Source of the DNA: Anaerobutyricum hallii
GTDB lineage: Bacteria; Bacillota; Clostridia; Lachnospirales; Lachnospiraceae
Length of the DNA stretch: 64,000 bases
Assembly (NCBI RefSeq): GCF_900209925.1
Contig: NZ_LT907978.1
Coordinates: 742,501-806,500, forward strand
Direction of reading: 5' to 3'
Shown: positions 1-64,000 of the stretch, piece after piece
How positions within the stretch are numbered: the first letter of the stretch is position 1
How the letters are laid out: every line of letters starts with the position of its first letter
Notes under the pieces: model-generated
What the model saw: only the letters and a program-made list of their open reading frames with translations
What the model was told of the DNA's origin: nothing
The model's database searches: none
Program-made: the position numbers and the translations under genes

Positions 1-1938
<1,938 letters not shown>

Positions 1939-1949
1939 TAAAAAAGTAC

Positions 1950-1978
1950 TTGCAAAGATTAGAAAGATATGATATAAT
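1950..1978 (+). promoter_or_regulatory. Promoter of the tRNA cluster
   Basis: The sequence shows TTGCAA (1950-1955), a 17-nt spacer and TATAAT (1973-1978), about 36 nt before the first tRNA. A near-consensus housekeeping promoter here suggests the tRNA operon is transcribed independently of the rRNA operon as well as by read-through. Confidence 0.75.
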
Positions 1979-2013
1979 GTGTGTGGTTTTCAGGGTATGA
2001 CCCTGATCAATAT

Positions 2014-2086
2014 TCCTCGATAGCTCAGTCGGTAGAGCACGCGGCTGTTAACCGCGCTGTCGTAGGTTCAAGTCCTACTCGGGGAG
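2014..2086 (+). tRNA. tRNA-Asn (GTT)
   Basis: A complete cloverleaf is visible: acceptor strands TCCTCGA and TCGGGGA pair, the anticodon loop reads CTGTTAA, and the T loop is TTCAAGT. The discriminator is G and CCA is not encoded. It is the first gene of a nine-tRNA cluster. Confidence 0.95.
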
Positions 2087-2089
2087 TCT

Positions 2090-2161
2090 GGCTCCTTGGT
2101 CAAGTGGTTAAGACACCGCCCTTTCACGGCGGTAACATGGGTTCAAATCCCGTAGGAGTCA
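2090..2161 (+). tRNA. tRNA-Glu (TTC)
   Basis: Acceptor strands GGCTCCT and AGGAGTC pair, the anticodon loop CTTTCAC gives TTC, and the T arm has TTCAAAT. Only three bases separate it from tRNA-Asn. CCA is not encoded. Confidence 0.95.
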
Positions 2162-2172
2162 TTTGATGAAGT

Positions 2173-2245
2173 GCCGATGTGGCTCAATTGGCAGAGCAGC
2201 TGATTTGTAATCAGCAGGTTAACGGTTCGAGTCCGTTCATCGGCT
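2173..2245 (+). tRNA. tRNA-Thr (TGT)
   Basis: Acceptor strands GCCGATG and CATCGGC pair perfectly. The anticodon loop TTTGTAA gives TGT. CCA is not encoded. Confidence 0.95.
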
Positions 2246-2287
2246 TCACAAGTTAAATGAATTTAAGTTTGATTTGGATTATTTTAG

Positions 2288-2361
2288 GGACCTTTAGCTC
2301 AGCTGGTTAGAGCAATCGGCTCATAACCGATCGGTCCGGGGTTCAAGTCCCTGAAGGTCCA
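2288..2361 (+). tRNA. tRNA with CAT anticodon (elongator Met or Ile2)
   Basis: Acceptor strands GGACCTT and AAGGTCC pair and the anticodon loop CTCATAA gives CAT. It is not the initiator, because the acceptor stem begins with a paired base. Sequence alone does not settle elongator Met versus lysidine-modified Ile2. Confidence 0.9.
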
Positions 2362-2377
2362 CTTTATTTGAATATTT

Positions 2378-2451
2378 GGCCTGGTGGCTCAGCTGGTTAG
2401 AGCGCCGCCCTGTCACGGCGGAGGTCGTGGGTTCGAATCCCATCCGGGTCG
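2378..2451 (+). tRNA. tRNA-Asp (GTC)
   Basis: Acceptor strands GGCCTGG and CCGGGTC pair with G-T wobbles, and the anticodon loop CTGTCAC gives GTC. The discriminator is G and CCA is not encoded. Confidence 0.95.
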
Positions 2452-2486
2452 TTTCCGAAAGGAATTATAATTTAATAGTTATATTT

Positions 2487-2559
2487 GGGATCTTAGCTCA
2501 GCTGGGAGAGCATCTGCCTTACAAGCAGAGGGTCACAGGTTCAAGTCCTGTAGGTCCCA
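2487..2559 (+). tRNA. tRNA-Val (TAC)
   Basis: Acceptor strands GGGATCT and AGGTCCC pair, and the anticodon loop CTTACAA gives TAC. CCA is not encoded. Confidence 0.95.
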
Positions 2560-2564
2560 TATAT

Positions 2565-2651
2565 GCCGGTGTGGCGGAACTGGCAGACGCACAGGACTTA
2601 AAATCCTGCGGGACTTATACTCCCGTATCGGTTCGATTCCGATCGCCGGCA
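2565..2651 (+). tRNA. tRNA-Leu (TAA)
   Basis: This is an 87-nt class II tRNA with a long variable arm. Acceptor strands GCCGGTG and CGCCGGC pair, and the anticodon loop ACTTAAA gives TAA. CCA is not encoded. Confidence 0.95.
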
Positions 2652-2666
2652 TACTTTAAAGAATTT

Positions 2667-2740
2667 GTGGGCATAGCTCAGCTGGATAGAGCGTTTGGCT
2701 ACGGACCAAAAGGTCGGGGGTTCGAATCCTCTTGCCCACG
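2667..2740 (+). tRNA. tRNA-Arg (ACG)
   Basis: Acceptor strands GTGGGCA and TGCCCAC pair. The anticodon loop CTACGGA gives ACG, which is normally edited to inosine at position 34. CCA is not encoded. Confidence 0.95.
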
Positions 2741-2765
2741 TTTGATTCTTTTAGAATCACAATGT

Positions 2766-2837
2766 AGCGCTATCGCCAAATGGTAAGGCACTGGATTCTG
2801 ATTCCAGCATTTCCAGGTTCGAATCCTGGTAGCGCTG
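2766..2837 (+). tRNA. tRNA-Gln (CTG)
   Basis: Acceptor strands AGCGCTA and TAGCGCT pair, and the anticodon loop TTCTGAT gives CTG. It is the last gene of the cluster and is followed nine bases later by a terminator. Confidence 0.93.
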
Positions 2838-2846
2838 TAATGGATA

Positions 2847-2871
2847 GGACACATTATTGTGTCCTTTTTTT
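2847..2871 (+). terminator. Terminator of the tRNA cluster
   Basis: A perfect seven-base stem, GGACACA and TGTGTCC, with a four-base loop is followed by a run of seven T. This is a classic intrinsic terminator. Confidence 0.92.
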
Positions 2872-2913
2872 GCATATTGGGAAGATATTACATATTAACA
2901 GCAAGAAAGTACA

Positions 2914-2942
2914 TTGTTACTTGATTAGGAATATGCTATCAT
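2914..2942 (+). promoter_or_regulatory. Promoter of the BMC-protein gene
   Basis: TTGTTA (2914-2919), a 17-nt spacer and TATCAT (2937-2942) lie about 60 nt before the start codon at 3004. Confidence 0.55.
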
Positions 2943-3003
2943 GATAATTAATGATTATATAAACATGCTCTAGAATATGTACAAGATGTAGTGGAGGTTT
3001 AAA

Positions 3004-3321
3004 ATGACAGAAGGACGTATTATTTATAATCCAAGTGAATCCGTAATGAAGATGTTTTATCGCAAAATGAATGCGGAGAGCAGAGAAGAATTAAAAAGTA
3101 GAAAGTTTGATGCAGTAGGTTTATTACAGACAACGGTAGCCGGTGTATTATATTACGCAGATCGTGCATTTAAGACAAGTAATGTTTATCCGGTAGAGAT
3201 TAATGGAAGTTGTCCACAGCATATCACAACATTAGCTTTCTTTGGTGAAACGACGGCAGTAGAAACAGCAATGAAAACGTTGATGAGAGAGGAAAAAGAA
3301 AAGAAAAATCGTTTGATTTAG
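3004..3321 (+). CDS. BMC-domain protein, EutS/PduU-like, orphan
   Basis: A 105-residue protein. Residues about 36-95 follow the bacterial-microcompartment shell pattern: an AVGLLQTT strand, a YADRAFKTSNV helix where shell proteins have ADxAxKxAxV, and a closing FFGETTAVETAMKTL segment. The extra N-terminal stretch before the core recalls the circularly permuted EutS/PduU type. GTGGAGG lies just upstream of the ATG. No other microcompartment gene is in view, so it stands alone before cutC. Shell proteins tile the facets of enzyme-loaded compartments. Here the role is unknown, and the family call rests on pattern matching by eye. Confidence 0.68.
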   Translation: MTEGRIIYNPSESVMKMFYRKMNAESREELKSRKFDAVGLLQTTVAGVLYYADRAFKTSNVYPVEINGSCPQHITTLAFFGETTAVETAMKTLMREEKEKKNRLI

Positions 3322-3357
3322 TTTTTACTATTTAGTTCATTAACAGGCTGACGCCTC

Positions 3358-3473
3358 GAAATAGAAAAGCTATCTTATATTTGTGATTCTATCACTGTGG
3401 GTTGAATGTTCGCTTAACGTCTCGCATTCAATCCTCGCTCTAAGGCACAAATATAAGATAGCTTTTCTATTTC
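3358..3473. repeat. Long hairpin element E1
   Basis: Arms of 28 bases (3358-3385 and 3446-3473) are perfect reverse complements around a 60-base centre, which itself holds a nested hairpin (GGTTGAATG with CATTCAATCC). It begins 37 nt after the BMC-gene stop. Its plan (long AT-rich outer stem, conserved-looking internal loop, inner hairpin) matches the other long hairpins of this window. It may act as terminator and 3'UTR structure. Confidence 0.85.
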
Positions 3474-3533
3474 AGGGCTGACAGTGGCTGGAGTTAGAGG
3501 AACAAAAATGTAAAAAAGAAGGAGATTAGATTT

Positions 3534-4385
3534 ATGTCAAAGGATCTAGAAGTAGAAATCTGCTGTGGTAGTTATTATGATGCATTGCAGGCCTGGAAGG
3601 GTGGGGCGAAGAGAGTAGAGTTAAATAGTGCATTGCATTTAGGTGGCTTAACCCCGTCTCTTGGAACACTTCGTCAGGTAAAGAAAAATACAGGTTTGAA
3701 GGTTATCTGTATGGTTCGTCCAAGAGGAGCAGGTTTTTGCTATAATATGGCAGATTTTGAAGTGATGCTAGAGGATGCCCACATTTTATTGGAAAATGGA
3801 GCGGATGGGATTGCATTTGGCTGTTTGACTGCTGATCGAAAAATAAATGAGAAGCAAACAAAGAAAATGGTACAGCTTATTAAGTCTTATAATAAGGAGT
3901 CTGTTTTTCACAGGGCATTTGATTGTGTGACGGATATAAATGAGGCAATGCAAACGCTTATTGAGATTGGAGTGGACAGAGTTCTTACTAGTGGATTAAA
4001 GTCTACAGCGATTGCCGGAGCAGAGACTATACAGTATTTACAGAAAGAATATGGAGAGCAAATTGAGATTTTGGCAGGAAGTGGACTTAATGCACAGAAT
4101 GTACAGAATTTTATTAGGAAAACAGATGTAAAGCAAATACACAGTTCCTGTAAAGGATGGCTGCCGGATATGACAACCTGTAGTGAGGATGTGAGTTTTT
4201 CATATAGAGCAAAGAAAAAGAATGCCTGTAAAGAAGCGATAGTAGGAGACTATGAAGTAGTAGATGTTGTATTAGTGAAAAAGTTTATCGATATGGCTAC
4301 CTGTGAACTTGCTTTTGAAATTGAGAAAGAAGATGAAAAAGTACTAAAAATATGTTATGATAATACGGCACTGCCAGAAAAGTAG
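3534..4385 (+). CDS. cutC: CutC family protein
   Basis: A 283-residue protein of the CutC family, a TIM-barrel fold once tied to copper homeostasis but whose biochemical role is unsettled. Typical segments are VEICCGSYYDALQA near the N terminus, AKRVELNSALHLGGLTPS, VICMVRPRGAGFCY, the DGIAFGCL strand, VFHRAFD and the glycine-rich ILAGSGLN. The C terminus (after about residue 215) has extra lysine-rich sequence beyond the usual core of about 200-250 residues. The start follows AGGAG with good spacing. It probably has its own transcript, because hairpin E1 separates it from the BMC gene. Confidence 0.88.
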   Translation: MSKDLEVEICCGSYYDALQAWKGGAKRVELNSALHLGGLTPSLGTLRQVKKNTGLKVICMVRPRGAGFCYNMADFEVMLEDAHILLENGADGIAFGCLTADRKINEKQTKKMVQLIKSYNKESVFHRAFDCVTDINEAMQTLIEIGVDRVLTSGLKSTAIAGAETIQYLQKEYGEQIEILAGSGLNAQNVQNFIRKTDVKQIHSSCKGWLPDMTTCSEDVSFSYRAKKKNACKEAIVGDYEVVDVVLVKKFIDMATCELAFEIEKEDEKVLKICYDNTALPEK

Positions 4386-4455
4386 AAGGAATAAAGGACA
4401 GTGAGAAAAGACGCATTAATTTTTAGAAGTAGAAGAAAAGTAAAAGGTGCATTAT

Positions 4456-5178
4456 ATGTATGAAATGAAAATACAGGTCCGCTATAGTGAGGTAGACCAA
4501 AGTGGAGTAGCAAGACTCCATCAGATTTTAGAATATTTTCAGGATTGTGGAATGTTTCAGTCAGAAGAGTTAGGACTTGGAGTAGAAGAAGATCAGAAGA
4601 ATCATAGAGCATGGTATTTAATTGCATGGAATGTAAAGATAATAAGACATCCTAAGATGTCTGAACATATTACTGTTACGACACAGGCGTATAAGATGCG
4701 AGGATTTTATGGATACAGAAGATACTCTATTCTTGATGAAGAGGGTGAAGCGATTGTTTTAGCAGAAGCTATCTGGATATTGATGGATACGAAAAAGATG
4801 CTTCCGATGAAAGTAAGCAAAGAAATCGCGGATATTTATGTAGAAAAGGATGTGGATACTACCGTAAGAATTAATCGAAAGATAGATGATAATGGTGAGT
4901 GGAAACAGCAGGAATCTATTGAAGTAACAAAGCAATATTTAGACAGTAATAATCATGTGAATAATACGGTGTATGCATTATGGTCAGAAGATGTACTTCC
5001 TGAGAATGTAAATGTAAGCGAAGTGCGAATTGACTATCGAAAAGCAGCGATGTTTAAGGAAACGATACAGGTATTTACGCAACAGCAGGAAAATATTTTT
5101 AAAGTAAAATATATAAAACCTGATGGGGAAGTTGCAGCTTTAGTTGAGATGATATTGCAGAAACAGGAAGAAAAATAA
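4456..5178 (+). CDS. Acyl-ACP thioesterase family protein
   Basis: A 240-residue double-hotdog protein of the acyl-ACP thioesterase (FatA/FatB-like) family, which releases fatty acids from acyl carrier protein in the cytoplasm. The N-terminal hotdog starts with QVRYSEVDQSGVARLHQILEYFQD and continues with WYLIAWNVKIIRHP and the YGYRRYSI strand. The second hotdog contains YLDSNNHVNNTVYALW, the conserved substrate-side segment with the catalytic Asn/His. I prefer the ATG at 4456 over the GTG at 4447 because AAGG lies eight bases before it. It sits between cutC and cvfB on the same strand. Confidence 0.86.
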   Translation: MYEMKIQVRYSEVDQSGVARLHQILEYFQDCGMFQSEELGLGVEEDQKNHRAWYLIAWNVKIIRHPKMSEHITVTTQAYKMRGFYGYRRYSILDEEGEAIVLAEAIWILMDTKKMLPMKVSKEIADIYVEKDVDTTVRINRKIDDNGEWKQQESIEVTKQYLDSNNHVNNTVYALWSEDVLPENVNVSEVRIDYRKAAMFKETIQVFTQQQENIFKVKYIKPDGEVAALVEMILQKQEEK

Positions 5179-5203
5179 TAGTATAATAAAGGGAGGATTT
5201 GTA

Positions 5204-6052
5204 ATGATAGAATTAGGCGTAAAACAGAAGTTGTATATTGATCATAAAACAGATTTTGGAGTGTATCTTTCTGATACTCCAGAGAGGAATGGAAAAAGTG
5301 ATTGTGTTTTACTTCCGAAAAAGCAAGTTCCACAGAATGCGAAGATTGGTGATGAAGTAGAGGTATTTGTGTATCGTGATTCAAAAGACAGAGAAATTGC
5401 GACAACAAACATGCCAAAGCTTCAGTTGGGAGAGCTTGCCGTTTTAGAAGTAGCACAGGTAAATAATATTGGCGGTTTTATGTACTGGGGGTTGGAGAAA
5501 GATCTTCTTCTTCCATATAGTGAACAGATTGTAAAGGTTCAAAAAGGAGATAAGTATTTAGTAGGACTCTATATTGATAAGAGTGACCGACTTTGTGCAA
5601 CGATGAAGGTCTATGATTTCCTTCGTACAGATTCTCCATATAAGGCAGATGATATTGTACAGGGAACTGTATATGGAAAGAATCCGGAGTATGGAGTATT
5701 TGTTGCTGTAGATAATAAGTATAATGGTATGCTTCAGAATAAAGAAATTGTTAGAAAGTTAAGAATAGGAGAGACGGTACAGGCAAGAGTTCTTTCTGTA
5801 AGAGAAGACGGTAAATTAAACCTCAGTCTTCGTGAAAAGGCACATTTACAGATGGATGTTGATTCTGCAAAGATTATGGAAAAACTTCAGGAGAATGATG
5901 GTGCTCTTCCATATCATGATAAGTCTGCTCCAGAAGATATCCGAAGTGAATTTGGCATGAGTAAGAATGAGTTTAAACGTGCGATTGGCCGTTTATACAA
6001 AGATAAAAAGATAAAGATAAGCAATACCGGAATTACGTTAATTGAAAAATAG
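5204..6052 (+). CDS. cvfB: S1-domain RNA-binding protein, CvfB family
   Basis: A 282-residue protein of the CvfB/YitL family: tandem S1-like OB domains followed by a C-terminal winged-helix segment. Visible are the N-terminal LYIDHKTDFGVYLSD strand pair, a second OB fold around VLEVAQVNNIGGFMYWGL, a third with VQGTVYGKNPEYGVFVAVDNKYNGML, and the C-terminal PEDIRSEFGMSKNEFKRAIG segment typical of this family. In staphylococci CvfB influences virulence and RNA metabolism. It is preceded by GGGAGG and the next gene starts 31 nt downstream. Confidence 0.9.
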   Translation: MIELGVKQKLYIDHKTDFGVYLSDTPERNGKSDCVLLPKKQVPQNAKIGDEVEVFVYRDSKDREIATTNMPKLQLGELAVLEVAQVNNIGGFMYWGLEKDLLLPYSEQIVKVQKGDKYLVGLYIDKSDRLCATMKVYDFLRTDSPYKADDIVQGTVYGKNPEYGVFVAVDNKYNGMLQNKEIVRKLRIGETVQARVLSVREDGKLNLSLREKAHLQMDVDSAKIMEKLQENDGALPYHDKSAPEDIRSEFGMSKNEFKRAIGRLYKDKKIKISNTGITLIEK

Positions 6053-6083
6053 CAGGAGTGCCATTCCATATGGAGGAACAGAA

Positions 6084-7196
6084 ATGTTAGAAAAGTCTTT
6101 TTTAAATCCTAATAAAATATGGTTTATGATAGTGCTGCTGCATATAATAGGGTCAGTTCTTGTATCCTTACTGGGAATTTTTCCATTTGGCATAGTGATA
6201 GCGACAACAGGAATCTGGTTTTTGCTTGCAAATATATGGGAAAGAAATCTAAAAAATATTGGGATTTGTATAGCAGGCTGGCTTATAACAATTTTTACGA
6301 TGTATTCCCTTAATATAAGTTTTCAGGGAACAGTATTACTTAATGAAATATTGCTGCTTTATGTATGTTGGTGTTGCAAAAAAGCTTATGTAAAACCAAC
6401 AGAATATTGTCATTTAAAAAAGGTTTCTTTAAAAAGTATTTTTTTCATTGTTATTGCTGCTATATTTCTATTTATTATGGCGGGCTATGTAAATGCCTGT
6501 TCTATGATTGTATTTCAGAATTTATTAGATGTTTCTTTAGAAGAAATTTCAGGGCATCCGCTAGAAGCGATGATCGCAGTGGCAATTATGCCAGCCTTGA
6601 TAGAAGAAGTTCTTTTCAGAGGAATTATTTATCGTGGAATTTCAGATAAGAAGATAGCAATATTTATATCTGCTATAACATTTGCTTTACTTCATATGAA
6701 TTTTAATCAGATGTGTTATGCATTTGTTATGGGGCTGTTTTTTGCTGTTGTAATTTATATTACAGATAATCTGACAGTTTCGATAGCACTTCATATGCTG
6801 TTTAATGGATTTACTGTAATCCTATGTTGTTTTCCTTCAACCAAAGTTATACGGACTTTGTTAGAGTGTCATATTGCAGGCTATCATCTTTTTAATCCAG
6901 GTGTTACAAATATGCAGGGAGGAATTAAAATAAGCCTCGTGCTTATTGGTGGAGTTATAGCAGTAGTTAGTATGCTCATAGCAGGCTATTTGGTATTTCT
7001 TATTGGAAAAGAAGAAATAGAAGAGAAAGAAAAAAAGGAAGTATACAAAACAAAAGAGAAAAAAGAAACAAGGATTCGGACAGCAAAAAGAACGGTTATT
7101 CCTGAGAATTCTGAAAAATGGAAACCGAATGCTTTATTTTTTGCAGGAAGTGGACTTTGTATTCTCATCACAATATTATATGAAATTTTAATATGA
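6084..7196 (+). CDS. CPBP-family intramembrane glutamic protease
   Basis: A 370-residue membrane protein with at least eight hydrophobic segments. The CPBP/Rce1 signature is complete: EEVLFRG (motif EExxxR) in one membrane helix, FALLHMNFN in the next, and a later LHMLFNG histidine helix. Such proteases cleave prenylated proteins, pheromones or bacteriocin precursors in the membrane. Residues about 300-345 form a charged cytosolic stretch before a last membrane helix. The start at 6084 is chosen because GGAGG lies seven bases upstream; an earlier ATG at 6042 overlaps cvfB and lacks an RBS. Confidence 0.85.
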   Translation: MLEKSFLNPNKIWFMIVLLHIIGSVLVSLLGIFPFGIVIATTGIWFLLANIWERNLKNIGICIAGWLITIFTMYSLNISFQGTVLLNEILLLYVCWCCKKAYVKPTEYCHLKKVSLKSIFFIVIAAIFLFIMAGYVNACSMIVFQNLLDVSLEEISGHPLEAMIAVAIMPALIEEVLFRGIIYRGISDKKIAIFISAITFALLHMNFNQMCYAFVMGLFFAVVIYITDNLTVSIALHMLFNGFTVILCCFPSTKVIRTLLECHIAGYHLFNPGVTNMQGGIKISLVLIGGVIAVVSMLIAGYLVFLIGKEEIEEKEKKEVYKTKEKKETRIRTAKRTVIPENSEKWKPNALFFAGSGLCILITILYEILI

Positions 7197-7218
7197 TAAA
7201 CAGCCTTAATTTAAATTC

Positions 7219-7267
7219 AAGTCGAGCCGCCATTCACCACCTGAAAGAGGTGGGAGTCTTTTCGACT
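7219..7267. other. Structured hairpin resembling IS200/IS605 ends
   Basis: An outer stem AGTCGA/TCGACT encloses the hairpin CCACCT-gaaag-AGGTGG followed by GAGTC. The same CCACCT-loop-AGGTGGGAGTC unit recurs on the minus strand in the murF leader (43484-43506) and resembles the end hairpins of the IS element at 51425. It may be a relic end or a small structured RNA. Confidence 0.4.
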
Positions 7268-7272
7268 GAGAT

Positions 7273-7325
7273 AAAAATGGTGCCACAGGCTACGGTCGTT
7301 AAACCGTTCCTGTGACACCATTTTT
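7273..7325. terminator. Bidirectional terminator between CPBP gene and pyrG
   Basis: Arms of 17 bases (7273-7289 and 7309-7325) pair with one mismatch, with A and T runs on the outside and a small inner hairpin ACGGT/ACCGT. It serves the convergent genes on both sides. Confidence 0.88.
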
Positions 7326-7326
7326 A

Positions 7327-8934
7327 TTATTTATTCTGATGTGCTAATGAAGCAGCAAGGAATCCCTTAAATAATGGGTGTGGTTTATTCGGTCTTGATT
7401 TAAATTCAGGATGTGCCTGTGTTCCGATAAACCAAGGATGTTCAGGAATCTCTACCATTTCAACGATACGTCCGTCAGGTGAGAATCCGGAAAGAAGCAT
7501 TCCGTTTTCCTGGAGTACTTCGCGGTAATCATTATTTACTTCGTAACGATGACGATGTCTTTCTTCAATCTGTTTATGACCATAAAGCTGATATGCTTTG
7601 GAGTGTTCGTCAAGGATACATGGATAAGAACCAAGACGAAGGGTTCCGCCTAAATCAGTGATGCCTTCTTTATCAGGCATGATATGGATGACAGGATTCG
7701 CTGTGTTTTCATTAAATTCATGACTGTGTGCATCTTTTAATCCGAGAACATTACGAGCAAATTCTACGATAGTAAGCTGCATTCCAAGACAAAGTCCAAG
7801 ATACGGGATCTTATGTTCGCGGGCATATTGGATTGAACAGATCATACCTTCGATACCTCTGTCACCAAATCCACCAGGAACGATGATGCCGTCTACGTCA
7901 GAGAAGAAACTATCTACGTTGTAGTTGCTTACCAGTTCGGAATCAACCCACTTGATTTCGACTTCTGCGTTGTTGGCAACTGCTCCATGTTTTAATGCTT
8001 CTACAACACTGATGTAAGCATCGTGGAGAGAAACGTATTTACCAACGAGAGCAACTCTAACTTTATGTTTTGGATGTTTCCAGGCATCAACCATAGAGAT
8101 CCAATCAGATAAATCAGGCTGTGGGCATTCCATATTCAGACATTCACATGCTACGTTAGCAAGTTTTTCTTTTTCCATAGCAAGAGGTAATTCATATAAA
8201 ATATCGACATCAAGATTCTGAATAACACGTTTCTTAGGAACATTACAGAACTGAGCGATTTTTGCTTTAATATCATCATCTAATGGAAGGTCAGAACGAC
8301 AAACAAGAATATCTGGCTGAATTCCCATTCCCTGCAATTCTTTTACACTGGCCTGTGTAGGCTTGGTCTTTAATTCTCCGGAAGCTTTTAAGTAAGGAAT
8401 CAGTGTTACATGAATAAGAATACAGTTCTCATGTCCTACTTCATGCTGGAACTGACGAAGCGCTTCTAAAAATGGCTGACTTTCGATATCACCGGCAGTT
8501 CCACCAATCTCAATAATTGCTACTTCTGTTTCAGAAGCATCTTCATTATGATAAAAACGACTTTTAATTTCATTAGTGACATGAGGAATAACCTGTACGG
8601 TATGTCCGCCGAAATCTCCACGACGTTCTTTGTTAAGGATACTCCAGTATACTTTACCGGTAGTAACATTAGACTGTTTATTTAACTTTTCATCAATGAA
8701 ACGTTCATAATGTCCAAGGTCAAGGTCTGTTTCCGCACCGTCATCGGTAACGAAAACTTCACCGTGCTGTATCGGGTTCATAGTACCTGGATCCATATTG
8801 ATATATGGGTCAAACTTCTGGCTGGTTACTTTATAACCACGTGCTTTTAAAAGACGTCCAAGAGAAGCTGCGGTAATACCCTTTCCTAAACCGGAAACAA
8901 CTCCACCTGTGACGAATACATATTTTACTGGCAT
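7327..8934 (-). CDS. pyrG: CTP synthase
   Basis: A 535-residue CTP synthase, converting UTP, ATP and glutamine to CTP in the cytoplasm. The N-terminal amidoligase part opens with [17 protein letters not shown] (P-loop) and contains the magnesium-binding [11 protein letters not shown] and [12 protein letters not shown] segments. The C-terminal glutamine amidotransferase part has GLCLGMQL with the nucleophilic cysteine and HPEFKSRP with the catalytic histidine and glutamate region. Length matches the family. GGAGG precedes the ATG. It is monocistronic, convergent to the CPBP gene. Confidence 0.98.
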
Positions 8935-9041
8935 GGATAAAATCCTCCTATATTAGATACTGTTTTTGCATTAATTATACCATTATACTATAAGTTAGAC
9001 TCTTTTTCCAGATGAAACATAAAAAATAATAACAAAAAATA

Positions 9042-9875
9042 TTAAATTTGCCGTGCGGCTCTTCGATATTCGTTTGGAGTCATAAATGTATTTTTCTTGA
9101 ATGATTGAGAAAAGTAAGATTGTGAGGAAAAACCGATCATAGATGCAATGGATGCGATTGAATGATTTGTTGTTTCCAGAAGATTTTTACTTTCCTCGAT
9201 TCGTTTTTCATTCAGATAGCTAATCGGAGAACATCCAAAATGCTTTGTAAAAGAGTGTACCAGATAATATTTATTCATTTTGCTTTCTTTGGAAAGAAGA
9301 TCAAGAGTAATGTTTTCAGTAAAATGGTCATCTAAATACTCTTTAACAAAAGTACAATCTCTATTATTTTTTTCTTTTGAAGGATAATCATAATTAATTT
9401 GTGTATTCCGTTGTATTTCTATAAGAATAAGATTCAGATAATGCCGACATGCCTCTTCATAGTATTCTGAACGTTTCGTTACTTCATGAATGAGCATATG
9501 CATGAGATTAAGGCAAATATCAGAAGAAAGAGAAAGTCTTGTAAACGGAGAGATTGCTTCACCGGTATCGTTAGTAAAAAGAAGATTTTCAATACCTAAA
9601 ATAATAAAATCAAGTGGAGGGTGTTGTACATCAACGGAAAACTTTTGTTTATCGGGATTCACCAGTAATAAATCATTTTCTTGAACTGGTAAAAATTGAT
9701 TGCCAAAATAAAATTGTCCGTCACCTTTTTGAATAAAGATGATTTTAGAATATGGATGCCCCGGAAAGATGTTTGAAGCAGGGGATTCGCAATGATACAT
9801 ATTGATTTGTGACAATTTTACAGATGACTTTAAGTTAATATGGTGTTGTTGCAAAGTATATCTTGTTTGCGTCAT
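9042..9875 (-). CDS. AraC-family transcriptional regulator
   Basis: A 277-residue regulator with an N-terminal cupin-like sensor (GDGQFYFGNQFLPVQENDLLLVNP) and a C-terminal double helix-turn-helix. The latter includes LDLLSKESKMNKYYLVHSF and the family signature around IASIASMIGFSSQSYFSQSFK and TPNEYRRA. The start is placed at 9875 because AAAGGAGG lies just upstream; a longer frame to 9953 only translates repeat P1, and its extra residues recur at the other P copies. The target is unknown. It is divergent from the nucleotidyltransferase gene. Confidence 0.87.
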   Translation of the reverse strand: MTQTRYTLQQHHINLKSSVKLSQINMYHCESPASNIFPGHPYSKIIFIQKGDGQFYFGNQFLPVQENDLLLVNPDKQKFSVDVQHPPLDFIILGIENLLFTNDTGEAISPFTRLSLSSDICLNLMHMLIHEVTKRSEYYEEACRHYLNLILIEIQRNTQINYDYPSKEKNNRDCTFVKEYLDDHFTENITLDLLSKESKMNKYYLVHSFTKHFGCSPISYLNEKRIEESKNLLETTNHSIASIASMIGFSSQSYFSQSFKKNTFMTPNEYRRAARQI

Positions 9876-9898
9876 AACTGCCTCCTTTGGATTTGTAT

Positions 9899-9951
9899 GT
9901 ACTCTCGGAGTCTTTCTCACAAAAGCAAGCACAAAAAGATTCCTAGAGTAC
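9899..9951. repeat. Family P palindrome, short copy P1
   Basis: A 53-bp palindrome bounded by GTACTCTCGGA and TCCTAGAGTAC. In the direction of the AraC gene it ends 24 nt before the start codon, with the RBS in between. It is an internally deleted version of P2. The rest of the gap to 10199 is AT-rich and holds nothing else I recognise. Confidence 0.8.
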
Positions 9952-10199
9952 ATGATAGACTGTATTTCTATGGGATACTTGTAGTGGATGATTGTGATAA
10001 AAATATCAAATGCTATTTATTATATTATATTGTCTTTTTTTAGTGTTCTCAACGAAAGAAATATAAATATTTGAGATAAATACATAATAATTATAAAAAT
10101 AGTATAAAATCATCATTGATGTTTTTGATTTTCTATGGGAAAATAGAAAAGAAGATTTCAATAAATAAAGAAGATTTTTTACATAGGGAGGAAGAGAGA

Positions 10200-11120
10200 A
10201 TGAAAGAACCTGTATTAATTGTAATGGCAGCAGGAATGGGAAGTCGTTATGGCGGTTTAAAACAGATGGATCCAGTAGATGTGCAGGGACATGCTATTTT
10301 AGACTTCAGTGTGTATGATGCAAAACGTGCTGGTTTTAAGAAAGTTGTTTTTATTATTAAGCATGCGATTGAGAAAGATTTTAAAGAAATCGTCGGTAAA
10401 AGAATCGAACCATTTATGGAAGTAGAATATGTTTTCCAGGAACTTGATAAGCTGCCGGAAGGATATCACGTACCGGAAGGAAGAGAAAAACCATTTGGGA
10501 CAGGTCATGCACTACTGTGCTGTAAGGATGTTGTAGATGCACCATTTGCAGTAATCAATGCGGATGATTATTATGGACCAAAGGCATTTCAGATGTTATA
10601 TGATTATCTGACAACGCATGAAGATGATGAGCTGTATCGTTATGTTATGATTGCGTTCCATATTGAGAAAACAATTACTGAGAATGGTCATGTATCAAGA
10701 GGGGTATGCCAGGTTGATGAAAATCATTTCTTAAAAGAAATTACAGAAAGAACAAGAATCGAAAAACGAGGAGAAGAAGCAGCGTATACATTGGATGACG
10801 GAGCAAGCTGGATACCGGTTCCGGATAAAACGCCAGTTTCTATGAACTGTTGGGGATTTACACCGGGATTTTTAAAAGTGCTTGAAGAAAAATTCCCTGC
10901 GTTCTTAGATAAAGGTTTAAAAGAGAATCCTATGAAGTGTGAATATTTCCTTCCAAGTGTAGTGGAAGAATTACTTCAGGAAAAGAAAGCTACTGTAGAG
11001 GTAATGGAATCTGAAGAAAAGTGGTATGGAGTTACTTACAAAGAAGATAAGAAGTCGGTTATGGATGCGATTGCTGCCATGAAAGAACAGGGAACGTATC
11101 CGGAAAATTTATGGAAATAG
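10200..11120 (+). CDS. Sugar-phosphate nucleotidyltransferase family protein
   Basis: A 306-residue protein with the nucleotidyltransferase (GT-A-like) fold. It opens with the nucleotide-binding LIVMAAGMGSRYGGLKQM, has a GTGHALLCC substrate loop and the metal-site AVINADDYYG. Family members transfer NMP to sugar phosphates; the substrate cannot be told here. The ATG at 10200 follows GGGAGGAAG; an upstream in-frame ATG at 10116 has no RBS. It stands alone, followed by a strong terminator. Confidence 0.85.
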   Translation: MKEPVLIVMAAGMGSRYGGLKQMDPVDVQGHAILDFSVYDAKRAGFKKVVFIIKHAIEKDFKEIVGKRIEPFMEVEYVFQELDKLPEGYHVPEGREKPFGTGHALLCCKDVVDAPFAVINADDYYGPKAFQMLYDYLTTHEDDELYRYVMIAFHIEKTITENGHVSRGVCQVDENHFLKEITERTRIEKRGEEAAYTLDDGASWIPVPDKTPVSMNCWGFTPGFLKVLEEKFPAFLDKGLKENPMKCEYFLPSVVEELLQEKKATVEVMESEEKWYGVTYKEDKKSVMDAIAAMKEQGTYPENLWK

Positions 11121-11169
11121 ACGGATGGAAATAGACGGTTCACCTGCAGGGACGATAAAGAGTAGAAGA

Positions 11170-11206
11170 AAAATTCAAGAATGCCGAGGCATTCTTGAAT
11201 TTTTAA
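11170..11206. terminator. Bidirectional terminator
   Basis: The palindrome ATTCAAGAATGCC/GGCATTCTTGAAT with a three-base loop has A-rich and T-rich flanks and lies between two convergent genes. Confidence 0.9.
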
Positions 11207-11216
11207 TTTGAAAAAA

Positions 11217-12218
11217 TTAATATTTTATATCAGATGGAGAAAGTGGATTCTCCAAATCTATCTGTTCATAAATCGGATCTTTTTTAGAGGAGCGTACCAT
11301 CTTTTGATATTGAGAAGGAGACATACCGGTAATTTTTTTAAATTGTTTTGAAAAATAATAGATGGAGGTATAGCCAAGTGCGGCTGCAGTATCGGTCAGG
11401 TTCATTTTGTTTTCACGAATACAGCGTTTCGCGACGCTGATCCTCATCTGGCAGAAGTATTCTATGGCGCCATAACCGGTCTGTTCTCTGAATATTCTTT
11501 GTAAATGGGAACGCCCGATCGCAAATTCTTTACAAAGGTGTTCTACTTTAATATGTTCTGTGATATGTGCTTCATAATAATCTGTAATTCGATTAAAAAG
11601 AATAGAGTCCGTTTTCAGGAGGGCCGGAGAAAGATTGTTTTCTTTTTCAGGCTGATCCATACTCTTTTTTTGATCCTTTTGTTCTTCGGAAGAAGTATAC
11701 TGGCGCATAAGGCTGATAAGAAGCATTTCAAGATAAATACTGATTAGCTGTTCTCCACCAAATGGTTGATTATATCTTCGTTCAAGGGCGGCAGGAGATA
11801 CCGGGTTAATCTTAGGAGAAAAATTATTTTTTCCTTCTAGAGCAAGGTCCTGTAATAGGGTTGCTTCTTTTTTCTGACAGTGAAACTTTTTGTTAGAAAG
11901 ATTAGAAAGAAGGGCAGGATGTTGGGTGTCGCAATAAAAGCCAGCTGTAAAAAGGACAGCAATTTTCCCTGGTGCTGCTTTAAAGGAATAATATTCATCA
12001 GGAGATTGTATAAATAAATCTCCCTTTTCTAAAATTACTGGAGAAAGCTTTTTATTAGAAAATGTAATTTCAGCGCTTCCATCTTCGACATAAAGTAATT
12101 TCCAGTAGTCATGATATTCACTTTTAAAAATGAAATCGCTTTTATATTCAAAATAATGAAGAGAAGCTATCTTTTGTATTTCAAATTCTTTTTTCAATTG
12201 CAATGATTCAGGAGACAT
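11217..12218 (-). CDS. AraC-family transcriptional regulator
   Basis: A 333-residue regulator. Residues about 20-110 form a cupin-like sensor domain (WKLLYVEDGSAEITF, LEKGDLFIQSPDEYYSF). A polar linker follows at about 175-200 and the C terminus is an AraC DNA-binding domain (VEHLCKEFAIGRSHLQRIF, TDTAAALGYTSIYYFSKQFK, SPSQYQKM). GAGG precedes the ATG. It is divergent from the large signalling locus and could regulate it, which is only a neighbourhood inference. Confidence 0.87.
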   Translation of the reverse strand: MSPESLQLKKEFEIQKIASLHYFEYKSDFIFKSEYHDYWKLLYVEDGSAEITFSNKKLSPVILEKGDLFIQSPDEYYSFKAAPGKIAVLFTAGFYCDTQHPALLSNLSNKKFHCQKKEATLLQDLALEGKNNFSPKINPVSPAALERRYNQPFGGEQLISIYLEMLLISLMRQYTSSEEQKDQKKSMDQPEKENNLSPALLKTDSILFNRITDYYEAHITEHIKVEHLCKEFAIGRSHLQRIFREQTGYGAIEYFCQMRISVAKRCIRENKMNLTDTAAALGYTSIYYFSKQFKKITGMSPSQYQKMVRSSKKDPIYEQIDLENPLSPSDIKY

Positions 12219-12339
12219 AAAAAAATCCTCATTTCTGTTATTTACAAAAATCTATATAGTTTTCTATAATTATATCTTATAATATTTTCAGATAGAAATC
12301 AAATAGAGACTGCAAGTAAAAACCAATAAATCACCCTCT

Positions 12340-12367
12340 TTGAGAAATGCTTTTTTTCTGCTATAAT
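12340..12367 (+). promoter_or_regulatory. Promoter of the signalling/cell-wall locus
   Basis: TTGAGA (12340-12345), a 16-nt spacer and TATAAT (12362-12367). The predicted transcript begins around 12374, so repeat C1 forms the first part of its leader. Confidence 0.7.
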
Positions 12368-12376
12368 CGTATACAG

Positions 12377-12421
12377 GATGATGTCAGTAGCGTTAGCTAT
12401 GGAGTAATTCGTGATATCATG
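12377..12421. repeat. Family C element, short copy C1
   Basis: The ends GATGATGTCA and TGATATCATGC are near inverted repeats around GTAGCGTTAGCTATGGAGTA. The same unit, with about 130 extra bases, forms C2 at 28874-29049. It lies in the leader of the 12470 gene. Confidence 0.7.
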
Positions 12422-12469
12422 CAAGATAGAAATACAAAGAGGAAATTTCTGTCAATAAACAAGGATTGA

Positions 12470-13060
12470 ATGAGGTGTAAAGAGTTGATTGCTACTTTTA
12501 CTATGGAAGCCGGTCTTGTGATCGCAGCGGTATTAGCTGTGGCGGGTGTCGTTCAATGGAAGCGGCAGAGCGGAAGGCAGCAGAAGGAAAAATACATATT
12601 GGATTATGCTGGTCAGGTTTCTGAACTGGAGAGTCAGAGAAGAGAAGAGGAGCGGCAGTTAAGACAGGAAGAAGAAAAGAAGCAGAGAGATCGTGTATTT
12701 GGGATGGATTTTCTGATCACACATGGTTCTGCTTTTGGAGGATGTGCGGCTGTTTGTGCAGATGGAACGATTCGAAAAGATAAAGTTGCACTTGATAATA
12801 TTCTTATGTATGGTAAGCATCCGTCAGGTAAAGAATTTACTTATTATATCGAAGATCAGGGGTTGGAAATCTGTGCATCAGATCAGCCGGAAGAACTGAT
12901 CATTGTTTCTAAGCAGCAGCCTTTTGAAATCAGGGAAGCCGGTCTTTCAAGAGATCAGGGGATTTCTACAAAGAAAGCTGTCATAAAACAGGATGTGACG
13001 TATTATATTATTTTGGAATCGAAACATGAGATTTCGATAAAAGCAACAAAGAGATGTTAG
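12470..13060 (+). CDS. Membrane-anchored protein of unknown function, first gene of the locus
   Basis: A 196-residue protein I do not recognise. Residues about 11-28 are a single hydrophobic segment (ATFTMEAGLVIAAVLAVAGVV), followed by a charged helical stretch rich in Glu, Arg and Gln to about residue 75, suggesting a coiled coil. The C-terminal 120 residues are beta-rich (FGGCAAVCADGTIRKDKVAL, FTYYIEDQGLEICA). No strong RBS precedes the ATG at 12470; a TTG at 12485, seven bases after GAGGTG, is a plausible alternative start. It lies 15 nt before the GTPase gene, so it may anchor or sense for that protein. Confidence 0.75.
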   Translation: MRCKELIATFTMEAGLVIAAVLAVAGVVQWKRQSGRQQKEKYILDYAGQVSELESQRREEERQLRQEEEKKQRDRVFGMDFLITHGSAFGGCAAVCADGTIRKDKVALDNILMYGKHPSGKEFTYYIEDQGLEICASDQPEELIIVSKQQPFEIREAGLSRDQGISTKKAVIKQDVTYYIILESKHEISIKATKRC

Positions 13061-13075
13061 ACGGGAGAGATACTA

Positions 13076-14503
13076 ATGCAGGAGACAAAAACAATACGAG
13101 TGAAGAAATGTCCTTACTGTTTTCGGAACATTTCGAATGAAGATGCAGGATTTCTTTTAAGAACCGATGGAGTGCGATTTCAGTCCCCGGCGCTGAATGA
13201 AGTATTTTCCTATAAAACAGACGTATCTTATTTATATTTTTGGAGTGCCATGGGAATCCCGGAAGAACAGATTGATGCCCGAAGAATCATTATTGATAAT
13301 GAAGTTATGACAGAGTTGAATCAGGAGCTTACGGCAGCGGGAAATGAACTGGCAGTGAAGCGTTTTGATCCGGATAGCTGTGGATACACATTTCATGTGG
13401 AAGAGGGAGCGGTGACGATGTTTTCAAATACGATGGTATGTCCACATTGCCATAATGTTCTTCCACAGAACTTTTTTAAATATGAGATGCTTATGATTGG
13501 TTTAGCAGGAAGTGTTGCATCTGGTAAGACAGTTTATCTGTGTTCGCTTATGATGAATGGATTTGATGTGATGCAAAGACAGAACCTTACCATTCGTAAT
13601 GCTTACGGAAATCCGAATGATGATTATAAGATGGAGATGGAGCGGAATGCGGATAAGCTGCTGCGCTATGGAATCTGTCCGGAATCAACGAGCAAGGCAT
13701 TTAAGAAACCGATATTTTTGGAAGTGACCTATCGGATCGGGCAGAAGAATCTCCACATGATCACTTCAATTTATGATGTGGCAGGAGAATTAATACGTGA
13801 TAGTGCCGGAACCGGAAGAACCGGTTTTGTTCGTCATATGGATGGATTTATCTGTCTGGTAGATCCGGCACAGATGCATTTGGAACATTCTCTCATTAAT
13901 AAGCAGATTCCGGATGAAGAACGGGTTCTTGAGAAACTATATGTTATGAGTAAGGAAGAACAGATGTCCATTCAGCGTATGAGTAACGAGAACGGAAAAC
14001 AGGTAATGAATCAGGCAGATTTCATGATGGAGAATACAGTAAGTGATGAGTATTTCTATGAGAGAAAAGCGGATACCATTTTAGATTCTATTCGTTCTGT
14101 TTTAGGAGATCATGAATTAAAGCAAAAATATATGGCACTTACGATCGCAAAAAGTGATTTGTTAGAAGAACTCGGAGAAATAAAGGAATATCGAGGAAGC
14201 AGTCTTTTATTTGAAAGAAAGCAGGTGTCCTACGGCTTTATGAATATGGATCATCATTTTTTAAGACAGGAAATATTAAAACAGATTTTTGATCAGAAGG
14301 TTTTTCGTCTGCAGCGTAATCTGGATGATTATAAAGAAAGTGGACTTTTTGCAGTTTCAGCACTTGGATGTGAAACAGAAGAGACGATGGAGGGAACGCA
14401 GAAGGAAGTAAGGACGGTTGGAAGAGTGCGGCCGATCAGGACGGAGGAACCAATCTTATGGATGATAATGAAGTTTATGCAGGAAAGAGGGTGGCTTGAG
14501 TAA
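13076..14503 (+). CDS. Zinc-ribbon TRAFAC-like GTPase
   Basis: A 475-residue soluble protein. Two CxxC knuckles (C12-C15 and C122-C125) suggest a zinc ribbon before the nucleotide-binding domain. The P-loop is GSVASGKT at 145-152, a DVAG switch-II-like motif sits at 234-237, and AKSD at 358-361 resembles the guanine-specifying N/TKxD. This arrangement matches TRAFAC-class GTPases of the double-GTPase type described in bacterial conflict-type systems, an assignment from memory of those families. The stop overlaps the next start by one base, so the two products are probably partners. The gene is preceded by GGGAGAG. Confidence 0.75.
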   Translation: MQETKTIRVKKCPYCFRNISNEDAGFLLRTDGVRFQSPALNEVFSYKTDVSYLYFWSAMGIPEEQIDARRIIIDNEVMTELNQELTAAGNELAVKRFDPDSCGYTFHVEEGAVTMFSNTMVCPHCHNVLPQNFFKYEMLMIGLAGSVASGKTVYLCSLMMNGFDVMQRQNLTIRNAYGNPNDDYKMEMERNADKLLRYGICPESTSKAFKKPIFLEVTYRIGQKNLHMITSIYDVAGELIRDSAGTGRTGFVRHMDGFICLVDPAQMHLEHSLINKQIPDEERVLEKLYVMSKEEQMSIQRMSNENGKQVMNQADFMMENTVSDEYFYERKADTILDSIRSVLGDHELKQKYMALTIAKSDLLEELGEIKEYRGSSLLFERKQVSYGFMNMDHHFLRQEILKQIFDQKVFRLQRNLDDYKESGLFAVSALGCETEETMEGTQKEVRTVGRVRPIRTEEPILWMIMKFMQERGWLE

Positions 14504-16614
14504 TGAAGATAGAATATTTAATTCATGAATATACATGGTCCAATCATTGTATTTCCGGGAATAAACTCGGTTGGGGAATTGTAGCTTCTTCCATACCGGA
14601 AGACAGGACATATTTAAGAGAATTAGAGAAAGTAGCGCAGGCAGCGGTGGTTGATAAAACAGGAAGAATCGAAGTAGAAGAACTTGTATACAGCCCTGTC
14701 TGTGGGTTTGTCAAGATGACATCTATTCCCTGTGAATCAGGAGAAGATAAACGTCAGAATAAAAGGGTAAGATTATATCAGCCCAAAGCGCCGGATCATA
14801 ATCCGGCAGTATATCTTGCTCCAGGAATAGAATGGACGGAGGGGGAGAGTACAGGATTTCTTCCAACATTAACATTAGAAGAAGCCAAATTTGATCGAGA
14901 AGATATCTTACGAGAGCTGTGTCTTGAAGAGAGACTACCTGAATTTATGCAGGTGGTCTTTTGGTGTTTGTCAGGACATTCGGAAGGTCTTAATATTGTT
15001 GCTCCGAACTGGAAGGAAGAAGAGTTTGCCGCGAATACACAGAAAGTTATGTATGTGATCCACAGTTTACTTCCACAGTGTATCAGGGAGAAGGCAGGAT
15101 ATGTTTCATTTACAAGAGAAGCCATTCCATCAGTACCTTTTTATTTTTCCCCAAAAGTATGCGGAACCTATTCCTATTCTCTTTCTGAAAAGAATGGGTG
15201 GGATGCTGACTGGGATGCACTGGATCAGTATTTTTATCATGGCATTGCAAAGGCAAGTGAGAAACAAGATTCTATTTATCAGGACTTTCAGCAGGCAGCA
15301 GCAGCGTATTTAAAAAATGTGCGTCATACTGGAAATCTTTTGAAAAAAGTAGAATGGATTTTTTATGATATTGCAAGAAAGCATGGAAAGAACTCCCTCT
15401 CCATAGAATATCTTAGTAAAAATATACCAGAGCTGCTATACTGGGTTTGTAAAGATAAAGAATTAAAATTTGTGGCAGAAGATATTTTGAAGGAAGTACA
15501 TCAGCATCCATTTTCACAGGCAGAGAGACAAATCTATATTGAAAGTCTCATTGCGGGAGTAACAGGACGTTCTAAAGAAGCCATTTTAATGGAAATGGAT
15601 CATATTTTAAGAGAAGTTTATGATGAAGATAAAAAGGAGTTTGCTTCTTTGTTATCTATGATTCGAGAAAGAAATAAAGAATTATATACAGGTTTGTTAT
15701 GTGGTGGAGATTTTCAGAAAGAACAGTCAGAATACAGCCGGCGTATGTATCATCTTAATGCTTCCGATATGGAAAGCCTTTACAGGTATGTAAGGGAGTT
15801 TAGCGAGCAGAGTATACCGGGAGAGCGAAAAGACGATATTTTAAGAACCGGAATCGGATTACTCAATGCGAATCTTTTTGATCAAAAAGGTTATGAACTG
15901 TTTGATAAGATTGCTGTTCATCTGAACAGAAAAGAGCAGTGGATAAAGATTCTTGAAGATTTTGTAGTACAGCTTCAGGCACATGCCTCATTATTTGATA
16001 GAAAGCAGATGGAGACGGCCTGTTATATAGAGGATATGCTTTATATGTATAAGCCGGAGATGACAAGGGTACTGCGGGAAGAACGTGGACGAAGAGGTCA
16101 TAAAGTAAGAAAAGACGGAAGAACAAAGGACAGCGGTGAGGAGGAATGTGACATGGGACGTAGACATAAAGAAGATACGTCGATAGAAGAGCCTGTAAGC
16201 AATGCAGTGGAAAGTGTGGAGGCAGAATCTGTGGAAGAAGAGCAGGAAGGCCCAATGATTCCATTTTTATTCATAGGTTTCCCACAAGGATTTCTGACGG
16301 GATGTATTATGTATTTATCTCATTATTCTCTGATGATCGGACACTGGAAGATTGCCCTTGGTATGGCAGGAATGTGGGTACTCCTCATGTTGAATTATGA
16401 GGGGGTAATTCTTCAGAGAAAAGAGAGATATCCTTTATGGAAGGTGATCGGGCTTTGCCTGGTAGAAGGATGGATTATAGAAGCGGCAGGCTGGTTCTTC
16501 CGTTCGCAGAAAGTAAGACTGTATTATTTTATTGTTCTTGGAGTGATTGCAGTATGTATTCAGATTGTTAATCTGATCCAGATGCAGAAGGCGAAAAAAA
16601 AGCAGGAAGAGTAA
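14503..16614 (+). CDS. Large GTPase-associated membrane protein (GAP1-like)
   Basis: A 703-residue protein. The first 570 residues are soluble and helix-rich and begin with IEYLIHEYTWSNHCISGNKLGWGIVASS, a pattern that recalls the N-terminal domain of GTPase-associated protein 1 (GAP1) found beside TRAFAC-like GTPases. A charged linker (about 525-580) leads to four membrane helices between about 583 and 700. The start codon overlaps the GTPase stop, arguing for translational coupling and a complex. The family link is an inference by eye; its biochemical role is unknown, though a GTPase regulator or effector anchored at the membrane would fit. Confidence 0.65.
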   Translation: MKIEYLIHEYTWSNHCISGNKLGWGIVASSIPEDRTYLRELEKVAQAAVVDKTGRIEVEELVYSPVCGFVKMTSIPCESGEDKRQNKRVRLYQPKAPDHNPAVYLAPGIEWTEGESTGFLPTLTLEEAKFDREDILRELCLEERLPEFMQVVFWCLSGHSEGLNIVAPNWKEEEFAANTQKVMYVIHSLLPQCIREKAGYVSFTREAIPSVPFYFSPKVCGTYSYSLSEKNGWDADWDALDQYFYHGIAKASEKQDSIYQDFQQAAAAYLKNVRHTGNLLKKVEWIFYDIARKHGKNSLSIEYLSKNIPELLYWVCKDKELKFVAEDILKEVHQHPFSQAERQIYIESLIAGVTGRSKEAILMEMDHILREVYDEDKKEFASLLSMIRERNKELYTGLLCGGDFQKEQSEYSRRMYHLNASDMESLYRYVREFSEQSIPGERKDDILRTGIGLLNANLFDQKGYELFDKIAVHLNRKEQWIKILEDFVVQLQAHASLFDRKQMETACYIEDMLYMYKPEMTRVLREERGRRGHKVRKDGRTKDSGEEECDMGRRHKEDTSIEEPVSNAVESVEAESVEEEQEGPMIPFLFIGFPQGFLTGCIMYLSHYSLMIGHWKIALGMAGMWVLLMLNYEGVILQRKERYPLWKVIGLCLVEGWIIEAAGWFFRSQKVRLYYFIVLGVIAVCIQIVNLIQMQKAKKKQEE

Positions 16615-16669
16615 TAGGAAGAATATAAAAAGTAACAGGTAAATAAGCGCAGATAAGAATGAGGGAATT

Positions 16670-18241
16670 ATGGAAAGATTAGCAGACGATACAATAGAAT
16701 CTTTTATGAATGCAATAGAAGAACGGCTGGCTGAAGGACAGAAGAATAAGATTCCGTTTTCCAGATTTTTAGAGGAAAAAATGGATGCTTTTGACTATAG
16801 TAATACCTCGCTGGCCAAAAAGGTGTTTCATCGAGTGGAAAAGAAAAAGGAAGGAACCGTTACGTATGTTCCAGTAACCAGACAGGCAATCGGAGCCTGG
16901 CTTCGGGGTTCCATGCCATCTTCCAGAGATATTTATGTTACACTTGGAATGGCATTTCAGATGAATCTGGAAGAAATTAATCATATTCTTTTGGAAAATT
17001 ATATGGGATATGGACTGTACTGTAAAAATATAGATGATGCACTGTGGATTGCATTGATCAACGGACTTTTTTCGATAGATTCTTTTGAAACTGTCAGAGA
17101 GAAGATTGAGGATATCTTAGAAGAAAATGTACAGCAGGACAGCAGAAGTCTTGCGACGATGGACTTGTGGGTAATGCTTTCTGAAGCAGGGACGTTAGAA
17201 GAATTTTATGAACTGATACGGATTTATAAAGATGAATTTCGTGATGGAGCAAGAAAGTTTGGACAGTGTCTTGAGGAAGTGATTGAGGAAGAATATGGAT
17301 ATTATGATAAGGCGGCCTGGTTTTTAAGAGATATTGGATGTCTGCACTGTGAAGCGCAGTTTTCAAAGATAAGAGCAGGAAAGGCTGTTGTCACAAGAGA
17401 GTGGCTTCTTCGTTTCTGTATTGCCCTGCAGCCAACGTATGAATCTATTGAAAAACTTCTTGCAAAGGCGCAGATGGAACCGCTTGGTATCACTCCGGCA
17501 GAGGTCATTATTGAGATGATTGCCCGATATAAGTCGAATTCTGTTGCAAACAGCCAGGAAATATGGATCATGATTGAATCGGCTGCAGAGAGACTTCGTC
17601 AAAAGGGCTATGAAATCGAGGAAGATTTATGCCGTAAATATAATTCCGTTTATGAACTCCCGGTTTCACAGAAGTGGTGGTTCTCTTTCTGTATTGGAAA
17701 GCAGCTTTTACAGAATGAAAAGAACAAAGAGTTTGGTTATGAAAAGAACGGATATTGCCGTTTTGCTATGGAAGATAAGTTACTTTTTGATGATATGAAT
17801 CGAAATAAAAAGAATGTTTCTTTTAAGAAAAGTGCCTTAGAATATATGGAAACAGGAATTCCTGACTGGAAACAGGCAGAATTTCAGGAAATACCGGCGC
17901 TTTCTATTGAGAAGAATTATGTGCCGGATGCCCTTGATATGGAAAAGTTTGAGGATTACTGTTACGTGAGAAGACCAAGCCGGTTTACAAAAGACTTTTT
18001 GCGTAATGATATGTATTTTTACGCAGCGACATTGTATTCAGTGTGGACTGGAAAGTGTTATCAGAAAGAGAATGGAAAGCGTAATGTAGAAGAAATCAGA
18101 CAGGAGTTTGAAAAACATTCTCTCGAAGGAGAAGAATTCCTGACAGTACTCACAAAGATGATTGGGCATGATGAAGTACTTTTAGAAGGTAATCTTGCTA
18201 CTATGGTAGAAGCCGTTGCAAAAGTAAGACAGCGTCAGTAA
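16670..18241 (+). CDS. Protein with Cro/C1-like helix-turn-helix units
   Basis: A 523-residue soluble protein with no membrane segment. Residues about 45-110 look like a Cro/C1-type helix-turn-helix (SLAKKVFHRV, VTRQAIGAWLRGSMPSSRDIYVTLGMAFQM). Residues about 215-270 resemble a second copy (ARKFGQCL to VTREWLLRFCIALQPTYESIEKLLAKAQ). The remainder is helical and unassigned. It might be a DNA-binding regulator or, given its setting, a scaffold that uses this fold for protein contacts. It follows the GAP1-like gene after 55 nt and precedes an internal promoter. Confidence 0.65.
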   Translation: MERLADDTIESFMNAIEERLAEGQKNKIPFSRFLEEKMDAFDYSNTSLAKKVFHRVEKKKEGTVTYVPVTRQAIGAWLRGSMPSSRDIYVTLGMAFQMNLEEINHILLENYMGYGLYCKNIDDALWIALINGLFSIDSFETVREKIEDILEENVQQDSRSLATMDLWVMLSEAGTLEEFYELIRIYKDEFRDGARKFGQCLEEVIEEEYGYYDKAAWFLRDIGCLHCEAQFSKIRAGKAVVTREWLLRFCIALQPTYESIEKLLAKAQMEPLGITPAEVIIEMIARYKSNSVANSQEIWIMIESAAERLRQKGYEIEEDLCRKYNSVYELPVSQKWWFSFCIGKQLLQNEKNKEFGYEKNGYCRFAMEDKLLFDDMNRNKKNVSFKKSALEYMETGIPDWKQAEFQEIPALSIEKNYVPDALDMEKFEDYCYVRRPSRFTKDFLRNDMYFYAATLYSVWTGKCYQKENGKRNVEEIRQEFEKHSLEGEEFLTVLTKMIGHDEVLLEGNLATMVEAVAKVRQRQ

Positions 18242-18260
18242 AAGTTCGGAAAGCAAATAT

Positions 18261-18289
18261 TTGAATAAAGATACTATTTATGGTATGCT
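18261..18289 (+). promoter_or_regulatory. Internal promoter before the FHA gene
   Basis: TTGAAT (18261-18266), a 17-nt spacer and TATGCT (18284-18289) precede the FHA gene by about 50 nt. This would let the FHA-RodA-PBP part be transcribed separately. Confidence 0.5.
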
Positions 18290-18337
18290 CCTGTTGAAAG
18301 TGATTGTTACAAATAACGAAAGGCAGGAGCTATATTT

Positions 18338-19252
18338 ATGTCTATTATTTCTCAGATAGGGGTTGTCATTTTAATTGCATTTATTGTATTAGTGTTGATT
18401 CGTTCGAATAAGAATCTTAAGAAAGCTTCCGAAGAGGGGGAGAGTTTCGTAGATGAGTGGGCACTGAGACAGGAGAAGAAGGAGGAAATCAAGCAAAAGC
18501 GTGAGGAGAAGAAGTTAGAAGTACAAAAAGAGAAGAAACAAAAGAAAATACAAAAACAGGAGAAACGGAAAGAAAATCTGATTTACGAGAATACAGGTGA
18601 GCAGTTAGAAGATATGCCAATCTATGAGGATACAGAGGAACAAGCAGAAGATAGGACATTCTATGATAATGCAGAAGAACAGCAGGAAGACTGGTCTTTC
18701 TATGACAATATAGAAGAACAGCCAGGAGAAGACCGTCCGGGATATGATGGAGAGAGCCTTCGTGTGAATACAGACTGGTTATATGATTATGAAGAGAAAG
18801 AGAAACAGCGTCAGGAACAGACCAGAGCGGAACAGTATAGGTCTGCCGGTGATAAAGCAGAGGAACAAAGTAGTAAGATCGTTCCGATGAAGAAGCGTCA
18901 GACAACGGGAATCACATTGATGAAGCTTGATGCGAATCATCGGGTGATGGCAAGATACCGCGTAAATCAGATTCCATTTACAATCGGAAGGAGTACCAAT
19001 AATGACCTGGTTCTTGATGATTTGTGTGTGGCAAGAAATCATTGCCGTATCGTGGAAAAAGATGGAAGATACGTTTTGGAAGATGTAGGAACAATGAATA
19101 AGTTATATGTGAATGGGATGATGACAAGTCAGGTTCCTTTATCAGATGGTGTTCGTGTCTATATTGGTAATGAAGAATTTCAGATCGAAGTAGAAGGCAG
19201 AAGAAGCCAGTCTACCAGATTATATAAAAACGTGGAGGGTATTTATGAGTAG
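18338..19252 (+). CDS. Membrane-anchored FHA-domain protein
   Basis: A 304-residue protein. Residues about 6-22 form one membrane helix, 40-85 a Lys/Glu-rich coiled coil, and 85-140 hold four imperfect 13-residue acidic repeats of the form xxYxxxEEQxED. Residues about 200-290 form an FHA domain, with GRSTNNDLVLDD, ARNHCRI and LYVNG as the phosphothreonine-binding loops. FHA domains bind phosphothreonine, so it should read out the kinase encoded downstream. The stop overlaps the RodA start by eight bases. In mycobacteria FHA proteins sit in the same type of cluster with RodA and PbpA. Confidence 0.88.
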   Translation: MSIISQIGVVILIAFIVLVLIRSNKNLKKASEEGESFVDEWALRQEKKEEIKQKREEKKLEVQKEKKQKKIQKQEKRKENLIYENTGEQLEDMPIYEDTEEQAEDRTFYDNAEEQQEDWSFYDNIEEQPGEDRPGYDGESLRVNTDWLYDYEEKEKQRQEQTRAEQYRSAGDKAEEQSSKIVPMKKRQTTGITLMKLDANHRVMARYRVNQIPFTIGRSTNNDLVLDDLCVARNHCRIVEKDGRYVLEDVGTMNKLYVNGMMTSQVPLSDGVRVYIGNEEFQIEVEGRRSQSTRLYKNVEGIYE

Positions 19253-20834
19253 ACATGATACCGGAACGAAGTCATTTTCGTTTGAGAGAGTTCTGTGGGA
19301 GATACAAAGAGCCTTTTATTCTTTTAAGAATAGTCCGGTCCTCGCTCTTTTGCTAATGCAGGCAGCAGCATTCATTTTTGTGCAGGCAAAAGGAGCAGGA
19401 AAGATTTATCTTGATATGATAGGAATTCTGCTTGGAATTACTTTATTATCCTGGTTTTTTACATCGGTGATCCATGGAAATAAAAAGATTGTCATTTACA
19501 CTTTATTGCTTCTTACCGTAGGAACGATGCTTCAATGTATTTTCAGGGAAGAACAGGTTTTAAAGAATCCACAGTATTATGAGACACATAATCCGGCTGC
19601 CGCTTTGCAGTTTCAATATATTCTTGGATTTGTAATGGCGCTTGTAGCGGCATTCCTTTATCTGAATTGTAAGAATCTGTCCTCAACAAAGGCTCTGAAG
19701 AAGTTAAATTTATCGTCTGTAAAGGTTTGCAGGATATTCTTTTATTTTTCATTGTTTTTATCAGTGATTACACTTGTTCTTGCAAAGAGTGTAGGAAACG
19801 TAAGGAACTGGATTACAATCGGAGGAGTGTCGCTGCAGACAACAGAATTTATCAAGTTTTTGTATGTATTTATTGCAGCGGGACTACTTGGAACAAAGGA
19901 GAATCCAGATAAAGAAAATATCAGAGCATTTTATATCGTGACGTTCATAGAAGTATTATTTCTGGCATTACAGAGCGAGTTTGGTACGATGCTCTTGATT
20001 CTCATGTTATTTTTGACGTTTATATTTTTATTTATACCGAATATACGGTGTTTTATCGGAACAGTGCTTGTTATGGCAGCAGGATCTTTAGGGCTTTCGG
20101 TTATTGGAATGCAGTTGACAAAGTGGAAAGCTGCGGGAGTATTTCTTGGAACGAATAAGATTGCACAGATTTTTCTTTCAAATTATAACAAGATTGCAAA
20201 TCGTTTTATTTACTGGCTTCACCCTGAAAAAGATGCATTAGGACTTGGCTATCAGCTTCTTAAGGCAAAAGAATCGATCGTTCTTGGTGGATGGTTTGGA
20301 ACATCTTCTGTTACAGAACTTCCGGTTAAGACAAGCGATCTTGTGTATCCGGCACTGATTCAGCGATGCGGCATGGTGTTTGCTTTGCTTGTATTTATTG
20401 TATTTATTATGATGTGGCTTGAAGGTGTTCAGCTGTTTGTAAGAAAGCAGGACCGCTATCACAGGGCGGTGGGAGCTGGTTTTGTCTTCATGCTTTTTGA
20501 TCAGACATTGATCATTATTGCCGGAAGTACCGGTCTTTGTCCACTTACCGGAATTACATTGCCATTTATTTCAAGTGGCGGAAGTTCTCTGATGATCAGT
20601 TTTATGATCGTGGGATTGATCGTAGCTGTATCAAGTAATGTCAAATGGAAAGGAACGCTAGAAGATGAAGAAGAACAAGATAAATTTTTTAAGGAGAACG
20701 CAGTTACTGCAAAGTGCCACACTTATCTGCGTCATCTTAATGATCATTTCCCTCGTAAGAGTTTCCGCGTTGCTGCCGGGCGTGTCCGAAGAAGCGGACA
20801 AAAAGAAGAGTCAGGCGAAGGCAAAGGTGTATGA
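19245..20834 (+). CDS. RodA/FtsW/SpoVE-type peptidoglycan polymerase
   Basis: A 529-residue polytopic SEDS-family protein, which polymerises lipid II outside the membrane with a class B PBP partner. About ten membrane helices are visible, with the family segments LQTTEFIKF, ALQSEFGTMLLI, a HPEKDALGLGYQLLKAKESIVLGG loop, and the C-terminal ITLPFISSGGSSLM. The cytosolic tail after about residue 475 is Lys/Arg-rich and its last 170 bases overlap the PBP gene in another frame, an unusually long overlap. Its pairing with the next gene indicates a dedicated SEDS-bPBP pair. Confidence 0.92.
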   Translation: MSRHDTGTKSFSFERVLWEIQRAFYSFKNSPVLALLLMQAAAFIFVQAKGAGKIYLDMIGILLGITLLSWFFTSVIHGNKKIVIYTLLLLTVGTMLQCIFREEQVLKNPQYYETHNPAAALQFQYILGFVMALVAAFLYLNCKNLSSTKALKKLNLSSVKVCRIFFYFSLFLSVITLVLAKSVGNVRNWITIGGVSLQTTEFIKFLYVFIAAGLLGTKENPDKENIRAFYIVTFIEVLFLALQSEFGTMLLILMLFLTFIFLFIPNIRCFIGTVLVMAAGSLGLSVIGMQLTKWKAAGVFLGTNKIAQIFLSNYNKIANRFIYWLHPEKDALGLGYQLLKAKESIVLGGWFGTSSVTELPVKTSDLVYPALIQRCGMVFALLVFIVFIMMWLEGVQLFVRKQDRYHRAVGAGFVFMLFDQTLIIIAGSTGLCPLTGITLPFISSGGSSLMISFMIVGLIVAVSSNVKWKGTLEDEEEQDKFFKENAVTAKCHTYLRHLNDHFPRKSFRVAAGRVRRSGQKEESGEGKGV

Positions 20835-22047
20835 AAAAGAGTATGTCAGAGGGTCTATTTTAGACCGGAATGGAAATACGATCGCATTTTCTCAGAAGCC
20901 GGGAGGTACACGTACGTATTCTCATCCATATGCGTTTTCGAATCTGGTCGGCTACTGGTCTAAGATTTATGGGACATATGGCGTAGAAAAGACTATGAAT
21001 GATGTGCTTGTTCACAGTGATTGTGGTAATAGAGATCAGGAAAAAAGAGGGGCGGATGTCACACTTACCATTGACGCAGCGCTTCAGGAACAAGCATATA
21101 AAGATATCAAAAAGTATAAAGGTTCCGTTGTCGTGATGAATGCAAAGACAGGGGAACTTCTGGCACTGGCTTCTTCTCCAACCTTTAATGTGACAGAAAT
21201 CGAAGAGAAATGGAAAGAAATCAATGAAAAAGAAGGAGTGTTTTTTTCCAATGCCTACCAGAATCCGGTAGCACCTGGTTCGGTATTTAAGCTGATTACT
21301 TCCAAAGAAATCATAGAAGCAGGAATTGAGAAAGAAGAAGTAGAAGATACCGGTTCTCTTAAAGTGAATGGACAGACGATAAGGAATTATGGGGGAAAGG
21401 CTTATGGAAGTATTGCTTATCGGGAAGGTTTCGTGAAGTCATCGAATGTATACTTTATGAACCGCGCATTAAAGCTTGGTGGACTGCGATTATATAAAAC
21501 AGGAAGAAGCTTTTTATTAGGGGAAGATATTTCTCTTGATTTTGCAACACTACATTCGAATTTTGATTTAAAAGATTACGAGGATAATATTGTTGCAACA
21601 ACAGCATTTGGACAGGGAGAAACATTAGTTACCCCATTGCAAATGGCGATGATCACACAAAGTATTGCAAACGATGGAGAAATGTTAAAACCATATCTTT
21701 TTAAATCTGTAGTCAATAGCAAGGGAAAGATAACGCAGGAAGGAAAGACGGAAAAGCTGGTAAAAACAATGGATGCAGATACAGCAGAAGAAATCAAAGA
21801 AGTGATGAAGGAAGCGGGAGAATCCTATGGGCTTTCTGAAGTAGGAGAACAGGGATACTCGATTGCTGCAAAGACCGGAACTGCCGAGAGAGGCGACGGG
21901 ACCAATAACGCGTGGCTTGTCACATTTGCTCCGGCAGATGATCCACAGTATATTATCGTAGCGAACCGTTTAAAGACAACAGAAATCGGAAAGACACTTG
22001 CGCCGGTAGTAGAAGATTTATATGATACACTGTTTGATCATGAGTAA
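20665..22047 (+). CDS. Class B penicillin-binding protein (PbpA-like)
   Basis: A 460-residue bitopic transpeptidase. A basic cytosolic tip and one membrane helix (residues about 13-38) are followed by a short pedestal with RGSILDRNG and the transpeptidase domain: S206-V-F-K209, S259-S-N261 and K403-T-G405 are the three catalytic motifs. At 460 residues it resembles mycobacterial PbpA and sporulation-type short class B PBPs. Its start lies inside the RodA reading frame. The C-terminal end overlaps the opposing kinase-like gene by 30 bases. It should crosslink strands made by the upstream RodA-like protein. Confidence 0.93.
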   Translation: MKKNKINFLRRTQLLQSATLICVILMIISLVRVSALLPGVSEEADKKKSQAKAKVYEKEYVRGSILDRNGNTIAFSQKPGGTRTYSHPYAFSNLVGYWSKIYGTYGVEKTMNDVLVHSDCGNRDQEKRGADVTLTIDAALQEQAYKDIKKYKGSVVVMNAKTGELLALASSPTFNVTEIEEKWKEINEKEGVFFSNAYQNPVAPGSVFKLITSKEIIEAGIEKEEVEDTGSLKVNGQTIRNYGGKAYGSIAYREGFVKSSNVYFMNRALKLGGLRLYKTGRSFLLGEDISLDFATLHSNFDLKDYEDNIVATTAFGQGETLVTPLQMAMITQSIANDGEMLKPYLFKSVVNSKGKITQEGKTEKLVKTMDADTAEEIKEVMKEAGESYGLSEVGEQGYSIAAKTGTAERGDGTNNAWLVTFAPADDPQYIIVANRLKTTEIGKTLAPVVEDLYDTLFDHE

Positions 22048-22749
22048 AAACTCATGAAGGGACAGCGTTTCTGGTGGATGATTGCCCGTTTCAAGCAGCA
22101 TATATACAGAAAAAGGAAGGGATTTCTGAATAGAATTCTTTTGATTTCCTGTTGCTTGTTCTTTTTGTTCAAGAAGAGCATGGAGAAAGAACGTAAGCTC
22201 CTGAATCAACATCTGCTGTCCTTTGAGATCAGGAGAAAGATTATAGGAAAAGCGGAGCGTATATGGTGGATTTGGGTTATTCAGAAAATAATAACAGTAA
22301 GTAAAATCCAGAAGAGTGACCATCCTATACTGATCCGTTGTTCTTATGAGAAGGTTTGACGGATGAAGATCGGTATAAAGAATGCCGTTTTCCAGAAGAT
22401 AAGCAAGCACTTCTCCGGTGGAAAATAGAATCCGTAACAGATCTTTTAAAGATAAAGATGGCACAAGTTCAGGGAGTAAAGTACCTTCGCAGTGTTCCAT
22501 ACAAAGAGCAAGAAGAGGAACGCTCGTTCCTGGTAAAGTGAAGTCTTCCTGAAATCCATAATAATGTGGAAGAGACGGGTGGGACAGAGGAGATAATCCT
22601 TCATATTCATCAAGCAGGGCCTGGCGGACAGAAGGAATATTTTCACTGCATTTTAATATGTATTGATGTTTAGAATCTGCAGCCGTATATATTAAAATAT
22701 CTTTTTTCTTCTGATAAAATGTAAGCTCAGAAAAAGATTCGGGAAACAT
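22018..22749 (-). CDS. Small protein-kinase-like protein, opposite strand
   Basis: A 243-residue protein with the protein-kinase fold core: YILKCSE for the lysine strand, ILYTDLHPSNLLI as the catalytic loop, where HRD is replaced by YTD, and LLDFT in place of DFG. It lacks a glycine-rich loop of normal form and is shorter than typical kinases. It could be an active divergent kinase or a pseudokinase. AAAGGAGG precedes the start. It is read against the whole locus, ends inside the PBP gene, and shares the P2 intergenic region with the divergent PP2C gene. Confidence 0.72.
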   Translation of the reverse strand: MFPESFSELTFYQKKKDILIYTAADSKHQYILKCSENIPSVRQALLDEYEGLSPLSHPSLPHYYGFQEDFTLPGTSVPLLALCMEHCEGTLLPELVPSLSLKDLLRILFSTGEVLAYLLENGILYTDLHPSNLLIRTTDQYRMVTLLDFTYCYYFLNNPNPPYTLRFSYNLSPDLKGQQMLIQELTFFLHALLEQKEQATGNQKNSIQKSLPFSVYMLLETGNHPPETLSLHEFLLMIKQCII

Positions 22750-22772
22750 GGAAAACCTCCTTTGGTAGATAT

Positions 22773-22931
22773 GTACTCTCGGAGTCTTTCTTGCACTTGC
22801 TTTTGTGGCTGCTTTTCCGCCAGTTGCACCCGAATTTTATCAACGTACGCACCGCGTACGCCTCAAAAATTTGGGCACAATTGACAAAAAAACTTCTCAC
22901 AAAATCAAGCACAAAAAGATTCCGAGAGTAC
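22773..22931. repeat. Family P element, long copy P2
   Basis: A 159-bp element with imperfect 34-bp terminal inverted repeats starting GTACTCTCGGA, and an inner palindrome GTACGCACCGCGTACGC. One edge is 24 nt from the kinase-like start codon, the other 71 nt from the PP2C start. It resembles a MITE but its fixed position before RBSs suggests a leader structure. Confidence 0.82.
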
Positions 22932-23001
22932 ATAGATTTTTTATGTGATTCAGTGTATCATAAAGAAAAGAAATTTTCAAATAGAGAGGGGAGGAAGTAC
23001 G

Positions 23002-23934
23002 GTGGCTTTCTTTTTTGCAAGTGAAATAAACCGACGCTCATCCAATGAGGACAGCTATTGCCAGATGGAGTTTCGCATGAATGCGGAAGCAGCAGTAAGA
23101 GCTATGGTAGTTGCTGATGGAATGGGTGGACTTTCCGGGGGAAAATATTATTCAGAAGCAGCGGTTAATATGTGGTATCAGGAACTGCTTGCGACGATGA
23201 TGAGTGAAAGATTTCGAGGGAATCCTTTAGACAGACAGATTGAGATTTTGCAGGAATTTTCGGAAGAAATATATAGTAAGTTGAATCAGAGGTTATATAA
23301 GAATGGTTTAGATGCCGGAATGAAAGGTGGAACTACGTTATCCTCTGTCATCCATTTCTGGGATACGGTTATCGTATCAAACTGTGGAGACAGTCCGGTG
23401 TACCGTATTAAAGATGGTAAAATTACATTAGTCAGTGAGATACAGAATGTAGCAGAGAAGATGGTCAGAGAAGGAAAGACAGCACCAGGATCGGTATTGT
23501 ATTATCAGAATAAGAATCGCCTTCTTGATTATCTTGGTAAGCGAAAGGAATGTATCCCGTATTGTTCTGTGTTTCAGGCTGAAGAAGCTGATGGGATATT
23601 AATGGGGTCAGATGGAGCATTCGGAGACCTTACATTAGAAGAAATTCAATCTGTACTTTGCAACTGTGAACGTCCACAAAAGGTGATCGGACGGATTTTT
23701 GAAAAGGCAAGGGAAGCGGGAGAAGAAGATAATCAGACGGCAATCTTTTACTTGAAGAAGGAAAAAGAAAAAAAGAAAAAAGAAGTCGAAATGGAAATAG
23801 AATTTCCCAAAACAGATATAAGACAGGCAGTTCCTAAAGAGGAGAATTGCTGTTATACAAAGCTTTCCGAGAAAAAGAAACCGATATCGTTAAAAGAGAA
23901 ATTATTAGGGAACCGTTTTATAGGAGGGCGGTAA
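23002..23934 (+). CDS. PP2C-family Ser/Thr phosphatase
   Basis: A 310-residue cytosolic PPM phosphatase, the counterpart of bacterial Stp/PrpC/PstP. Metal-binding and core motifs are visible: RRSSNEDSY, VVADGMGGLSGG, SNCGDSPVYRI, LMGSDGAFG and EEDNQTAIFY. The last 70 residues are a Lys/Glu-rich tail. The GTG at 23002 is chosen as start because GGGGAGG lies seven bases upstream; a longer frame to 22945 has no RBS. It would reverse the action of the kinase encoded one base downstream of its stop. Confidence 0.92.
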   Translation: MAFFFASEINRRSSNEDSYCQMEFRMNAEAAVRAMVVADGMGGLSGGKYYSEAAVNMWYQELLATMMSERFRGNPLDRQIEILQEFSEEIYSKLNQRLYKNGLDAGMKGGTTLSSVIHFWDTVIVSNCGDSPVYRIKDGKITLVSEIQNVAEKMVREGKTAPGSVLYYQNKNRLLDYLGKRKECIPYCSVFQAEEADGILMGSDGAFGDLTLEEIQSVLCNCERPQKVIGRIFEKAREAGEEDNQTAIFYLKKEKEKKKKEVEMEIEFPKTDIRQAVPKEENCCYTKLSEKKKPISLKEKLLGNRFIGGR

Positions 23935-23935
23935 T

Positions 23936-25156
23936 ATGAATTGTTATTTTGAAGAGGGCGAAGTTTTTACCTGGATTCGTGACAGAGAGAGGTCCGGTGA
24001 AAATATGGTCGTATCTTTAAAAATGTTAAAAGAATGTCACCGTACCGGAAGTAAGCAGGCAATGATAGCGGAAGATATCCGAACAGAGAAGAAATACTTT
24101 GTAAAGGTGTTGTTTTGTAATGATCTAGAGCAGGTTTACGTAGAAAAAGAAAGTAAAGTACAACTGTATTCTCCGTATATTATTCGGATTTACGGAGGGA
24201 TGCTTGATGAGAAAAATAAACGTTTTATCACATTAGTAGAATACATTGAAGAAAGTGATCTGTCCGAGCTGATGCGCGGAAAGGGAATCGCCGGAGATAC
24301 CTGGAATGAAAAGATGAGAGTAAGGAATCGTATCGCAATGAAGTTCTTGTACGGTATTGATCACTATATGTCTATGTATCAGCAAGATCCGATCGTTCAC
24401 AGAGATTTAAAACCGGAGAATGTACTGGCTTCTCCTGATGGGACGATAGTAAAGATCATTGACTTTGACTGGGTACATTTACACGCATCCAACGTAACAG
24501 TGATGCTTCGGAGAGAACAGAAAGGAACCCCGGGGTACGCAGATCCAAGATATTGGAACAGTTACATTTGCCACCCGGAGATGGATATTTATTCTGCTGG
24601 TCTTGTTCTTTATTTTATTTATACAGGTAAACACCATTTCTACGGAAGTGAAGAAATAAAGAATTATATGATAGGCGATGATTATGCGTATCAGTTAAAA
24701 GAGATGCCGGGAATTGATGAGCGGTTAAGCAGGATTATTGCGAAAATGATCGCGAGAGAAGAAGAACGTTATGGAAGCATTAAAGAAGTGATTCAGGATA
24801 TGACAGCATACCTGACATCTGTAAGAAAGCTTCCGGAACTTCCAGAACTTCTGACGCAGTCACAAGAAGAGAAAACAATCCGTTTTTCTTATCGGATCGG
24901 CGATGTGAAATATAGTCCCTATATGAAAAATTATCGTTTTATACCGATTGAATTTGGAACAAAGCAGGAACGAAGCCAGAATGGAAGAATGAGTGGACAT
25001 ATCTTATCCTTTTATCGAATGGATGATAAGATTAAAGTCATTCTTTTACATGAAGACTGCCATATTATAAAGCAGCAAAGAGAAGGAGAAGTCTGTGCAG
25101 GGGATGTATTTACCTACGCAGGAACAAATATTGAAATTTTGCAGATTAAAAGATAG
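23936..25156 (+). CDS. Ser/Thr protein kinase
   Basis: A 406-residue soluble kinase of the Hanks type. K57 lies in the VAIK-like YFVKVLF strand, H155-R156-D157 start HRDLKPEN, D176-F-D178 replaces DFG, and GTPGYADP forms the activation-segment end. Unlike PknB-type kinases it has no membrane helix or PASTA domains. The C-terminal 110 residues after the kinase core (from about 295) form a beta-rich domain (FSYRIGDVKYSPYMKNYRFI) I cannot name. The gene follows the phosphatase stop after one base, so the two are co-translated. Confidence 0.9.
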   Translation: MNCYFEEGEVFTWIRDRERSGENMVVSLKMLKECHRTGSKQAMIAEDIRTEKKYFVKVLFCNDLEQVYVEKESKVQLYSPYIIRIYGGMLDEKNKRFITLVEYIEESDLSELMRGKGIAGDTWNEKMRVRNRIAMKFLYGIDHYMSMYQQDPIVHRDLKPENVLASPDGTIVKIIDFDWVHLHASNVTVMLRREQKGTPGYADPRYWNSYICHPEMDIYSAGLVLYFIYTGKHHFYGSEEIKNYMIGDDYAYQLKEMPGIDERLSRIIAKMIAREEERYGSIKEVIQDMTAYLTSVRKLPELPELLTQSQEEKTIRFSYRIGDVKYSPYMKNYRFIPIEFGTKQERSQNGRMSGHILSFYRMDDKIKVILLHEDCHIIKQQREGEVCAGDVFTYAGTNIEILQIKR

Positions 25157-25168
25157 GAGATATGTCAT

Positions 25169-25849
25169 ATGAACGAGAACTGGAATCCAGAAATTCCTTT
25201 AAATTTACAGCAGAATTTTAAAAAAGAAAAAGAACAGGCATTTACATTATATTTAGATTTTGTAGTAGATGCAACAGCATCTATGTACACCGTATTTCCG
25301 GCAGTATATTATTCGGCCGCCCATTTTTTAGAATGTTTATCAAAGTATGAAGTCTATCCGCAGATTGGACTTACTTTAATAAGAAATGAAGAAAACGGAG
25401 AAGAGACAGAGACGGTTTTATTTGAAGGAAGAGATGCTTTCACTTCGGATATTTCAGTTTTTTTAAAAAAGTTAAAGGGAATAAAGCTTTACGGAGGCGG
25501 TAATGATGGAAAGGAATCTGTCCATAAAGCGATCGGAAGTTCTTTACGTAAATTCCCGGTAACAGGAAGAAATAAAGCAGTGTTGGTTTTTACAGATGCC
25601 TATGGAAGTAATGATTATGAAGAATATATTCAGTATCCGGTCGGTCAGGTAATCTTTTTTTCGACAGATGAAATGAGTGAGGAAGATTTTCATTTTTGTT
25701 TTGTAAAGCCGGATGGGGAATTAGACGAAGAAGCCTCCCCAATGTTTATTAAAATTGATAAATTACTTAAGCCAATGAGTACAGAGTTTTTGGACAATAT
25801 TGTAAAGCCGTTAAAAGATCTGATGAAAGGTGTATCGATTGGTGCATAA
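25169..25849 (+). CDS. vWA-domain protein
   Basis: A 226-residue soluble protein made almost entirely of a von Willebrand factor A domain. The MIDAS motif is D34-A-T-A-S38 (DxTxS variant), with GGGNDGKESVHKAI and VLVFTDAYGSND giving the other metal-site loops. Such proteins act as metal-dependent docking modules. It follows the kinase by 12 nt and lies two genes from the small barrel protein, so it probably assembles complexes in this system. Confidence 0.85.
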   Translation: MNENWNPEIPLNLQQNFKKEKEQAFTLYLDFVVDATASMYTVFPAVYYSAAHFLECLSKYEVYPQIGLTLIRNEENGEETETVLFEGRDAFTSDISVFLKKLKGIKLYGGGNDGKESVHKAIGSSLRKFPVTGRNKAVLVFTDAYGSNDYEEYIQYPVGQVIFFSTDEMSEEDFHFCFVKPDGELDEEASPMFIKIDKLLKPMSTEFLDNIVKPLKDLMKGVSIGA

Positions 25850-25879
25850 CATCATTTATAAGAAAGTGAGGTGAGAGAC

Positions 25880-27145
25880 ATGGAAGAAATGGAACGTATG
25901 GAAACTGTCCCAATGGGGAGCGGAAGTAAAGAGCAATTATTTGAAAAAGGACATCCGGTCATTCGGGAATTAAAAAGAATTCCGGAAATCATTTTTGAGG
26001 AGCAGATCGCAATGCTTCCTTCTTCCGCAATCCCGGTAAAGTCTTTATTTGCAAGAAAGCAGATGGATCATTATCATGTTGACTCACTGATTTTAAAGAA
26101 GATAGCCATGCAGGTATTACACATTTTAAGACAGTTATCCGAATGTCATATTTATCCCGGAATTATTGATTTGCAGGACTTATATGTCGATATGAATAAC
26201 AGTCAGTATGGGGTCGTACTCCTACATCCGGAAAAGTTTCAGCTTCTTACATTTGAGCAGGATTATGAATGGTATCCGGAAGATGAAAGAATATTTGGCG
26301 ATGCCGTTTTATTTGATGAGAAGCTGCAGCAGATAGCAGATAATCGTCTGATCTACAAGATTCTTGTAGCAAGTGCAAGGGGAAATGTTAAAGTTCCGCC
26401 ACTAAAAACAGAAGCAGATTATTCAGAACTTTTCTATAACATTCTTTCTGAAGAATGGAAACAGATTTTTGAAAGAAGAGAAATCTGCAGTTATGAGAAG
26501 CTGCAGCAGTTATTAGAAGACTCCATACAGATAGAAGAAGAATTTGCCAGAATGACGAAAGAAAGCTTAGATGAAAAGTCCGAGCAGAAAAAGCAGGAAA
26601 AAACAGAGAAATTCCATACTAAAAAGGAAAATGAAGGCGAAGAAGAACAGTTTGCTCTTTTTGTTATTTTAAGAACAGAATTAGACAATTCCAAAAAAAT
26701 AAGCAAAATGCTTTATCTTTTACAAGATGAGCTAGAATTAGAGAACACCCTTTTAGGACATAGCTGCCAGCAGGCATTTGTCTTTGGAAATGGGGCAGTA
26801 CAAGTAAAGAAGTTTCAACGATATCATAAAGATTTCCGATGTCAGTTTCCTCAAGTAATACGAGAATACTCTGCAGGAGAAGCCTTAATTATCGGGACAG
26901 ATCTCCTACAGGAAAAGAAAGAAGAACTACTGCTGAAAAATAAGGGAGAAAAACAACAGTTTTACCTGTATATCCTTATGGATGGCAGAATAAAAAACGA
27001 TCAGCTCTTTCAGATCGCTCTTATAAAGCTTAAGAAAGTCAGGGAAGAAGGCGTAGAACTAAAATTGAGAATGGTCGATAACATTTACTGTGAAGCCTGT
27101 CAGAAACTAAAAGATGTTGTGGAGGATACCCAAAGATGCTGCTAA
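25880..27145 (+). CDS. Pseudokinase-like and vWA-like fusion protein
   Basis: A 421-residue soluble protein. The first 215 residues resemble a degenerate kinase: CHIYPGIIDLQDLYVDMN sits where the catalytic loop would be, without HRD or DFG. A charged linker (about 220-255) follows. The last 165 residues resemble a vWA fold without a proper MIDAS (FALFVILRTELDNSKK, FYLYILMDGRIKNDQL). Both assignments are inferences by eye. The start at 25880 follows AGGTGA; a GTG at 25871 is less likely. It overlaps the next gene by ten bases. Confidence 0.6.
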   Translation: MEEMERMETVPMGSGSKEQLFEKGHPVIRELKRIPEIIFEEQIAMLPSSAIPVKSLFARKQMDHYHVDSLILKKIAMQVLHILRQLSECHIYPGIIDLQDLYVDMNNSQYGVVLLHPEKFQLLTFEQDYEWYPEDERIFGDAVLFDEKLQQIADNRLIYKILVASARGNVKVPPLKTEADYSELFYNILSEEWKQIFERREICSYEKLQQLLEDSIQIEEEFARMTKESLDEKSEQKKQEKTEKFHTKKENEGEEEQFALFVILRTELDNSKKISKMLYLLQDELELENTLLGHSCQQAFVFGNGAVQVKKFQRYHKDFRCQFPQVIREYSAGEALIIGTDLLQEKKEELLLKNKGEKQQFYLYILMDGRIKNDQLFQIALIKLKKVREEGVELKLRMVDNIYCEACQKLKDVVEDTQRCC

Positions 27146-27582
27146 ATAAGTTAAAACAGTTTCATCAACAGACCATGGAACGATATCGTGACGAAGAAAA
27201 CATGGAACCATGGAAGAAAGCAGTCATGGAAATTCATGAAAAAGCCACATTTCTTTTTTATTATGATGCAACACTAGAGCAAAACAGCAGAACAGCAACC
27301 CTTCGAATCCAGGGAACCCTCGTGAAAGGGGAACTCCCCGTAGGAAGTGTACTTCACTTTTATACAGGAGAAGGCAGACATGTGGGAAGTGGCACGATAT
27401 TAAGTGAACCCGAAGAAAAAGAACAGGGAAGAAAGGGTCTGCTAAAAAGACGAAGAAACGAATTCGAAATAAAGATAGATACCTATCTTGGGAAAGAAAC
27501 GATAAAGATGAATGAGACAGAAAAAAAGAAAATGCTGAAGCATTTTGAAAAAATATCGTTAATAACAAATCCTGATTTGTAG
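27136..27582 (+). CDS. Small beta-barrel-like protein, last gene of the locus
   Basis: A 148-residue protein I do not recognise with certainty. An N-terminal helix leads to a segment RIQGTLVKGELPVGSVLHFY then VGSGTI, which resembles domain 2 of translation GTPases (a beta barrel with GxVxxGxLxxGD). A basic region (RKGLLKRRRN) and a C-terminal helix follow. GGAGG precedes the ATG, which overlaps the upstream gene. The stop codon lies inside the left arm of hairpin A1. Confidence 0.6.
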   Translation: MLLNKLKQFHQQTMERYRDEENMEPWKKAVMEIHEKATFLFYYDATLEQNSRTATLRIQGTLVKGELPVGSVLHFYTGEGRHVGSGTILSEPEEKEQGRKGLLKRRRNEFEIKIDTYLGKETIKMNETEKKKMLKHFEKISLITNPDL

Positions 27583-27732
27583 ATTTCGTATAGACGAAAA
27601 AAGGAAAAATAATACATCCCATCTGCTCTGTAGTCGCTGTATTTAAGATGCTCATCCGCATCTTAAACACGCTCCGAAGCCGCATCTTGGATGTATTATT
27701 TTTCCTTTTTTCTGTCTATTCTAAATCTACAG
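27578..27732. repeat. Family A hairpin A1
   Basis: A long imperfect inverted repeat. The outer arms begin TGTAGATTTCGTATAGAC and end in the matching complement; a variable stem AATAATACATCC/GGATGTATTATT, conserved strands CTCTGTAGTCGCTGT and ACACGCTCCGAAGCCGC, and an inner hairpin TTTAAGATGC/GCATCTTAAA follow. It starts at the stop codon of the locus. The A and T tracts in its arms suit a terminator. Six copies lie in this window. Confidence 0.9.
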
Positions 27733-27840
27733 TTGGGCAATCCACTTGTTTTTTAACTAAGTTGTAGGATGAGGTTAGACAGCCGATATAATAGAACTTC
27801 TTGCTGAATTGCGAGGAAACTATGGTAAAGAAATCTTAAT

Positions 27841-28052
27841 ACAATTCAGCAACATCCAACAATTTGAATGTCAGTCCTTTAAAAATTAATTTCCCGGAAT
27901 GTCATAATATTCTGGGGAATCCCATTGTTTTTTGTCAGAAGATTAAATACAATTTAGTCATATACAACAATTTGAATGTCTTGAATGTCAATCCTTTAGA
28001 ATTTAATTCCATGGAGAGTCATAACTTTCTGGAGAATTTCCATTTTTGTCAA
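27841..28052. repeat. Two diverged direct repeats of about 100 bp between A1 and A2
   Basis: Copies at 27841-27938 and 27949-28052 share CAACAATTTGAATGTC, a TCCTTTA-AATT block and CATAA-TTCTGG-GAAT. Parts recur at 50205-50340 and 63090-63250. The preceding stretch 27733-27840 also has a unit (GAATTGCGAGGAAACTATGG) found at 50217 and 63160. I see no gene here. Confidence 0.7.
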
Positions 28053-28208
28053 CTGTGGATTTAGAGTAGTCAGAAAAAAGAAAAACTACCATATCTCAGA
28101 TGCGGCTTGGGAGCGTGTTTAAGATGCGGATGAGCATTTTAAACACAGCGACTACAGAGCAGATGGGATATGGTAGTTTTTCTTTTTTCGTCTATACCAA
28201 ATCCACAA
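28053..28208. repeat. Family A hairpin A2, inverted orientation
   Basis: This is the same element as A1 on the other strand, with stem ACTACCATATC/GATATGGTAGT. It begins 14 nt after the stop of the minus-strand gene at 28222, so its orientation relative to its gene is the same as that of A1. Confidence 0.9.
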
Positions 28209-28221
28209 ATCAGTATTGGCG

Positions 28222-28782
28222 TTATCGGAAGAGTGAAAGTAATTCGTTGATATCTTTTCCTTCGCTATTTTGTGCGAGTGTCATGAGCTGTTTTAATTTT
28301 TCATTCTGTTTGCCTTCAGAACCATTCATAAGTGAATTTAAGAGGAAGAACAGAGAAGGATCGGAGAATGGATTTTGCTCTGTAGAGGGTGACGTATCTG
28401 CTGCTGATGTGGCAGGTGCGGATGATTGCACAAGCTCAGGATGTTCAGAGAGTATTTGATTATATTTTTCATAGAATCTTGAAAAGTTCAGAATTTGCAG
28501 GATGTTATCAATTTGATGGGCTTTTTCTTCGGAGACGGAATTACGGACAGAACGAAGTATAGATGCAATATCCTGAGCGTTATTTTCAAAGCCGCATGCG
28601 CTTAGTCGTTCGCTGTCATCAAATCCTTCCATGATTTTCTGCATTTCAGATATTTTGAGACAGAGAGCTAAAAATTTTCCAAGATTGGCATTACAGTGAG
28701 GAATGATATTTTCTAAAATAGTAAGATTATCATCGTTAATAAGACGGGAGAGTGGGGATGGGGAATCATTTAAATTTTGCAT
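28222..28782 (-). CDS. Hypothetical protein
   Basis: A 186-residue soluble protein I do not recognise. It is mostly helical (ILENIIPHCNANLGKFLALCLKISEM, ILRSVRNSVSEEKAHQIDNILQIL), with an Ala/Ser/Pro/Thr linker at about 125-145 and a C-terminal helical segment ending LLSLFR. The start at 28782 is set by GGAGG upstream; the upstream extension of the frame covers the promoter. A TTGACC and TATTAT pair with 17-nt spacing lies near 28889-28862, partly in repeat C2. Confidence 0.7.
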   Translation of the reverse strand: MQNLNDSPSPLSRLINDDNLTILENIIPHCNANLGKFLALCLKISEMQKIMEGFDDSERLSACGFENNAQDIASILRSVRNSVSEEKAHQIDNILQILNFSRFYEKYNQILSEHPELVQSSAPATSAADTSPSTEQNPFSDPSLFFLLNSLMNGSEGKQNEKLKQLMTLAQNSEGKDINELLSLFR

Positions 28783-28873
28783 GGAAACCTCCTTTGAATT
28801 CGAATAGAAAGATTCAGATAGAAAGATTTTGAGAATATATAGGAAAACTACCTGAAACATTTTCATATAATAT

Positions 28874-29049
28874 AATGATGTCAGGGTCAAAAGGTCAAAA
28901 CACCGTTCGTGCTTGCACGATAAGGTGTTTGACTTTGGGACCCGCGAAATATGAGAAAGTAGCGATTTACGTAGTAAATCAGCGGATTTCGAATGTTTCA
29001 GAATTACGGGAGTAGCGTTAGCTACGGAGTAATTCGTGACATCATTAAT
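28874..29049. repeat. Family C element, long copy C2
   Basis: A 176-bp element with ends ATAATGATGTCA and TGACATCATTAAT. Inside are a stem GGTC-AAACACC/GGTGTTTGAC-GGACC, the unit GCGATTTACGTAGTAAATC, and GGGAGTAGCGTTAGCTACGG. C1 at 12377 is a shortened copy. The stretch 28783-29103 holds only this element and promoters. Confidence 0.78.
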
Positions 29050-29103
29050 ATGCAGGTAGATTTATCTGTAATTATTTCATTTTATGAGGGGAGAGATAGG
29101 ATT

Positions 29104-29247
29104 ATGAATGAAAATCTTATTGTAGAAGATAATACGATTTATGAGATAGATCCGGAATGTCTTAAGAAAAAACGAGAGCGGGAGGCAAGAAAAAAGAGTG
29201 AAGAAAAATTAAAGAATGATGCAGAATACCGGAAGAATCAGCGATAA
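29104..29247 (+). CDS. Small charged hypothetical protein
   Basis: A 47-residue protein preceded by GGGGAGAG. The first 20 residues are acidic and include NTIYEIDPECL; the rest is a Lys/Arg/Glu-rich helix (KKKREREARKKSEEKLK). A longer frame from 28993 translates repeat C2 and is less likely. Leader C2 lies 55 nt upstream, as C1 does for the 12470 gene. Function unknown. Confidence 0.5.
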   Translation: MNENLIVEDNTIYEIDPECLKKKREREARKKSEEKLKNDAEYRKNQR

Positions 29248-29282
29248 AATAAGTAATAGAGAAAGATAAGAAATAAGAAATA

Positions 29283-29330
29283 AAAAAGGCATTATACCAG
29301 CAAAAACAGTGCAGGTACAATGCCTTTTCT
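29283..29330. terminator. Bidirectional terminator
   Basis: AAAAGGCATTATACC pairs with GGTACAATGCCTTTT across a 15-base loop, between convergent genes. Confidence 0.82.
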
Positions 29331-29361
29331 GTTAGTTACAGTTTAGTAAATTAGTAAAGAA

Positions 29362-29616
29362 TCAGCAGCCGCAGCCACATCCACAGCCGTTGCCGAAAGT
29401 ACCGATACCACAGCCATTGCCACAGCAGCAGAGAATGAGAATGAGCCAGATTAAATTATCATTACCACATCCGCATCCACAGTCGTTGCCGTTATTACAG
29501 CATAAAAGGATTAAAAGAAGCCAGAAGCAGTTATTAAAACCACCATCGTTACCACAGTTACATCCACATCCGGAAGAACAGGAATTCTGGCAGTTTGTAG
29601 CAGCTAAATCACTCAT
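29362..29616 (-). CDS. Cys/Gly-rich small hydrophobic protein
   Basis: An 84-residue protein with about 20 cysteines. After a polar start (MSDLAATNCQNSCSSGCG) come two units, each a tryptophan-leucine membrane-like segment (NNCFWLLLILLCC and NLIWLILILCCC) followed by a CGCGCGN or GNGCG tail. It resembles small proteins annotated as chorion-class high-cysteine proteins in Clostridia. The start at 29616 follows AGGGGGAAA. Metal binding or disulfide-rich surface localisation are guesses. Confidence 0.72.
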   Translation of the reverse strand: MSDLAATNCQNSCSSGCGCNCGNDGGFNNCFWLLLILLCCNNGNDCGCGCGNDNLIWLILILCCCGNGCGIGTFGNGCGCGCGC

Positions 29617-29827
29617 GGGATTTCCCCCTGTTTTTTGATTACAGTTTATAGTATGCATGATAAAAAGAATGTTGCTTTCAAGTTGGAAAAATTTCCGTAA
29701 ACAGAAAAAATACAGGAGAATTTTTAGGAAAAGCGAAAAAACAGAAGGATTGGTATGTAAATATTTCATAAAAAATGGAATTAAAAAATGTTTTTCTTGT
29801 TTTTTTTGAAAAAAATGAAAAAATGGC

Positions 29828-29856
29828 TTGTTTTTTATTCAAAAATAGCATACAAT
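29828..29856 (+). promoter_or_regulatory. Promoter of the aminotransferase gene
   Basis: TTGTTT (29828-29833), a 17-nt spacer and TACAAT (29851-29856) lie about 108 nt before the start. The rest of 29617-29963 is AT-rich without genes. Confidence 0.6.
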
Positions 29857-29926
29857 TACCACTGGTATAAAAAAGAAGTAAAGAAAAGCGGTTAAAACTT
29901 TGTTTTTAGTTGCTTTGGAAATATAT

Positions 29927-29940
29927 TAGTGTTTACACTA
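29927..29940 (+). promoter_or_regulatory. Palindromic operator candidate
   Basis: TAGTGTTTACACTA has perfect six-base arms, ten bases before the GGGAGG of the aminotransferase gene and downstream of its promoter. The position fits a repressor operator. The regulator is unknown. Confidence 0.4.
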
Positions 29941-29963
29941 GATAAATTTTGGGAGGTAAAGAA

Positions 29964-31259
29964 GTGAAACCATACAGAGAATTAAGCAAAGAAGAATTAC
30001 TGGCATTACAGGAAGAATTACAGGCAGAATATGATGCAGAAAAAGCGAAAGGTCTGAAGCTGGATATTTCAAGAGGTAAACCAGGAAAAGAACAGCTTGA
30101 TTTATCTATGCCGATGATGGATGTTTTAAACGGAGAGACTGTTCTTAATGCAGAGAATGGAACGGATGTAAGAAATTATGGCGTGTTAGACGGTATTCCG
30201 GAAGCAAAAGAACTTATGGCAGGAATGGTAGGAGCGAAACCTTCTCAGATGATCGTACTTGGTAACTCCAGTCTTAATATTATGTATGACTGTGTGGCTC
30301 GTGCAGAACTTTTTGGAATTATGGGAAGTACTCCTTGGTCACAGCTTGATAAAGTAAAGTTTTTATGTCCGGTACCAGGATATGACAGACATTTCGGTGT
30401 GACAGAGCAGTTTGGTATTGAGATGATCAATGTACCTATGACAGAAGATGGTCCGGATATGGATGTCGTTGAGGATTATGTGAATAATGATCCTTCTGTG
30501 AAGGGAATCTGGTGTGTGCCAATGTTCTCTAATCCAGGTGGCGTTGTTTATTCTGATGAGACAGTAAAAAGATTTGCGAATTTAAAACCAGCCGCAAAGG
30601 ATTTCCGTATTTTCTGGGATAATGCATATGGTATTCATTATCTGTATGACAGACCGGAAAGTGAGCAGCCACATATTTTAAATATTTTAGAAGAATGTGA
30701 GAAGGCTGGCAATCCGGATATGGTATATGAATTCTGCTCAACATCAAAGATTACCTTCCCGGGAGCAGGTGTGGCAGCAATGGCCTCTTCTGAAGCGAAT
30801 GTCGCTGATACCAAAGCCAAATTACAATGGCAGACAATCGGACCAGATAAGATTAATCAGTTACGTCATGTAAGATATTTTAAAGATATTAACGGAATGA
30901 AAGAATATATGAAGAAACATGCCGAGATCATTCGTCCAAAGTTTGAGGCAGTATTAGAGACATTAGAAAAAAAACTTGGTGAGTTAGAAATCGCATCCTG
31001 GAGCAAACCGGTTGGCGGATACTTCATTTCCTTTAATGCCCAGAAGGGATGTGCCAAGGCAATCGTAGCTAAATGTAAAGAGGCAGGTCTTGTACTTACA
31101 GGTGCGGGTGCAGCATATCCATATGGTAATGATCCGGAAGATTCTAATATCCGAATCGCTCCTACCTTACCTTCTACAGAAGAGTTATCAATCGCGACAG
31201 CATTATTTGTAACATGTACAAAGCTTGTAACGGTAGAGAAGCTTCTTGCAGAGATGTAA
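29964..31259 (+). CDS. PLP-dependent aspartate aminotransferase-type enzyme (class Ic-like)
   Basis: A 431-residue fold-type I aminotransferase of the MocR-like/class Ic aspartate aminotransferase group. The N-terminal ISRGKPGKEQLDLSMPM is typical, with RNYGVLDG, the GNSSLNIMYD stretch for PLP phosphate, WDNAYGIHYL with the PLP-ring aspartate/tyrosine, STSKITFPGAG with the Schiff-base lysine, and SNIRIAPTLP with the carboxylate-binding arginine. The GTG at 29964 is used, because GGGAGG lies six bases upstream. It probably interconverts aspartate and oxaloacetate; it is monocistronic. Confidence 0.88.
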   Translation: MKPYRELSKEELLALQEELQAEYDAEKAKGLKLDISRGKPGKEQLDLSMPMMDVLNGETVLNAENGTDVRNYGVLDGIPEAKELMAGMVGAKPSQMIVLGNSSLNIMYDCVARAELFGIMGSTPWSQLDKVKFLCPVPGYDRHFGVTEQFGIEMINVPMTEDGPDMDVVEDYVNNDPSVKGIWCVPMFSNPGGVVYSDETVKRFANLKPAAKDFRIFWDNAYGIHYLYDRPESEQPHILNILEECEKAGNPDMVYEFCSTSKITFPGAGVAAMASSEANVADTKAKLQWQTIGPDKINQLRHVRYFKDINGMKEYMKKHAEIIRPKFEAVLETLEKKLGELEIASWSKPVGGYFISFNAQKGCAKAIVAKCKEAGLVLTGAGAAYPYGNDPEDSNIRIAPTLPSTEELSIATALFVTCTKLVTVEKLLAEM

Positions 31260-31362
31260 TGTCGGATGAATTCAAGGATGTCAGGTATCCAGTTTTCAGT
31301 CTGCTTTTGAATTGTGGTTTATTTTAGCAGAACGATTATGATAAAATAATAACAGATATATT

Positions 31363-31419
31363 AAAAAGAGAGAAAATTCACCAGTTAACATCAAAACTGG
31401 GAGTTTCCTCTCTCTTTTT
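31363..31419 (+). terminator. Terminator after the aminotransferase gene
   Basis: AAAAAGAGAGAAA pairs with TTTCCTCTCTCTTTTT, and an inner CCAGTT/AACTGG stem lies within. It ends in a T run. It lies about 100 nt after the stop. Confidence 0.75.
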
Positions 31420-31442
31420 GTCATTAAAAAAAGGGTAGATTT

Positions 31443-31532
31443 TTGTACAAAATGAAAAACATAGCAAAAAAGTTGTACAAAATTGGATACATATATTCTC
31501 ATAAGCTATTGTTTGTGATATAGTTAACACAA
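31443..31532 (+). promoter_or_regulatory. Operator-like repeats upstream of the hydrogenase gene
   Basis: The palindrome TTGTACAA followed by AAT occurs twice, at 31443 and 31473, exactly 30 bp apart and so on the same DNA face. A further inverted repeat TTGTGATATAGTTAACACAA spans 31513-31532 and resembles Rex-type sites (TTGTxA...TxACAA). The gap 31260-31577 otherwise contains only the terminator. Confidence 0.45.
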
Positions 31533-31577
31533 TAAATTTAAGGGTAATTATGACTTTAACAAACTAGGGAGGTATCT

Positions 31578-33098
31578 ATGAGAGGAGTAGAAACAAGAAT
31601 TCAGGAAATCAGACATGCTGTATTTACTGAAGTAGCTAAAATGGCTTATGAAGAGGGACCTGTTGATAAAAAGATTGAGGCGCTGCCTTATAAAATCATA
31701 CCTGGTGAAACCGGTAATTTCAGAAATGACGTTTTTCTTGAAAGGGCAATCGTAGGAGAACGACTCCGAATGGCAATGGGTCTGCCATACAGAGGAGCAG
31801 CAGAACCAGCACCGGTATCTGATGGAATTATGGAGGCAGATAAGCCAGAAGGCTACTATACTCCACCACTTATTAACGTAATTAAGTTCGCATGTAATGC
31901 ATGTGAGGAAAAGAAAGTACATGTAACAGATGGATGTCAGGGATGTCTGGCACATCCTTGTATGGAAGTATGTCCAAAGAAGGCAATCTCTCTTGATCGC
32001 GTAACCGGTAAGTCCATCATTGATCAGGATGCCTGTATCAAATGTGGACGTTGTGCTACTGTATGTTCCTATAATGCGATTATTGTTCAGGAACGCCCAT
32101 GTGCAAAAGCATGTGGTATGAATGCTATCACATCTGATGAGAACGGAAAAGCAACGATTGATTATGATAAATGTGTATCCTGCGGAATGTGCCTTGTAAA
32201 CTGTCCATTTGGTGCAATTTCTGATAAGTCCCAGATTTATCAGGTAATCAAGGCAATCCAGTCCGGTGAAAAGGTATATGCTGCAGTAGCACCTGCATTC
32301 GTAGGACAGTTTGGACCAAAGGTAACACCGGAAAAGCTTCGTGCAGCCATGAAAGAACTCGGATTTGCCGATGTACTTGAGGTAGCGATCGGAGCGGACT
32401 TATGTGCGAAACAGGAAGCAGAAGACTTCTTAAAAGAAGTACCGGAAGAACTTCCATTTATGGCAACATCTTGTTGTCCGGCATGGTCCGTAATGGCTAA
32501 GAAGCTCTTCCCAGAGTATGCAAACTGTGTATCCATGGCATTAACACCAATGACATTAACAGCAAGATTAATTAAAAATCACACACCAGATGCCAAAGTC
32601 GTATTTATTGGACCTTGTGCAGCGAAGAAGCTTGAAGCGATGAGAAGAACCGTTCGAAGTGAAGTAGACTTCGTACTTACCTTCGAGGAAATGAGTGGAA
32701 TTTTCGCAGCAAAAGACTTAGATCTTGAAGCAATGCATGAAGACGTAGACGGTGTTAACGATGTATCCGCAGACGGAAGAAACTTTGCCGTATCTGGTGG
32801 AGTAGCACAGGCTGTAGTTGATGTAATCAAGAAAGAATATCCAGATAAAGAAATCAAGGTAGCTAACGCAGAAGGTTTAGAGGAATGTCGTAAGCTTATG
32901 ATGATGGCATCCAAAGGCAAATATAATGGCTATCTGTTAGAAGGTATGGCATGTCCAGGTGGTTGTGTAGCCGGAGCTGGAACAATGCAGCCAATTAAGA
33001 AGTCTCAGGGAGCTGTAAAGATTTATGCTACAAAAGCAAATCATAAAGTAGCTACTGAAACAGAATATGTAAAAGAATTAGATAAATTAGTAGATTAA
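31578..33098 (+). CDS. [FeFe] hydrogenase, group B-like, monomeric
   Basis: A 506-residue iron-only hydrogenase. The N-terminal region (about 95-215) holds ferredoxin-like cysteine sets: CNAC, CQGCLAHPCMEVCP, CIKCGRCATVCS, CAKAC and CVSCGMCLVNCP, for several [4Fe-4S] clusters. The H-cluster motifs follow: TSCCPAW with C299-C300, GPCAAKKLE, and EGMACPGGCVAG near 455-466. The lack of the L2 MPC form and this domain order fit group B enzymes of gut Clostridia. It would evolve or take up H2 with ferredoxin. AGGGAGG precedes the ATG. Hairpin A3 follows the stop by eight bases. Confidence 0.9.
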   Translation: MRGVETRIQEIRHAVFTEVAKMAYEEGPVDKKIEALPYKIIPGETGNFRNDVFLERAIVGERLRMAMGLPYRGAAEPAPVSDGIMEADKPEGYYTPPLINVIKFACNACEEKKVHVTDGCQGCLAHPCMEVCPKKAISLDRVTGKSIIDQDACIKCGRCATVCSYNAIIVQERPCAKACGMNAITSDENGKATIDYDKCVSCGMCLVNCPFGAISDKSQIYQVIKAIQSGEKVYAAVAPAFVGQFGPKVTPEKLRAAMKELGFADVLEVAIGADLCAKQEAEDFLKEVPEELPFMATSCCPAWSVMAKKLFPEYANCVSMALTPMTLTARLIKNHTPDAKVVFIGPCAAKKLEAMRRTVRSEVDFVLTFEEMSGIFAAKDLDLEAMHEDVDGVNDVSADGRNFAVSGGVAQAVVDVIKKEYPDKEIKVANAEGLEECRKLMMMASKGKYNGYLLEGMACPGGCVAGAGTMQPIKKSQGAVKIYATKANHKVATETEYVKELDKLVD

Positions 33099-33105
33099 AC
33101 CTGAT

Positions 33106-33262
33106 TAGTAGATTTCGTGTAGACGAAAAAAGAAAAAATACCATATCCCACCTGCTCTGTAGTCGCTGTGTATAAGATGCTTGTCCGCATCTTATACACG
33201 CTCCGAAGCCGCATCTGGGATATGGTATTTTTTCTTTTTTCTGACTGTTCTAAATCCACAGT
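33106..33262. repeat. Family A hairpin A3
   Basis: Same element as A1, eight bases after the hydrogenase stop. The stem reads ATACCATATCCC/GGGATATGGTAT and the inner hairpin TATAAGATGC/GCATCTTATA. The inner stem differs from A1 at both paired positions, which keeps it intact. Confidence 0.9.
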
Positions 33263-33466
33263 TGGCAAAAATGGAAATTCTCCTTTGCCTGTCCTTTCTA
33301 TTCCCTCCCAAAAATCTTCCAACAAGTTTCACGAACTACCAACAAACAGAACCCAGGTCTGTTTTCGTTAATTTGCCAAAAGTTTGTTGAAAAAGTTAAT
33401 AAAAACTGGCACTATTGTCATAAAAAACCGCTGTTTAAGTATGAAAAATAACGTATTTTGCAATAA

Positions 33467-34132
33467 AATACGATAACGATAAATATTAAAAAGAAAAGAG
33501 GAAAATTAAATGGAAAGGATACAGTTGTAGTTGATCCGGCAGTTGCGCCAACAGAAACAACACCGGGTAAGACAGAAGGAGAACACTGTTCTGCATGTAA
33601 TACGGTATTAGTAGCACAGAAGGTAATCCCGGCAACAGGAAAACAGCTTTCTGGAAATGATAAGCCAAGTACTGGAAATACAACACCACAACCACAGCAA
33701 CCAACACAGCCTGCTAAAGTAACAGATAAGAAATCCAAAGCAGTATATAAAGTAAATGGTAATAAGACAGTTGAATATAATAAAGCAAATAAAAAAGCGA
33801 AGAAAGCAACGGTTCCATCAACGATTACTGTAAATGGAGTGAAGTATCAGGTAACATCCATTGCAGCTAAAGCATTTGCCAACAACAAGAAGTTAACAAA
33901 GATTGTCATCCCGGCAAGTGTAAGAAGCATTGGAAAACAGGCATTCAGTGGATGCAAGAATCTTAAGAGTATTACGATTAAGACAACGTATCTTACAAAG
34001 AAATCCATAGGTGCGAAAGCATTTAAAGGAATTCATGCAAAAGCAACGATTAAAGTACCAAAGAAACAGAAGAAAGCATATCAGAAGTTCTTAAAAACAA
34101 AAGGAATTGGAAAAGGTGTGAAAATTAAATAA
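33467..34132 (+). pseudogene. 5'-truncated BspA-like leucine-rich-repeat surface-protein remnant
   Basis: The frame is open from 33467 to the stop at 34132 but has no start: the only ATG after a GAGG RBS (33510) is in another frame and stops after six codons. The peptide contains VVDPAVAPTETTPGKTEG and HCSACNTVLVAQKVIPATG, typical of surface-protein repeats, a Pro/Gln linker, and LRR_5-type units (AFANNKKLTKIVIPASVRSI, AFSGCKNLKSITI). The parent would be a secreted BspA-like protein. It lies between oppositely oriented hairpins A3 and A4. Confidence 0.78.
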
Positions 34133-34187
34133 ATGCTACAAATCAGTGGAAAGTGTAAGAATGCCCCGGCATTCCTGTTGATTTGCA

Positions 34188-34320
34188 GGATTTAGAGTAC
34201 AAAGGAAAACGATATATCCAGGATGCTCCTTCAAAGAGTGTTAAAATGCAGGTGAGTATTTTAAACACAGCAAGGATAGAGCAGATGGGGTATATCGTTT
34301 TCCTTTTTTCTATACTAAAG
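34188..34320. repeat. Family A hairpin A4, diverged
   Basis: Arms AGGAAAACGATATA (34203) and TATATCGTTTTCCT (34290) pair; the inner part keeps TTAAAATGC and ATTTTAAACACAGC and AGAGCAGATGGGG. It is the most diverged copy and its orientation is opposite to the upstream remnant. A small hairpin GAATGCC/GGCATTC at 34159 precedes it. No gene lies in 34133-34692. Confidence 0.75.
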
Positions 34321-34508
34321 GCTATACCTTAAAATCCATTCTTAATAATTATTAAGTAGCCAGGGAATGTTTTTGTTATGTATAATAAAAATGTGAACAT
34401 TCTTTTAATTTATGATAATGTTTGATGATTTTTCAGAGTAATTGTGATATTATATAAAAAAGTTTCAAGCGACTATTTTAAAGCTTTGATAGGCTTTTTA
34501 TAAAGAAT

Positions 34509-34671
34509 GTACTGTTGGAGTCTTCACTGTATGTATATACCTTTGTGATTGATTTTTTGTTGGTTGCACCCATATTTTATCAATGAACGCACTGTGTATG
34601 CCTCAAAAACTTGGGTACGTCTAATAAAAATCTTCTCACAGATTAAGTACAAAAAGATTCCGAGAGCACAT
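34509..34671. repeat. Family P element, long copy P3
   Basis: This is a diverged long copy of P2: it shares GGTTGCACCC-ATTTTATCAA, GCCTCAAAAA-TTGGG and AAAAAGATTCCGAGAG. It ends 22 nt before the ATG of the adaptor gene, with AAGGAGG between. Confidence 0.8.
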
Positions 34672-34692
34672 AAGAGTATTAAGGAGGTAAGT

Positions 34693-36537
34693 ATGTTTCG
34701 GAAGAAGAATGGGCAGGAGTTTATGGATGAGCTGAACGTGGATTCATCTGTGAATGATAAAGAAGAGAAAAAAGGATTTTTCCACAAGAGGAAGAAGAAA
34801 GATATTAATCTGTATGAAGATGATATGGGATATATCGATGAGGACAGTGATTTTTCAGAAGAAGAATATGATAAAGAATTAGATGAGTTACAGGAAGATG
34901 AGAAGCCAGAAAAAAGGAAGAGAAGATTTTGGCATCGGAAGAAAGAAGATACACTGGAAGAAGAAAATCAGACAGAAGAATTAGCAGAGGAACATCATGA
35001 TGAAGAAGGTTTTCTCAGTGATGAGGATGCGATTATTCTGCAGGAGCCGGAAAAGAAGAAGTTTTCTAAGAAGAAGCTGGCGCTCATCTGTGGTACGGCA
35101 GCAGTCATAGTGATAGCTGTTGTTTTTTTTGTTATTCGGAATATGGGTGGTACAAGCGAAGGAAAGGCGTATGTAGAATCTGTTCGTGAGATTACAGGAC
35201 TTGGAACGGCTGCCGGGGCGAATAATCGTTATACAGGAACGGTTGATGCAGAGAGTTCATGGAAGATTAATTTACAGTCGGATATGTCTGTAGAGAAGCG
35301 TTATGTGAATGTTGGCGATCAGGTGAAAAAGGGAGATAAGCTGTTTAAATATAATACTCAGGAATTAAAGCTTTCAAAAGAAAAGAAAGAGCTGGAACAA
35401 GAGACTTTACAGAATGAGATTAATCAGTTGACAAAAGATATCAGTTCCTATCAGTCTGATTTGAAGTCTGCGAGTGCTACGGAGAAGATTCAGCTTCAGA
35501 CGCAGATTTTAACAGCACAGACTACGATTAAGAAAGATCAGTATACGATCAAGACGAATAAAGAGACGATCAAGACATTAGAGAAGAATATTAAAGATGC
35601 TACAGTAAAGAGTAAGATGAATGGTCTTGTAAAGACGATAAACAGTTCTCTGGAAAGCAGTTCTTCCTCAGGTGATGACAGTTCAGATGATGGTTCAGAT
35701 TCCGGAGATGGAAGTTCAGATGATTCTACATATATGACAATTCTTGCAGTAGGTAACTACCGTATTAAAGGAAAGGTCAGTGAAACGAATGTTAACAGCC
35801 TGAATGAAGGGGATCCGGTTATTGTACGTTCAAGAGTAGATGATTCCCAGACCTGGAAAGGAACGATCAGCAGTATCAAGACAGATGCTACTGCAGATGA
35901 TTCTACCGAGAGCAGCGATGAGATGGCTTATGATGATTCTTCAGATGGCAGTACAGGAGAGACTGCATCGAAATATAATTTCTATGTGAAGCTCGATGAT
36001 GATAATGGCTTAATGATGGGACAGCATGTTCTTGTTGAACAAGATAACGGCCAGGATGAGAAGAAGGACGGTATGTGGCTGCCGGCTGCCTATATTAAGA
36101 AGAGTAACGGTAGGTATTATGTATGGCTGGATTCTCATAATAAGCTGAAGCTTCAGGAGATTACAGTTGGTGAGTATGATGAGAATCTTGATGAGTACGA
36201 AGTGAAGAGTGGACTCAAGACAACAGATTATATTGCATGTGATGACAGTACATTAAAAGAAGGTATGCGGGTTACAAGAGTTGCTCCGGAAGATAGTACT
36301 TCTGACTATGGAGAAGAACAGACAAGCGATGATGCCGAAACATTTGGAGCAGATGATTATGATTCCTATGAAGAAGATACTTCTGATTATGGAGAAGATA
36401 CGTATGACAGTGGTTATGATGAAAGTATAGATGACGGCACAGATGCAGGGGATGATAGTTTCGATACAGGAAGTGACAGTTCAGATGCTGTTGATGATGG
36501 AACAAGTGACAGTGATGTTGCAGACTTTGGAGAATAG
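34693..36537 (+). CDS. HlyD/MacA-type efflux adaptor protein
   Basis: A 614-residue protein. Residues 1-125 are cytosolic and very rich in acidic and Lys/Arg residues, followed by a membrane helix (about 130-152, LALICGTAAVIVIAVVFFVI). Outside come a biotinyl-lipoyl half (VNVGDQVKKGDKLFKYN), an alpha-helical hairpin (about 225-300), a Ser/Asp-rich insert, a beta-barrel segment and a Ser/Asp/Tyr-rich acidic tail of about 90 residues. MacA/HlyD adaptors couple an ABC transporter to export across the envelope. The ATG at 34693 follows AAGGAGG. It heads a four-gene operon. Confidence 0.85.
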   Translation: MFRKKNGQEFMDELNVDSSVNDKEEKKGFFHKRKKKDINLYEDDMGYIDEDSDFSEEEYDKELDELQEDEKPEKRKRRFWHRKKEDTLEEENQTEELAEEHHDEEGFLSDEDAIILQEPEKKKFSKKKLALICGTAAVIVIAVVFFVIRNMGGTSEGKAYVESVREITGLGTAAGANNRYTGTVDAESSWKINLQSDMSVEKRYVNVGDQVKKGDKLFKYNTQELKLSKEKKELEQETLQNEINQLTKDISSYQSDLKSASATEKIQLQTQILTAQTTIKKDQYTIKTNKETIKTLEKNIKDATVKSKMNGLVKTINSSLESSSSSGDDSSDDGSDSGDGSSDDSTYMTILAVGNYRIKGKVSETNVNSLNEGDPVIVRSRVDDSQTWKGTISSIKTDATADDSTESSDEMAYDDSSDGSTGETASKYNFYVKLDDDNGLMMGQHVLVEQDNGQDEKKDGMWLPAAYIKKSNGRYYVWLDSHNKLKLQEITVGEYDENLDEYEVKSGLKTTDYIACDDSTLKEGMRVTRVAPEDSTSDYGEEQTSDDAETFGADDYDSYEEDTSDYGEDTYDSGYDESIDDGTDAGDDSFDTGSDSSDAVDDGTSDSDVADFGE

Positions 36538-36567
36538 AGATTCTTAATCAGAAAGGACATACAGCAT

Positions 36568-37350
36568 ATGCTTTTAGAACTAAAACATATTTATAAAAAT
36601 TATTTGCAGGATAAGATTGTCATACCAGTTCTTAAAGATGTGAATATCTCTATTGATGAGGGAGAATATGTGGCAATCATGGGCCCTTCCGGATCAGGAA
36701 AGACAACGTTGATGAATATCATAGGGTGTCTGGATCGGCCGACGAAGGGAGAATTTCTTTTAGAAGGGGAGTCTATTGTAGATTATAATGAAAATCGTCT
36801 CTCGGATCTTCGATTAAACACTTTGGGATTCGTATTCCAGAGTTTTAATCTTCTTCCGAAGCAGACCGCTCTTGATAACGTAGCACTTCCTTTAAGTTAT
36901 GCAGGAATACCGGTGAAGAAAAGAAAAGAGATTGCTTTTCAGGCATTGAAAAGAGTTGGACTGGCGGATAGAGTACATTTCCGTCCAAGTCAGCTTTCTG
37001 GTGGACAGCAGCAGCGTGTGGCGATAGCCAGAGCACTTGTGAATAATCCTAAGATTATTCTTGCTGATGAGCCTACCGGAGCTTTAGACAGCCGTTCCGG
37101 TATTCAGGTAATGAATCTGTTTCAGCAGTTAAATGAAGAAGGTGTTACGATTATTATGATTACGCATGATGCGAATATTGCCAATCATGCGAAAAAAGTA
37201 CTTCATATTTTTGATGGAGAGATTGTAGAAGATAAAGAAAGAAAAGAGAAAGAAAAACAACAGTCCGAAGTGCAGAGTGAGGCAGCAGAAAGTGTTTCAT
37301 CAGAATTAGAAAAAGATTTCGGAGTGAATGCATGGGAAGGAGAGATCTGA
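36568..37350 (+). CDS. MacB/LolD-type ABC transporter ATPase
   Basis: A 260-residue ATPase of the MacB/LolD/FtsE group. Walker A is GPSGSGKTT near residue 39, the Q-loop region is [10 protein letters not shown], the signature LSGGQQQR and Walker [13 protein letters not shown], with the H-loop at ITHD. The last 40 residues are a charged extension. It should drive the permease encoded two genes downstream. It starts 30 nt after the first adaptor, and the second adaptor's TTG start follows its stop by one base. Confidence 0.95.
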
Positions 37351-37351
37351 T

Positions 37352-40300
37352 TTGAAGGGAAAGAAGAAGATACTGCTTGCTGTAGTTTTAGTTCTCGTTA
37401 TGGCAGTTGGAATCACTTCCATTATTGTTATAAGAAAGAGAAATAAAATTGTAGTAAAAGTATTCCCGGTAAGTATGCTGAACAGTTCTGACTGGTTTGA
37501 TACAGATACTTCTCTTACGGGAACGCTTACTTCAGATTTTATACAGGAAGTACATGTTTCCGGTGGACAAAAAGTAAAGAAGATTTATGTCAAAAAAGGT
37601 GATAAAGTTAAAAAAGGCGATGTTCTTTTGAAGTATAATGTTGCGGAAAAAGAACTGGATTTAAAACTTCAGAAGCTTCAGATGCAGTCATCTGAGTTGG
37701 AAATTGCTGAGATGGAGAAGGAATTAAAGAAGCTTAAAAACACAAAGACAGTTGGTTCAATTGATACGGGAAACAGCAGAGTGATGGATGCATCTGTTAA
37801 TCTTTCTGATATAAAGGGAACAAGCCTTCGCTACCTTATGGCAGAGGCGGAAAGGGATGGAACTACCGCAGTGAGCAATTCGAAAGCTACGAATGAGGCA
37901 GATGGAAGCAGCTCAGGTTCTGAAAGTGGAAGTGGCGCCGGCTCCGAGAGTGGTTCAGGAAGTGGAAGTGGCTCAGGCTCCGAAAGTGGTTCTGGAAATG
38001 GAGGCAGCGCTGGCTCCGAGAGTGGTTCAGGAAGTGGAAGTAGCTCAGGCTCCGAGAGTGGTTCAGGAAGTGGAAGTAGCTCAGGCTCCGAAAGTGGTTC
38101 AGGAAGTGGAAGCGGCTCAGGCTCCGAGAGTGGTTCAGGAAGTGGAAGTGGCTCAGGCTCCGAAAGTGGTTCAGGAAGTGGAGGCAGCGCCGGTTCCGAA
38201 GGCGGTTCTGGAAGTGGAGGCAGCTCAGGCTCCGAAGGTGGTTCTGGAGAAGAATCAGGAAAGGATGATGCGACACCAAAAGAGAATATTAATAGTCTTG
38301 AGGATGCATCGGGAAAAGGAACAAAAGACGATAAATACATCTTTAATTTGAAAAAAGGTGGAAAAATCAGTGGTTCAGTTATTAAACAATTAAAAGATAA
38401 AGGTGAGAATGGTTATGCAGTAGTTAAAGAATATGATGGAGATGATACTAGTACATATACCTTGACACCAGATAAATTATCAAAGATTAATGTAAAAGAA
38501 GGTAAAATGTATTCTGTTGAAGAATTGAAAAATGGTGGAGATGAAGATATTGTAGGTAATATTTCATCAGAAGAAAACTATATCAAAGGTTCAGGAACAG
38601 AAGAAGATCCATATATATATAATTTAAATATTAATGGCTCTGTTGTAGGTAGTGCAATTCGAAATTTACAAAAAGATGGAAAATATGCAAAGTTTATTGA
38701 GTATGAAAATGAAAAGCAGACAGGAAAAACTTATACATTAACTCCAGACACATTATTTAGAACAGACATTACATCTGAAGAAAATTATACAATATCTTCG
38801 TTAAATGAATTGACTAAGGTATCTTATATAGAATTGCCGAAAGCAATAACAAGTATAGATGATAAGGATGAATATGATAGTTCAGATGAAAAATATGTAT
38901 ATTATTTGAGTGATAATGGAGTTATTAAAGGTTCTGTAATTAAAGAGTTAATAAAAAATAAAAATAATGCAGAGTTTATTTCCTATGCTTCTGAAAAAGA
39001 TTACAAAGCAGGAAATAAGCAGTTTACATTATCTATAAATGCAGATACTAAGTTTAAGAATATTTTATTAGATTCAACGCAATACGCTATTTCAGATTTA
39101 ATAGATAATGTAAAGAAAGAGGATTCAGCGGCTACAACAACTGAGAATAAAGGAAATACTGTTCCAACAACAAATAAGACACCGACGCCGGCGGCAGATA
39201 AGGAAATCAAGTTTAAACAGAATCGAAAGAAAGTAAAAGCGGGTAATGGCTATCTCTTTTCTGTAGTGTCTAAAGATGGAAGCTGGGGAAATGGAGAGGA
39301 TGACCAGAGTAAGGTTACATGGACTTTATCAAATAATATTTCAAAGTATACAAGTATTGAGAAGACGAAGTCTGGTGTTTGGTTATATGTAGATGAAGGA
39401 GAACCGTCTTCTTCTATTACACTTACTGCGCAGGTTAAGAATGTAAAAGGTATTTCTAAAACTAAGATATCAAGAACGTTGGTTGTGAAAGAAGCGGATA
39501 CCAGCGGTGGAGATAATACTGGCGGAGACGGCGGTGATGATGGAGATGGCGGTTCTGGCATTGACGATGGCAGTGGAGATAATGACGGTGATGATGGCAA
39601 TAATTATACTGCAGCAGAGTTAAGGGAAGCAATTGCCGAAAAAGAAGATGAAATTTCTGAAGCCAAACAAGATCTTCATGAAGCGCAGATTAACTACAAT
39701 GAAGCAAAAGCAGAAGTAGATAAAGCGACAGTTAAGGCAAAGATTGCCGGTACGGTTACTACTTCATGCGATAAAGGAACGGTTCCTACAGATGGTTCGG
39801 CGGCTATCGTAGTTAAGGCAGCAGATGGAATGTATGTTAAGACTTCGATTAGCGAGATGGAACTTAGCAATATAAAGGTTGGTGGAACGATCAAATGTGT
39901 ATCTAGTGATACAGGAGATGAGTATACCGCAGAAGTAAAGGAAATTTCGGATTTCCCTACCGGAGACAGTAGTAATGATGGAGGAAGTTCCAATCCAAAT
40001 AGTTCTTATTATCCGGTCATTGGCTTTATTAAAGATGCAGATGGTTTGAGTCCGGGTGGTTCTGTCGAAGTTTCTTATAGTTCAAAGTCTATGGGAACAG
40101 CGAATGATAATGCAATCTATATTCAGAAAGCATATATCCGCACAGAAGACAAAAAGAATTATGTTTATATTCGTGATAAAAAGACAAAGCGTCTGAAGAA
40201 GCAGTATGTCAAAGTTGGAAAGACTATGAATGGCCAGTATGTGGAAATTATATCCGGACTGACAGATGAAGATAACATTGCCTTCCCTTATGGAAAGAAC

Positions 40301-40357
40301 TTAAGAGAAGGAGTTAAAACGAAGATTTCCGAAGATGACAGCGAAATGATTTATTAA
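37352..40357 (+). CDS. Giant efflux adaptor with Ser/Gly-rich and repeat-domain insert
   Basis: A 1001-residue HlyD-type adaptor, about twice the usual length. A membrane helix at about 5-25 and the lipoyl half (YVKKGDKVKKGDVLLKYN) are followed by helix one of the hairpin. A Ser/Gly/Glu tract (about 185-302), three related units of about 90 residues (about 320-590), and an Ig-like segment (FKQNRKKVKAGNGYLFSV, about 610-715) are inserted, before an Asp/Gly linker and helix two (LREAIAEKEDEISEAKQDL). The second lipoyl half and a barrel finish it. The TTG at 37352 is chosen by AAGGAGAG nine bases upstream; an ATG at 37328 overlaps the ATPase gene. Confidence 0.83.
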   Translation: MKGKKKILLAVVLVLVMAVGITSIIVIRKRNKIVVKVFPVSMLNSSDWFDTDTSLTGTLTSDFIQEVHVSGGQKVKKIYVKKGDKVKKGDVLLKYNVAEKELDLKLQKLQMQSSELEIAEMEKELKKLKNTKTVGSIDTGNSRVMDASVNLSDIKGTSLRYLMAEAERDGTTAVSNSKATNEADGSSSGSESGSGAGSESGSGSGSGSGSESGSGNGGSAGSESGSGSGSSSGSESGSGSGSSSGSESGSGSGSGSGSESGSGSGSGSGSESGSGSGGSAGSEGGSGSGGSSGSEGGSGEESGKDDATPKENINSLEDASGKGTKDDKYIFNLKKGGKISGSVIKQLKDKGENGYAVVKEYDGDDTSTYTLTPDKLSKINVKEGKMYSVEELKNGGDEDIVGNISSEENYIKGSGTEEDPYIYNLNINGSVVGSAIRNLQKDGKYAKFIEYENEKQTGKTYTLTPDTLFRTDITSEENYTISSLNELTKVSYIELPKAITSIDDKDEYDSSDEKYVYYLSDNGVIKGSVIKELIKNKNNAEFISYASEKDYKAGNKQFTLSINADTKFKNILLDSTQYAISDLIDNVKKEDSAATTTENKGNTVPTTNKTPTPAADKEIKFKQNRKKVKAGNGYLFSVVSKDGSWGNGEDDQSKVTWTLSNNISKYTSIEKTKSGVWLYVDEGEPSSSITLTAQVKNVKGISKTKISRTLVVKEADTSGGDNTGGDGGDDGDGGSGIDDGSGDNDGDDGNNYTAAELREAIAEKEDEISEAKQDLHEAQINYNEAKAEVDKATVKAKIAGTVTTSCDKGTVPTDGSAAIVVKAADGMYVKTSISEMELSNIKVGGTIKCVSSDTGDEYTAEVKEISDFPTGDSSNDGGSSNPNSSYYPVIGFIKDADGLSPGGSVEVSYSSKSMGTANDNAIYIQKAYIRTEDKKNYVYIRDKKTKRLKKQYVKVGKTMNGQYVEIISGLTDEDNIAFPYGKNLREGVKTKISEDDSEMIY
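37906..38259 (+). repeat. 36-bp tandem repeat encoding the Ser/Gly/Glu tract
   Basis: About nine imperfect units of 36 bp, each encoding SGSESGSGSGSG-like sequence, form an in-frame minisatellite. Unit number can be expected to vary between strains. The GC content is clearly above that of the repeat-domain region which follows. Confidence 0.9.
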
Positions 40358-40368
40358 GGAGGAGAACG

Positions 40369-41625
40369 ATGCTTGAAAATATAAGATTATCTTTTCAGGG
40401 TGTATGGAGTCACAGACTGCGTTCTTTCCTGACGATGCTGGGCATCATTATCGGTATTGCGGCAATTATTGCCATTGTATCAACAATTAAAGGAACGAAT
40501 GAACAGATTAAAAAGAATCTGATCGGTTCTGGTACCAATACAACAACAGTACAGTTAACAGAAAGTGGAAACTATCCAGCAGAAATGGAATATGGAATTC
40601 CGAAGGGAATTCCTGTTCTTGATGATGCCATGCGTGAACAGTTAGCTGAGCTTTCTCATGTAAAAGATGCTTCCCTTTATATGTCACGTACACAGGTAGA
40701 TTACATTTACTATAATTCAACAGTGCTTTCCGGTGGGCAGTTGATCGGGGCAGATTCTCATTATCTTGGAACCTGTGGTTATGTAATGAAAAAAGGAAGA
40801 GGCTTTACGGAGAGCGATTATGAGAAGTATCGTAAAGTGGCAGTAGTAGACAGTGTAGCAGCCGACTCTCTTTTTGGAAATGAGAATCCGGTAGGAAAGA
40901 CCATTGATATAAAAGGAGAGCCATTTATTGTTGTTGGTGTCATTGAAGAGTCTACCGCCTTCAGCCCGGTAATTAATTCTGTAGAGGATTATTATACTTA
41001 TGTATATAACGACGGAAGTGCGAGTGGTATTGTTGTAATTCCTGATGTGGACTGGAATATTGTTCAGCAGTATGATGAGCCACAGAATGCAAAGCTGCTG
41101 GCAGATTCTACAGATAATATGACATCTGTTGGAAAAGCAGCACAGACCTTATTAAACGAAACGGTAACAAATAAAGATATCAAATATCGTGCGGCAAATA
41201 TGAATGAGACCGCAGAAGAAAGTCAGCAGGTAAGCGCAACGACAAATAAACAGTTAATATGGATCGCAAGTATTTCATTATTAGTTGGTGGTATCGGTGT
41301 TATGAATATTATGCTTGTATCCGTAACAGAGCGTACAAGAGAAATCGGTTTGAAAAAGGCAATCGGTGCGAGAAAGAATCGAATACTGGCACAGTTCTTA
41401 ACAGAAGCAGCAGTACTGACCAGTCTTGGAGGTATCATTGGTACGATTACCGGTATTGCATTAGCAGAAGTTATCGGAAAGATATCAAATGTTCCAATTG
41501 CAATCAGTATACCGGCAGTTATTCTGGCAATTGCATTTTCTACAATAATCGGAGTAGTATTTGGATTACTTCCGGCAGTAAAAGCAGCTAATTTAGATCC
41601 AATCGTTGCATTACGCCATGAATAG
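40369..41625 (+). CDS. MacB/FtsX-type ABC transporter permease
   Basis: A 418-residue permease. An N-terminal membrane helix (SFLTMLGIIIGIAAIIAIV) is followed by a large extracellular MacB periplasmic-core-like domain (about 45-285) and three C-terminal helices (IASISLLVGGIGVMNIML, AVLTSLGGIIGTITGIAL, VILAIAFSTIIGVVFGLLP). The TERTREIGLKKAIGARKNRIL segment is the conserved FtsX cytosolic loop, and the tail AANLDPIVALRHE is typical of MacB. GGAGG precedes the ATG. It is the last operon gene. Confidence 0.94.
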   Translation: MLENIRLSFQGVWSHRLRSFLTMLGIIIGIAAIIAIVSTIKGTNEQIKKNLIGSGTNTTTVQLTESGNYPAEMEYGIPKGIPVLDDAMREQLAELSHVKDASLYMSRTQVDYIYYNSTVLSGGQLIGADSHYLGTCGYVMKKGRGFTESDYEKYRKVAVVDSVAADSLFGNENPVGKTIDIKGEPFIVVGVIEESTAFSPVINSVEDYYTYVYNDGSASGIVVIPDVDWNIVQQYDEPQNAKLLADSTDNMTSVGKAAQTLLNETVTNKDIKYRAANMNETAEESQQVSATTNKQLIWIASISLLVGGIGVMNIMLVSVTERTREIGLKKAIGARKNRILAQFLTEAAVLTSLGGIIGTITGIALAEVIGKISNVPIAISIPAVILAIAFSTIIGVVFGLLPAVKAANLDPIVALRHE

Positions 41626-41785
41626 TGTTATCATACATAAGTTAAAATATGCAAATGAAAATATGAAAATATGCAGAACGTAATATAACGGTGCCTGTAT
41701 TTTCTGGCTATATTCTTAGATATATTAAAAAATACAGGAATAAGATGTAAAAAGAACAATAAGTAATAGCTGATAGGAGAAGAGA

Positions 41786-43132
41786 ATGGGTAAATATTTT
41801 GGAACAGATGGTTTCCGCGGAGAAGCAAATGTAAATCTAACAGTAGAGCACGCATATCAGGTAGGTCGTTTTCTTGGATGGTATTATGGTAAAGATAAAG
41901 AAGAGAAATGCAAAGTTGTAATTGGTAAAGATACACGTCGTTCAAGCTACATGTTTGAATATTCTTTAGTAGCAGGACTTACAGCTTCAGGAGCAGATGT
42001 ATATTTACTGCATGTAACAACAACACCGAGCGTTTCTTATGTAGTAAGAACAGAAGATTTTGACTGTGGTATCATGATCTCTGCAAGCCATAATCCATAC
42101 TATGATAATGGAATTAAACTCATTAATTCTAAAGGCGAGAAGATGGATGAGGAAACGATCCTTAAAGTGGAAGATTATATTGATGGTAAGTTTGAAATTC
42201 CGATGGCAGTACGTGATCAGATTGGATGTACAGTTGATTATTCCGCAGGAAGAAATCGTTACATCGGTTATTTGATCTCTCTTGCAACACGTTCCTATAA
42301 GAATATGAAAGTAGGGTTGGACTGTGCTAATGGAAGTTCCTGGATGATCGCAAAGAGTGTTTTTGACGCATTAGGAGCAAAGACCTATGTGATCAATGCA
42401 CAGCCAGACGGACTGAATATTAATATGAATGCCGGTTCTACACATATCGAAGTGCTTCAGAAGTTTGTAAAAGAGAATCAGCTTGATGTGGGATTCGCCT
42501 TCGATGGGGATGCAGACCGTTGTATCGCTGTTGATGAGAATGGAAGCGTTGTAGATGGAGACCTCATTTTGTATGTTTACGGCAGATATCTTAAAGAAAA
42601 AGGTGAACTTCGTAATAATACAGTCGTAACAACAATTATGTCAAACTTTGGATTGTATAAAGCATTTGACGAACTTGGTGTTGATTATGAAAAGACACAG
42701 GTTGGAGATAAATATGTTTACGAAAATATGGTACAGAATGGACATCGTATCGGCGGTGAACAGTCAGGACATATTATTTTCAGTAAATATGCAACAACCG
42801 GAGACGGAATCCTTACAGCCATTAAGATGATGGAAGTAATGTTAGAGAAGAAGCAGTCTTTAGCAACATTGACATCACCGGTTCGTATTTATCCGCAGGT
42901 ACTTAAGAATGTACGTGTGAAGAGTAAACCGGAGGCACAGAATGATGCTGACGTACAGGCAGCAGTAAAGCAGGTTGCAGAAACACTTGGGGCGACAGGA
43001 AGAATTCTTGTTCGTGAAAGTGGTACAGAGCCAGTGATACGTGTTATGGTAGAAGCGGAAACAAAGGAAGAATGTGAAAAGTATGTTGATTCGGTAATTG
43101 AAGTTATCGAGAAAAAAGGTCATTGTGCATAA
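41786..43132 (+). CDS. glmM: Phosphoglucosamine mutase
   Basis: A 448-residue phosphohexomutase that converts glucosamine-6-phosphate to glucosamine-1-phosphate for UDP-GlcNAc and peptidoglycan. It opens with YFGTDGFRGEAN, has the active-site phosphoserine loop ISASHNPYYDNG, the metal site FDGDADRC, the sugar loop GGEQSGH and the phosphate loop RESGTEPVIRVM. Length matches GlmM. GGAGAAG precedes the ATG. It shares the cell-wall theme with murF downstream but a terminator hairpin separates them. Confidence 0.95.
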   Translation: MGKYFGTDGFRGEANVNLTVEHAYQVGRFLGWYYGKDKEEKCKVVIGKDTRRSSYMFEYSLVAGLTASGADVYLLHVTTTPSVSYVVRTEDFDCGIMISASHNPYYDNGIKLINSKGEKMDEETILKVEDYIDGKFEIPMAVRDQIGCTVDYSAGRNRYIGYLISLATRSYKNMKVGLDCANGSSWMIAKSVFDALGAKTYVINAQPDGLNINMNAGSTHIEVLQKFVKENQLDVGFAFDGDADRCIAVDENGSVVDGDLILYVYGRYLKEKGELRNNTVVTTIMSNFGLYKAFDELGVDYEKTQVGDKYVYENMVQNGHRIGGEQSGHIIFSKYATTGDGILTAIKMMEVMLEKKQSLATLTSPVRIYPQVLKNVRVKSKPEAQNDADVQAAVKQVAETLGATGRILVRESGTEPVIRVMVEAETKEECEKYVDSVIEVIEKKGHCA

Positions 43133-43175
43133 AGTTTTTACTTAAATAGCTATTTTGCCAAAAACTAAAATAAAT

Positions 43176-43270
43176 AAGCATGATATAATAACTGCGCCTT
43201 AGAGCAAGCGATGGATGCAGCGCATCATCGTGCATTGACAGGAGGCAGTTGTTATATCATGCTTTTTTGT
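43176..43270 (+). terminator. Long hairpin terminator after glmM
   Basis: Arms of about 20 bases (43176-43195 and 43245-43264, AAGCATGATATAATAACTGC with one mismatch) enclose a 50-base loop that holds GAGCAAGCGATG. TTTTTT follows. The plan resembles the other long hairpins. Confidence 0.8.
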
Positions 43271-43377
43271 GCGTATTGTTTAATTTTTTATTTGGCTATA
43301 ATTGCTTCTACATTGCATTATGGAATGGATGTTATGAGCTTTTATAAAGCTTCATAAAATCTCTATAGAATTTCATC

Positions 43378-43406
43378 TTGAAATTTTAATTTTGATGATG
43401 TATAAT
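43378..43406 (+). promoter_or_regulatory. Promoter of murF
   Basis: TTGAAA (43378-43383), a 17-nt spacer and TATAAT (43401-43406). The start codon is 190 nt downstream, giving a long leader. Confidence 0.75.
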
Positions 43407-43434
43407 ATGTCAGAACAAATGTTTGGAAAAAGGA

Positions 43435-43511
43435 CTGCTCTTGCATCTGTTTACAGATTGCTGTAAGATATCAGATGGGAGATGACTCCCACCTCTGCAG
43501 GTGGCGAGCAG
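43435..43511 (+). ncRNA. Structured leader candidate upstream of murF
   Basis: Nested complementary segments suggest a multi-branched RNA: outer CTGCTC/GAGCAG, then CATCTG/CAGATG enclosing TTACAG/CTGTAA, then GGGAG/CTCCC, then CCACCT/AGGTGG. It lies within the 190-nt leader. I do not recognise a riboswitch class. The last hairpin recurs on the other strand at 7235, so a mobile-element relic is the alternative. The remaining gap 43133-43596 holds only the terminator and the promoter. Confidence 0.45.
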
Positions 43512-43596
43512 CAAGTTTGTATCATATGTTATGTTAGAATTTCCTGGAGAGATTTTAATTGACTAAAGATAGTATTTATTTATCAGGAGAATAATC

Positions 43597-44985
43597 ATGG
43601 AGAATATAACAATTAAAGATATTGTAAAGGCTGCCGAAGGACAGCTTTTATGTGGAGATGAGAATAAAGTAATCAAGGAGTTTTCAATCGATTCACGTTC
43701 CGGTAACGAGGATAGCATTTTTGTACCGATCATCGGGGAGAGAGTGGATGCACATAAGTTTATTGATGGCGCACTTAAGATAAATGGTGCGACGTTTACA
43801 TCAGAGCATGATAAGCCGTTAACTGGTTTTGAGGATAAGCCATGGATTAAAGTGGCAGATACAGTAGAAGCGATGCAGAAGGTAGGAACATTTTACAGGA
43901 ATCGTATGAATCTTCCGGTTGTTGCTGTAACAGGAAGTGTTGGAAAGACAACAACAAGAGAGATGATTAGCACAGCATTAGCTTCACAGAAGAGGGTATT
44001 CCAGACAATCGGGAATCAGAATAGTCAGATTGGTGTGCCATTAACTCTTTCTCATCTTACAGCGGAAGATGAGATTGCCGTTCTTGAAATTGGCATGAGT
44101 GAAAGAGGGCAGATTGAGAAGCTTACCAATATGATTCGTCCGAATATAGCAGTTGTGACGATGATTGGAGTAAGTCATATTGCACAGTTGAAAACTCAGG
44201 AGAATATTTGTCTGGAGAAGATGGATATTGTAAAGGGACTTCCGGAAGATGGTATAGTCTTTTTGAATGGAGATGATAAGTTCCTTGCACCATATCGTGG
44301 AAAGCTTTCTCACAGAACATTTTTTTATGGACTGAATAAGGAATGTGATTATCGAGCAGAAGAAGTACGTGTGCGGGATGGACAGACCCTGTTTCATTTT
44401 TATTACAAAGATGGCGAAGCAGAGAAGAATATGGAAGTTGTTCTTGGCACTATGGGAGAGCATAATGTACGTAATGCCTTAGTTGCATTAGGGGTCGCAC
44501 ATCAGATGGGACTTGACATGGAAGTGGCAGCGAAGGCACTTAGTACTTTCCATGGACAGCGTCAGCAGATGCATACATTAAAGAGCTGTACGTTGATTGA
44601 TGATACATATAATGCCAGCCCAGATTCTATGAAAGCAAGTATTTCGGTACTTTCTTCTATGGAAGGTGTGAAGGGCAGGAGAATTGCCGCACTGGCAGAT
44701 ATGCTTGAACTTGGAGAAAAGGAGAGGGATTATCATTATGAAGTAGGTAAGTTTATTGCTGGGACACAGGTAGATGAAGTTGCTGCCTACGGTGAACTTT
44801 CCGAAGAAATATTAAAAGGTATTGAAGACAATAATGCGAGAATTATTGTAAAGCATTTTGAGACAAGAGGGGAATTACAGGAGTATCTCTTAACATATGT
44901 ACATCCGGATGACGTACTTTTATTAAAAGCGTCTAACGGAATGAAGTTAAAAGAGATAGCAGAAGCATTTTTACAGAATGAATAA
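43597..44985 (+). CDS. murF: UDP-MurNAc-tripeptide--D-Ala-D-Ala ligase
   Basis: A 462-residue Mur ligase, which adds D-Ala-D-Ala to UDP-MurNAc-tripeptide in the cytoplasm. The N-terminal domain has FSIDSRSGNEDSIFVPI, the ATP loop is VTGSVGKTTTREM, and NQNSQIGVPLTL, EIGMSERGQI and the C-terminal IDDTYNASPDSMKAS and ALADMLELGE are diagnostic for MurF. An AGGAG precedes the ATG. The histidine phosphatase gene follows after 26 nt. Confidence 0.95.
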   Translation: MENITIKDIVKAAEGQLLCGDENKVIKEFSIDSRSGNEDSIFVPIIGERVDAHKFIDGALKINGATFTSEHDKPLTGFEDKPWIKVADTVEAMQKVGTFYRNRMNLPVVAVTGSVGKTTTREMISTALASQKRVFQTIGNQNSQIGVPLTLSHLTAEDEIAVLEIGMSERGQIEKLTNMIRPNIAVVTMIGVSHIAQLKTQENICLEKMDIVKGLPEDGIVFLNGDDKFLAPYRGKLSHRTFFYGLNKECDYRAEEVRVRDGQTLFHFYYKDGEAEKNMEVVLGTMGEHNVRNALVALGVAHQMGLDMEVAAKALSTFHGQRQQMHTLKSCTLIDDTYNASPDSMKASISVLSSMEGVKGRRIAALADMLELGEKERDYHYEVGKFIAGTQVDEVAAYGELSEEILKGIEDNNARIIVKHFETRGELQEYLLTYVHPDDVLLLKASNGMKLKEIAEAFLQNE

Positions 44986-45011
44986 TTTTCAGGAAAAAGG
45001 GAGCTTTACAG

Positions 45012-45683
45012 ATGAAGATATATATAATGAGACATGGAGAGACAAAGTGGAATAAGAGGAGTAAGCTTCAGGGACAGGTTGATATTCCTCTGGCACCTAA
45101 AGGTATCGAGCAGGCGCAGATGACAGCAGAAGGAATGAAGGAGATTCCTTTTGATCATATTTTTTCCAGTCCGTTAAAAAGAGCGTATAAAACGGCACAG
45201 ATTGTTCGCATGGACCGTCCGATAGAGATTGTCCGCGATGACCGTCTGAAGGAGATGAGTTTTGGAACCTCCGAGGGAAAGTGTATCGGAAAGATTATGG
45301 AGAATCCGGCAATGACACGCTATCAGAGATTCCGTCTTGATCCAGAACATTTTCGCCCAGCAAAGTATGGAGAATATTTCCAGGATGTTTTAAGACGAAC
45401 TGACGAATTCTTTAAAGAGGAGATTATTCCATTGGAAGGGAAAGCAGAGAATGTTCTTATTGTGGCACATGGCTGCGTAGTCAGAAGTTTTATCCTTAAT
45501 TTGACAGGACGTTCTCTTAGTCAGTTTTGGAAGACACCTTTTGGAAAGAATTGCTCTTCGGTGGCATTTGAATATAAAAATGGTGAAATAAATATGATTT
45601 ATGAGAATAAGTTATATTATGATACAGATTGTCCTGACTGGCAGCAGCAGATTCCTTCCTATAAAAAGGGACATAGAAAGTAA
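45012..45683 (+). CDS. Histidine phosphatase family protein
   Basis: A 223-residue phosphoglycerate-mutase-like phosphatase. The RHGETKWN catalytic histidine motif opens the protein. SSPLKRAYKTAQI, ERLKEMSFG-like RLKEMSFGTSEG, and VAHGCVVRSF supply the other catalytic residues. Substrates of the family vary widely and cannot be assigned. GGGAGC precedes the ATG. It is likely co-transcribed with murF. Confidence 0.9.
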   Translation: MKIYIMRHGETKWNKRSKLQGQVDIPLAPKGIEQAQMTAEGMKEIPFDHIFSSPLKRAYKTAQIVRMDRPIEIVRDDRLKEMSFGTSEGKCIGKIMENPAMTRYQRFRLDPEHFRPAKYGEYFQDVLRRTDEFFKEEIIPLEGKAENVLIVAHGCVVRSFILNLTGRSLSQFWKTPFGKNCSSVAFEYKNGEINMIYENKLYYDTDCPDWQQQIPSYKKGHRK

Positions 45684-45769
45684 ACATTTATAAGTGGATA
45701 TTTACAGGTGAATATCTATGAGAAGATATGTATAAAGGTAAGTAATTATAATAAAATTGTGAGGTATTT

Positions 45770-47686
45770 ATGGGAGAACAGATGGCATATAATGCGAATA
45801 GCATTGCAGTTCTTGAGGGACTAGAAGCGGTAAGAAAGCGTCCGGGAATGTATATCGGAAGTGTTTCTACCAGAGGTCTTAATCACCTTATTTATGAGAT
45901 TGTAGATAACTCTGTAGATGAGCATCTGGCGGGGTATTGCAGTAATATTCAGGTGATTCTTGAAGAAGACGGAACGGCAACGATTCGGGATAATGGACGA
46001 GGTATTCCTACAGGAATTAATAATAAGACAGGAATTCCGGCAGTAGAGATGGTATTTACTATGCTGCATGCCGGAGGTAAGTTTGGTACGGGAGGTTATA
46101 AGATTTCCGGTGGCCTTCATGGAGTAGGAGCCTCCGTTGTTAATGCACTTTCTGTCTGGCTTGAAGTGAAGGTACAGTCAGATGGTAAGGTGTATCAGCA
46201 GATGTACGAGAGAGGAAAAGCAGTAGCACCGTTGGAAGTCATCGGCAAGTGTCGAAAAGGCGATACGGGAACGAGTGTTACTTTTTTACCAGATGGAGAA
46301 ATATTTGATAAAACATACTTTAAGGCGGAATCCATTAAGAGCAGATTACATGAGACTGCTTATCTGAATCCTGGATTATCTATTACTTTTGAGAATAGAA
46401 GACCAGGAGAAGAGGAAACCGTCCTTTTTCATGAAGAAGAAGGATTAAAGGCTTATGTCAGAGATTTGAATAAGGGAAAGCCGGCAGTTGGTGAGATTGT
46501 TTATTTTAAGAAAAAGATCGATGATATTGAGGTGGAAGCGGCTTTTCAGTATGTAGATGAATTTCAGGAAACAATTATGGGATTCTGCAATAATATCTGT
46601 ACGATGGAAGGTGGAACTCATATTACTGGATTTAAGACAAAGTTTACGTCTGTTATGAATCAGTATGCGAGAGAACTGGGAATTTTAAAAGAAAAAGATA
46701 AGAATTTTACCGGTGCAGATGTTCGTAACGGTATGACAGCAGTTCTTTCTGTTAAGCATAAAGATCCAAGATTTGAAGGACAGACTAAGACGAAGCTGGA
46801 CAATCCGGATGCTGGAAAAGCAGTTAGTGAAGTACTTGGAGAAGAACTGACGTTATATTATGACAGGAATTTAGAAGAACTGAAAAAGGTGATTGCCTGT
46901 GCGGAAAAGTCTGCAAAGATTCGAAAAGCAGAGGAGAGAGCGAGAACGAATCTCATCTCGAAGTCCAAGTTTTCTATTGATACGAACGGAAAACTGGCAA
47001 ACTGTGAGAGTCGTGTTCCAGAAGAGTGCGAAGTTTTTATTGTAGAGGGAGATTCTGCCGGTGGCTCTGCTAAAACAGCAAGAAATCGCCGCACCCAGGC
47101 CATTCTGCCGATTCGTGGAAAGATTCTTAATGTGGAGAAGGCATCCATGGATAAAGTGCTTGCTAATGCGGAAATTAAGACAATGATCCATACTTTTGGA
47201 TGCGGATTTTCAGAAGGCTATGGTAATGATTTTGATATTTCCAAGTTAAAGTATCATAAGATTGTCATTATGACAGATGCCGATGTAGATGGAGCACATA
47301 TTGCAACATTGCTGCTTACATTTTTCTACCGTTTTATGCCAGATCTCATTCATCAGGGACATGTTTATCTGGCAACACCACCACTTTATAAAGCGATTCC
47401 GAAGCGGGGAAAAGAAGAATATCTTTATGATGACAGAGCATTAGAGAATTATCGAAAAACACATAAGAGTAACTTTACTCTACAGCGTTTTAAAGGTCTT
47501 GGAGAGATGGATGCAGAGCAGCTTTGGGAAACAACACTAAATCCAGAGACACGTATCTTAAAACAGGTTGAGATTGAGGACGGAAGACTTGCATCAGAAG
47601 TTACATCGATGTTGATGGGAAGTGAAGTTCCGCCGAGAAGAGAGTTTATCCATACGCATGCAAAGGATGCGGATCTAGATTTATAG
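45770..47686 (+). CDS. Type II topoisomerase subunit B (GyrB/ParE)
   Basis: A 638-residue topoisomerase B subunit. The GHKL ATPase has EIVDNSVDEHLAG, IRDNGRGIP and the GGLHGVGASVVNAL lid. A transducer domain follows, then the Toprim motif EGDSAGGSAK and MTDADVDGAHI, and the RFKGLGEMDAEQLWETTLNP tail. Gyrase and topoisomerase IV cannot be separated by this subunit alone; the A subunit next door looks more ParC-like. GAGG precedes the ATG. Repeat P4 separates it from the A subunit gene. Confidence 0.93.
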   Translation: MGEQMAYNANSIAVLEGLEAVRKRPGMYIGSVSTRGLNHLIYEIVDNSVDEHLAGYCSNIQVILEEDGTATIRDNGRGIPTGINNKTGIPAVEMVFTMLHAGGKFGTGGYKISGGLHGVGASVVNALSVWLEVKVQSDGKVYQQMYERGKAVAPLEVIGKCRKGDTGTSVTFLPDGEIFDKTYFKAESIKSRLHETAYLNPGLSITFENRRPGEEETVLFHEEEGLKAYVRDLNKGKPAVGEIVYFKKKIDDIEVEAAFQYVDEFQETIMGFCNNICTMEGGTHITGFKTKFTSVMNQYARELGILKEKDKNFTGADVRNGMTAVLSVKHKDPRFEGQTKTKLDNPDAGKAVSEVLGEELTLYYDRNLEELKKVIACAEKSAKIRKAEERARTNLISKSKFSIDTNGKLANCESRVPEECEVFIVEGDSAGGSAKTARNRRTQAILPIRGKILNVEKASMDKVLANAEIKTMIHTFGCGFSEGYGNDFDISKLKYHKIVIMTDADVDGAHIATLLLTFFYRFMPDLIHQGHVYLATPPLYKAIPKRGKEEYLYDDRALENYRKTHKSNFTLQRFKGLGEMDAEQLWETTLNPETRILKQVEIEDGRLASEVTSMLMGSEVPPRREFIHTHAKDADLDL

Positions 47687-47692
47687 AATAAT

Positions 47693-47746
47693 GTACGTTC
47701 GGAATTTTTTCTTGTAAGGTCAAACAAAGAAAGATTTTGAAAGTAC
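47693..47746. repeat. Family P palindrome, short diverged copy P4
   Basis: A 54-bp element with ends GTACGTTCGGAA and GATTTTGAAAGTAC. It ends 24 nt before the ATG of the A-subunit gene and fills nearly the whole space between the two topoisomerase genes. Confidence 0.7.
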
Positions 47747-47769
47747 ATAATAAAGAAACGGAGAGAAAT

Positions 47770-50034
47770 ATGTCTGAACAGATTATAAAAACAGAGTTTT
47801 CTGATATTATGCAGAAGTCTTATATTGATTATGCGATGAGCGTCATCTGTCAGCGTGCCCTTCCGGATGTGAGGGATGGCTTGAAACCTGTACAGCGGAG
47901 AGTACTGTATGCGATGCAGGAGTTAGGACTTTCTGCCGATAAGCCGCACCGTAAGTCAGCACGTATTGTCGGAGATACCATGGGTAAATATCATCCACAT
48001 GGTGACAGCTCAATCTATGAAGCCTTAGTTGTAATGGAACAGGATTTTAAAAAAGGAATGCCCCTTGTTGACGGGCATGGTAACTTTGGCTCGATCGAGG
48101 GAGACGGAGCGGCGGCGATGCGTTACACAGAGGCAAAGCTTCAGAAATTCACACAGGAAGTCTACCTTGCAGATATGGACAAGAATGTGGTCGATTTCCA
48201 GTCAAACTTTGACGAAACAGAAAAAGAGCCGGTCGTACTTCCGGTTCGTATCCCAAATCTTTTGATTAATGGAGCAGAGGGAATCGCTGTCGGCATGACC
48301 ACAAGCATTCCTCCACATAATCTTTCTGAAGTGGTAGACGGAGTGAAAGCTTATATGGATAATCCGGATATTACGACAGAAGAACTGATGGAATATGTAA
48401 AAGGACCGGATTTTCCGACAGGTGGAATCGTAGTCAATCAGAAAGAGCTAAAGAATATTTATGAAACAGGCAGTGGAAAGATGAAACTTCGAGGAAAGGT
48501 TCATTTTGAAAAAGCGAAAAAGCGCTCAGAAAGAGACAAGCTTGTTATCACAGAAATTCCATACACAATGATCGGTGCAAATATCAGTAAGTTTATTGCA
48601 GATGTGGTAGGTCTGATCGAGAATAAGACAACAAGTGATATTGTGGATGTTTCTAATGAGTCTTCAAAAGAAGGTATCCGTATTGTATTAGAACTTCGCC
48701 GGAATGCAGATGTAGAGCGCCTTGAGAATCTTCTATATAAGAAGACGAGATTAGAAGATACTTTTGGGGTAAATATGCTCGCTATTGCGAATGGAAGACC
48801 GGAACTTTTAAGCCTGAAAGATATCATAAGCTACCATACAAGATTCCATTACGAAGTACTCACAAGAAAGTATGAGACACTTCTGAAAAAAGAATTAGAA
48901 CAAAAAGAAATTAAAGAAGGTCTGATCAAAGCAAGTGATATGATTGATTTGATCATAGAAATTCTTCGTGGCAGCAAGAGCTTAAAAGATGCAAAGAGCT
49001 GTCTGATTCATGGAGAAACAGACAATATTACTTTTAAGACACAAAAATCGAAAAAAGAAGCTTCAAAGCTTTGTTTTACAGAAAAGCAGGCTTCCGCTAT
49101 TCTTGAGATGCGTCTGTATCGACTGATCGGTCTTGAGATTATGGCATTACAGGAAGAATACGCAGAAATCCTTAAAAAGATAGATAAATATCAGGATATT
49201 TTAGAGCATCCGGCTTCCATGAAGAAAGTGATGAAAAAAGATCTGGAAAAAATCAAAAAGATCTATGGATTTGAAAGAAAAACAGAACTTACCAATGCAA
49301 AAGCTGCAGTTGTAAAAGCACTGCCAATTGAAGAAAAAGAAGTTGTATTTGTCATGGATCGTTTCGGCTATTCTAAGATTCTTGATAAGAGTACGTACGA
49401 GAGAAATGAAGAAACCGTATTAAAAGAATACCGTCATATCGTTCACTGTATGAATACCGATAAAGTCTGTGTATTTACTGATACAGGTGTGATGCATCAG
49501 ATAAAAGTGCAGGATATTCCATCAGGACGACTCCGGGATAAAGGAACCCCACTTGATAATATTGGGAATTATGACAGTAGAAATGAACAGATTCTTTTAA
49601 TTGCACCGGATCGGGTATTAAAAGAGTCCTCCTTATTATTTGTTACTGCCGCATCCATGGTAAAGCTTGTTGATGGAGCAGAATTTATTGTACAGAAAAA
49701 GACAGTTGCCGCTACAAAGTTAGCAGAAGGGGATACTTTAACGGCAGTACGAATTGTCAGCGCCAAAGAAGGTATCACTAATGCACAGATCATTATGCAG
49801 AGTGAAGAAGGTTATTTCCTTCGTTTTCCATTAGAAGAAGTAACAAGAAAGAAAAAAGGAGCAATCGGTATCCGCGGTATGAAGCTTCAGGAGCAGGATC
49901 ATGTCAAGCACATATATCTTACCGGAGTGGAAGAGGAAGATACCCCATCTATTATTTATAAAGAAAAAGAACTGGTATTTAGTAAGATACGACTCATGGG
50001 AAGAGACGGAAAAGGAGTCAAGGTAAGAAGATAG
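47770..50034 (+). CDS. Type II topoisomerase subunit A (ParC/GyrA)
   Basis: A 754-residue subunit. The winged-helix region has RALPDVRDGLKPVQRRVLYAM, YHPHGDSSIYEALV, and the catalytic tyrosine Y119 in AAAMRYTEAKL. The quinolone-determining positions read as Ser and Glu, the ParC-like combination. The C-terminal beta-pinwheel lacks a normal GyrA box; GRLRDKG is the nearest match. These point to topoisomerase IV, or to a second gyrase-like pair as is common in Lachnospiraceae. GGAGAG precedes the ATG at 47770; an earlier in-frame start lies in repeat P4. Confidence 0.92.
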   Translation: MSEQIIKTEFSDIMQKSYIDYAMSVICQRALPDVRDGLKPVQRRVLYAMQELGLSADKPHRKSARIVGDTMGKYHPHGDSSIYEALVVMEQDFKKGMPLVDGHGNFGSIEGDGAAAMRYTEAKLQKFTQEVYLADMDKNVVDFQSNFDETEKEPVVLPVRIPNLLINGAEGIAVGMTTSIPPHNLSEVVDGVKAYMDNPDITTEELMEYVKGPDFPTGGIVVNQKELKNIYETGSGKMKLRGKVHFEKAKKRSERDKLVITEIPYTMIGANISKFIADVVGLIENKTTSDIVDVSNESSKEGIRIVLELRRNADVERLENLLYKKTRLEDTFGVNMLAIANGRPELLSLKDIISYHTRFHYEVLTRKYETLLKKELEQKEIKEGLIKASDMIDLIIEILRGSKSLKDAKSCLIHGETDNITFKTQKSKKEASKLCFTEKQASAILEMRLYRLIGLEIMALQEEYAEILKKIDKYQDILEHPASMKKVMKKDLEKIKKIYGFERKTELTNAKAAVVKALPIEEKEVVFVMDRFGYSKILDKSTYERNEETVLKEYRHIVHCMNTDKVCVFTDTGVMHQIKVQDIPSGRLRDKGTPLDNIGNYDSRNEQILLIAPDRVLKESSLLFVTAASMVKLVDGAEFIVQKKTVAATKLAEGDTLTAVRIVSAKEGITNAQIIMQSEEGYFLRFPLEEVTRKKKGAIGIRGMKLQEQDHVKHIYLTGVEEEDTPSIIYKEKELVFSKIRLMGRDGKGVKVRR

Positions 50035-50040
50035 GAACTG

Positions 50041-50198
50041 ATTTGTAGATTTTGTGTAGACGAAAAAAGAAAAAATACCCTATCCCATCTGCTCTGTAGT
50101 CGCTGTATTTAAGATGCTCATCCGCATCTTAAACACGCTCCCAAGCCGCATCTGGGATAAGATATTTTTTCTTTTTTCTGACAACTCCAAATCTCTAG
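50041..50198. repeat. Family A hairpin A5
   Basis: Same orientation as A1, beginning seven bases after the topoisomerase stop. The inner core CTCTGTAGTCGCTGT and inner hairpin are identical to A1. The outer variable stem (TACCCTATCCC/GGGATAAGATA) contains mismatches, so this copy may be decaying. Confidence 0.88.
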
Positions 50199-50204
50199 AT
50201 GGGG

Positions 50205-50340
50205 ATATCTTCTTACGGAATTGTAAAGATATTATAGTGAAAGAAATCGGGGCAATCGGAAGACTTTGGTTTTCACTGCTATTTTCTAATGGTGAAATAG
50301 TTCTTTGATTAATCATAATTTTCTGGGGATTCCCCTTATT
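50205..50340. repeat. Shared intergenic block between A5 and B1
   Basis: CTTCTTACGGAATTGTAA-GATATTAT-GTGAAAGAAA matches 63150-63191, and CATAATTTTCTGGGGATTCCCC matches the same unit at 27903 and, inverted, at 63091. No gene is seen. The stretch 50509-50615 holds only the leader of the sigma-factor gene. Confidence 0.65.
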
Positions 50341-50379
50341 TTTTTCACACAAAATCCTGATTTCATCTGGAGCCAGCAA

Positions 50380-50508
50380 ACAGAAAAGCAGAAATTTGAT
50401 ATAGAATGAAAAGTGATGTCGGAGCAAATAAAAATGCCGGTCAGGCATTTTCTATGCCGCGACTATCTTCACATTTCATTCTATATCAAATTTCTGCTTT
50501 TCGTCTGT
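50380..50508. repeat. Family B hairpin B1
   Basis: Arms of about 36 bases (CAGAAAAGCAGAAATTTGAT... and its complement) enclose GTCGGAGC, an inner hairpin AAAATGCC/GGCATTTT and GCGACTATCTTCA. B2 at 63309 has the same core but a different, still complementary stem. Confidence 0.88.
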
Positions 50509-50615
50509 TTCTCCTTAATGAATTAAATTTTTGTCACATTTGGTCCTCTTAATGCGTTACTATAGTAGAAGCACTTGTACAGGGGCGAAATTAAAAGAAG
50601 CAGGAGGAAGAATGA

Positions 50616-51188
50616 TTGCTTGGAAGTTTAATGACTTACTGTAAGGAAGAAGATGGAGAAACTTTAGAACTTCTCTATCGTACATATAAAAATAAAATGT
50701 TTTATATTGCGATGAAATTGTTAGAAGATTCAGCAGAGGCGGAAAATATAGTACATGATACATTCTTGATTTTATTGGAACATTTGGAACGAATTGGTGA
50801 TATAAAGGATAAAAAAACATGGAATTATATTGTTACTATATTAAAAAACCGTTGTTTTGATTGGATGAGAAAACAGAAGTATTATAAATATGCAGATGAT
50901 AAAGAAAATTTCAATGTAGAGGAAAGTTTAGATGCAAAGGAGAATATTTTTAAAAATCATTTGGAAGAGGAAATTATCATCAGGGAAAAACAGGAACTAT
51001 TGATAAAGTTGATCATGAATCTGAAATACCCTTATAAAGAAGTTTTATATTTGCAATATTATAACGAATTAGGGAGTAAAGAGATAGGGGAAATTCTTTC
51101 AATAAAGCCGGATAATGTGCGAAAGATAGCCAGCAGGGCGAGAAAAATATTGAAAGAGAAAATGATAGAAATGGGGTATGGGAGATGA
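50616..51188 (+). CDS. RNA polymerase sigma-70 family (ECF-like) factor
   Basis: A 190-residue sigma factor. Region 2 covers LYRTYKNKMFYIAMKLLEDSAEAENIVHDTFLILLEHL and WNYIVTILKNRCFDWMRKQ; region 4 is NLKYPYKEVLYLQYYNELGSKEIGEILSIKPDNVRKIASRARK. The start is probably the TTG at 50616, eight bases after GGAGG. An ATG at 50612 with the same RBS is out of frame and stops after eleven codons. The stop overlaps the anti-sigma start as ATGA. Its regulator gene is interrupted by an IS, so this sigma may be unrestrained. Confidence 0.87.
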   Translation: MLGSLMTYCKEEDGETLELLYRTYKNKMFYIAMKLLEDSAEAENIVHDTFLILLEHLERIGDIKDKKTWNYIVTILKNRCFDWMRKQKYYKYADDKENFNVEESLDAKENIFKNHLEEEIIIREKQELLIKLIMNLKYPYKEVLYLQYYNELGSKEIGEILSIKPDNVRKIASRARKILKEKMIEMGYGR

Positions 51189-51424
51189 CAGATAAGAAGT
51201 TTGAAGAATTGTTGAAAGAAGCAGTGGAACAGTGTGCTGAAAAAGAATGGGAGGAAATCAGCCAAAAGAGTAAAAAGATTCGGTATAAGCCATCTAAAGA
51301 GTTCGAAGAAAAGATGGAAAATTTATATCAAAAAGAGAGTTGTCATAATAATTTTATCGGAGATGAGCAGACAAAAAGTAAAAGTCAGTTAAAAGATACA
51401 AAAAGTGAAAAAAGATATTTTCAT
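51185..51424 (+). pseudogene. Anti-sigma factor gene, 5' part, split by IS200/IS605
   Basis: Eighty codons encode the cytosolic N terminus (TDKKFEELLKEAVEQCAEKEWEEI, EEKMENLYQKE), typical for clostridial anti-sigma factors. The frame then runs into the IS left end and stops at 51430. Removing 51425-53277 joins it in frame to the segment at 53278 to give about 286 residues. The truncated product may still bind the sigma factor. Confidence 0.82.
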
Positions 51425-51503
51425 AAATAAAATCCTTTCGTTTGCCATAGGCGGAAACCCACTACCTTTAGGTGGTGGGAGGAGCCTTGTAAATCTTTAA
51501 TCG

Positions 51504-51908
51504 TTAACCCTGATTCTCAATATATTTTTGTATAGTGGCTGAAGATACTTCTCCAATGCTACAAGCAAAATATCCGTCTGACCAAAATATCTTCTTTTTC
51601 CAATACTGTTTAGATAGAAGCGAACTATATTTGTGCCATAAATAATACGTTGTTTCTTGCTTTACAATTTTGACAATATCGCAAACTTTATCTGTTGTAT
51701 CGTAACTTAATAAGAAATGTATATGATCTTTGTCGGTTTCTATAGCAATAATTTCGTAGCCATAAGCATTAGCAATATCGAAAATCTTTTGTTTAACATC
51801 ATCAGCGATAGAATCTTTGAGTAATTGTTTACGATATTTGGTTACTAGAACTATATGTACTTTAAGATTGTATTTTCGTCTGTTATGACGATTGTATCTA
51901 TTATCCAT
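51504..51908 (-). CDS. tnpA: IS200-type TnpA transposase (Y1, HUH)
   Basis: A 134-residue single-strand transposase. The HUH motif is DHIHFLL and the catalytic tyrosine lies in ATIQKYIENQG. LKVHIVLVTKYRK at the N terminus is typical. It looks intact and full-length. GAGGTG precedes the ATG. It should excise the single-stranded element between the two end hairpins. Confidence 0.95.
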   Translation of the reverse strand: MDNRYNRHNRRKYNLKVHIVLVTKYRKQLLKDSIADDVKQKIFDIANAYGYEIIAIETDKDHIHFLLSYDTTDKVCDIVKIVKQETTYYLWHKYSSLLSKQYWKKKIFWSDGYFACSIGEVSSATIQKYIENQG

Positions 51909-51988
51909 AATTCACCTCAAAACATTGATTTTCACCAATTGTTATTATATAATATATTTAGTGAAATATCTACGAAAGGAGTACATCT

Positions 51989-53128
51989 ATGGAACAGATA
52001 ACTATTACAGCTAAAATTCAAATAGCCGCAACGGAAACGGATAAAGTTTTGCTTGATGAAACTATGTCTGTTTATCGTAATGCCTGCAATTATGTTTCAG
52101 ACTATGTATTCCATACTCACGACTTAAAGCAGTTTTCACTTAATAAGGTTTTGTATTCTACTTTACGGGAAAAGTTTGGTCTTAAATCGCAAATGGCTCA
52201 GTCTGTTTTGAAGACCGTTATCGCCAGATATAAGACCATTCTGGAGAATCAAAACGAATGGATCAAACCCTCGTTCAAAAAGCCTCAGTATGATTTGGTT
52301 TGGAACAGAGATTATTCCTTAACACAAAACCGCTTTTCAATCAATACGCTGAATGGTCGTGTGAAGTTATCTTATTTTGCAGATGGAATGTCTAAGTATT
52401 TCGACCATACGATCTATAAGTTTGGTACAGCTAAGCTTGTAAATAAGCATGGTAAGTATTATCTTCACATACCAGTAACCTATGATGTCGAAGAAAGTAA
52501 TATTTCTGACATCTGTAATGTTGTGGGCATAGATAGAGGTATTAACTTTGTTGTTGCCACTTATGACAGTAAACACAAGTCTGGATTTGTTAGCGGTAAG
52601 GCTATAAAGCAAAAACGTGCTAATTATTCCAAACTTCGTAAAGAACTCCAAATGCGACGGACAGCATCTTCAAGACGAAGGATAAAAGCTATTGGTGGGC
52701 GAGAAAACCGTTGGATGCGGGATATTAACCATCAGGTGTCAAAGGCACTCGTTAAAAATAACCCAAAGCACACTCTCTTTGTATTAGAAGATCTGTCAGG
52801 TATTCGTAATGCTACAGAACGTGTTAAAACAAAAGACCGTTATGTTTCTGTATCATGGTCTTTCTATGACCTTGAGCAAAAACTAATCTACAAAGCAAAA
52901 CAGAATCAGTCTTCTGTTATTAAGGTAGACCCTCGCTATACAAGTCAGTGCTGCCCTTGTTGTGGACACGTTGAAAAGTCTAACCGCAATAAGAAGATAC
53001 ATCTGTTTACTTGTAAAAACTGTGGTTATAAATCTAATGATGACCGCATTGGAGCTATGAATCTGTATCGTATGGGAATAGACTATCTTGCAGATAGCCA
53101 AGTACCTGATACAGTTGTAACAGAGTAA
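51989..53128 (+). CDS. tnpB: TnpB RNA-guided nuclease
   Basis: A 379-residue TnpB, ancestor-type of Cas12, guided by an omega RNA from the element's right end. RuvC residues are present: VVGIDRGINFV (D), LFVLEDLSGIRN (E) and NDDRIGAMNLYRMG (D). The zinc finger SQCCPCCGHV...FTCKNCGYKS is complete. The N-terminal helical region is full-length, so it may be active. AAAGGAG precedes the ATG. It is divergent from tnpA with 80 bp between them. Confidence 0.95.
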   Translation: MEQITITAKIQIAATETDKVLLDETMSVYRNACNYVSDYVFHTHDLKQFSLNKVLYSTLREKFGLKSQMAQSVLKTVIARYKTILENQNEWIKPSFKKPQYDLVWNRDYSLTQNRFSINTLNGRVKLSYFADGMSKYFDHTIYKFGTAKLVNKHGKYYLHIPVTYDVEESNISDICNVVGIDRGINFVVATYDSKHKSGFVSGKAIKQKRANYSKLRKELQMRRTASSRRRIKAIGGRENRWMRDINHQVSKALVKNNPKHTLFVLEDLSGIRNATERVKTKDRYVSVSWSFYDLEQKLIYKAKQNQSSVIKVDPRYTSQCCPCCGHVEKSNRNKKIHLFTCKNCGYKSNDDRIGAMNLYRMGIDYLADSQVPDTVVTE

Positions 53129-53277
53129 ACTCTGCTACAAAGGGTGCTGTCAACCACCCTATGATGTAACGCCACTTTAGATAGCAATATCTATCGGGGA
53201 TTAAAGGTCGGAGGTGTAAGCCGTTAGTACGACTGGGCAGTTACAAGCCCATGACCTTTAGGTCGTGGGTAGTTGAC
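53129..53277 (+). ncRNA. Predicted omega RNA scaffold at the IS right end
   Basis: The 150 bases between the tnpB stop and the right end contain several potential stems, including GGGTG/CACCC near 53140, and end with the RE hairpin. In the IS200/IS605 family this is the omega RNA scaffold, with guide sequence read from the flank. Here the guide would begin ATGGGAAAAGG at 53278. It is inferred from the family, not from folding. Confidence 0.6.
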
Positions 53278-53898
53278 ATGGGAAAAGGAAAAAAGAGAAT
53301 TATTTTAGTTGCGGCTTTAGTGGCGGTTTTACTCTGTGGCAGTGTATTTGCCAAGGAAACAATCCGGGAGTGGAGAAGCAATCTTATTGTAAAACAGGAA
53401 GAAGATGGTTTACGGATTGAATATGGTGGAAAAGAAAAGGAAGATACCAGGGAAGATAGCAAAAATGCAGTTTTGCAAAATGAAAAGCAATCAGAAAACA
53501 AAGAAAATGAGAAAATAACAGCAAATCAGAAAAAAACAATTGATTATAGTGTACCAGCTAAGTATAAATTAAAGTGGGTTCCTGAAGGCTACAAAAAAGA
53601 GACTGAAAACAGCGATGAGAAAGATCTATACTGGTATTATATGACTTATAGTAACGAAAAAGGAGATTTGATCATATATAATCAGCATGATGCAGATTAT
53701 GTGATTCAGATGGCTTTTGACAAACAAAAAGACAGGAAAGAAGAGGTTTCTGTTTGTGGTGTAAAAGGAAAATACTTTACGCATGAAGATAAAGGAGTCA
53801 TAATCTATGAAGTAAATGGAGTTACATATACGATACAAGGTGCTGTATCAAAGCAGGAGTTAATCAAAATGCTGGAGAACAGAGAAAGGATAGGGTGA
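53278..53898 (+). pseudogene. Anti-sigma factor gene, 3' part (DUF4367-like)
   Basis: The second half of the split gene: a membrane helix (RIILVAALVAVLLCGSVFA, just after the junction), a polar linker, and a beta-rich external domain (YKLKWVPEGYKKE, YWYYMTYSNEKGDLIIYNQHD, VCGVKGKYF, YTIQGAVSKQELIKM) of the DUF4367 type. The frame continues across the IS end with an ATG at 53278, so an orphan membrane fragment could be made, but no proper RBS is seen. Confidence 0.78.
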
Positions 53899-53906
53899 CT
53901 TCTAAA

Positions 53907-53962
53907 CAAAAAAATATCCCCACCATTGTGGAGCAGCACTCCACCCGGTGGGGATATTTTTA
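53907..53962. terminator. Bidirectional terminator
   Basis: AAAAATATCCCCACC pairs with GGTGGGGATATTTTT; an inner GTGGAG/CTCCAC stem is nested. It serves both the anti-sigma remnant and the convergent L,D-transpeptidase gene. Confidence 0.9.
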
Positions 53963-53996
53963 TGTCATTAACAAATAAAAATTGATGAACGCTATA

Positions 53997-55457
53997 TTAG
54001 TAAACGATAACAGGGAATCCTTCTTCTACATATTTATAAAGGACTGCGGCAGTAGAATATGGACAGTTTACACATCCATGAGAACCGTTGCCTCTGTAAA
54101 TAGAACCGCCGAAAGAAGAACGCCATGTTGCATCATGAAGTCCCTGACCACCATTAAATGGCATCCAGAAGCTTACCTTAGAAGAATAGGAACCGCCGCC
54201 TGCATTAGGACCGGTTAAAGTTGCGTTTCGCTGCTTGTAAGTGAGCGCATAAACACCGGTGTAGGTCTGGTGTCCTTTTGTTGGGTCCCCGGTAACAACA
54301 GAGGAGTTTACTTTACATTCTCCATTTACGAAGAGCCATACTTCCTGATTAGAAATACTTACTTCAACATAAGAGTTACCGATATCATTTTTAGCAGATT
54401 TTCTGCATCTTGCCTTGTAGGAATATACAGGTTCTCTTTCAACATCTTTTCCGGATTTTAGTTCTTTGATCAACTGGGCTTTTTCTTTATCGAAGTAGAT
54501 CTTCCATCCATAGTCACCACCGTATACATTGATTTTAGAACCGTAGGCAGTTGTGAAAGGACGGGAAGAACCCATCGTATTGTATTTAGAACCAAGTTTT
54601 TCGATATAGTCTCCCACTTTGCTTTCGTCTAAAGTTACTTTAAAGTCTTTGGAAATCTTAACCCAATCTTTGGATGTATTGTAATCAAGAGTTTCCTTTG
54701 TGTAGTCAAAATCATAGGTAATTGTGCCGCTGGCGTACTTATTCGCTTTGGCAAGTGCATCTGTCACAGCCTGATCTTTCGCATAGTATTTTGGAAGCTT
54801 GTAAAGATTTTCTTTTTCAAGATCAATCTTTGTAATACCGGTAGATAAGTCAGTTCCGATTAACTGAAGCAATGCTTTCTTTTTCACAGTGTTTCCGAGA
54901 ACTTCCGGAACAATCTCAAACTGGCTGTCTCCTGCTTTTATGTAAGCACTCTTTGGTGCGGTTACATTCTCTTTTTTGAAACATTCAAGATTATTTACAA
55001 CTTCCTCTAACTTCGCTTCATCATAAGTTACATCTAATTTAACTGTATATTTCTTTTCTCCAAACAGGTTTGTAAACCATAACCATGGATTCATAGAATC
55101 ATGAAGATCGGTAATCTGACTGCCGACATTGATTACGGTTCCGACATCATTCGCATCGATTACTTCAGTACGTTTCTTTTCTTTTAAGGAAATCTTATGT
55201 GATGCGAGATCATCTGTAAATGCCTTCTCTGCGGCTGCGGTATCCATCTCTCCGACTTTTACGTGATTGATTACGGTATTGTGTGGAAAATGATTGGAAT
55301 AATAGTAAACACCGCCACCGTAAACAGCGATTAGAAGAATAAGAATAACAGCTACGATGATTTTACCTGTATTAGAGGCTGCCTTCTTATTACTGCGGCG
55401 ATTTCTTGTTGCATTGCTGCCAGAAGCAGCATTCTTTGTTTGTGTATTATCACTCAT
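53997..55457 (-). CDS. L,D-transpeptidase with peptidoglycan-binding domain
   Basis: A 486-residue bitopic protein. After a basic cytosolic stretch, a membrane helix at about 32-52 (IIVAVILILLIAVYGGGVYYY) leads to PG_binding_4-like repeats (about 65-340) and a C-terminal YkuD domain. There HGCVNCP contains the catalytic cysteine with HDATW upstream. It makes 3-3 crosslinks or attaches proteins to peptidoglycan on the outside. The RBS GGGAG precedes the ATG. It is transcribed alone toward the anti-sigma remnant. Confidence 0.92.
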   Translation of the reverse strand: MSDNTQTKNAASGSNATRNRRSNKKAASNTGKIIVAVILILLIAVYGGGVYYYSNHFPHNTVINHVKVGEMDTAAAEKAFTDDLASHKISLKEKKRTEVIDANDVGTVINVGSQITDLHDSMNPWLWFTNLFGEKKYTVKLDVTYDEAKLEEVVNNLECFKKENVTAPKSAYIKAGDSQFEIVPEVLGNTVKKKALLQLIGTDLSTGITKIDLEKENLYKLPKYYAKDQAVTDALAKANKYASGTITYDFDYTKETLDYNTSKDWVKISKDFKVTLDESKVGDYIEKLGSKYNTMGSSRPFTTAYGSKINVYGGDYGWKIYFDKEKAQLIKELKSGKDVEREPVYSYKARCRKSAKNDIGNSYVEVSISNQEVWLFVNGECKVNSSVVTGDPTKGHQTYTGVYALTYKQRNATLTGPNAGGGSYSSKVSFWMPFNGGQGLHDATWRSSFGGSIYRGNGSHGCVNCPYSTAAVLYKYVEEGFPVIVY

Positions 55458-55592
55458 TCGTTAATATTCTCCCTTCTCAAAATAGTTTTGTTAAAAAAAA
55501 TATAAAGCTCAAGTAACAAAACAGTATCATTATAATACATTTCACAAGAAAATGATATTAATTATTCTTAAAATTCTGTTACAAATCAAAAA

Positions 55593-56078
55593 TCACATTG
55601 TTTGGATAAGCCTAAGAAATTCTTTGATCTGGTCTGGAGTACGCTTACTTAAGCTTGAGTTATGAAAGCGGGAATCCATGGTAACTTCCGGACCAAACCA
55701 GGAAGGTGCCTTATAAGCGTTGGCATGCTCGATATCAGGAAATTCTACCTCTGCCATACAAAATCCGCTGTAGTCCCCTTCAAATACATCTAGTTCAATC
55801 AGATAAGGGTCATCTGGAATCTTATAGCGTTTTTTTTCAATAGAAATCCCATCTTTTTTTGTAAGAAGATGTGCAAAAGATTCTTCTGACAGGGGCATCT
55901 CAACTTCTTCTCTTGCAAGAAGACCAGAAGATTTTAAGGTTAAGATATAGTCTGTATTCTTTTGTCTGACACGTATGACCGGTTCTGTAGAAATATAGGC
56001 CTGTGTTAAAGTGTCACAAGGGTAATGATTCAGGTCATCAGGTAAAGATTTTATTAAAAACTTTCTTTCGATTTCCAT
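55593..56078 (-). CDS. CYTH-domain protein
   Basis: A 161-residue CYTH (triphosphate tunnel metalloenzyme) protein. The EIERKF signature (ExExK) opens the protein, followed by IRVRQKNTDYILTLK with tunnel basic residues, EEVEMPL, KKRYKIP and the ELDVFEGDYSGFCMAEVEF acidic strand. Family members hydrolyse inorganic triphosphate or make cAMP; bacterial short forms are usually triphosphatases. It is monocistronic, 135 nt from the next gene. Confidence 0.92.
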   Translation of the reverse strand: MEIERKFLIKSLPDDLNHYPCDTLTQAYISTEPVIRVRQKNTDYILTLKSSGLLAREEVEMPLSEESFAHLLTKKDGISIEKKRYKIPDDPYLIELDVFEGDYSGFCMAEVEFPDIEHANAYKAPSWFGPEVTMDSRFHNSSLSKRTPDQIKEFLRLIQTM

Positions 56079-56252
56079 TTCAATTTTCCTTTCTAATCAG
56101 ATGAATTATTATAATAACGACGTATTTTTATATGATAGCATATTTTCTGAAGAAATAAAGTGAAAAAAGTATGACCAAGCTTGATAAAAAGAGGTAATTA
56201 AGCTACAATTAAGGTTAATGAATTTATCATAAAGACAAAGGAGGGCTTATTT

Positions 56253-56801
56253 ATGCGTTCAGTATATGTATTTTGTGCCGATGGTTTTGAAGAAGTGGAA
56301 GGCTTGACGGCAGTAGATTTATTAAGAAGAGCGGGTATCGATGTGAAAATGGTGTCCATTATGGGCAGGTTACAGATAACAGGCTCACATAATATTTCTG
56401 TGAATACAGATATTTTAATAGAAGATATCAGGGAAGAAGCGGATATGCTTTTACTGCCGGGCGGAATGCCAGGAACGAATTATTTAAGGGAACATGAAGG
56501 TTTAGCAGATCTTTTAAAGAAACAATATGAAGCTGGAAAGTGGGTCGCAGCTATCTGTGCAGCACCATCTGTATTTGGCGGTCTTGGTTTTTTGAAAGAT
56601 AAAGAGGCAACAAGTTATCCAGGATGTCTTGATGGTATTCCGGTTGGAGCATATAAAGAAGACCCGGTTGTTGTTGATGGGAATGTGGTAACGAGCAGAG
56701 GTGTAGGGACAGCGATTGCATTTGCGCTGAAGCTTATTGAAGTATTAATCAGTAAAGAGAAGGCAGAAGAGATTGCTGCTTCTATTATATACTCGGCGTA
56801 G
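56253..56801 (+). CDS. DJ-1/PfpI family protein
   Basis: A 182-residue DJ-1/ThiJ-type protein (YajL-like). The N-terminal VYVFCADGFEEVEGLTAVDLLRRAG has the conserved glutamate, LLLPGGMPGTNYL the oxyanion segment, and AAICAAPSVFG the nucleophile-elbow cysteine near residue 104. Homologues act as glyoxalase/deglycase or oxidative-stress proteins. GGAGGG precedes the ATG, and the downstream gene starts 11 bases after the stop. Confidence 0.93.
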   Translation: MRSVYVFCADGFEEVEGLTAVDLLRRAGIDVKMVSIMGRLQITGSHNISVNTDILIEDIREEADMLLLPGGMPGTNYLREHEGLADLLKKQYEAGKWVAAICAAPSVFGGLGFLKDKEATSYPGCLDGIPVGAYKEDPVVVDGNVVTSRGVGTAIAFALKLIEVLISKEKAEEIAASIIYSA

Positions 56802-56811
56802 GAGGAAGAAG

Positions 56812-57606
56812 ATGCAGCAGGAGAGTAAGATTGGATTTTTGTGGCAATATGTGATTGCCTGCGTCCATCCGTCTCAGTATAAAGAACTGATCAGGAAGAA
56901 AAAAGGAGCGTTTATTGGATATATCAGTGTTCTTATTATGTTTCTTGTTTTTATAGAGAACGTGATTCCGTTTGCAGCATGGACAGCGAGTGTGGGAGGA
57001 TTTGAGAACCTGTTTTTAGAGCGTATTCCTGGATTTACTTTAGAAAAAGGAGAGTTTCATAGTGAAAGTCCGATTGATTTTACTATAGGTGGTGTGGTTC
57101 GTGTTAAAGCGGATTCATCGGTAGAACAATTTAAGGAGTCCGATTTTCAATCAGACTATGTACAGGAGCTTTTGGTTGGAAAGAAGAATATTTTGATTAA
57201 AATGCCAAGTGGGAAGCAGGTTATTAGTCTTTCTCAGTTTAAAAACTGGAGGCTTAATAATCAGGGCTTGGTGGAAATGCTGCCTGCGCTGTATATGTTT
57301 CTGGCATTTTATCTGGTAGTGCTACTTATTACGAAAGCAGTACAGTATCTTCTTGTGGCATTGGCATTTGCTTTAATTTGCAGGGGAAGTGTCCGAAGAA
57401 GTGATGGGAAGATGGTGTCCATGGCAGAATCTTTTTATATTGCAGTGTATGCAAGAACATTGGCTGCAATAATCGGGAGTGTGAATGCGGCGCTTGGGTA
57501 TAGGATAGATAGTATGATTCTTATGATCGTGACAGTATTTATTACGATGGGATTTATCATGCGTGGAGAGATTTCTGTGTTGGATACACAGACATCAAAG
57601 GAATAA
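56812..57606 (+). CDS. DUF1189-like integral membrane protein
   Basis: A 264-residue protein. One membrane helix lies near 30-50 (AFIGYISVLIMFLVFIENVIPF). An extracytoplasmic region of about 110 residues follows, then three or four helices in the C-terminal half (LPALYMFLAFYLVVLLI, LLVALAFALICRG, MILMIVTVFITMGFIM). The layout and opening helix resemble DUF1189 proteins, with no known function. The ATG at 56812 is set by GGAGGAAG. It is probably co-transcribed with the DJ-1 gene. Confidence 0.7.
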   Translation: MQQESKIGFLWQYVIACVHPSQYKELIRKKKGAFIGYISVLIMFLVFIENVIPFAAWTASVGGFENLFLERIPGFTLEKGEFHSESPIDFTIGGVVRVKADSSVEQFKESDFQSDYVQELLVGKKNILIKMPSGKQVISLSQFKNWRLNNQGLVEMLPALYMFLAFYLVVLLITKAVQYLLVALAFALICRGSVRRSDGKMVSMAESFYIAVYARTLAAIIGSVNAALGYRIDSMILMIVTVFITMGFIMRGEISVLDTQTSKE

Positions 57607-57696
57607 TAAGTGTAAAAGAGTTCATAACGAACTTGAAAAGAGATGAATCAGTAATCTGTTGAGAAATCAGCAGAGAGGTTTAAGGAGGAATTTGTT

Positions 57697-58254
57697 ATGT
57701 CAAAGGTTATTATGGTTACCGGCGGTAGCCGAAGTGGAAAGAGCGTAATCGCAGAGCAGAAGGCAAAGGAATATGGAAAGCGCAGTGTTCTTTATCTTGC
57801 GACAGCGATTCCGGTCGATGATGATATGAAAGAACGTATCCGTATCCATCAGGAAAGACGAGATTCCGAATGGGGAACTTATGAAGGATACCGAGATCTT
57901 GGAGAAGTTGTAAAGAGTACAGAAAAGAATACGATCCTTCTTGATTGTGTTACCGTTATGATTACAAATATTTTATGTGAAGATGAGGAGAGAGATTTTG
58001 ATAAGATTTCTGCTTCCGAAGTAGAAAAGCTTGAGAACGAAGTTATAAAGGAACTGAGTAATCTTGTAAAGGCAATTCGTGATGAAGATAAGACACTTAT
58101 CATTGTATCTAATGAGGTTGGAATGAGTGTGGTTCCGTCATATCGACTTGGAAGAATTTTTAGCGATATTTCAGGAAAGGCAAATCAGGTTCTTGCTTCT
58201 TTAAGTGATGAAGTTTATGTAGCGATCAGTGGTCTGCCACTTCGTCTTAAATAG
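57697..58254 (+). CDS. cobU: Adenosylcobinamide kinase/guanylyltransferase
   Basis: A 185-residue CobU/CobP protein for nucleotide-loop assembly in cobalamin salvage. The P-loop GGSRSGKS, the catalytic IRIHQERRDSEWGTYE histidine segment, LDCVTVMITNIL and the NEVGMSVVP tail motif are diagnostic. No other corrin gene is in view, so this may be a stray salvage gene. AGGAGG precedes the ATG. The sortase gene begins a few bases after the stop. Confidence 0.93.
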   Translation: MSKVIMVTGGSRSGKSVIAEQKAKEYGKRSVLYLATAIPVDDDMKERIRIHQERRDSEWGTYEGYRDLGEVVKSTEKNTILLDCVTVMITNILCEDEERDFDKISASEVEKLENEVIKELSNLVKAIRDEDKTLIIVSNEVGMSVVPSYRLGRIFSDISGKANQVLASLSDEVYVAISGLPLRLK

Positions 58255-58262
58255 GTGTGCCT

Positions 58263-59066
58263 ATGGCTAAAAAGAAAAAAAGAAAAGGGAGCGGATTTTT
58301 TTCAAATCTGCTTCTTATATTGTGCATTCTCATTTTTTGTGTTGCAGCATGGAAGCTGTGGGGGTATTATAGACATTACCATGGTGGGAAAAAGGAATAT
58401 GAGCAGTTAAGACAATATGTGAAAGAAAATGCTGATCCTGACGAACAGAAAACGAAGAAGGGGAAGGATAACTGTCCGGTTACAGTAGATTTTGAGGCAC
58501 TTGCTAAGGTGAATCCGGATGTAAAGGCCTGGATCTATATTAAGGGTACGGGCATTAATTATCCGATTGTTCAAGCGGCAGATAATACGACATACCTTCA
58601 TCAGACATTTGAAGGAAAGGATAGTTTTATTGGTGCGATCTTTTTAGATGCAGGATGTGAACCGGATTTTTCTTCGGAAAACAGTATCGTCTATGGACAT
58701 AATTTGAAAAATGGCCAGATGTTTGGTATGCTAAAGAAGCATTATGATACAGAGTATAATCCGGATGCCGATTATAAAAAGCATCAGAAAATCTGGATTA
58801 TCACACCGGAGGAAGAGATAGAATATAAGGTGTTTGCAGCAAGAGAGATTGATGTTAATGAGGATTCTGATGTATATACGATTGCATTTGCTTCTGAGGA
58901 AGACTATGCATCTTATTTGAAGAATTCTATTGAAAAGGCACTTTATAGTCTGAAAACAAAACCAGACAGTGAAGAAGATATTCTGACATTATCAACATGT
59001 ACTTCTTCTTCGAAAGCCGGCCGTTTTATTGTGCAGGCAACACAGATACAAAGGACAGCAAAGTAG
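58263..59066 (+). CDS. srtB: Class B sortase
   Basis: A 267-residue membrane-anchored transpeptidase. A Lys/Arg-rich tip and a membrane helix (about 12-30) lead to the catalytic domain with VNPDVKAWIYIKGTGINYPIVQ, the histidine motif VYGHNLKNG, the cysteine motif TLSTCTSSSK and the arginine GRFIVQA. Class B enzymes typically attach NPQTN-like or pilin substrates. The ATG at 58263 is preferred to the GTG at 58257 because AGGTG lies six bases before it. Substrate genes are not obvious in this window. Confidence 0.93.
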   Translation: MAKKKKRKGSGFFSNLLLILCILIFCVAAWKLWGYYRHYHGGKKEYEQLRQYVKENADPDEQKTKKGKDNCPVTVDFEALAKVNPDVKAWIYIKGTGINYPIVQAADNTTYLHQTFEGKDSFIGAIFLDAGCEPDFSSENSIVYGHNLKNGQMFGMLKKHYDTEYNPDADYKKHQKIWIITPEEEIEYKVFAAREIDVNEDSDVYTIAFASEEDYASYLKNSIEKALYSLKTKPDSEEDILTLSTCTSSSKAGRFIVQATQIQRTAK

Positions 59067-59082
59067 TAGACAAGGAGTAGAT

Positions 59083-61128
59083 ATGAGAGAGAAAAATATA
59101 TGGGAGAGAATCAGGAATTCTTCGAATTGCAGAGTTCTTATTCTTAATCTGATTCTGACTCTTTGCCTGAATCTTCTTCTGGAATTTACGGAGAGGAGAT
59201 CTGTAGGTGAGGTGATTACATTTGTTCAGGAAAGAACATTTGTATTTCTCTATAATGGATTTATTATATTTTTATGTTTTTCCATTGTATTTTTAGTAAG
59301 GAAAAGGATTTTTGCCTATGTATTTATCAGTGGCTGCTGGGTTTTAGTAGCGATTGCGAACGGAGTAGTTTTAAGTGACAGAAAGACACCGTTTACGGCA
59401 GTAGATCTTACATTAGTAAAGTCAGTTCTGCCGATTCTTGGCAGTTATCTTGAAGTGTGGCAGATTCTTGGAATTGTCATCTTATTAGTGGTCGGGACAG
59501 GTGGTCTTGTATGTCTTTACCTTTATTCTCCAGAAGATAAGCGATCGAGGCATTTGGTAACAGAAGTTTTATGTACAGCAGTTACTGTAGTATGTTTTTG
59601 TGCGGTAACTTATGTCGGAGTCGGTAAAGGAATGCTGATTAAGAAGTTTGATAATCTGATCGCCGGTTATAAAGATTATGGAGTTGCCTATGGTTTTTGT
59701 GTCACAGCAATAGATACCGGGATTGACCGTCCGATTAATTATTCAAGAGAAACGGTAGACCGCATAAAGAAAAAAGTAAAAAAAGCAGAAAAGAAAAAGG
59801 CAGGAGTTGTACGTCAGCCTAATATTATTTTTATTCAGTTAGAGTCTTTTTTTGACGCAACAACAGTAAAGAATTTAAATATTTCAGAAGATCCGATTCC
59901 TACATTTCATAAGATTCAGAAAGAATATACATCAGGATATTTAAAAGTTCCGGTTTATGGAGCAGGAACAATCAATACAGAATTTGAAGTCATTACAGGA
60001 ATGAATATTGATTATTTCGGTACAGGAGAATACCCATATCGAAGTATTCTTCACAAAACAACCTGTGACAGTGTGGCCTATTGGTTAAAAGAGAAGAAGT
60101 ATGCATCAAGTGTGATTCATAACAATAATGCATCTTTTTATGATAGGGATGCCGTTTTTTCCAATCTTGGATTTGATAATTTTATCAGTATTGAAAATAT
60201 GGATATCGAAAGCAGAAACGAAGCCGGATGGGCGAAAGATTCTGTTTTGACCAGATATATCATGGATACTTTACAGCAGACAGAGAAGAAAGATATTATT
60301 TATACGATATCTGTGCAGGGGCATGGAGATTATCCTACAGATGATCAGAGTAATTCTCCAATTACCGTTTCTGGTGAAGGTTTGAGTCAGAGTTATCTTA
60401 ATCAGTTTACATACTATGTGAATCAAACAAGAGAAATGGATGATTTTATTAAAGAACTGACAGAAAAACTTTCCGATTATCCAGAAGACGTGATGGTGAT
60501 CGCCTATGGTGATCATTTGCCGGGAATGAATCTTGAAAATAAAGATCTCAAGAATAATTCAAAGTACGAGACACCGTATTTTATCTGGGATAATTTTGGA
60601 TATAACAAGGCAAATAAAAAGAAAGAATCCTGTAAAGTAGAAGCCTGGCAGCTGGCATCGAAAGTACTTGGCGAGGTAGGAATCTATAATGGATTTTTAA
60701 ATAAATATCATCAGACGATGCAGTCTAGTGAAAAATACCGTAAAAATCTAAAACTTTTACAGTACGATATGCTTTATGGAAGTGATTTTGTACGAGAAGG
60801 CAAAAAGCCTTTGGAACCGACAAAGATAAATTACAGCTTAGATCCTGTAGAAATTACAGAAATAAAAGAATGTGAAGATAGCTATTTATTAGTTGGAAAT
60901 AATTTTACAGATGCAAGCCGGGTTTTTGTAAACGGAGTGAAAGTGGCTTCAGAAAAACAAAGCAGCAGTGTGTTAAAAATCTCTAAAAAGGCTGTAAAGG
61001 AAGGTGACAAGATTACGGTTCATCAGGTAAGTGTGACAAATGAAAATATTACACTGAACCAGTCTGAAGAATATGAATTTCGTAAAGATAAAGTAAGATT
61101 GTTATACAAAAATTTGTATGATGAATAA
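59083..61128 (+). CDS. LTA synthase-type sulfatase-family protein
   Basis: A 681-residue enzyme of the LtaS/phosphoglycerol-transferase family. About five membrane helices occupy residues 15-185. The extracellular sulfatase-fold domain starts with NIIFIQLESFFD (metal-site Glu), has the catalytic T296 in GAGTINTEFEV, and the AYGDHLPG metal site. The last 90 residues (from about 590) form an extra segment with PVEITEIKECEDSYLLVGNNFT and VFVNG, resembling an IPT/TIG Ig-like domain. It makes glycerol-phosphate polymers or modifies glycolipids. AAGGAG precedes the ATG at 59083. Confidence 0.9.
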   Translation: MREKNIWERIRNSSNCRVLILNLILTLCLNLLLEFTERRSVGEVITFVQERTFVFLYNGFIIFLCFSIVFLVRKRIFAYVFISGCWVLVAIANGVVLSDRKTPFTAVDLTLVKSVLPILGSYLEVWQILGIVILLVVGTGGLVCLYLYSPEDKRSRHLVTEVLCTAVTVVCFCAVTYVGVGKGMLIKKFDNLIAGYKDYGVAYGFCVTAIDTGIDRPINYSRETVDRIKKKVKKAEKKKAGVVRQPNIIFIQLESFFDATTVKNLNISEDPIPTFHKIQKEYTSGYLKVPVYGAGTINTEFEVITGMNIDYFGTGEYPYRSILHKTTCDSVAYWLKEKKYASSVIHNNNASFYDRDAVFSNLGFDNFISIENMDIESRNEAGWAKDSVLTRYIMDTLQQTEKKDIIYTISVQGHGDYPTDDQSNSPITVSGEGLSQSYLNQFTYYVNQTREMDDFIKELTEKLSDYPEDVMVIAYGDHLPGMNLENKDLKNNSKYETPYFIWDNFGYNKANKKKESCKVEAWQLASKVLGEVGIYNGFLNKYHQTMQSSEKYRKNLKLLQYDMLYGSDFVREGKKPLEPTKINYSLDPVEITEIKECEDSYLLVGNNFTDASRVFVNGVKVASEKQSSSVLKISKKAVKEGDKITVHQVSVTNENITLNQSEEYEFRKDKVRLLYKNLYDE

Positions 61129-61227
61129 ATTAAAGCAGCTGTTCATAACAAATTTACAGCATGTGGCCTTTTGCTACGTATGGACAGTATGGACAGCTGC
61201 AAATAAGAGAAAACAGGAGGATAAAGT

Positions 61228-62763
61228 ATGTCAACAACAACCGCAATATTATGCGCCTTTGGCGTGTACTTGCTGCTGATGATTGGAATTGGTGTCTGGT
61301 GTATGAAAAAGACAACAGGAGCCGATGACTATTTCTTAGGAGGAAGAGGTCTTTCCGGTCCGGTAGCTGCATTATCTGCACAAGCATCCGATATGAGTGG
61401 ATGGCTGCTTATGGGACTTCCAGGTTCTGTATATGCATTAGGTACAGGACAGGCATGGATCGCTGTCGGTCTTGGACTTGGAACAATCGCAAACTGGTTA
61501 ATTATTGCAAAGCCGCTTCGTGCGTATACGATCGTGGCAAATAATTCCATGACTCTTCCGGAATTTTTCGGAAATCGTTACCATGATAAGAAGAAGATTC
61601 TTTTAGGAATCTCTTCAGTTATCATCGTTGTATTTTTCTTGGTATACACAGCCTCTGCGCTGGCATCAGGAGGAAAGCTTTTTAATACGGTATTTGGTAT
61701 TGATTATCATGTAGCATTATTTATTGGAGCAGCCGTTATTTTAATTTATACATTTATGGGCGGTTTCCTTGCAGTATGTACAACCGACTTTGTGCAGGGA
61801 ACCTTAATGCTTATCGCATTATTAGTTGTTCCGATTGTTGCATGGGGATTTGTAAGCGGAGATTTCTCTGCATTATTAACACAGAGTGGAGTGAATTCAG
61901 AACACTATATGAGTCTTATGTATAATGGAGATCATCCGATTACACCGATTGAGATTATATCTAATCTCGCATGGGGACTTGGATACTGCGGAATGCCTCA
62001 TATTTTGATTCGATTCATGGCAATCAAGAATGAAAAAGAACTTCGTAAATCATCTGTCATTGCAATTGTGTGGGTTATTATCTCTCTTACACTTGCCGTA
62101 GCAATCGGTGTGATCGGTCGTGCGTATCTTCTTCCGGCAATTCTTGGAGAAACAGCAGGAGCCCCATCAGCAGAATCCGTATTTATTCAGATGATTCAGG
62201 AAACATTTACAAATAAGATTAATCTTCCATTTATCGGAGGAATCTTTATCTGCGGTATTTTAGCAGCAATCATGTCTACGGCAGATTCTCAGCTTCTTGT
62301 ATGTTCCTCTTCTGTATCCGCCGATATTTATCAGGATATTTTTAAACCAGAAGCAACAGATAAAGAAGTATTAAATGTAGGACGAATTACGACAATTGTT
62401 GTCGCAGCACTTGCATTTATTATCGCCTGGAATCCAAATAGCTCTGTTATGGCCCTTGTATCTGATGCATGGGCAGGACTTGGTTCTGCTTTCGGACCAT
62501 TAGTAGTAATGAGTCTTTTCTGGAAGAGAACAAACCTTCCGGGAGCAATCGCAGGACTCCTTTCTGGAGCGTTAACTGTAATTATCTGGGATTATATCCC
62601 ACTGATCGGTGGACAGACTCCGTATGTCGCAACTGGATTATATTCACTGGTTGTTGGATTTATCATCAGCTTGCTCTTCATCATTGTAGTAAGCCTTATA
62701 ACAAAAGCACCGGAAGAATCCATTGTTGAAGAATTTGAAACCTATAAAGCATATAAAGAATAG
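61228..62763 (+). CDS. putP: Sodium/proline symporter
   Basis: A 511-residue solute:sodium symporter with about thirteen membrane helices. Conserved family segments are DDYFLGGRGLSGPVAALSAQASDMSGWLLMGLPG, the sodium-site helix ILAAIMSTADSQLLVCSSS, and the WAGLGSAFGPLVVMSLFWKR helix. These are close to the PutP group for Na+/proline uptake. GGAGG precedes the ATG. It is monocistronic and followed by hairpin E2. Confidence 0.93.
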   Translation: MSTTTAILCAFGVYLLLMIGIGVWCMKKTTGADDYFLGGRGLSGPVAALSAQASDMSGWLLMGLPGSVYALGTGQAWIAVGLGLGTIANWLIIAKPLRAYTIVANNSMTLPEFFGNRYHDKKKILLGISSVIIVVFFLVYTASALASGGKLFNTVFGIDYHVALFIGAAVILIYTFMGGFLAVCTTDFVQGTLMLIALLVVPIVAWGFVSGDFSALLTQSGVNSEHYMSLMYNGDHPITPIEIISNLAWGLGYCGMPHILIRFMAIKNEKELRKSSVIAIVWVIISLTLAVAIGVIGRAYLLPAILGETAGAPSAESVFIQMIQETFTNKINLPFIGGIFICGILAAIMSTADSQLLVCSSSVSADIYQDIFKPEATDKEVLNVGRITTIVVAALAFIIAWNPNSSVMALVSDAWAGLGSAFGPLVVMSLFWKRTNLPGAIAGLLSGALTVIIWDYIPLIGGQTPYVATGLYSLVVGFIISLLFIIVVSLITKAPEESIVEEFETYKAYKE

Positions 62764-62829
62764 TAATTTGCTGGGGACACAGACGCCGCTTTAGTAGAAG
62801 ATATTGAGCTAAATTGTAGTTAGCCTTCT

Positions 62830-62995
62830 AAAGAAAAAAGAATTGTGATAAGTTAGATTTTGTTCCGTTGCGCTAAGCATTCCATTCTGCCCGGAAAAAG
62901 AGGAACTTGGGAAAAACGAGTCCCAAGTTCCTATGGTCAGAATTCCATAGCGCAAAGTCACAAAATGCAATACTTATCACAATTCTTTTTTCTTT
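62830..62995. repeat. Long hairpin element E2
   Basis: Arms of 24 bases (62830-62853 and 62972-62995) pair perfectly. Inside are TTGCGCTA/TAGCGCAA and a second strong hairpin GGAACTTGGG/CCCAAGTTCC. It starts 67 nt after the putP stop and has A and T runs suitable for termination. Confidence 0.87.
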
Positions 62996-63089
62996 ACCAT
63001 AGTTTCCTTACAATTCAGCAGGAAATTTTGTTTCAGCGGCTGTCTGTTTTTAATAGCAAATAGCAAATTAGTGATTTCTGTTGGAAAGA

Positions 63090-63250
63090 GAAGGGGATTC
63101 CCCAAAAGATTATGATTTTTATTCAGAATGAAAATTTTCAGAAGGGAAATCTCTTCTTACGGAATTGTAAGGATATTATGGTGAAAGAAAACGGATTAAG
63201 TAGAAGGCATTGGCTGTCACTGTTCTCTGATTAAAAATTATAGACTTCTG
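63090..63250. repeat. Shared intergenic block before B2
   Basis: TTCTTACGGAATTGTAAGG and ATTATGGTGAAAGAAAACGG match 50205-50250. GGGGATTCCCCAAAAGATTATG is the inverse of the unit at 50313. Sequence 62996-63021 matches, inverted, the unit at 27799-27833. I see no gene in 62764-63644. Confidence 0.65.
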
Positions 63251-63308
63251 GACAATCTCCTTATTCCCATCCAAGCTTTAAATACTAATTTCCATCTGGA
63301 GCCAAAGA

Positions 63309-63436
63309 ACAGAAAACCAGAAATTTGATATAAAAGAAAATGTGATGTCGGAGCGAGTAAAAATGCCGAACAGGCATTTTCTACGAAGCGACTATCTTCA
63401 CATTTTCTTTTATATCAAATTTTTGGTTTTCGTTTC
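63309..63436. repeat. Family B hairpin B2
   Basis: Same core as B1 (GTCGGAGCGAG, inner AAAATGCC/GGCATTTT, GCGACTATCTTCA). The stem reads GATATAAAAGAAAATGTGA with its complement, where B1 has GATATAGAATGAAAA, so paired positions changed together. Confidence 0.88.
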
Positions 63437-63479
63437 TTTAGTTCCTCAAATTCGCATTTAAGCCCCATTCTCACCAACC

Positions 63480-63634
63480 GTAGATTTAGATAGTCAGAAA
63501 AAAGAAATACTGGCATATCCCAGATGCGGCTTCGGAGCGTGTTTAAGATGCGAACGAGCATTTTAAACACAGCGACTATAGAGCAGATGGGATATGCCAG
63601 TATTTCTTTTTTCGTCTACACGAAATCTACAAAT
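63480..63634. repeat. Family A hairpin A6, minus orientation
   Basis: Same orientation as A2. The stem is ATACTGGCATATCCC/GGGATATGCCAGTAT, again different from other copies yet fully paired. It begins 11 nt after the stop of the minus-strand oxidoreductase gene. Confidence 0.9.
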
Positions 63635-63644
63635 TAGTATTTGT

Positions 63645-64000
63645 TTATTTTATTCTTGAAAGTACCGCTCTTGCGGCTTTAATTCCGGAAGCTCCAGCCT
63701 GTGCCAGTCCTCTTGTTGTGCCGGCACCATCTCCAATCGCGAAGAATCCAGGAAGTTTTGTCTCAAGTTCATGGCTTAACTCTAAACGGGAAGAATAGAA
63801 TTTAACTTCCGCACCGTATAAAAGAGTGTCATAATTTGCAGTACCTGGAGCAACTTTATCAAGAGCGTAGATCATCTCAATAATATCGTCAAGCTGACGT
63901 TTTGGAAGTGCTAATGATAAGTCTCCTGGAATAGCCGCTGTCAGTGTTGGTTTTACGAAAGACTGACTTAAACGATGTTCATTTGTGCGGACTCCTTTTA
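63645..64000 (-). CDS. NAD(P)/FAD-dependent oxidoreductase, C-terminal part (gene continues past window)
   Basis: The last 118 codons of a gene whose start lies beyond the window edge. The peptide contains GVRTNEHRLSQSFVKPTLTAAIPGD, a segment with LDDIIEMIYALDKVAPG, and the FAD-binding LPGFFAIGDGAGTTRGLAQAGASGIKAARAVL near the C terminus. This is the pattern of the clostridial FAD-dependent dehydrogenase-like proteins of about 460-530 residues. Substrate is not known. Hairpin A6 follows its stop. Confidence 0.85.
   Translation of the reverse strand, partial: KGVRTNEHRLSQSFVKPTLTAAIPGDLSLALPKRQLDDIIEMIYALDKVAPGTANYDTLLYGAEVKFYSSRLELSHELETKLPGFFAIGDGAGTTRGLAQAGASGIKAARAVLSRIK

Follow-up and report, generated by a model that had tools for sequence, protein, structure and literature searches.

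Why would an adaptor protein of a single-membrane bacterium carry about 620 residues between the two helices of its hairpin? In diderm bacteria the tip of the adaptor hairpin docks to TolC, and an outer-membrane channel of the TolC family is not expected in a monoderm member of the Lachnospiraceae. The long hairpins of Gram-positive adaptors, which have no TolC to dock, are an acknowledged puzzle (PMC4446572). The adaptor considered here is encoded in a 64 kb stretch of DNA, which we refer to as the window, and its relatives allow the place, the history and the probable use of the insert to be taken up in turn.

A MacAB-like operon with two adaptors

The gene in question, adaptor B, stands third in a four-gene MacAB-like operon that runs from adaptor A through an ABC ATPase and adaptor B to a MacB-type permease:

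34693..36537, + strand: adaptor A, a MacA-like membrane-fusion protein with a plain hairpin (AAGGAGG before ATG 34693; TIGR01730, E 6e-21)
36568..37350, + strand: MacB-like ABC ATPase subunit (PF00005, E 1e-34; MacB profile NF007826, E 4e-83, over the N-terminal part)
37352..40357, + strand: adaptor B, a membrane-fusion protein with a ~620-residue insert between the hairpin helices (intact ORF, 1001 aa, TTG start)
40369..41625, + strand: MacB-type permease, MacB_PCD plus FtsX (PF12704, E 6e-32; PF02687, E 1e-21; MacB profile, E 3e-50)

With both an ABC ATPase and a MacB_PCD/FtsX permease, the operon encodes a MacB-type ABC exporter. The nearest relative that shares it is Anaerobutyricum hallii DSM 3353, of the same genus, whose permease is 95% identical. 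We prefer TTG 37352 as the start of adaptor B because a good Shine-Dalgarno sequence, AAGGAGAG, lies just 5' of it and because the orthologue in A. hallii DSM 3353 uses the corresponding TTG; the alternative ATG at 37328 overlaps the ATPase gene upstream.

The hairpin of adaptor A is uninterrupted and gives no match to the profile of the domain repeated in the insert of adaptor B, and the C-terminal tail of the protein is acidic. At its other end (34693-35085), adaptor A has a charged, acidic extension of ~130 residues that precedes the TM helix and is predicted to be cytoplasmic. Similarly long A proteins are found in several congeners, and outside the genus most A proteins are shorter.

Two further features of the window can be recorded in passing. 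Between a hydrogenase gene and adaptor A lies a fragment (window ~33460-34132) that resembles BspA/leucine-rich-repeat surface proteins; it lacks an ATG start, is preceded closely by stop codons and is probably a gene remnant. Further away, a protein encoded at 18338-19252 has imperfect acidic tandem repeats followed by what looks, by eye, like an FHA-type C-terminal domain.

Architecture of adaptor B

From its N-terminus, adaptor B comprises a TM helix, the first lipoyl half, helix 1, the insert, helix 2, the second lipoyl half and the barrel. From helix 1 onwards the parts are placed as follows:

37643..37738, + strand: hairpin helix 1, residues 98-129 (AF2 helix, pLDDT ~85-90; hydrophobic periodicity; covariation with helix 2)
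37748..38284, + strand: N-side disordered linker with the Ser/Gly/Glu tract, residues 133-311 (AF2 pLDDT <50 over 134-305)
38306..38539, + strand: hairpin-tip domain copy 1, residues 319-396 (profile E 1e-21; AF2 pLDDT ~85-95)
38582..38815, + strand: hairpin-tip domain copy 2, residues 411-488 (profile E 1e-24)
38867..39112, + strand: hairpin-tip domain copy 3, residues 506-587 (profile E 2e-24)
39197..39475, + strand: Ig-like (BIG2-like) domain, residues ~616-708 (all-beta AF2 segment, pLDDT ~80)
39488..39607, + strand: C-side disordered Gly/Asp-rich linker, residues 713-752 (AF2 pLDDT <50 over 710-751)
39611..39724, + strand: hairpin helix 2, residues 754-791 (AF2 helix; the C-terminal RND_mfp match begins at 765)
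39725..40354, + strand: second lipoyl half, beta-barrel and membrane-proximal region (TIGR01730 over 765-990; Foldseek match to MacA)

The assignment of this protein as an adaptor rests on profile and fold together. The RND_mfp profile TIGR01730 matches its core in two stretches (E 2e-24) with 86.2 bits, slightly short of the curated cut-off of 94.9 bits, and the top Foldseek match of its model is MacA (5nik, E 2.7e-11). MacA 5nik is also the best match of the model of a single-domain homologue from E. ramulus (E 7.5e-16 over 480 columns), and for both models the global superposition on 5nik is poor.

The original prediction had described the insert as a Ser/Gly/Glu tract followed by three repeat domains and an Ig-like domain, and profile search, TRF and AF2 taken together return this order; its size, put at ~530 residues, comes to ~620 when measured (residues 130-753). 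The DNA of the Ser/Gly/Glu tract contains a 36/108-bp tandem repeat at 37916-38248 (TRF score 505), and the three repeats are alpha/beta domains of ~80-84 residues each. Pfam does not recognise the Ig-like domain, and a Foldseek search against a viral structure library gave weak matches only (best E ~1e-3), several of them BIG2-annotated proteins. Among recognised families, none that binds or anchors to the wall was found in the insert of this genome. The fact that the same architecture occurs in congeners and across the Lachnospiraceae indicates that it did not arise by chance.

The helices flanking the insert

The original prediction would lose its footing if the helices on either side of the insert did not form one hairpin, and four lines of evidence favour a single hairpin. 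First, without the insert the two helices of adaptor B total ~79 residues, compared to ~84 in the uninterrupted hairpin of adaptor A. Second, in relatives the N-terminal flank ends at about position 93 of the RND_mfp profile and the C-terminal flank begins at about position 97, so that the two are nearly adjacent. Third, among 68 B sequences (effective number ~39), 63% of the top 30 helix 1-helix 2 covariation pairs lie inside an antiparallel band that takes up 36% of the area, an enrichment matched by 4 of 500 shuffles for the top 30 pairs and by 0 of 500 for the top 50. The band was derived from the helix ends, but at a point when the leading pairs of the first test were already known, and the shuffles ignore phylogeny. 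The most enriched register is i+j = 885-887, with 889 expected from the helix ends. A simpler test, which averages covariation along the anti-diagonals, did not reach significance (79 of 200 shuffles).

Fourth, two B homologues (L090 and L099) have only a Pro/acidic linker of 38-43 residues at the position of the insert. The AF2 models of full adaptor B and of the E. ramulus homologue show confident single domains and adaptor halves that are not confidently packed (pTM 0.30 and 0.37), and hence neither support nor contradict a hairpin. Taken from sequence, the behaviour of helices 98-129 and 754-791 as one antiparallel hairpin is supported.

Spread of the operon and pairing of the adaptors

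A search for similar inserts in the Lachnospiraceae, which had been proposed as a check, found the same adaptor architecture again in congeners and across the family. Where contigs permit, the four-gene operon is present in the Anaerobutyricum genomes examined, and the order A, ATPase, B, permease is kept in congeners and in ~35 further loci. Outside the genus it is found in other Lachnospiraceae and in a small number of loci that bear the label Oscillospiraceae, with E. ramulus, Murimonas, Robinsoniella, Marvinbryantia, Blautia and Porcincola among the carriers. In a tree of the adaptor core the 23 A rows group together with support 100/100, as do the 23 B rows with 99/98; since each is monophyletic, A and B are an old pair that has been inherited together. 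The gap between the helices of B ranges from 38 to 865 aa with a median of 286, being at least 119 aa in 66 of 68 proteins and 38-43 aa in two, and the hairpin turn of adaptor A, on which the original prediction is silent, measures 5-20 aa in 50 of 52.

The gene that directly follows the operon in most Anaerobutyricum loci is glmM (41786-43132 in the window); judged on the available sequence, L037, L038 and L045/L063 are exceptions, and loci outside the genus do not show this arrangement.

These lengths bear on the conduit that had been offered, beside a stalk and a substrate-binding module, as a use of the insert; as a conduit or stalk of this kind, six inserts would build a continuous channel extension through the wall. 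The insert would be placed at the mouth of the tube for this, and its total mass is sufficient. The domains are flanked on both sides by mostly disordered linkers of ~180 and ~40 residues, however, the tip domain is present in one to four copies within the genus, the total length of 38-865 residues gives no fixed height, and there is no helical or barrel-forming element. Disordered linkers, variable copy number and missing helices together argue against a longer conduit, and adaptor A, probably part of the same ring, has no insert at all. We regard a channel extension as very improbable. Of the other uses offered, a stalk or tether and a ligand-binding module are both candidates.

The tip domain

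The repeated domain of ~84 residues, which we call the tip domain, could not be matched credibly to any entry of Pfam, NCBIfam or the PDB sequences; a PDB profile search with the repeat gave as its best hit a PNPase fragment at E 0.0056, which we rejected as not credible. As far as these three collections go, the repeats represent a new domain family. In its own genome the domain occurs in three copies, all inside adaptor B. It was found in 33 of 200 Lachnospiraceae genomes, and in all 29 loci that were read it lies inside the adaptor B ORF, with both adaptor halves visible in 28 and the remaining one, L129, cut by the edge of the locus. Among 398 genomes of the phylum only the own genome has it. 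In the genomes surveyed (200 Lachnospiraceae, 398 phylum) the tip domain is thus confined to the B hairpin. Elsewhere in the own genome, an unrelated and apparently secreted ORF (L003, G000:C1 3290167-3290667) contains a Ser/Gly/Thr-rich tract, which was set aside because its likeness to the adaptor tract is one of low complexity only.

Not every adaptor B has the domain. Outside the genus it is present in 24 of 31 B proteins, partially in some (profile E <=0.01), and in the L070 protein its motif is visible by eye and not by profile. In the B proteins of L067, L075, L086 and L095, other, largely helical modules take its place. Together with L090 and L099, which lack an insert, these four indicate that the tip domain is dispensable. 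The inserts of L067 and L075, at 661 and 865 residues, consist mostly of helical modules and are without the common tip domain.

Turnover and exchange of the insert

The insert also turns over rapidly, and in modules. Extra segments were recognised by eye in congeners, namely helical repeats in L034, L037, L038 and L050 and a beta-type module in L051, and none of the five gave a family match. Modules of the FctA pilin and InlB types are typical of exposed surface proteins, and both kinds turn up in relatives. L098 (ORF 7354-10086, residues 354-454) carries an FctA/Spy0128-like isopeptide pilin domain inside the adaptor hairpin (E 1.5e-12, above the cut-off), and the insert of L067 contains an InlB B-repeat at E 9e-5, just below the cut-off, so that a confident surface-type module is found in one relative only. 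Surface-protein modules in these inserts fit a tip that faces outwards.

Such modules might suggest that transport is not the main task of the complex, and that the motion of a MacB/FtsX-type ATPase is coupled through the B tips to a wall or extracellular partner, as in FtsEX-PcsB, or that the adaptor serves to anchor adhesin-like modules. FtsX/MacB members can act on the wall without transport (PMC5768738), the FctA and InlB-type modules of relatives would be at home in such a device, and so would the glmM synteny in most of the genus. Yet this synteny ends at the genus boundary, and the conserved full adaptor core with a MacA-like permease points to a tube-forming exporter, which makes this role, in our estimate, quite unlikely.

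The repeats are under purifying selection and evolve faster than the core (pN 0.14-0.26, pS 0.70-0.82 in congener pairs), being the fastest-evolving folded part of adaptor B. A neutral or decaying insertion, or an artefact of gene fusion, could be suspected from the low-complexity tract and the odd base composition in this genome. It is contradicted by the selection on the repeats, by a frame that is open in nearly all congeners and broken in one MAG (G006), and by the retention of the domain across Lachnospiraceae genera, and we consider it hardly credible.

The odd composition is concentrated in the repeat block. At 38306-39112 GC3 is 0.13, the lowest of 366 stretches, each 240 codons long, taken from the 64 kb to which this comparison is limited; outside the adaptor B gene the minimum is 0.22 and the mean 0.33 (sd 0.04). 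The repeats of A. hallii have a GC3 of 0.29, and those of congeners are without the anomaly. Identity to A. hallii is 42% in the repeat block, compared to 84-90% in the core, 77% in the Ig domain and 95% in the permease, and congener pairs at a similar core distance retain 60-74% repeat identity. The lowest GC3 and the 42% identity against 84-90% in the core indicate that the repeat block was probably swapped in by a recent exchange from a low-GC source. A codon-identity test of replacement against divergence in place is near saturation and leans to replacement, and is only suggestive.

Rapid change of this kind would also be expected if the tip domains captured a substrate, binding a toxic peptide or drug, whether exported or external, and holding it at the tube mouth, with repeat turnover tracking changing substrates. 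The closest characterised Gram-positive relatives, YknWXYZ and Spr0693-0695, act on antimicrobial peptides (PMC8277102, PMC5768738), and it is the fastest-evolving folded part that looks exchanged here. Against this, no ligand-binding family was recognised in the insert, no biosynthetic or immunity genes adjoin the operon (its next gene in most congeners is glmM), and acidic Ser/Gly linkers with pilin and Ig modules suit display more than a defined pocket. Dedicated substrate capture is therefore unlikely in our view.

Proposed working of the pump

The reading we prefer is that of a two-adaptor MacAB-like exporter in which the hairpin tips of B carry flexible, exchangeable modules that face the wall or the outside and would bind a ligand or a wall component; on balance we consider it probable. 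On this view the operon equips a single-membrane bacterium with an ABC exporter of the mechanotransmission type that works with a pair of adaptors. The hairpin of A is ordinary; in B, flexible linkers with one to four tip domains stand in place of the tip loop, and in Anaerobutyricum the Ig-like domain comes after these domains.

MacB-type exporters use a hexameric adaptor tube, and the modelled tube of Spr0693 rises ~154 A from the membrane, which brings its apex roughly to the inner wall zone (PMC5768738). By homology we infer that the insert is located at the apex of such a tube. A ring that mixes A and B is likely given the two-adaptor precedents of TriABC and the fused dimeric DSY0927, and A and B most likely share one hexameric tube above the permease with the tips of B as a crown. 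From this crown the modules would extend into the peptidoglycan or through it, presumably in contact with the wall, where their most likely partners are a component of the wall or a ligand, either extracellular or exported. Bound modules might anchor the mouth of the tube or select substrate rather than lengthen the channel. Of the projection into or across the wall that was originally proposed, a tip at the wall zone is thus retained by homology to MacA and Spr0693 (PMC5768738), and the surface modules of relatives fit it.

Since the surveyed genomes show the tip domain at no other place, it seems that these cells use the hairpin tip for a new purpose. We tentatively raise the broader possibility, to which we give rather less than even weight, that monoderm Lachnospiraceae turned the TolC-docking tip into a docking site for the wall or the outside, with a private domain family that takes the part of the "outer partner" in a two-adaptor pump and is swapped as one unit among lineages. 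A paired adaptor with a private tip domain, lineage-specific copy number and module swaps amounts to a widespread natural experiment in common gut bacteria, butyrate producers among them, and the insert offers a concrete handle on the role of the hairpin tip in single-membrane cells.

Comparison with known systems

The kinds of adaptor and pump seen here are already known. In the open-licence papers searched we found no account of the private domain family, of its restriction to the hairpin tip of one adaptor of the pair or of its modular turnover, and none of any adaptor with domains inserted in the hairpin.

MacA and MacAB-TolC of E. coli (PDB 5nik) share the adaptor core of TM helix, barrel, split lipoyl domain and hairpin, as well as a MacB-type ATPase and permease. 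Here, by contrast, no TolC partner is expected and the TolC-docking tip is replaced by ~620 residues, there are two adaptors, and ATPase and permease are separate chains. A split ATPase and permease are also found in Spr0693-0694-0695 of Streptococcus pneumoniae (PDB 5xu0), a Gram-positive MacAB-like pump whose hexameric hairpin tube reaches the wall zone, but which has one adaptor with a disordered stretch of ~22 residues as its hairpin turn (PMC5768738). YknWXYZ of Bacillus is likewise a Gram-positive four-gene MacB-like exporter with a hairpin-bearing adaptor; its fourth component, however, is the membrane protein YknW and not a second adaptor, and no tip insert is described for it in the literature searched. 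Two adaptor units per pump are known from TriABC-OpmH of Pseudomonas and from the fused dimeric DSY0927 of Desulfitobacterium (PMC13328181, PMC4446572). A hairpin insert is reported for neither in the literature searched, and TriABC differs further in being an RND pump with a TolC-like channel.
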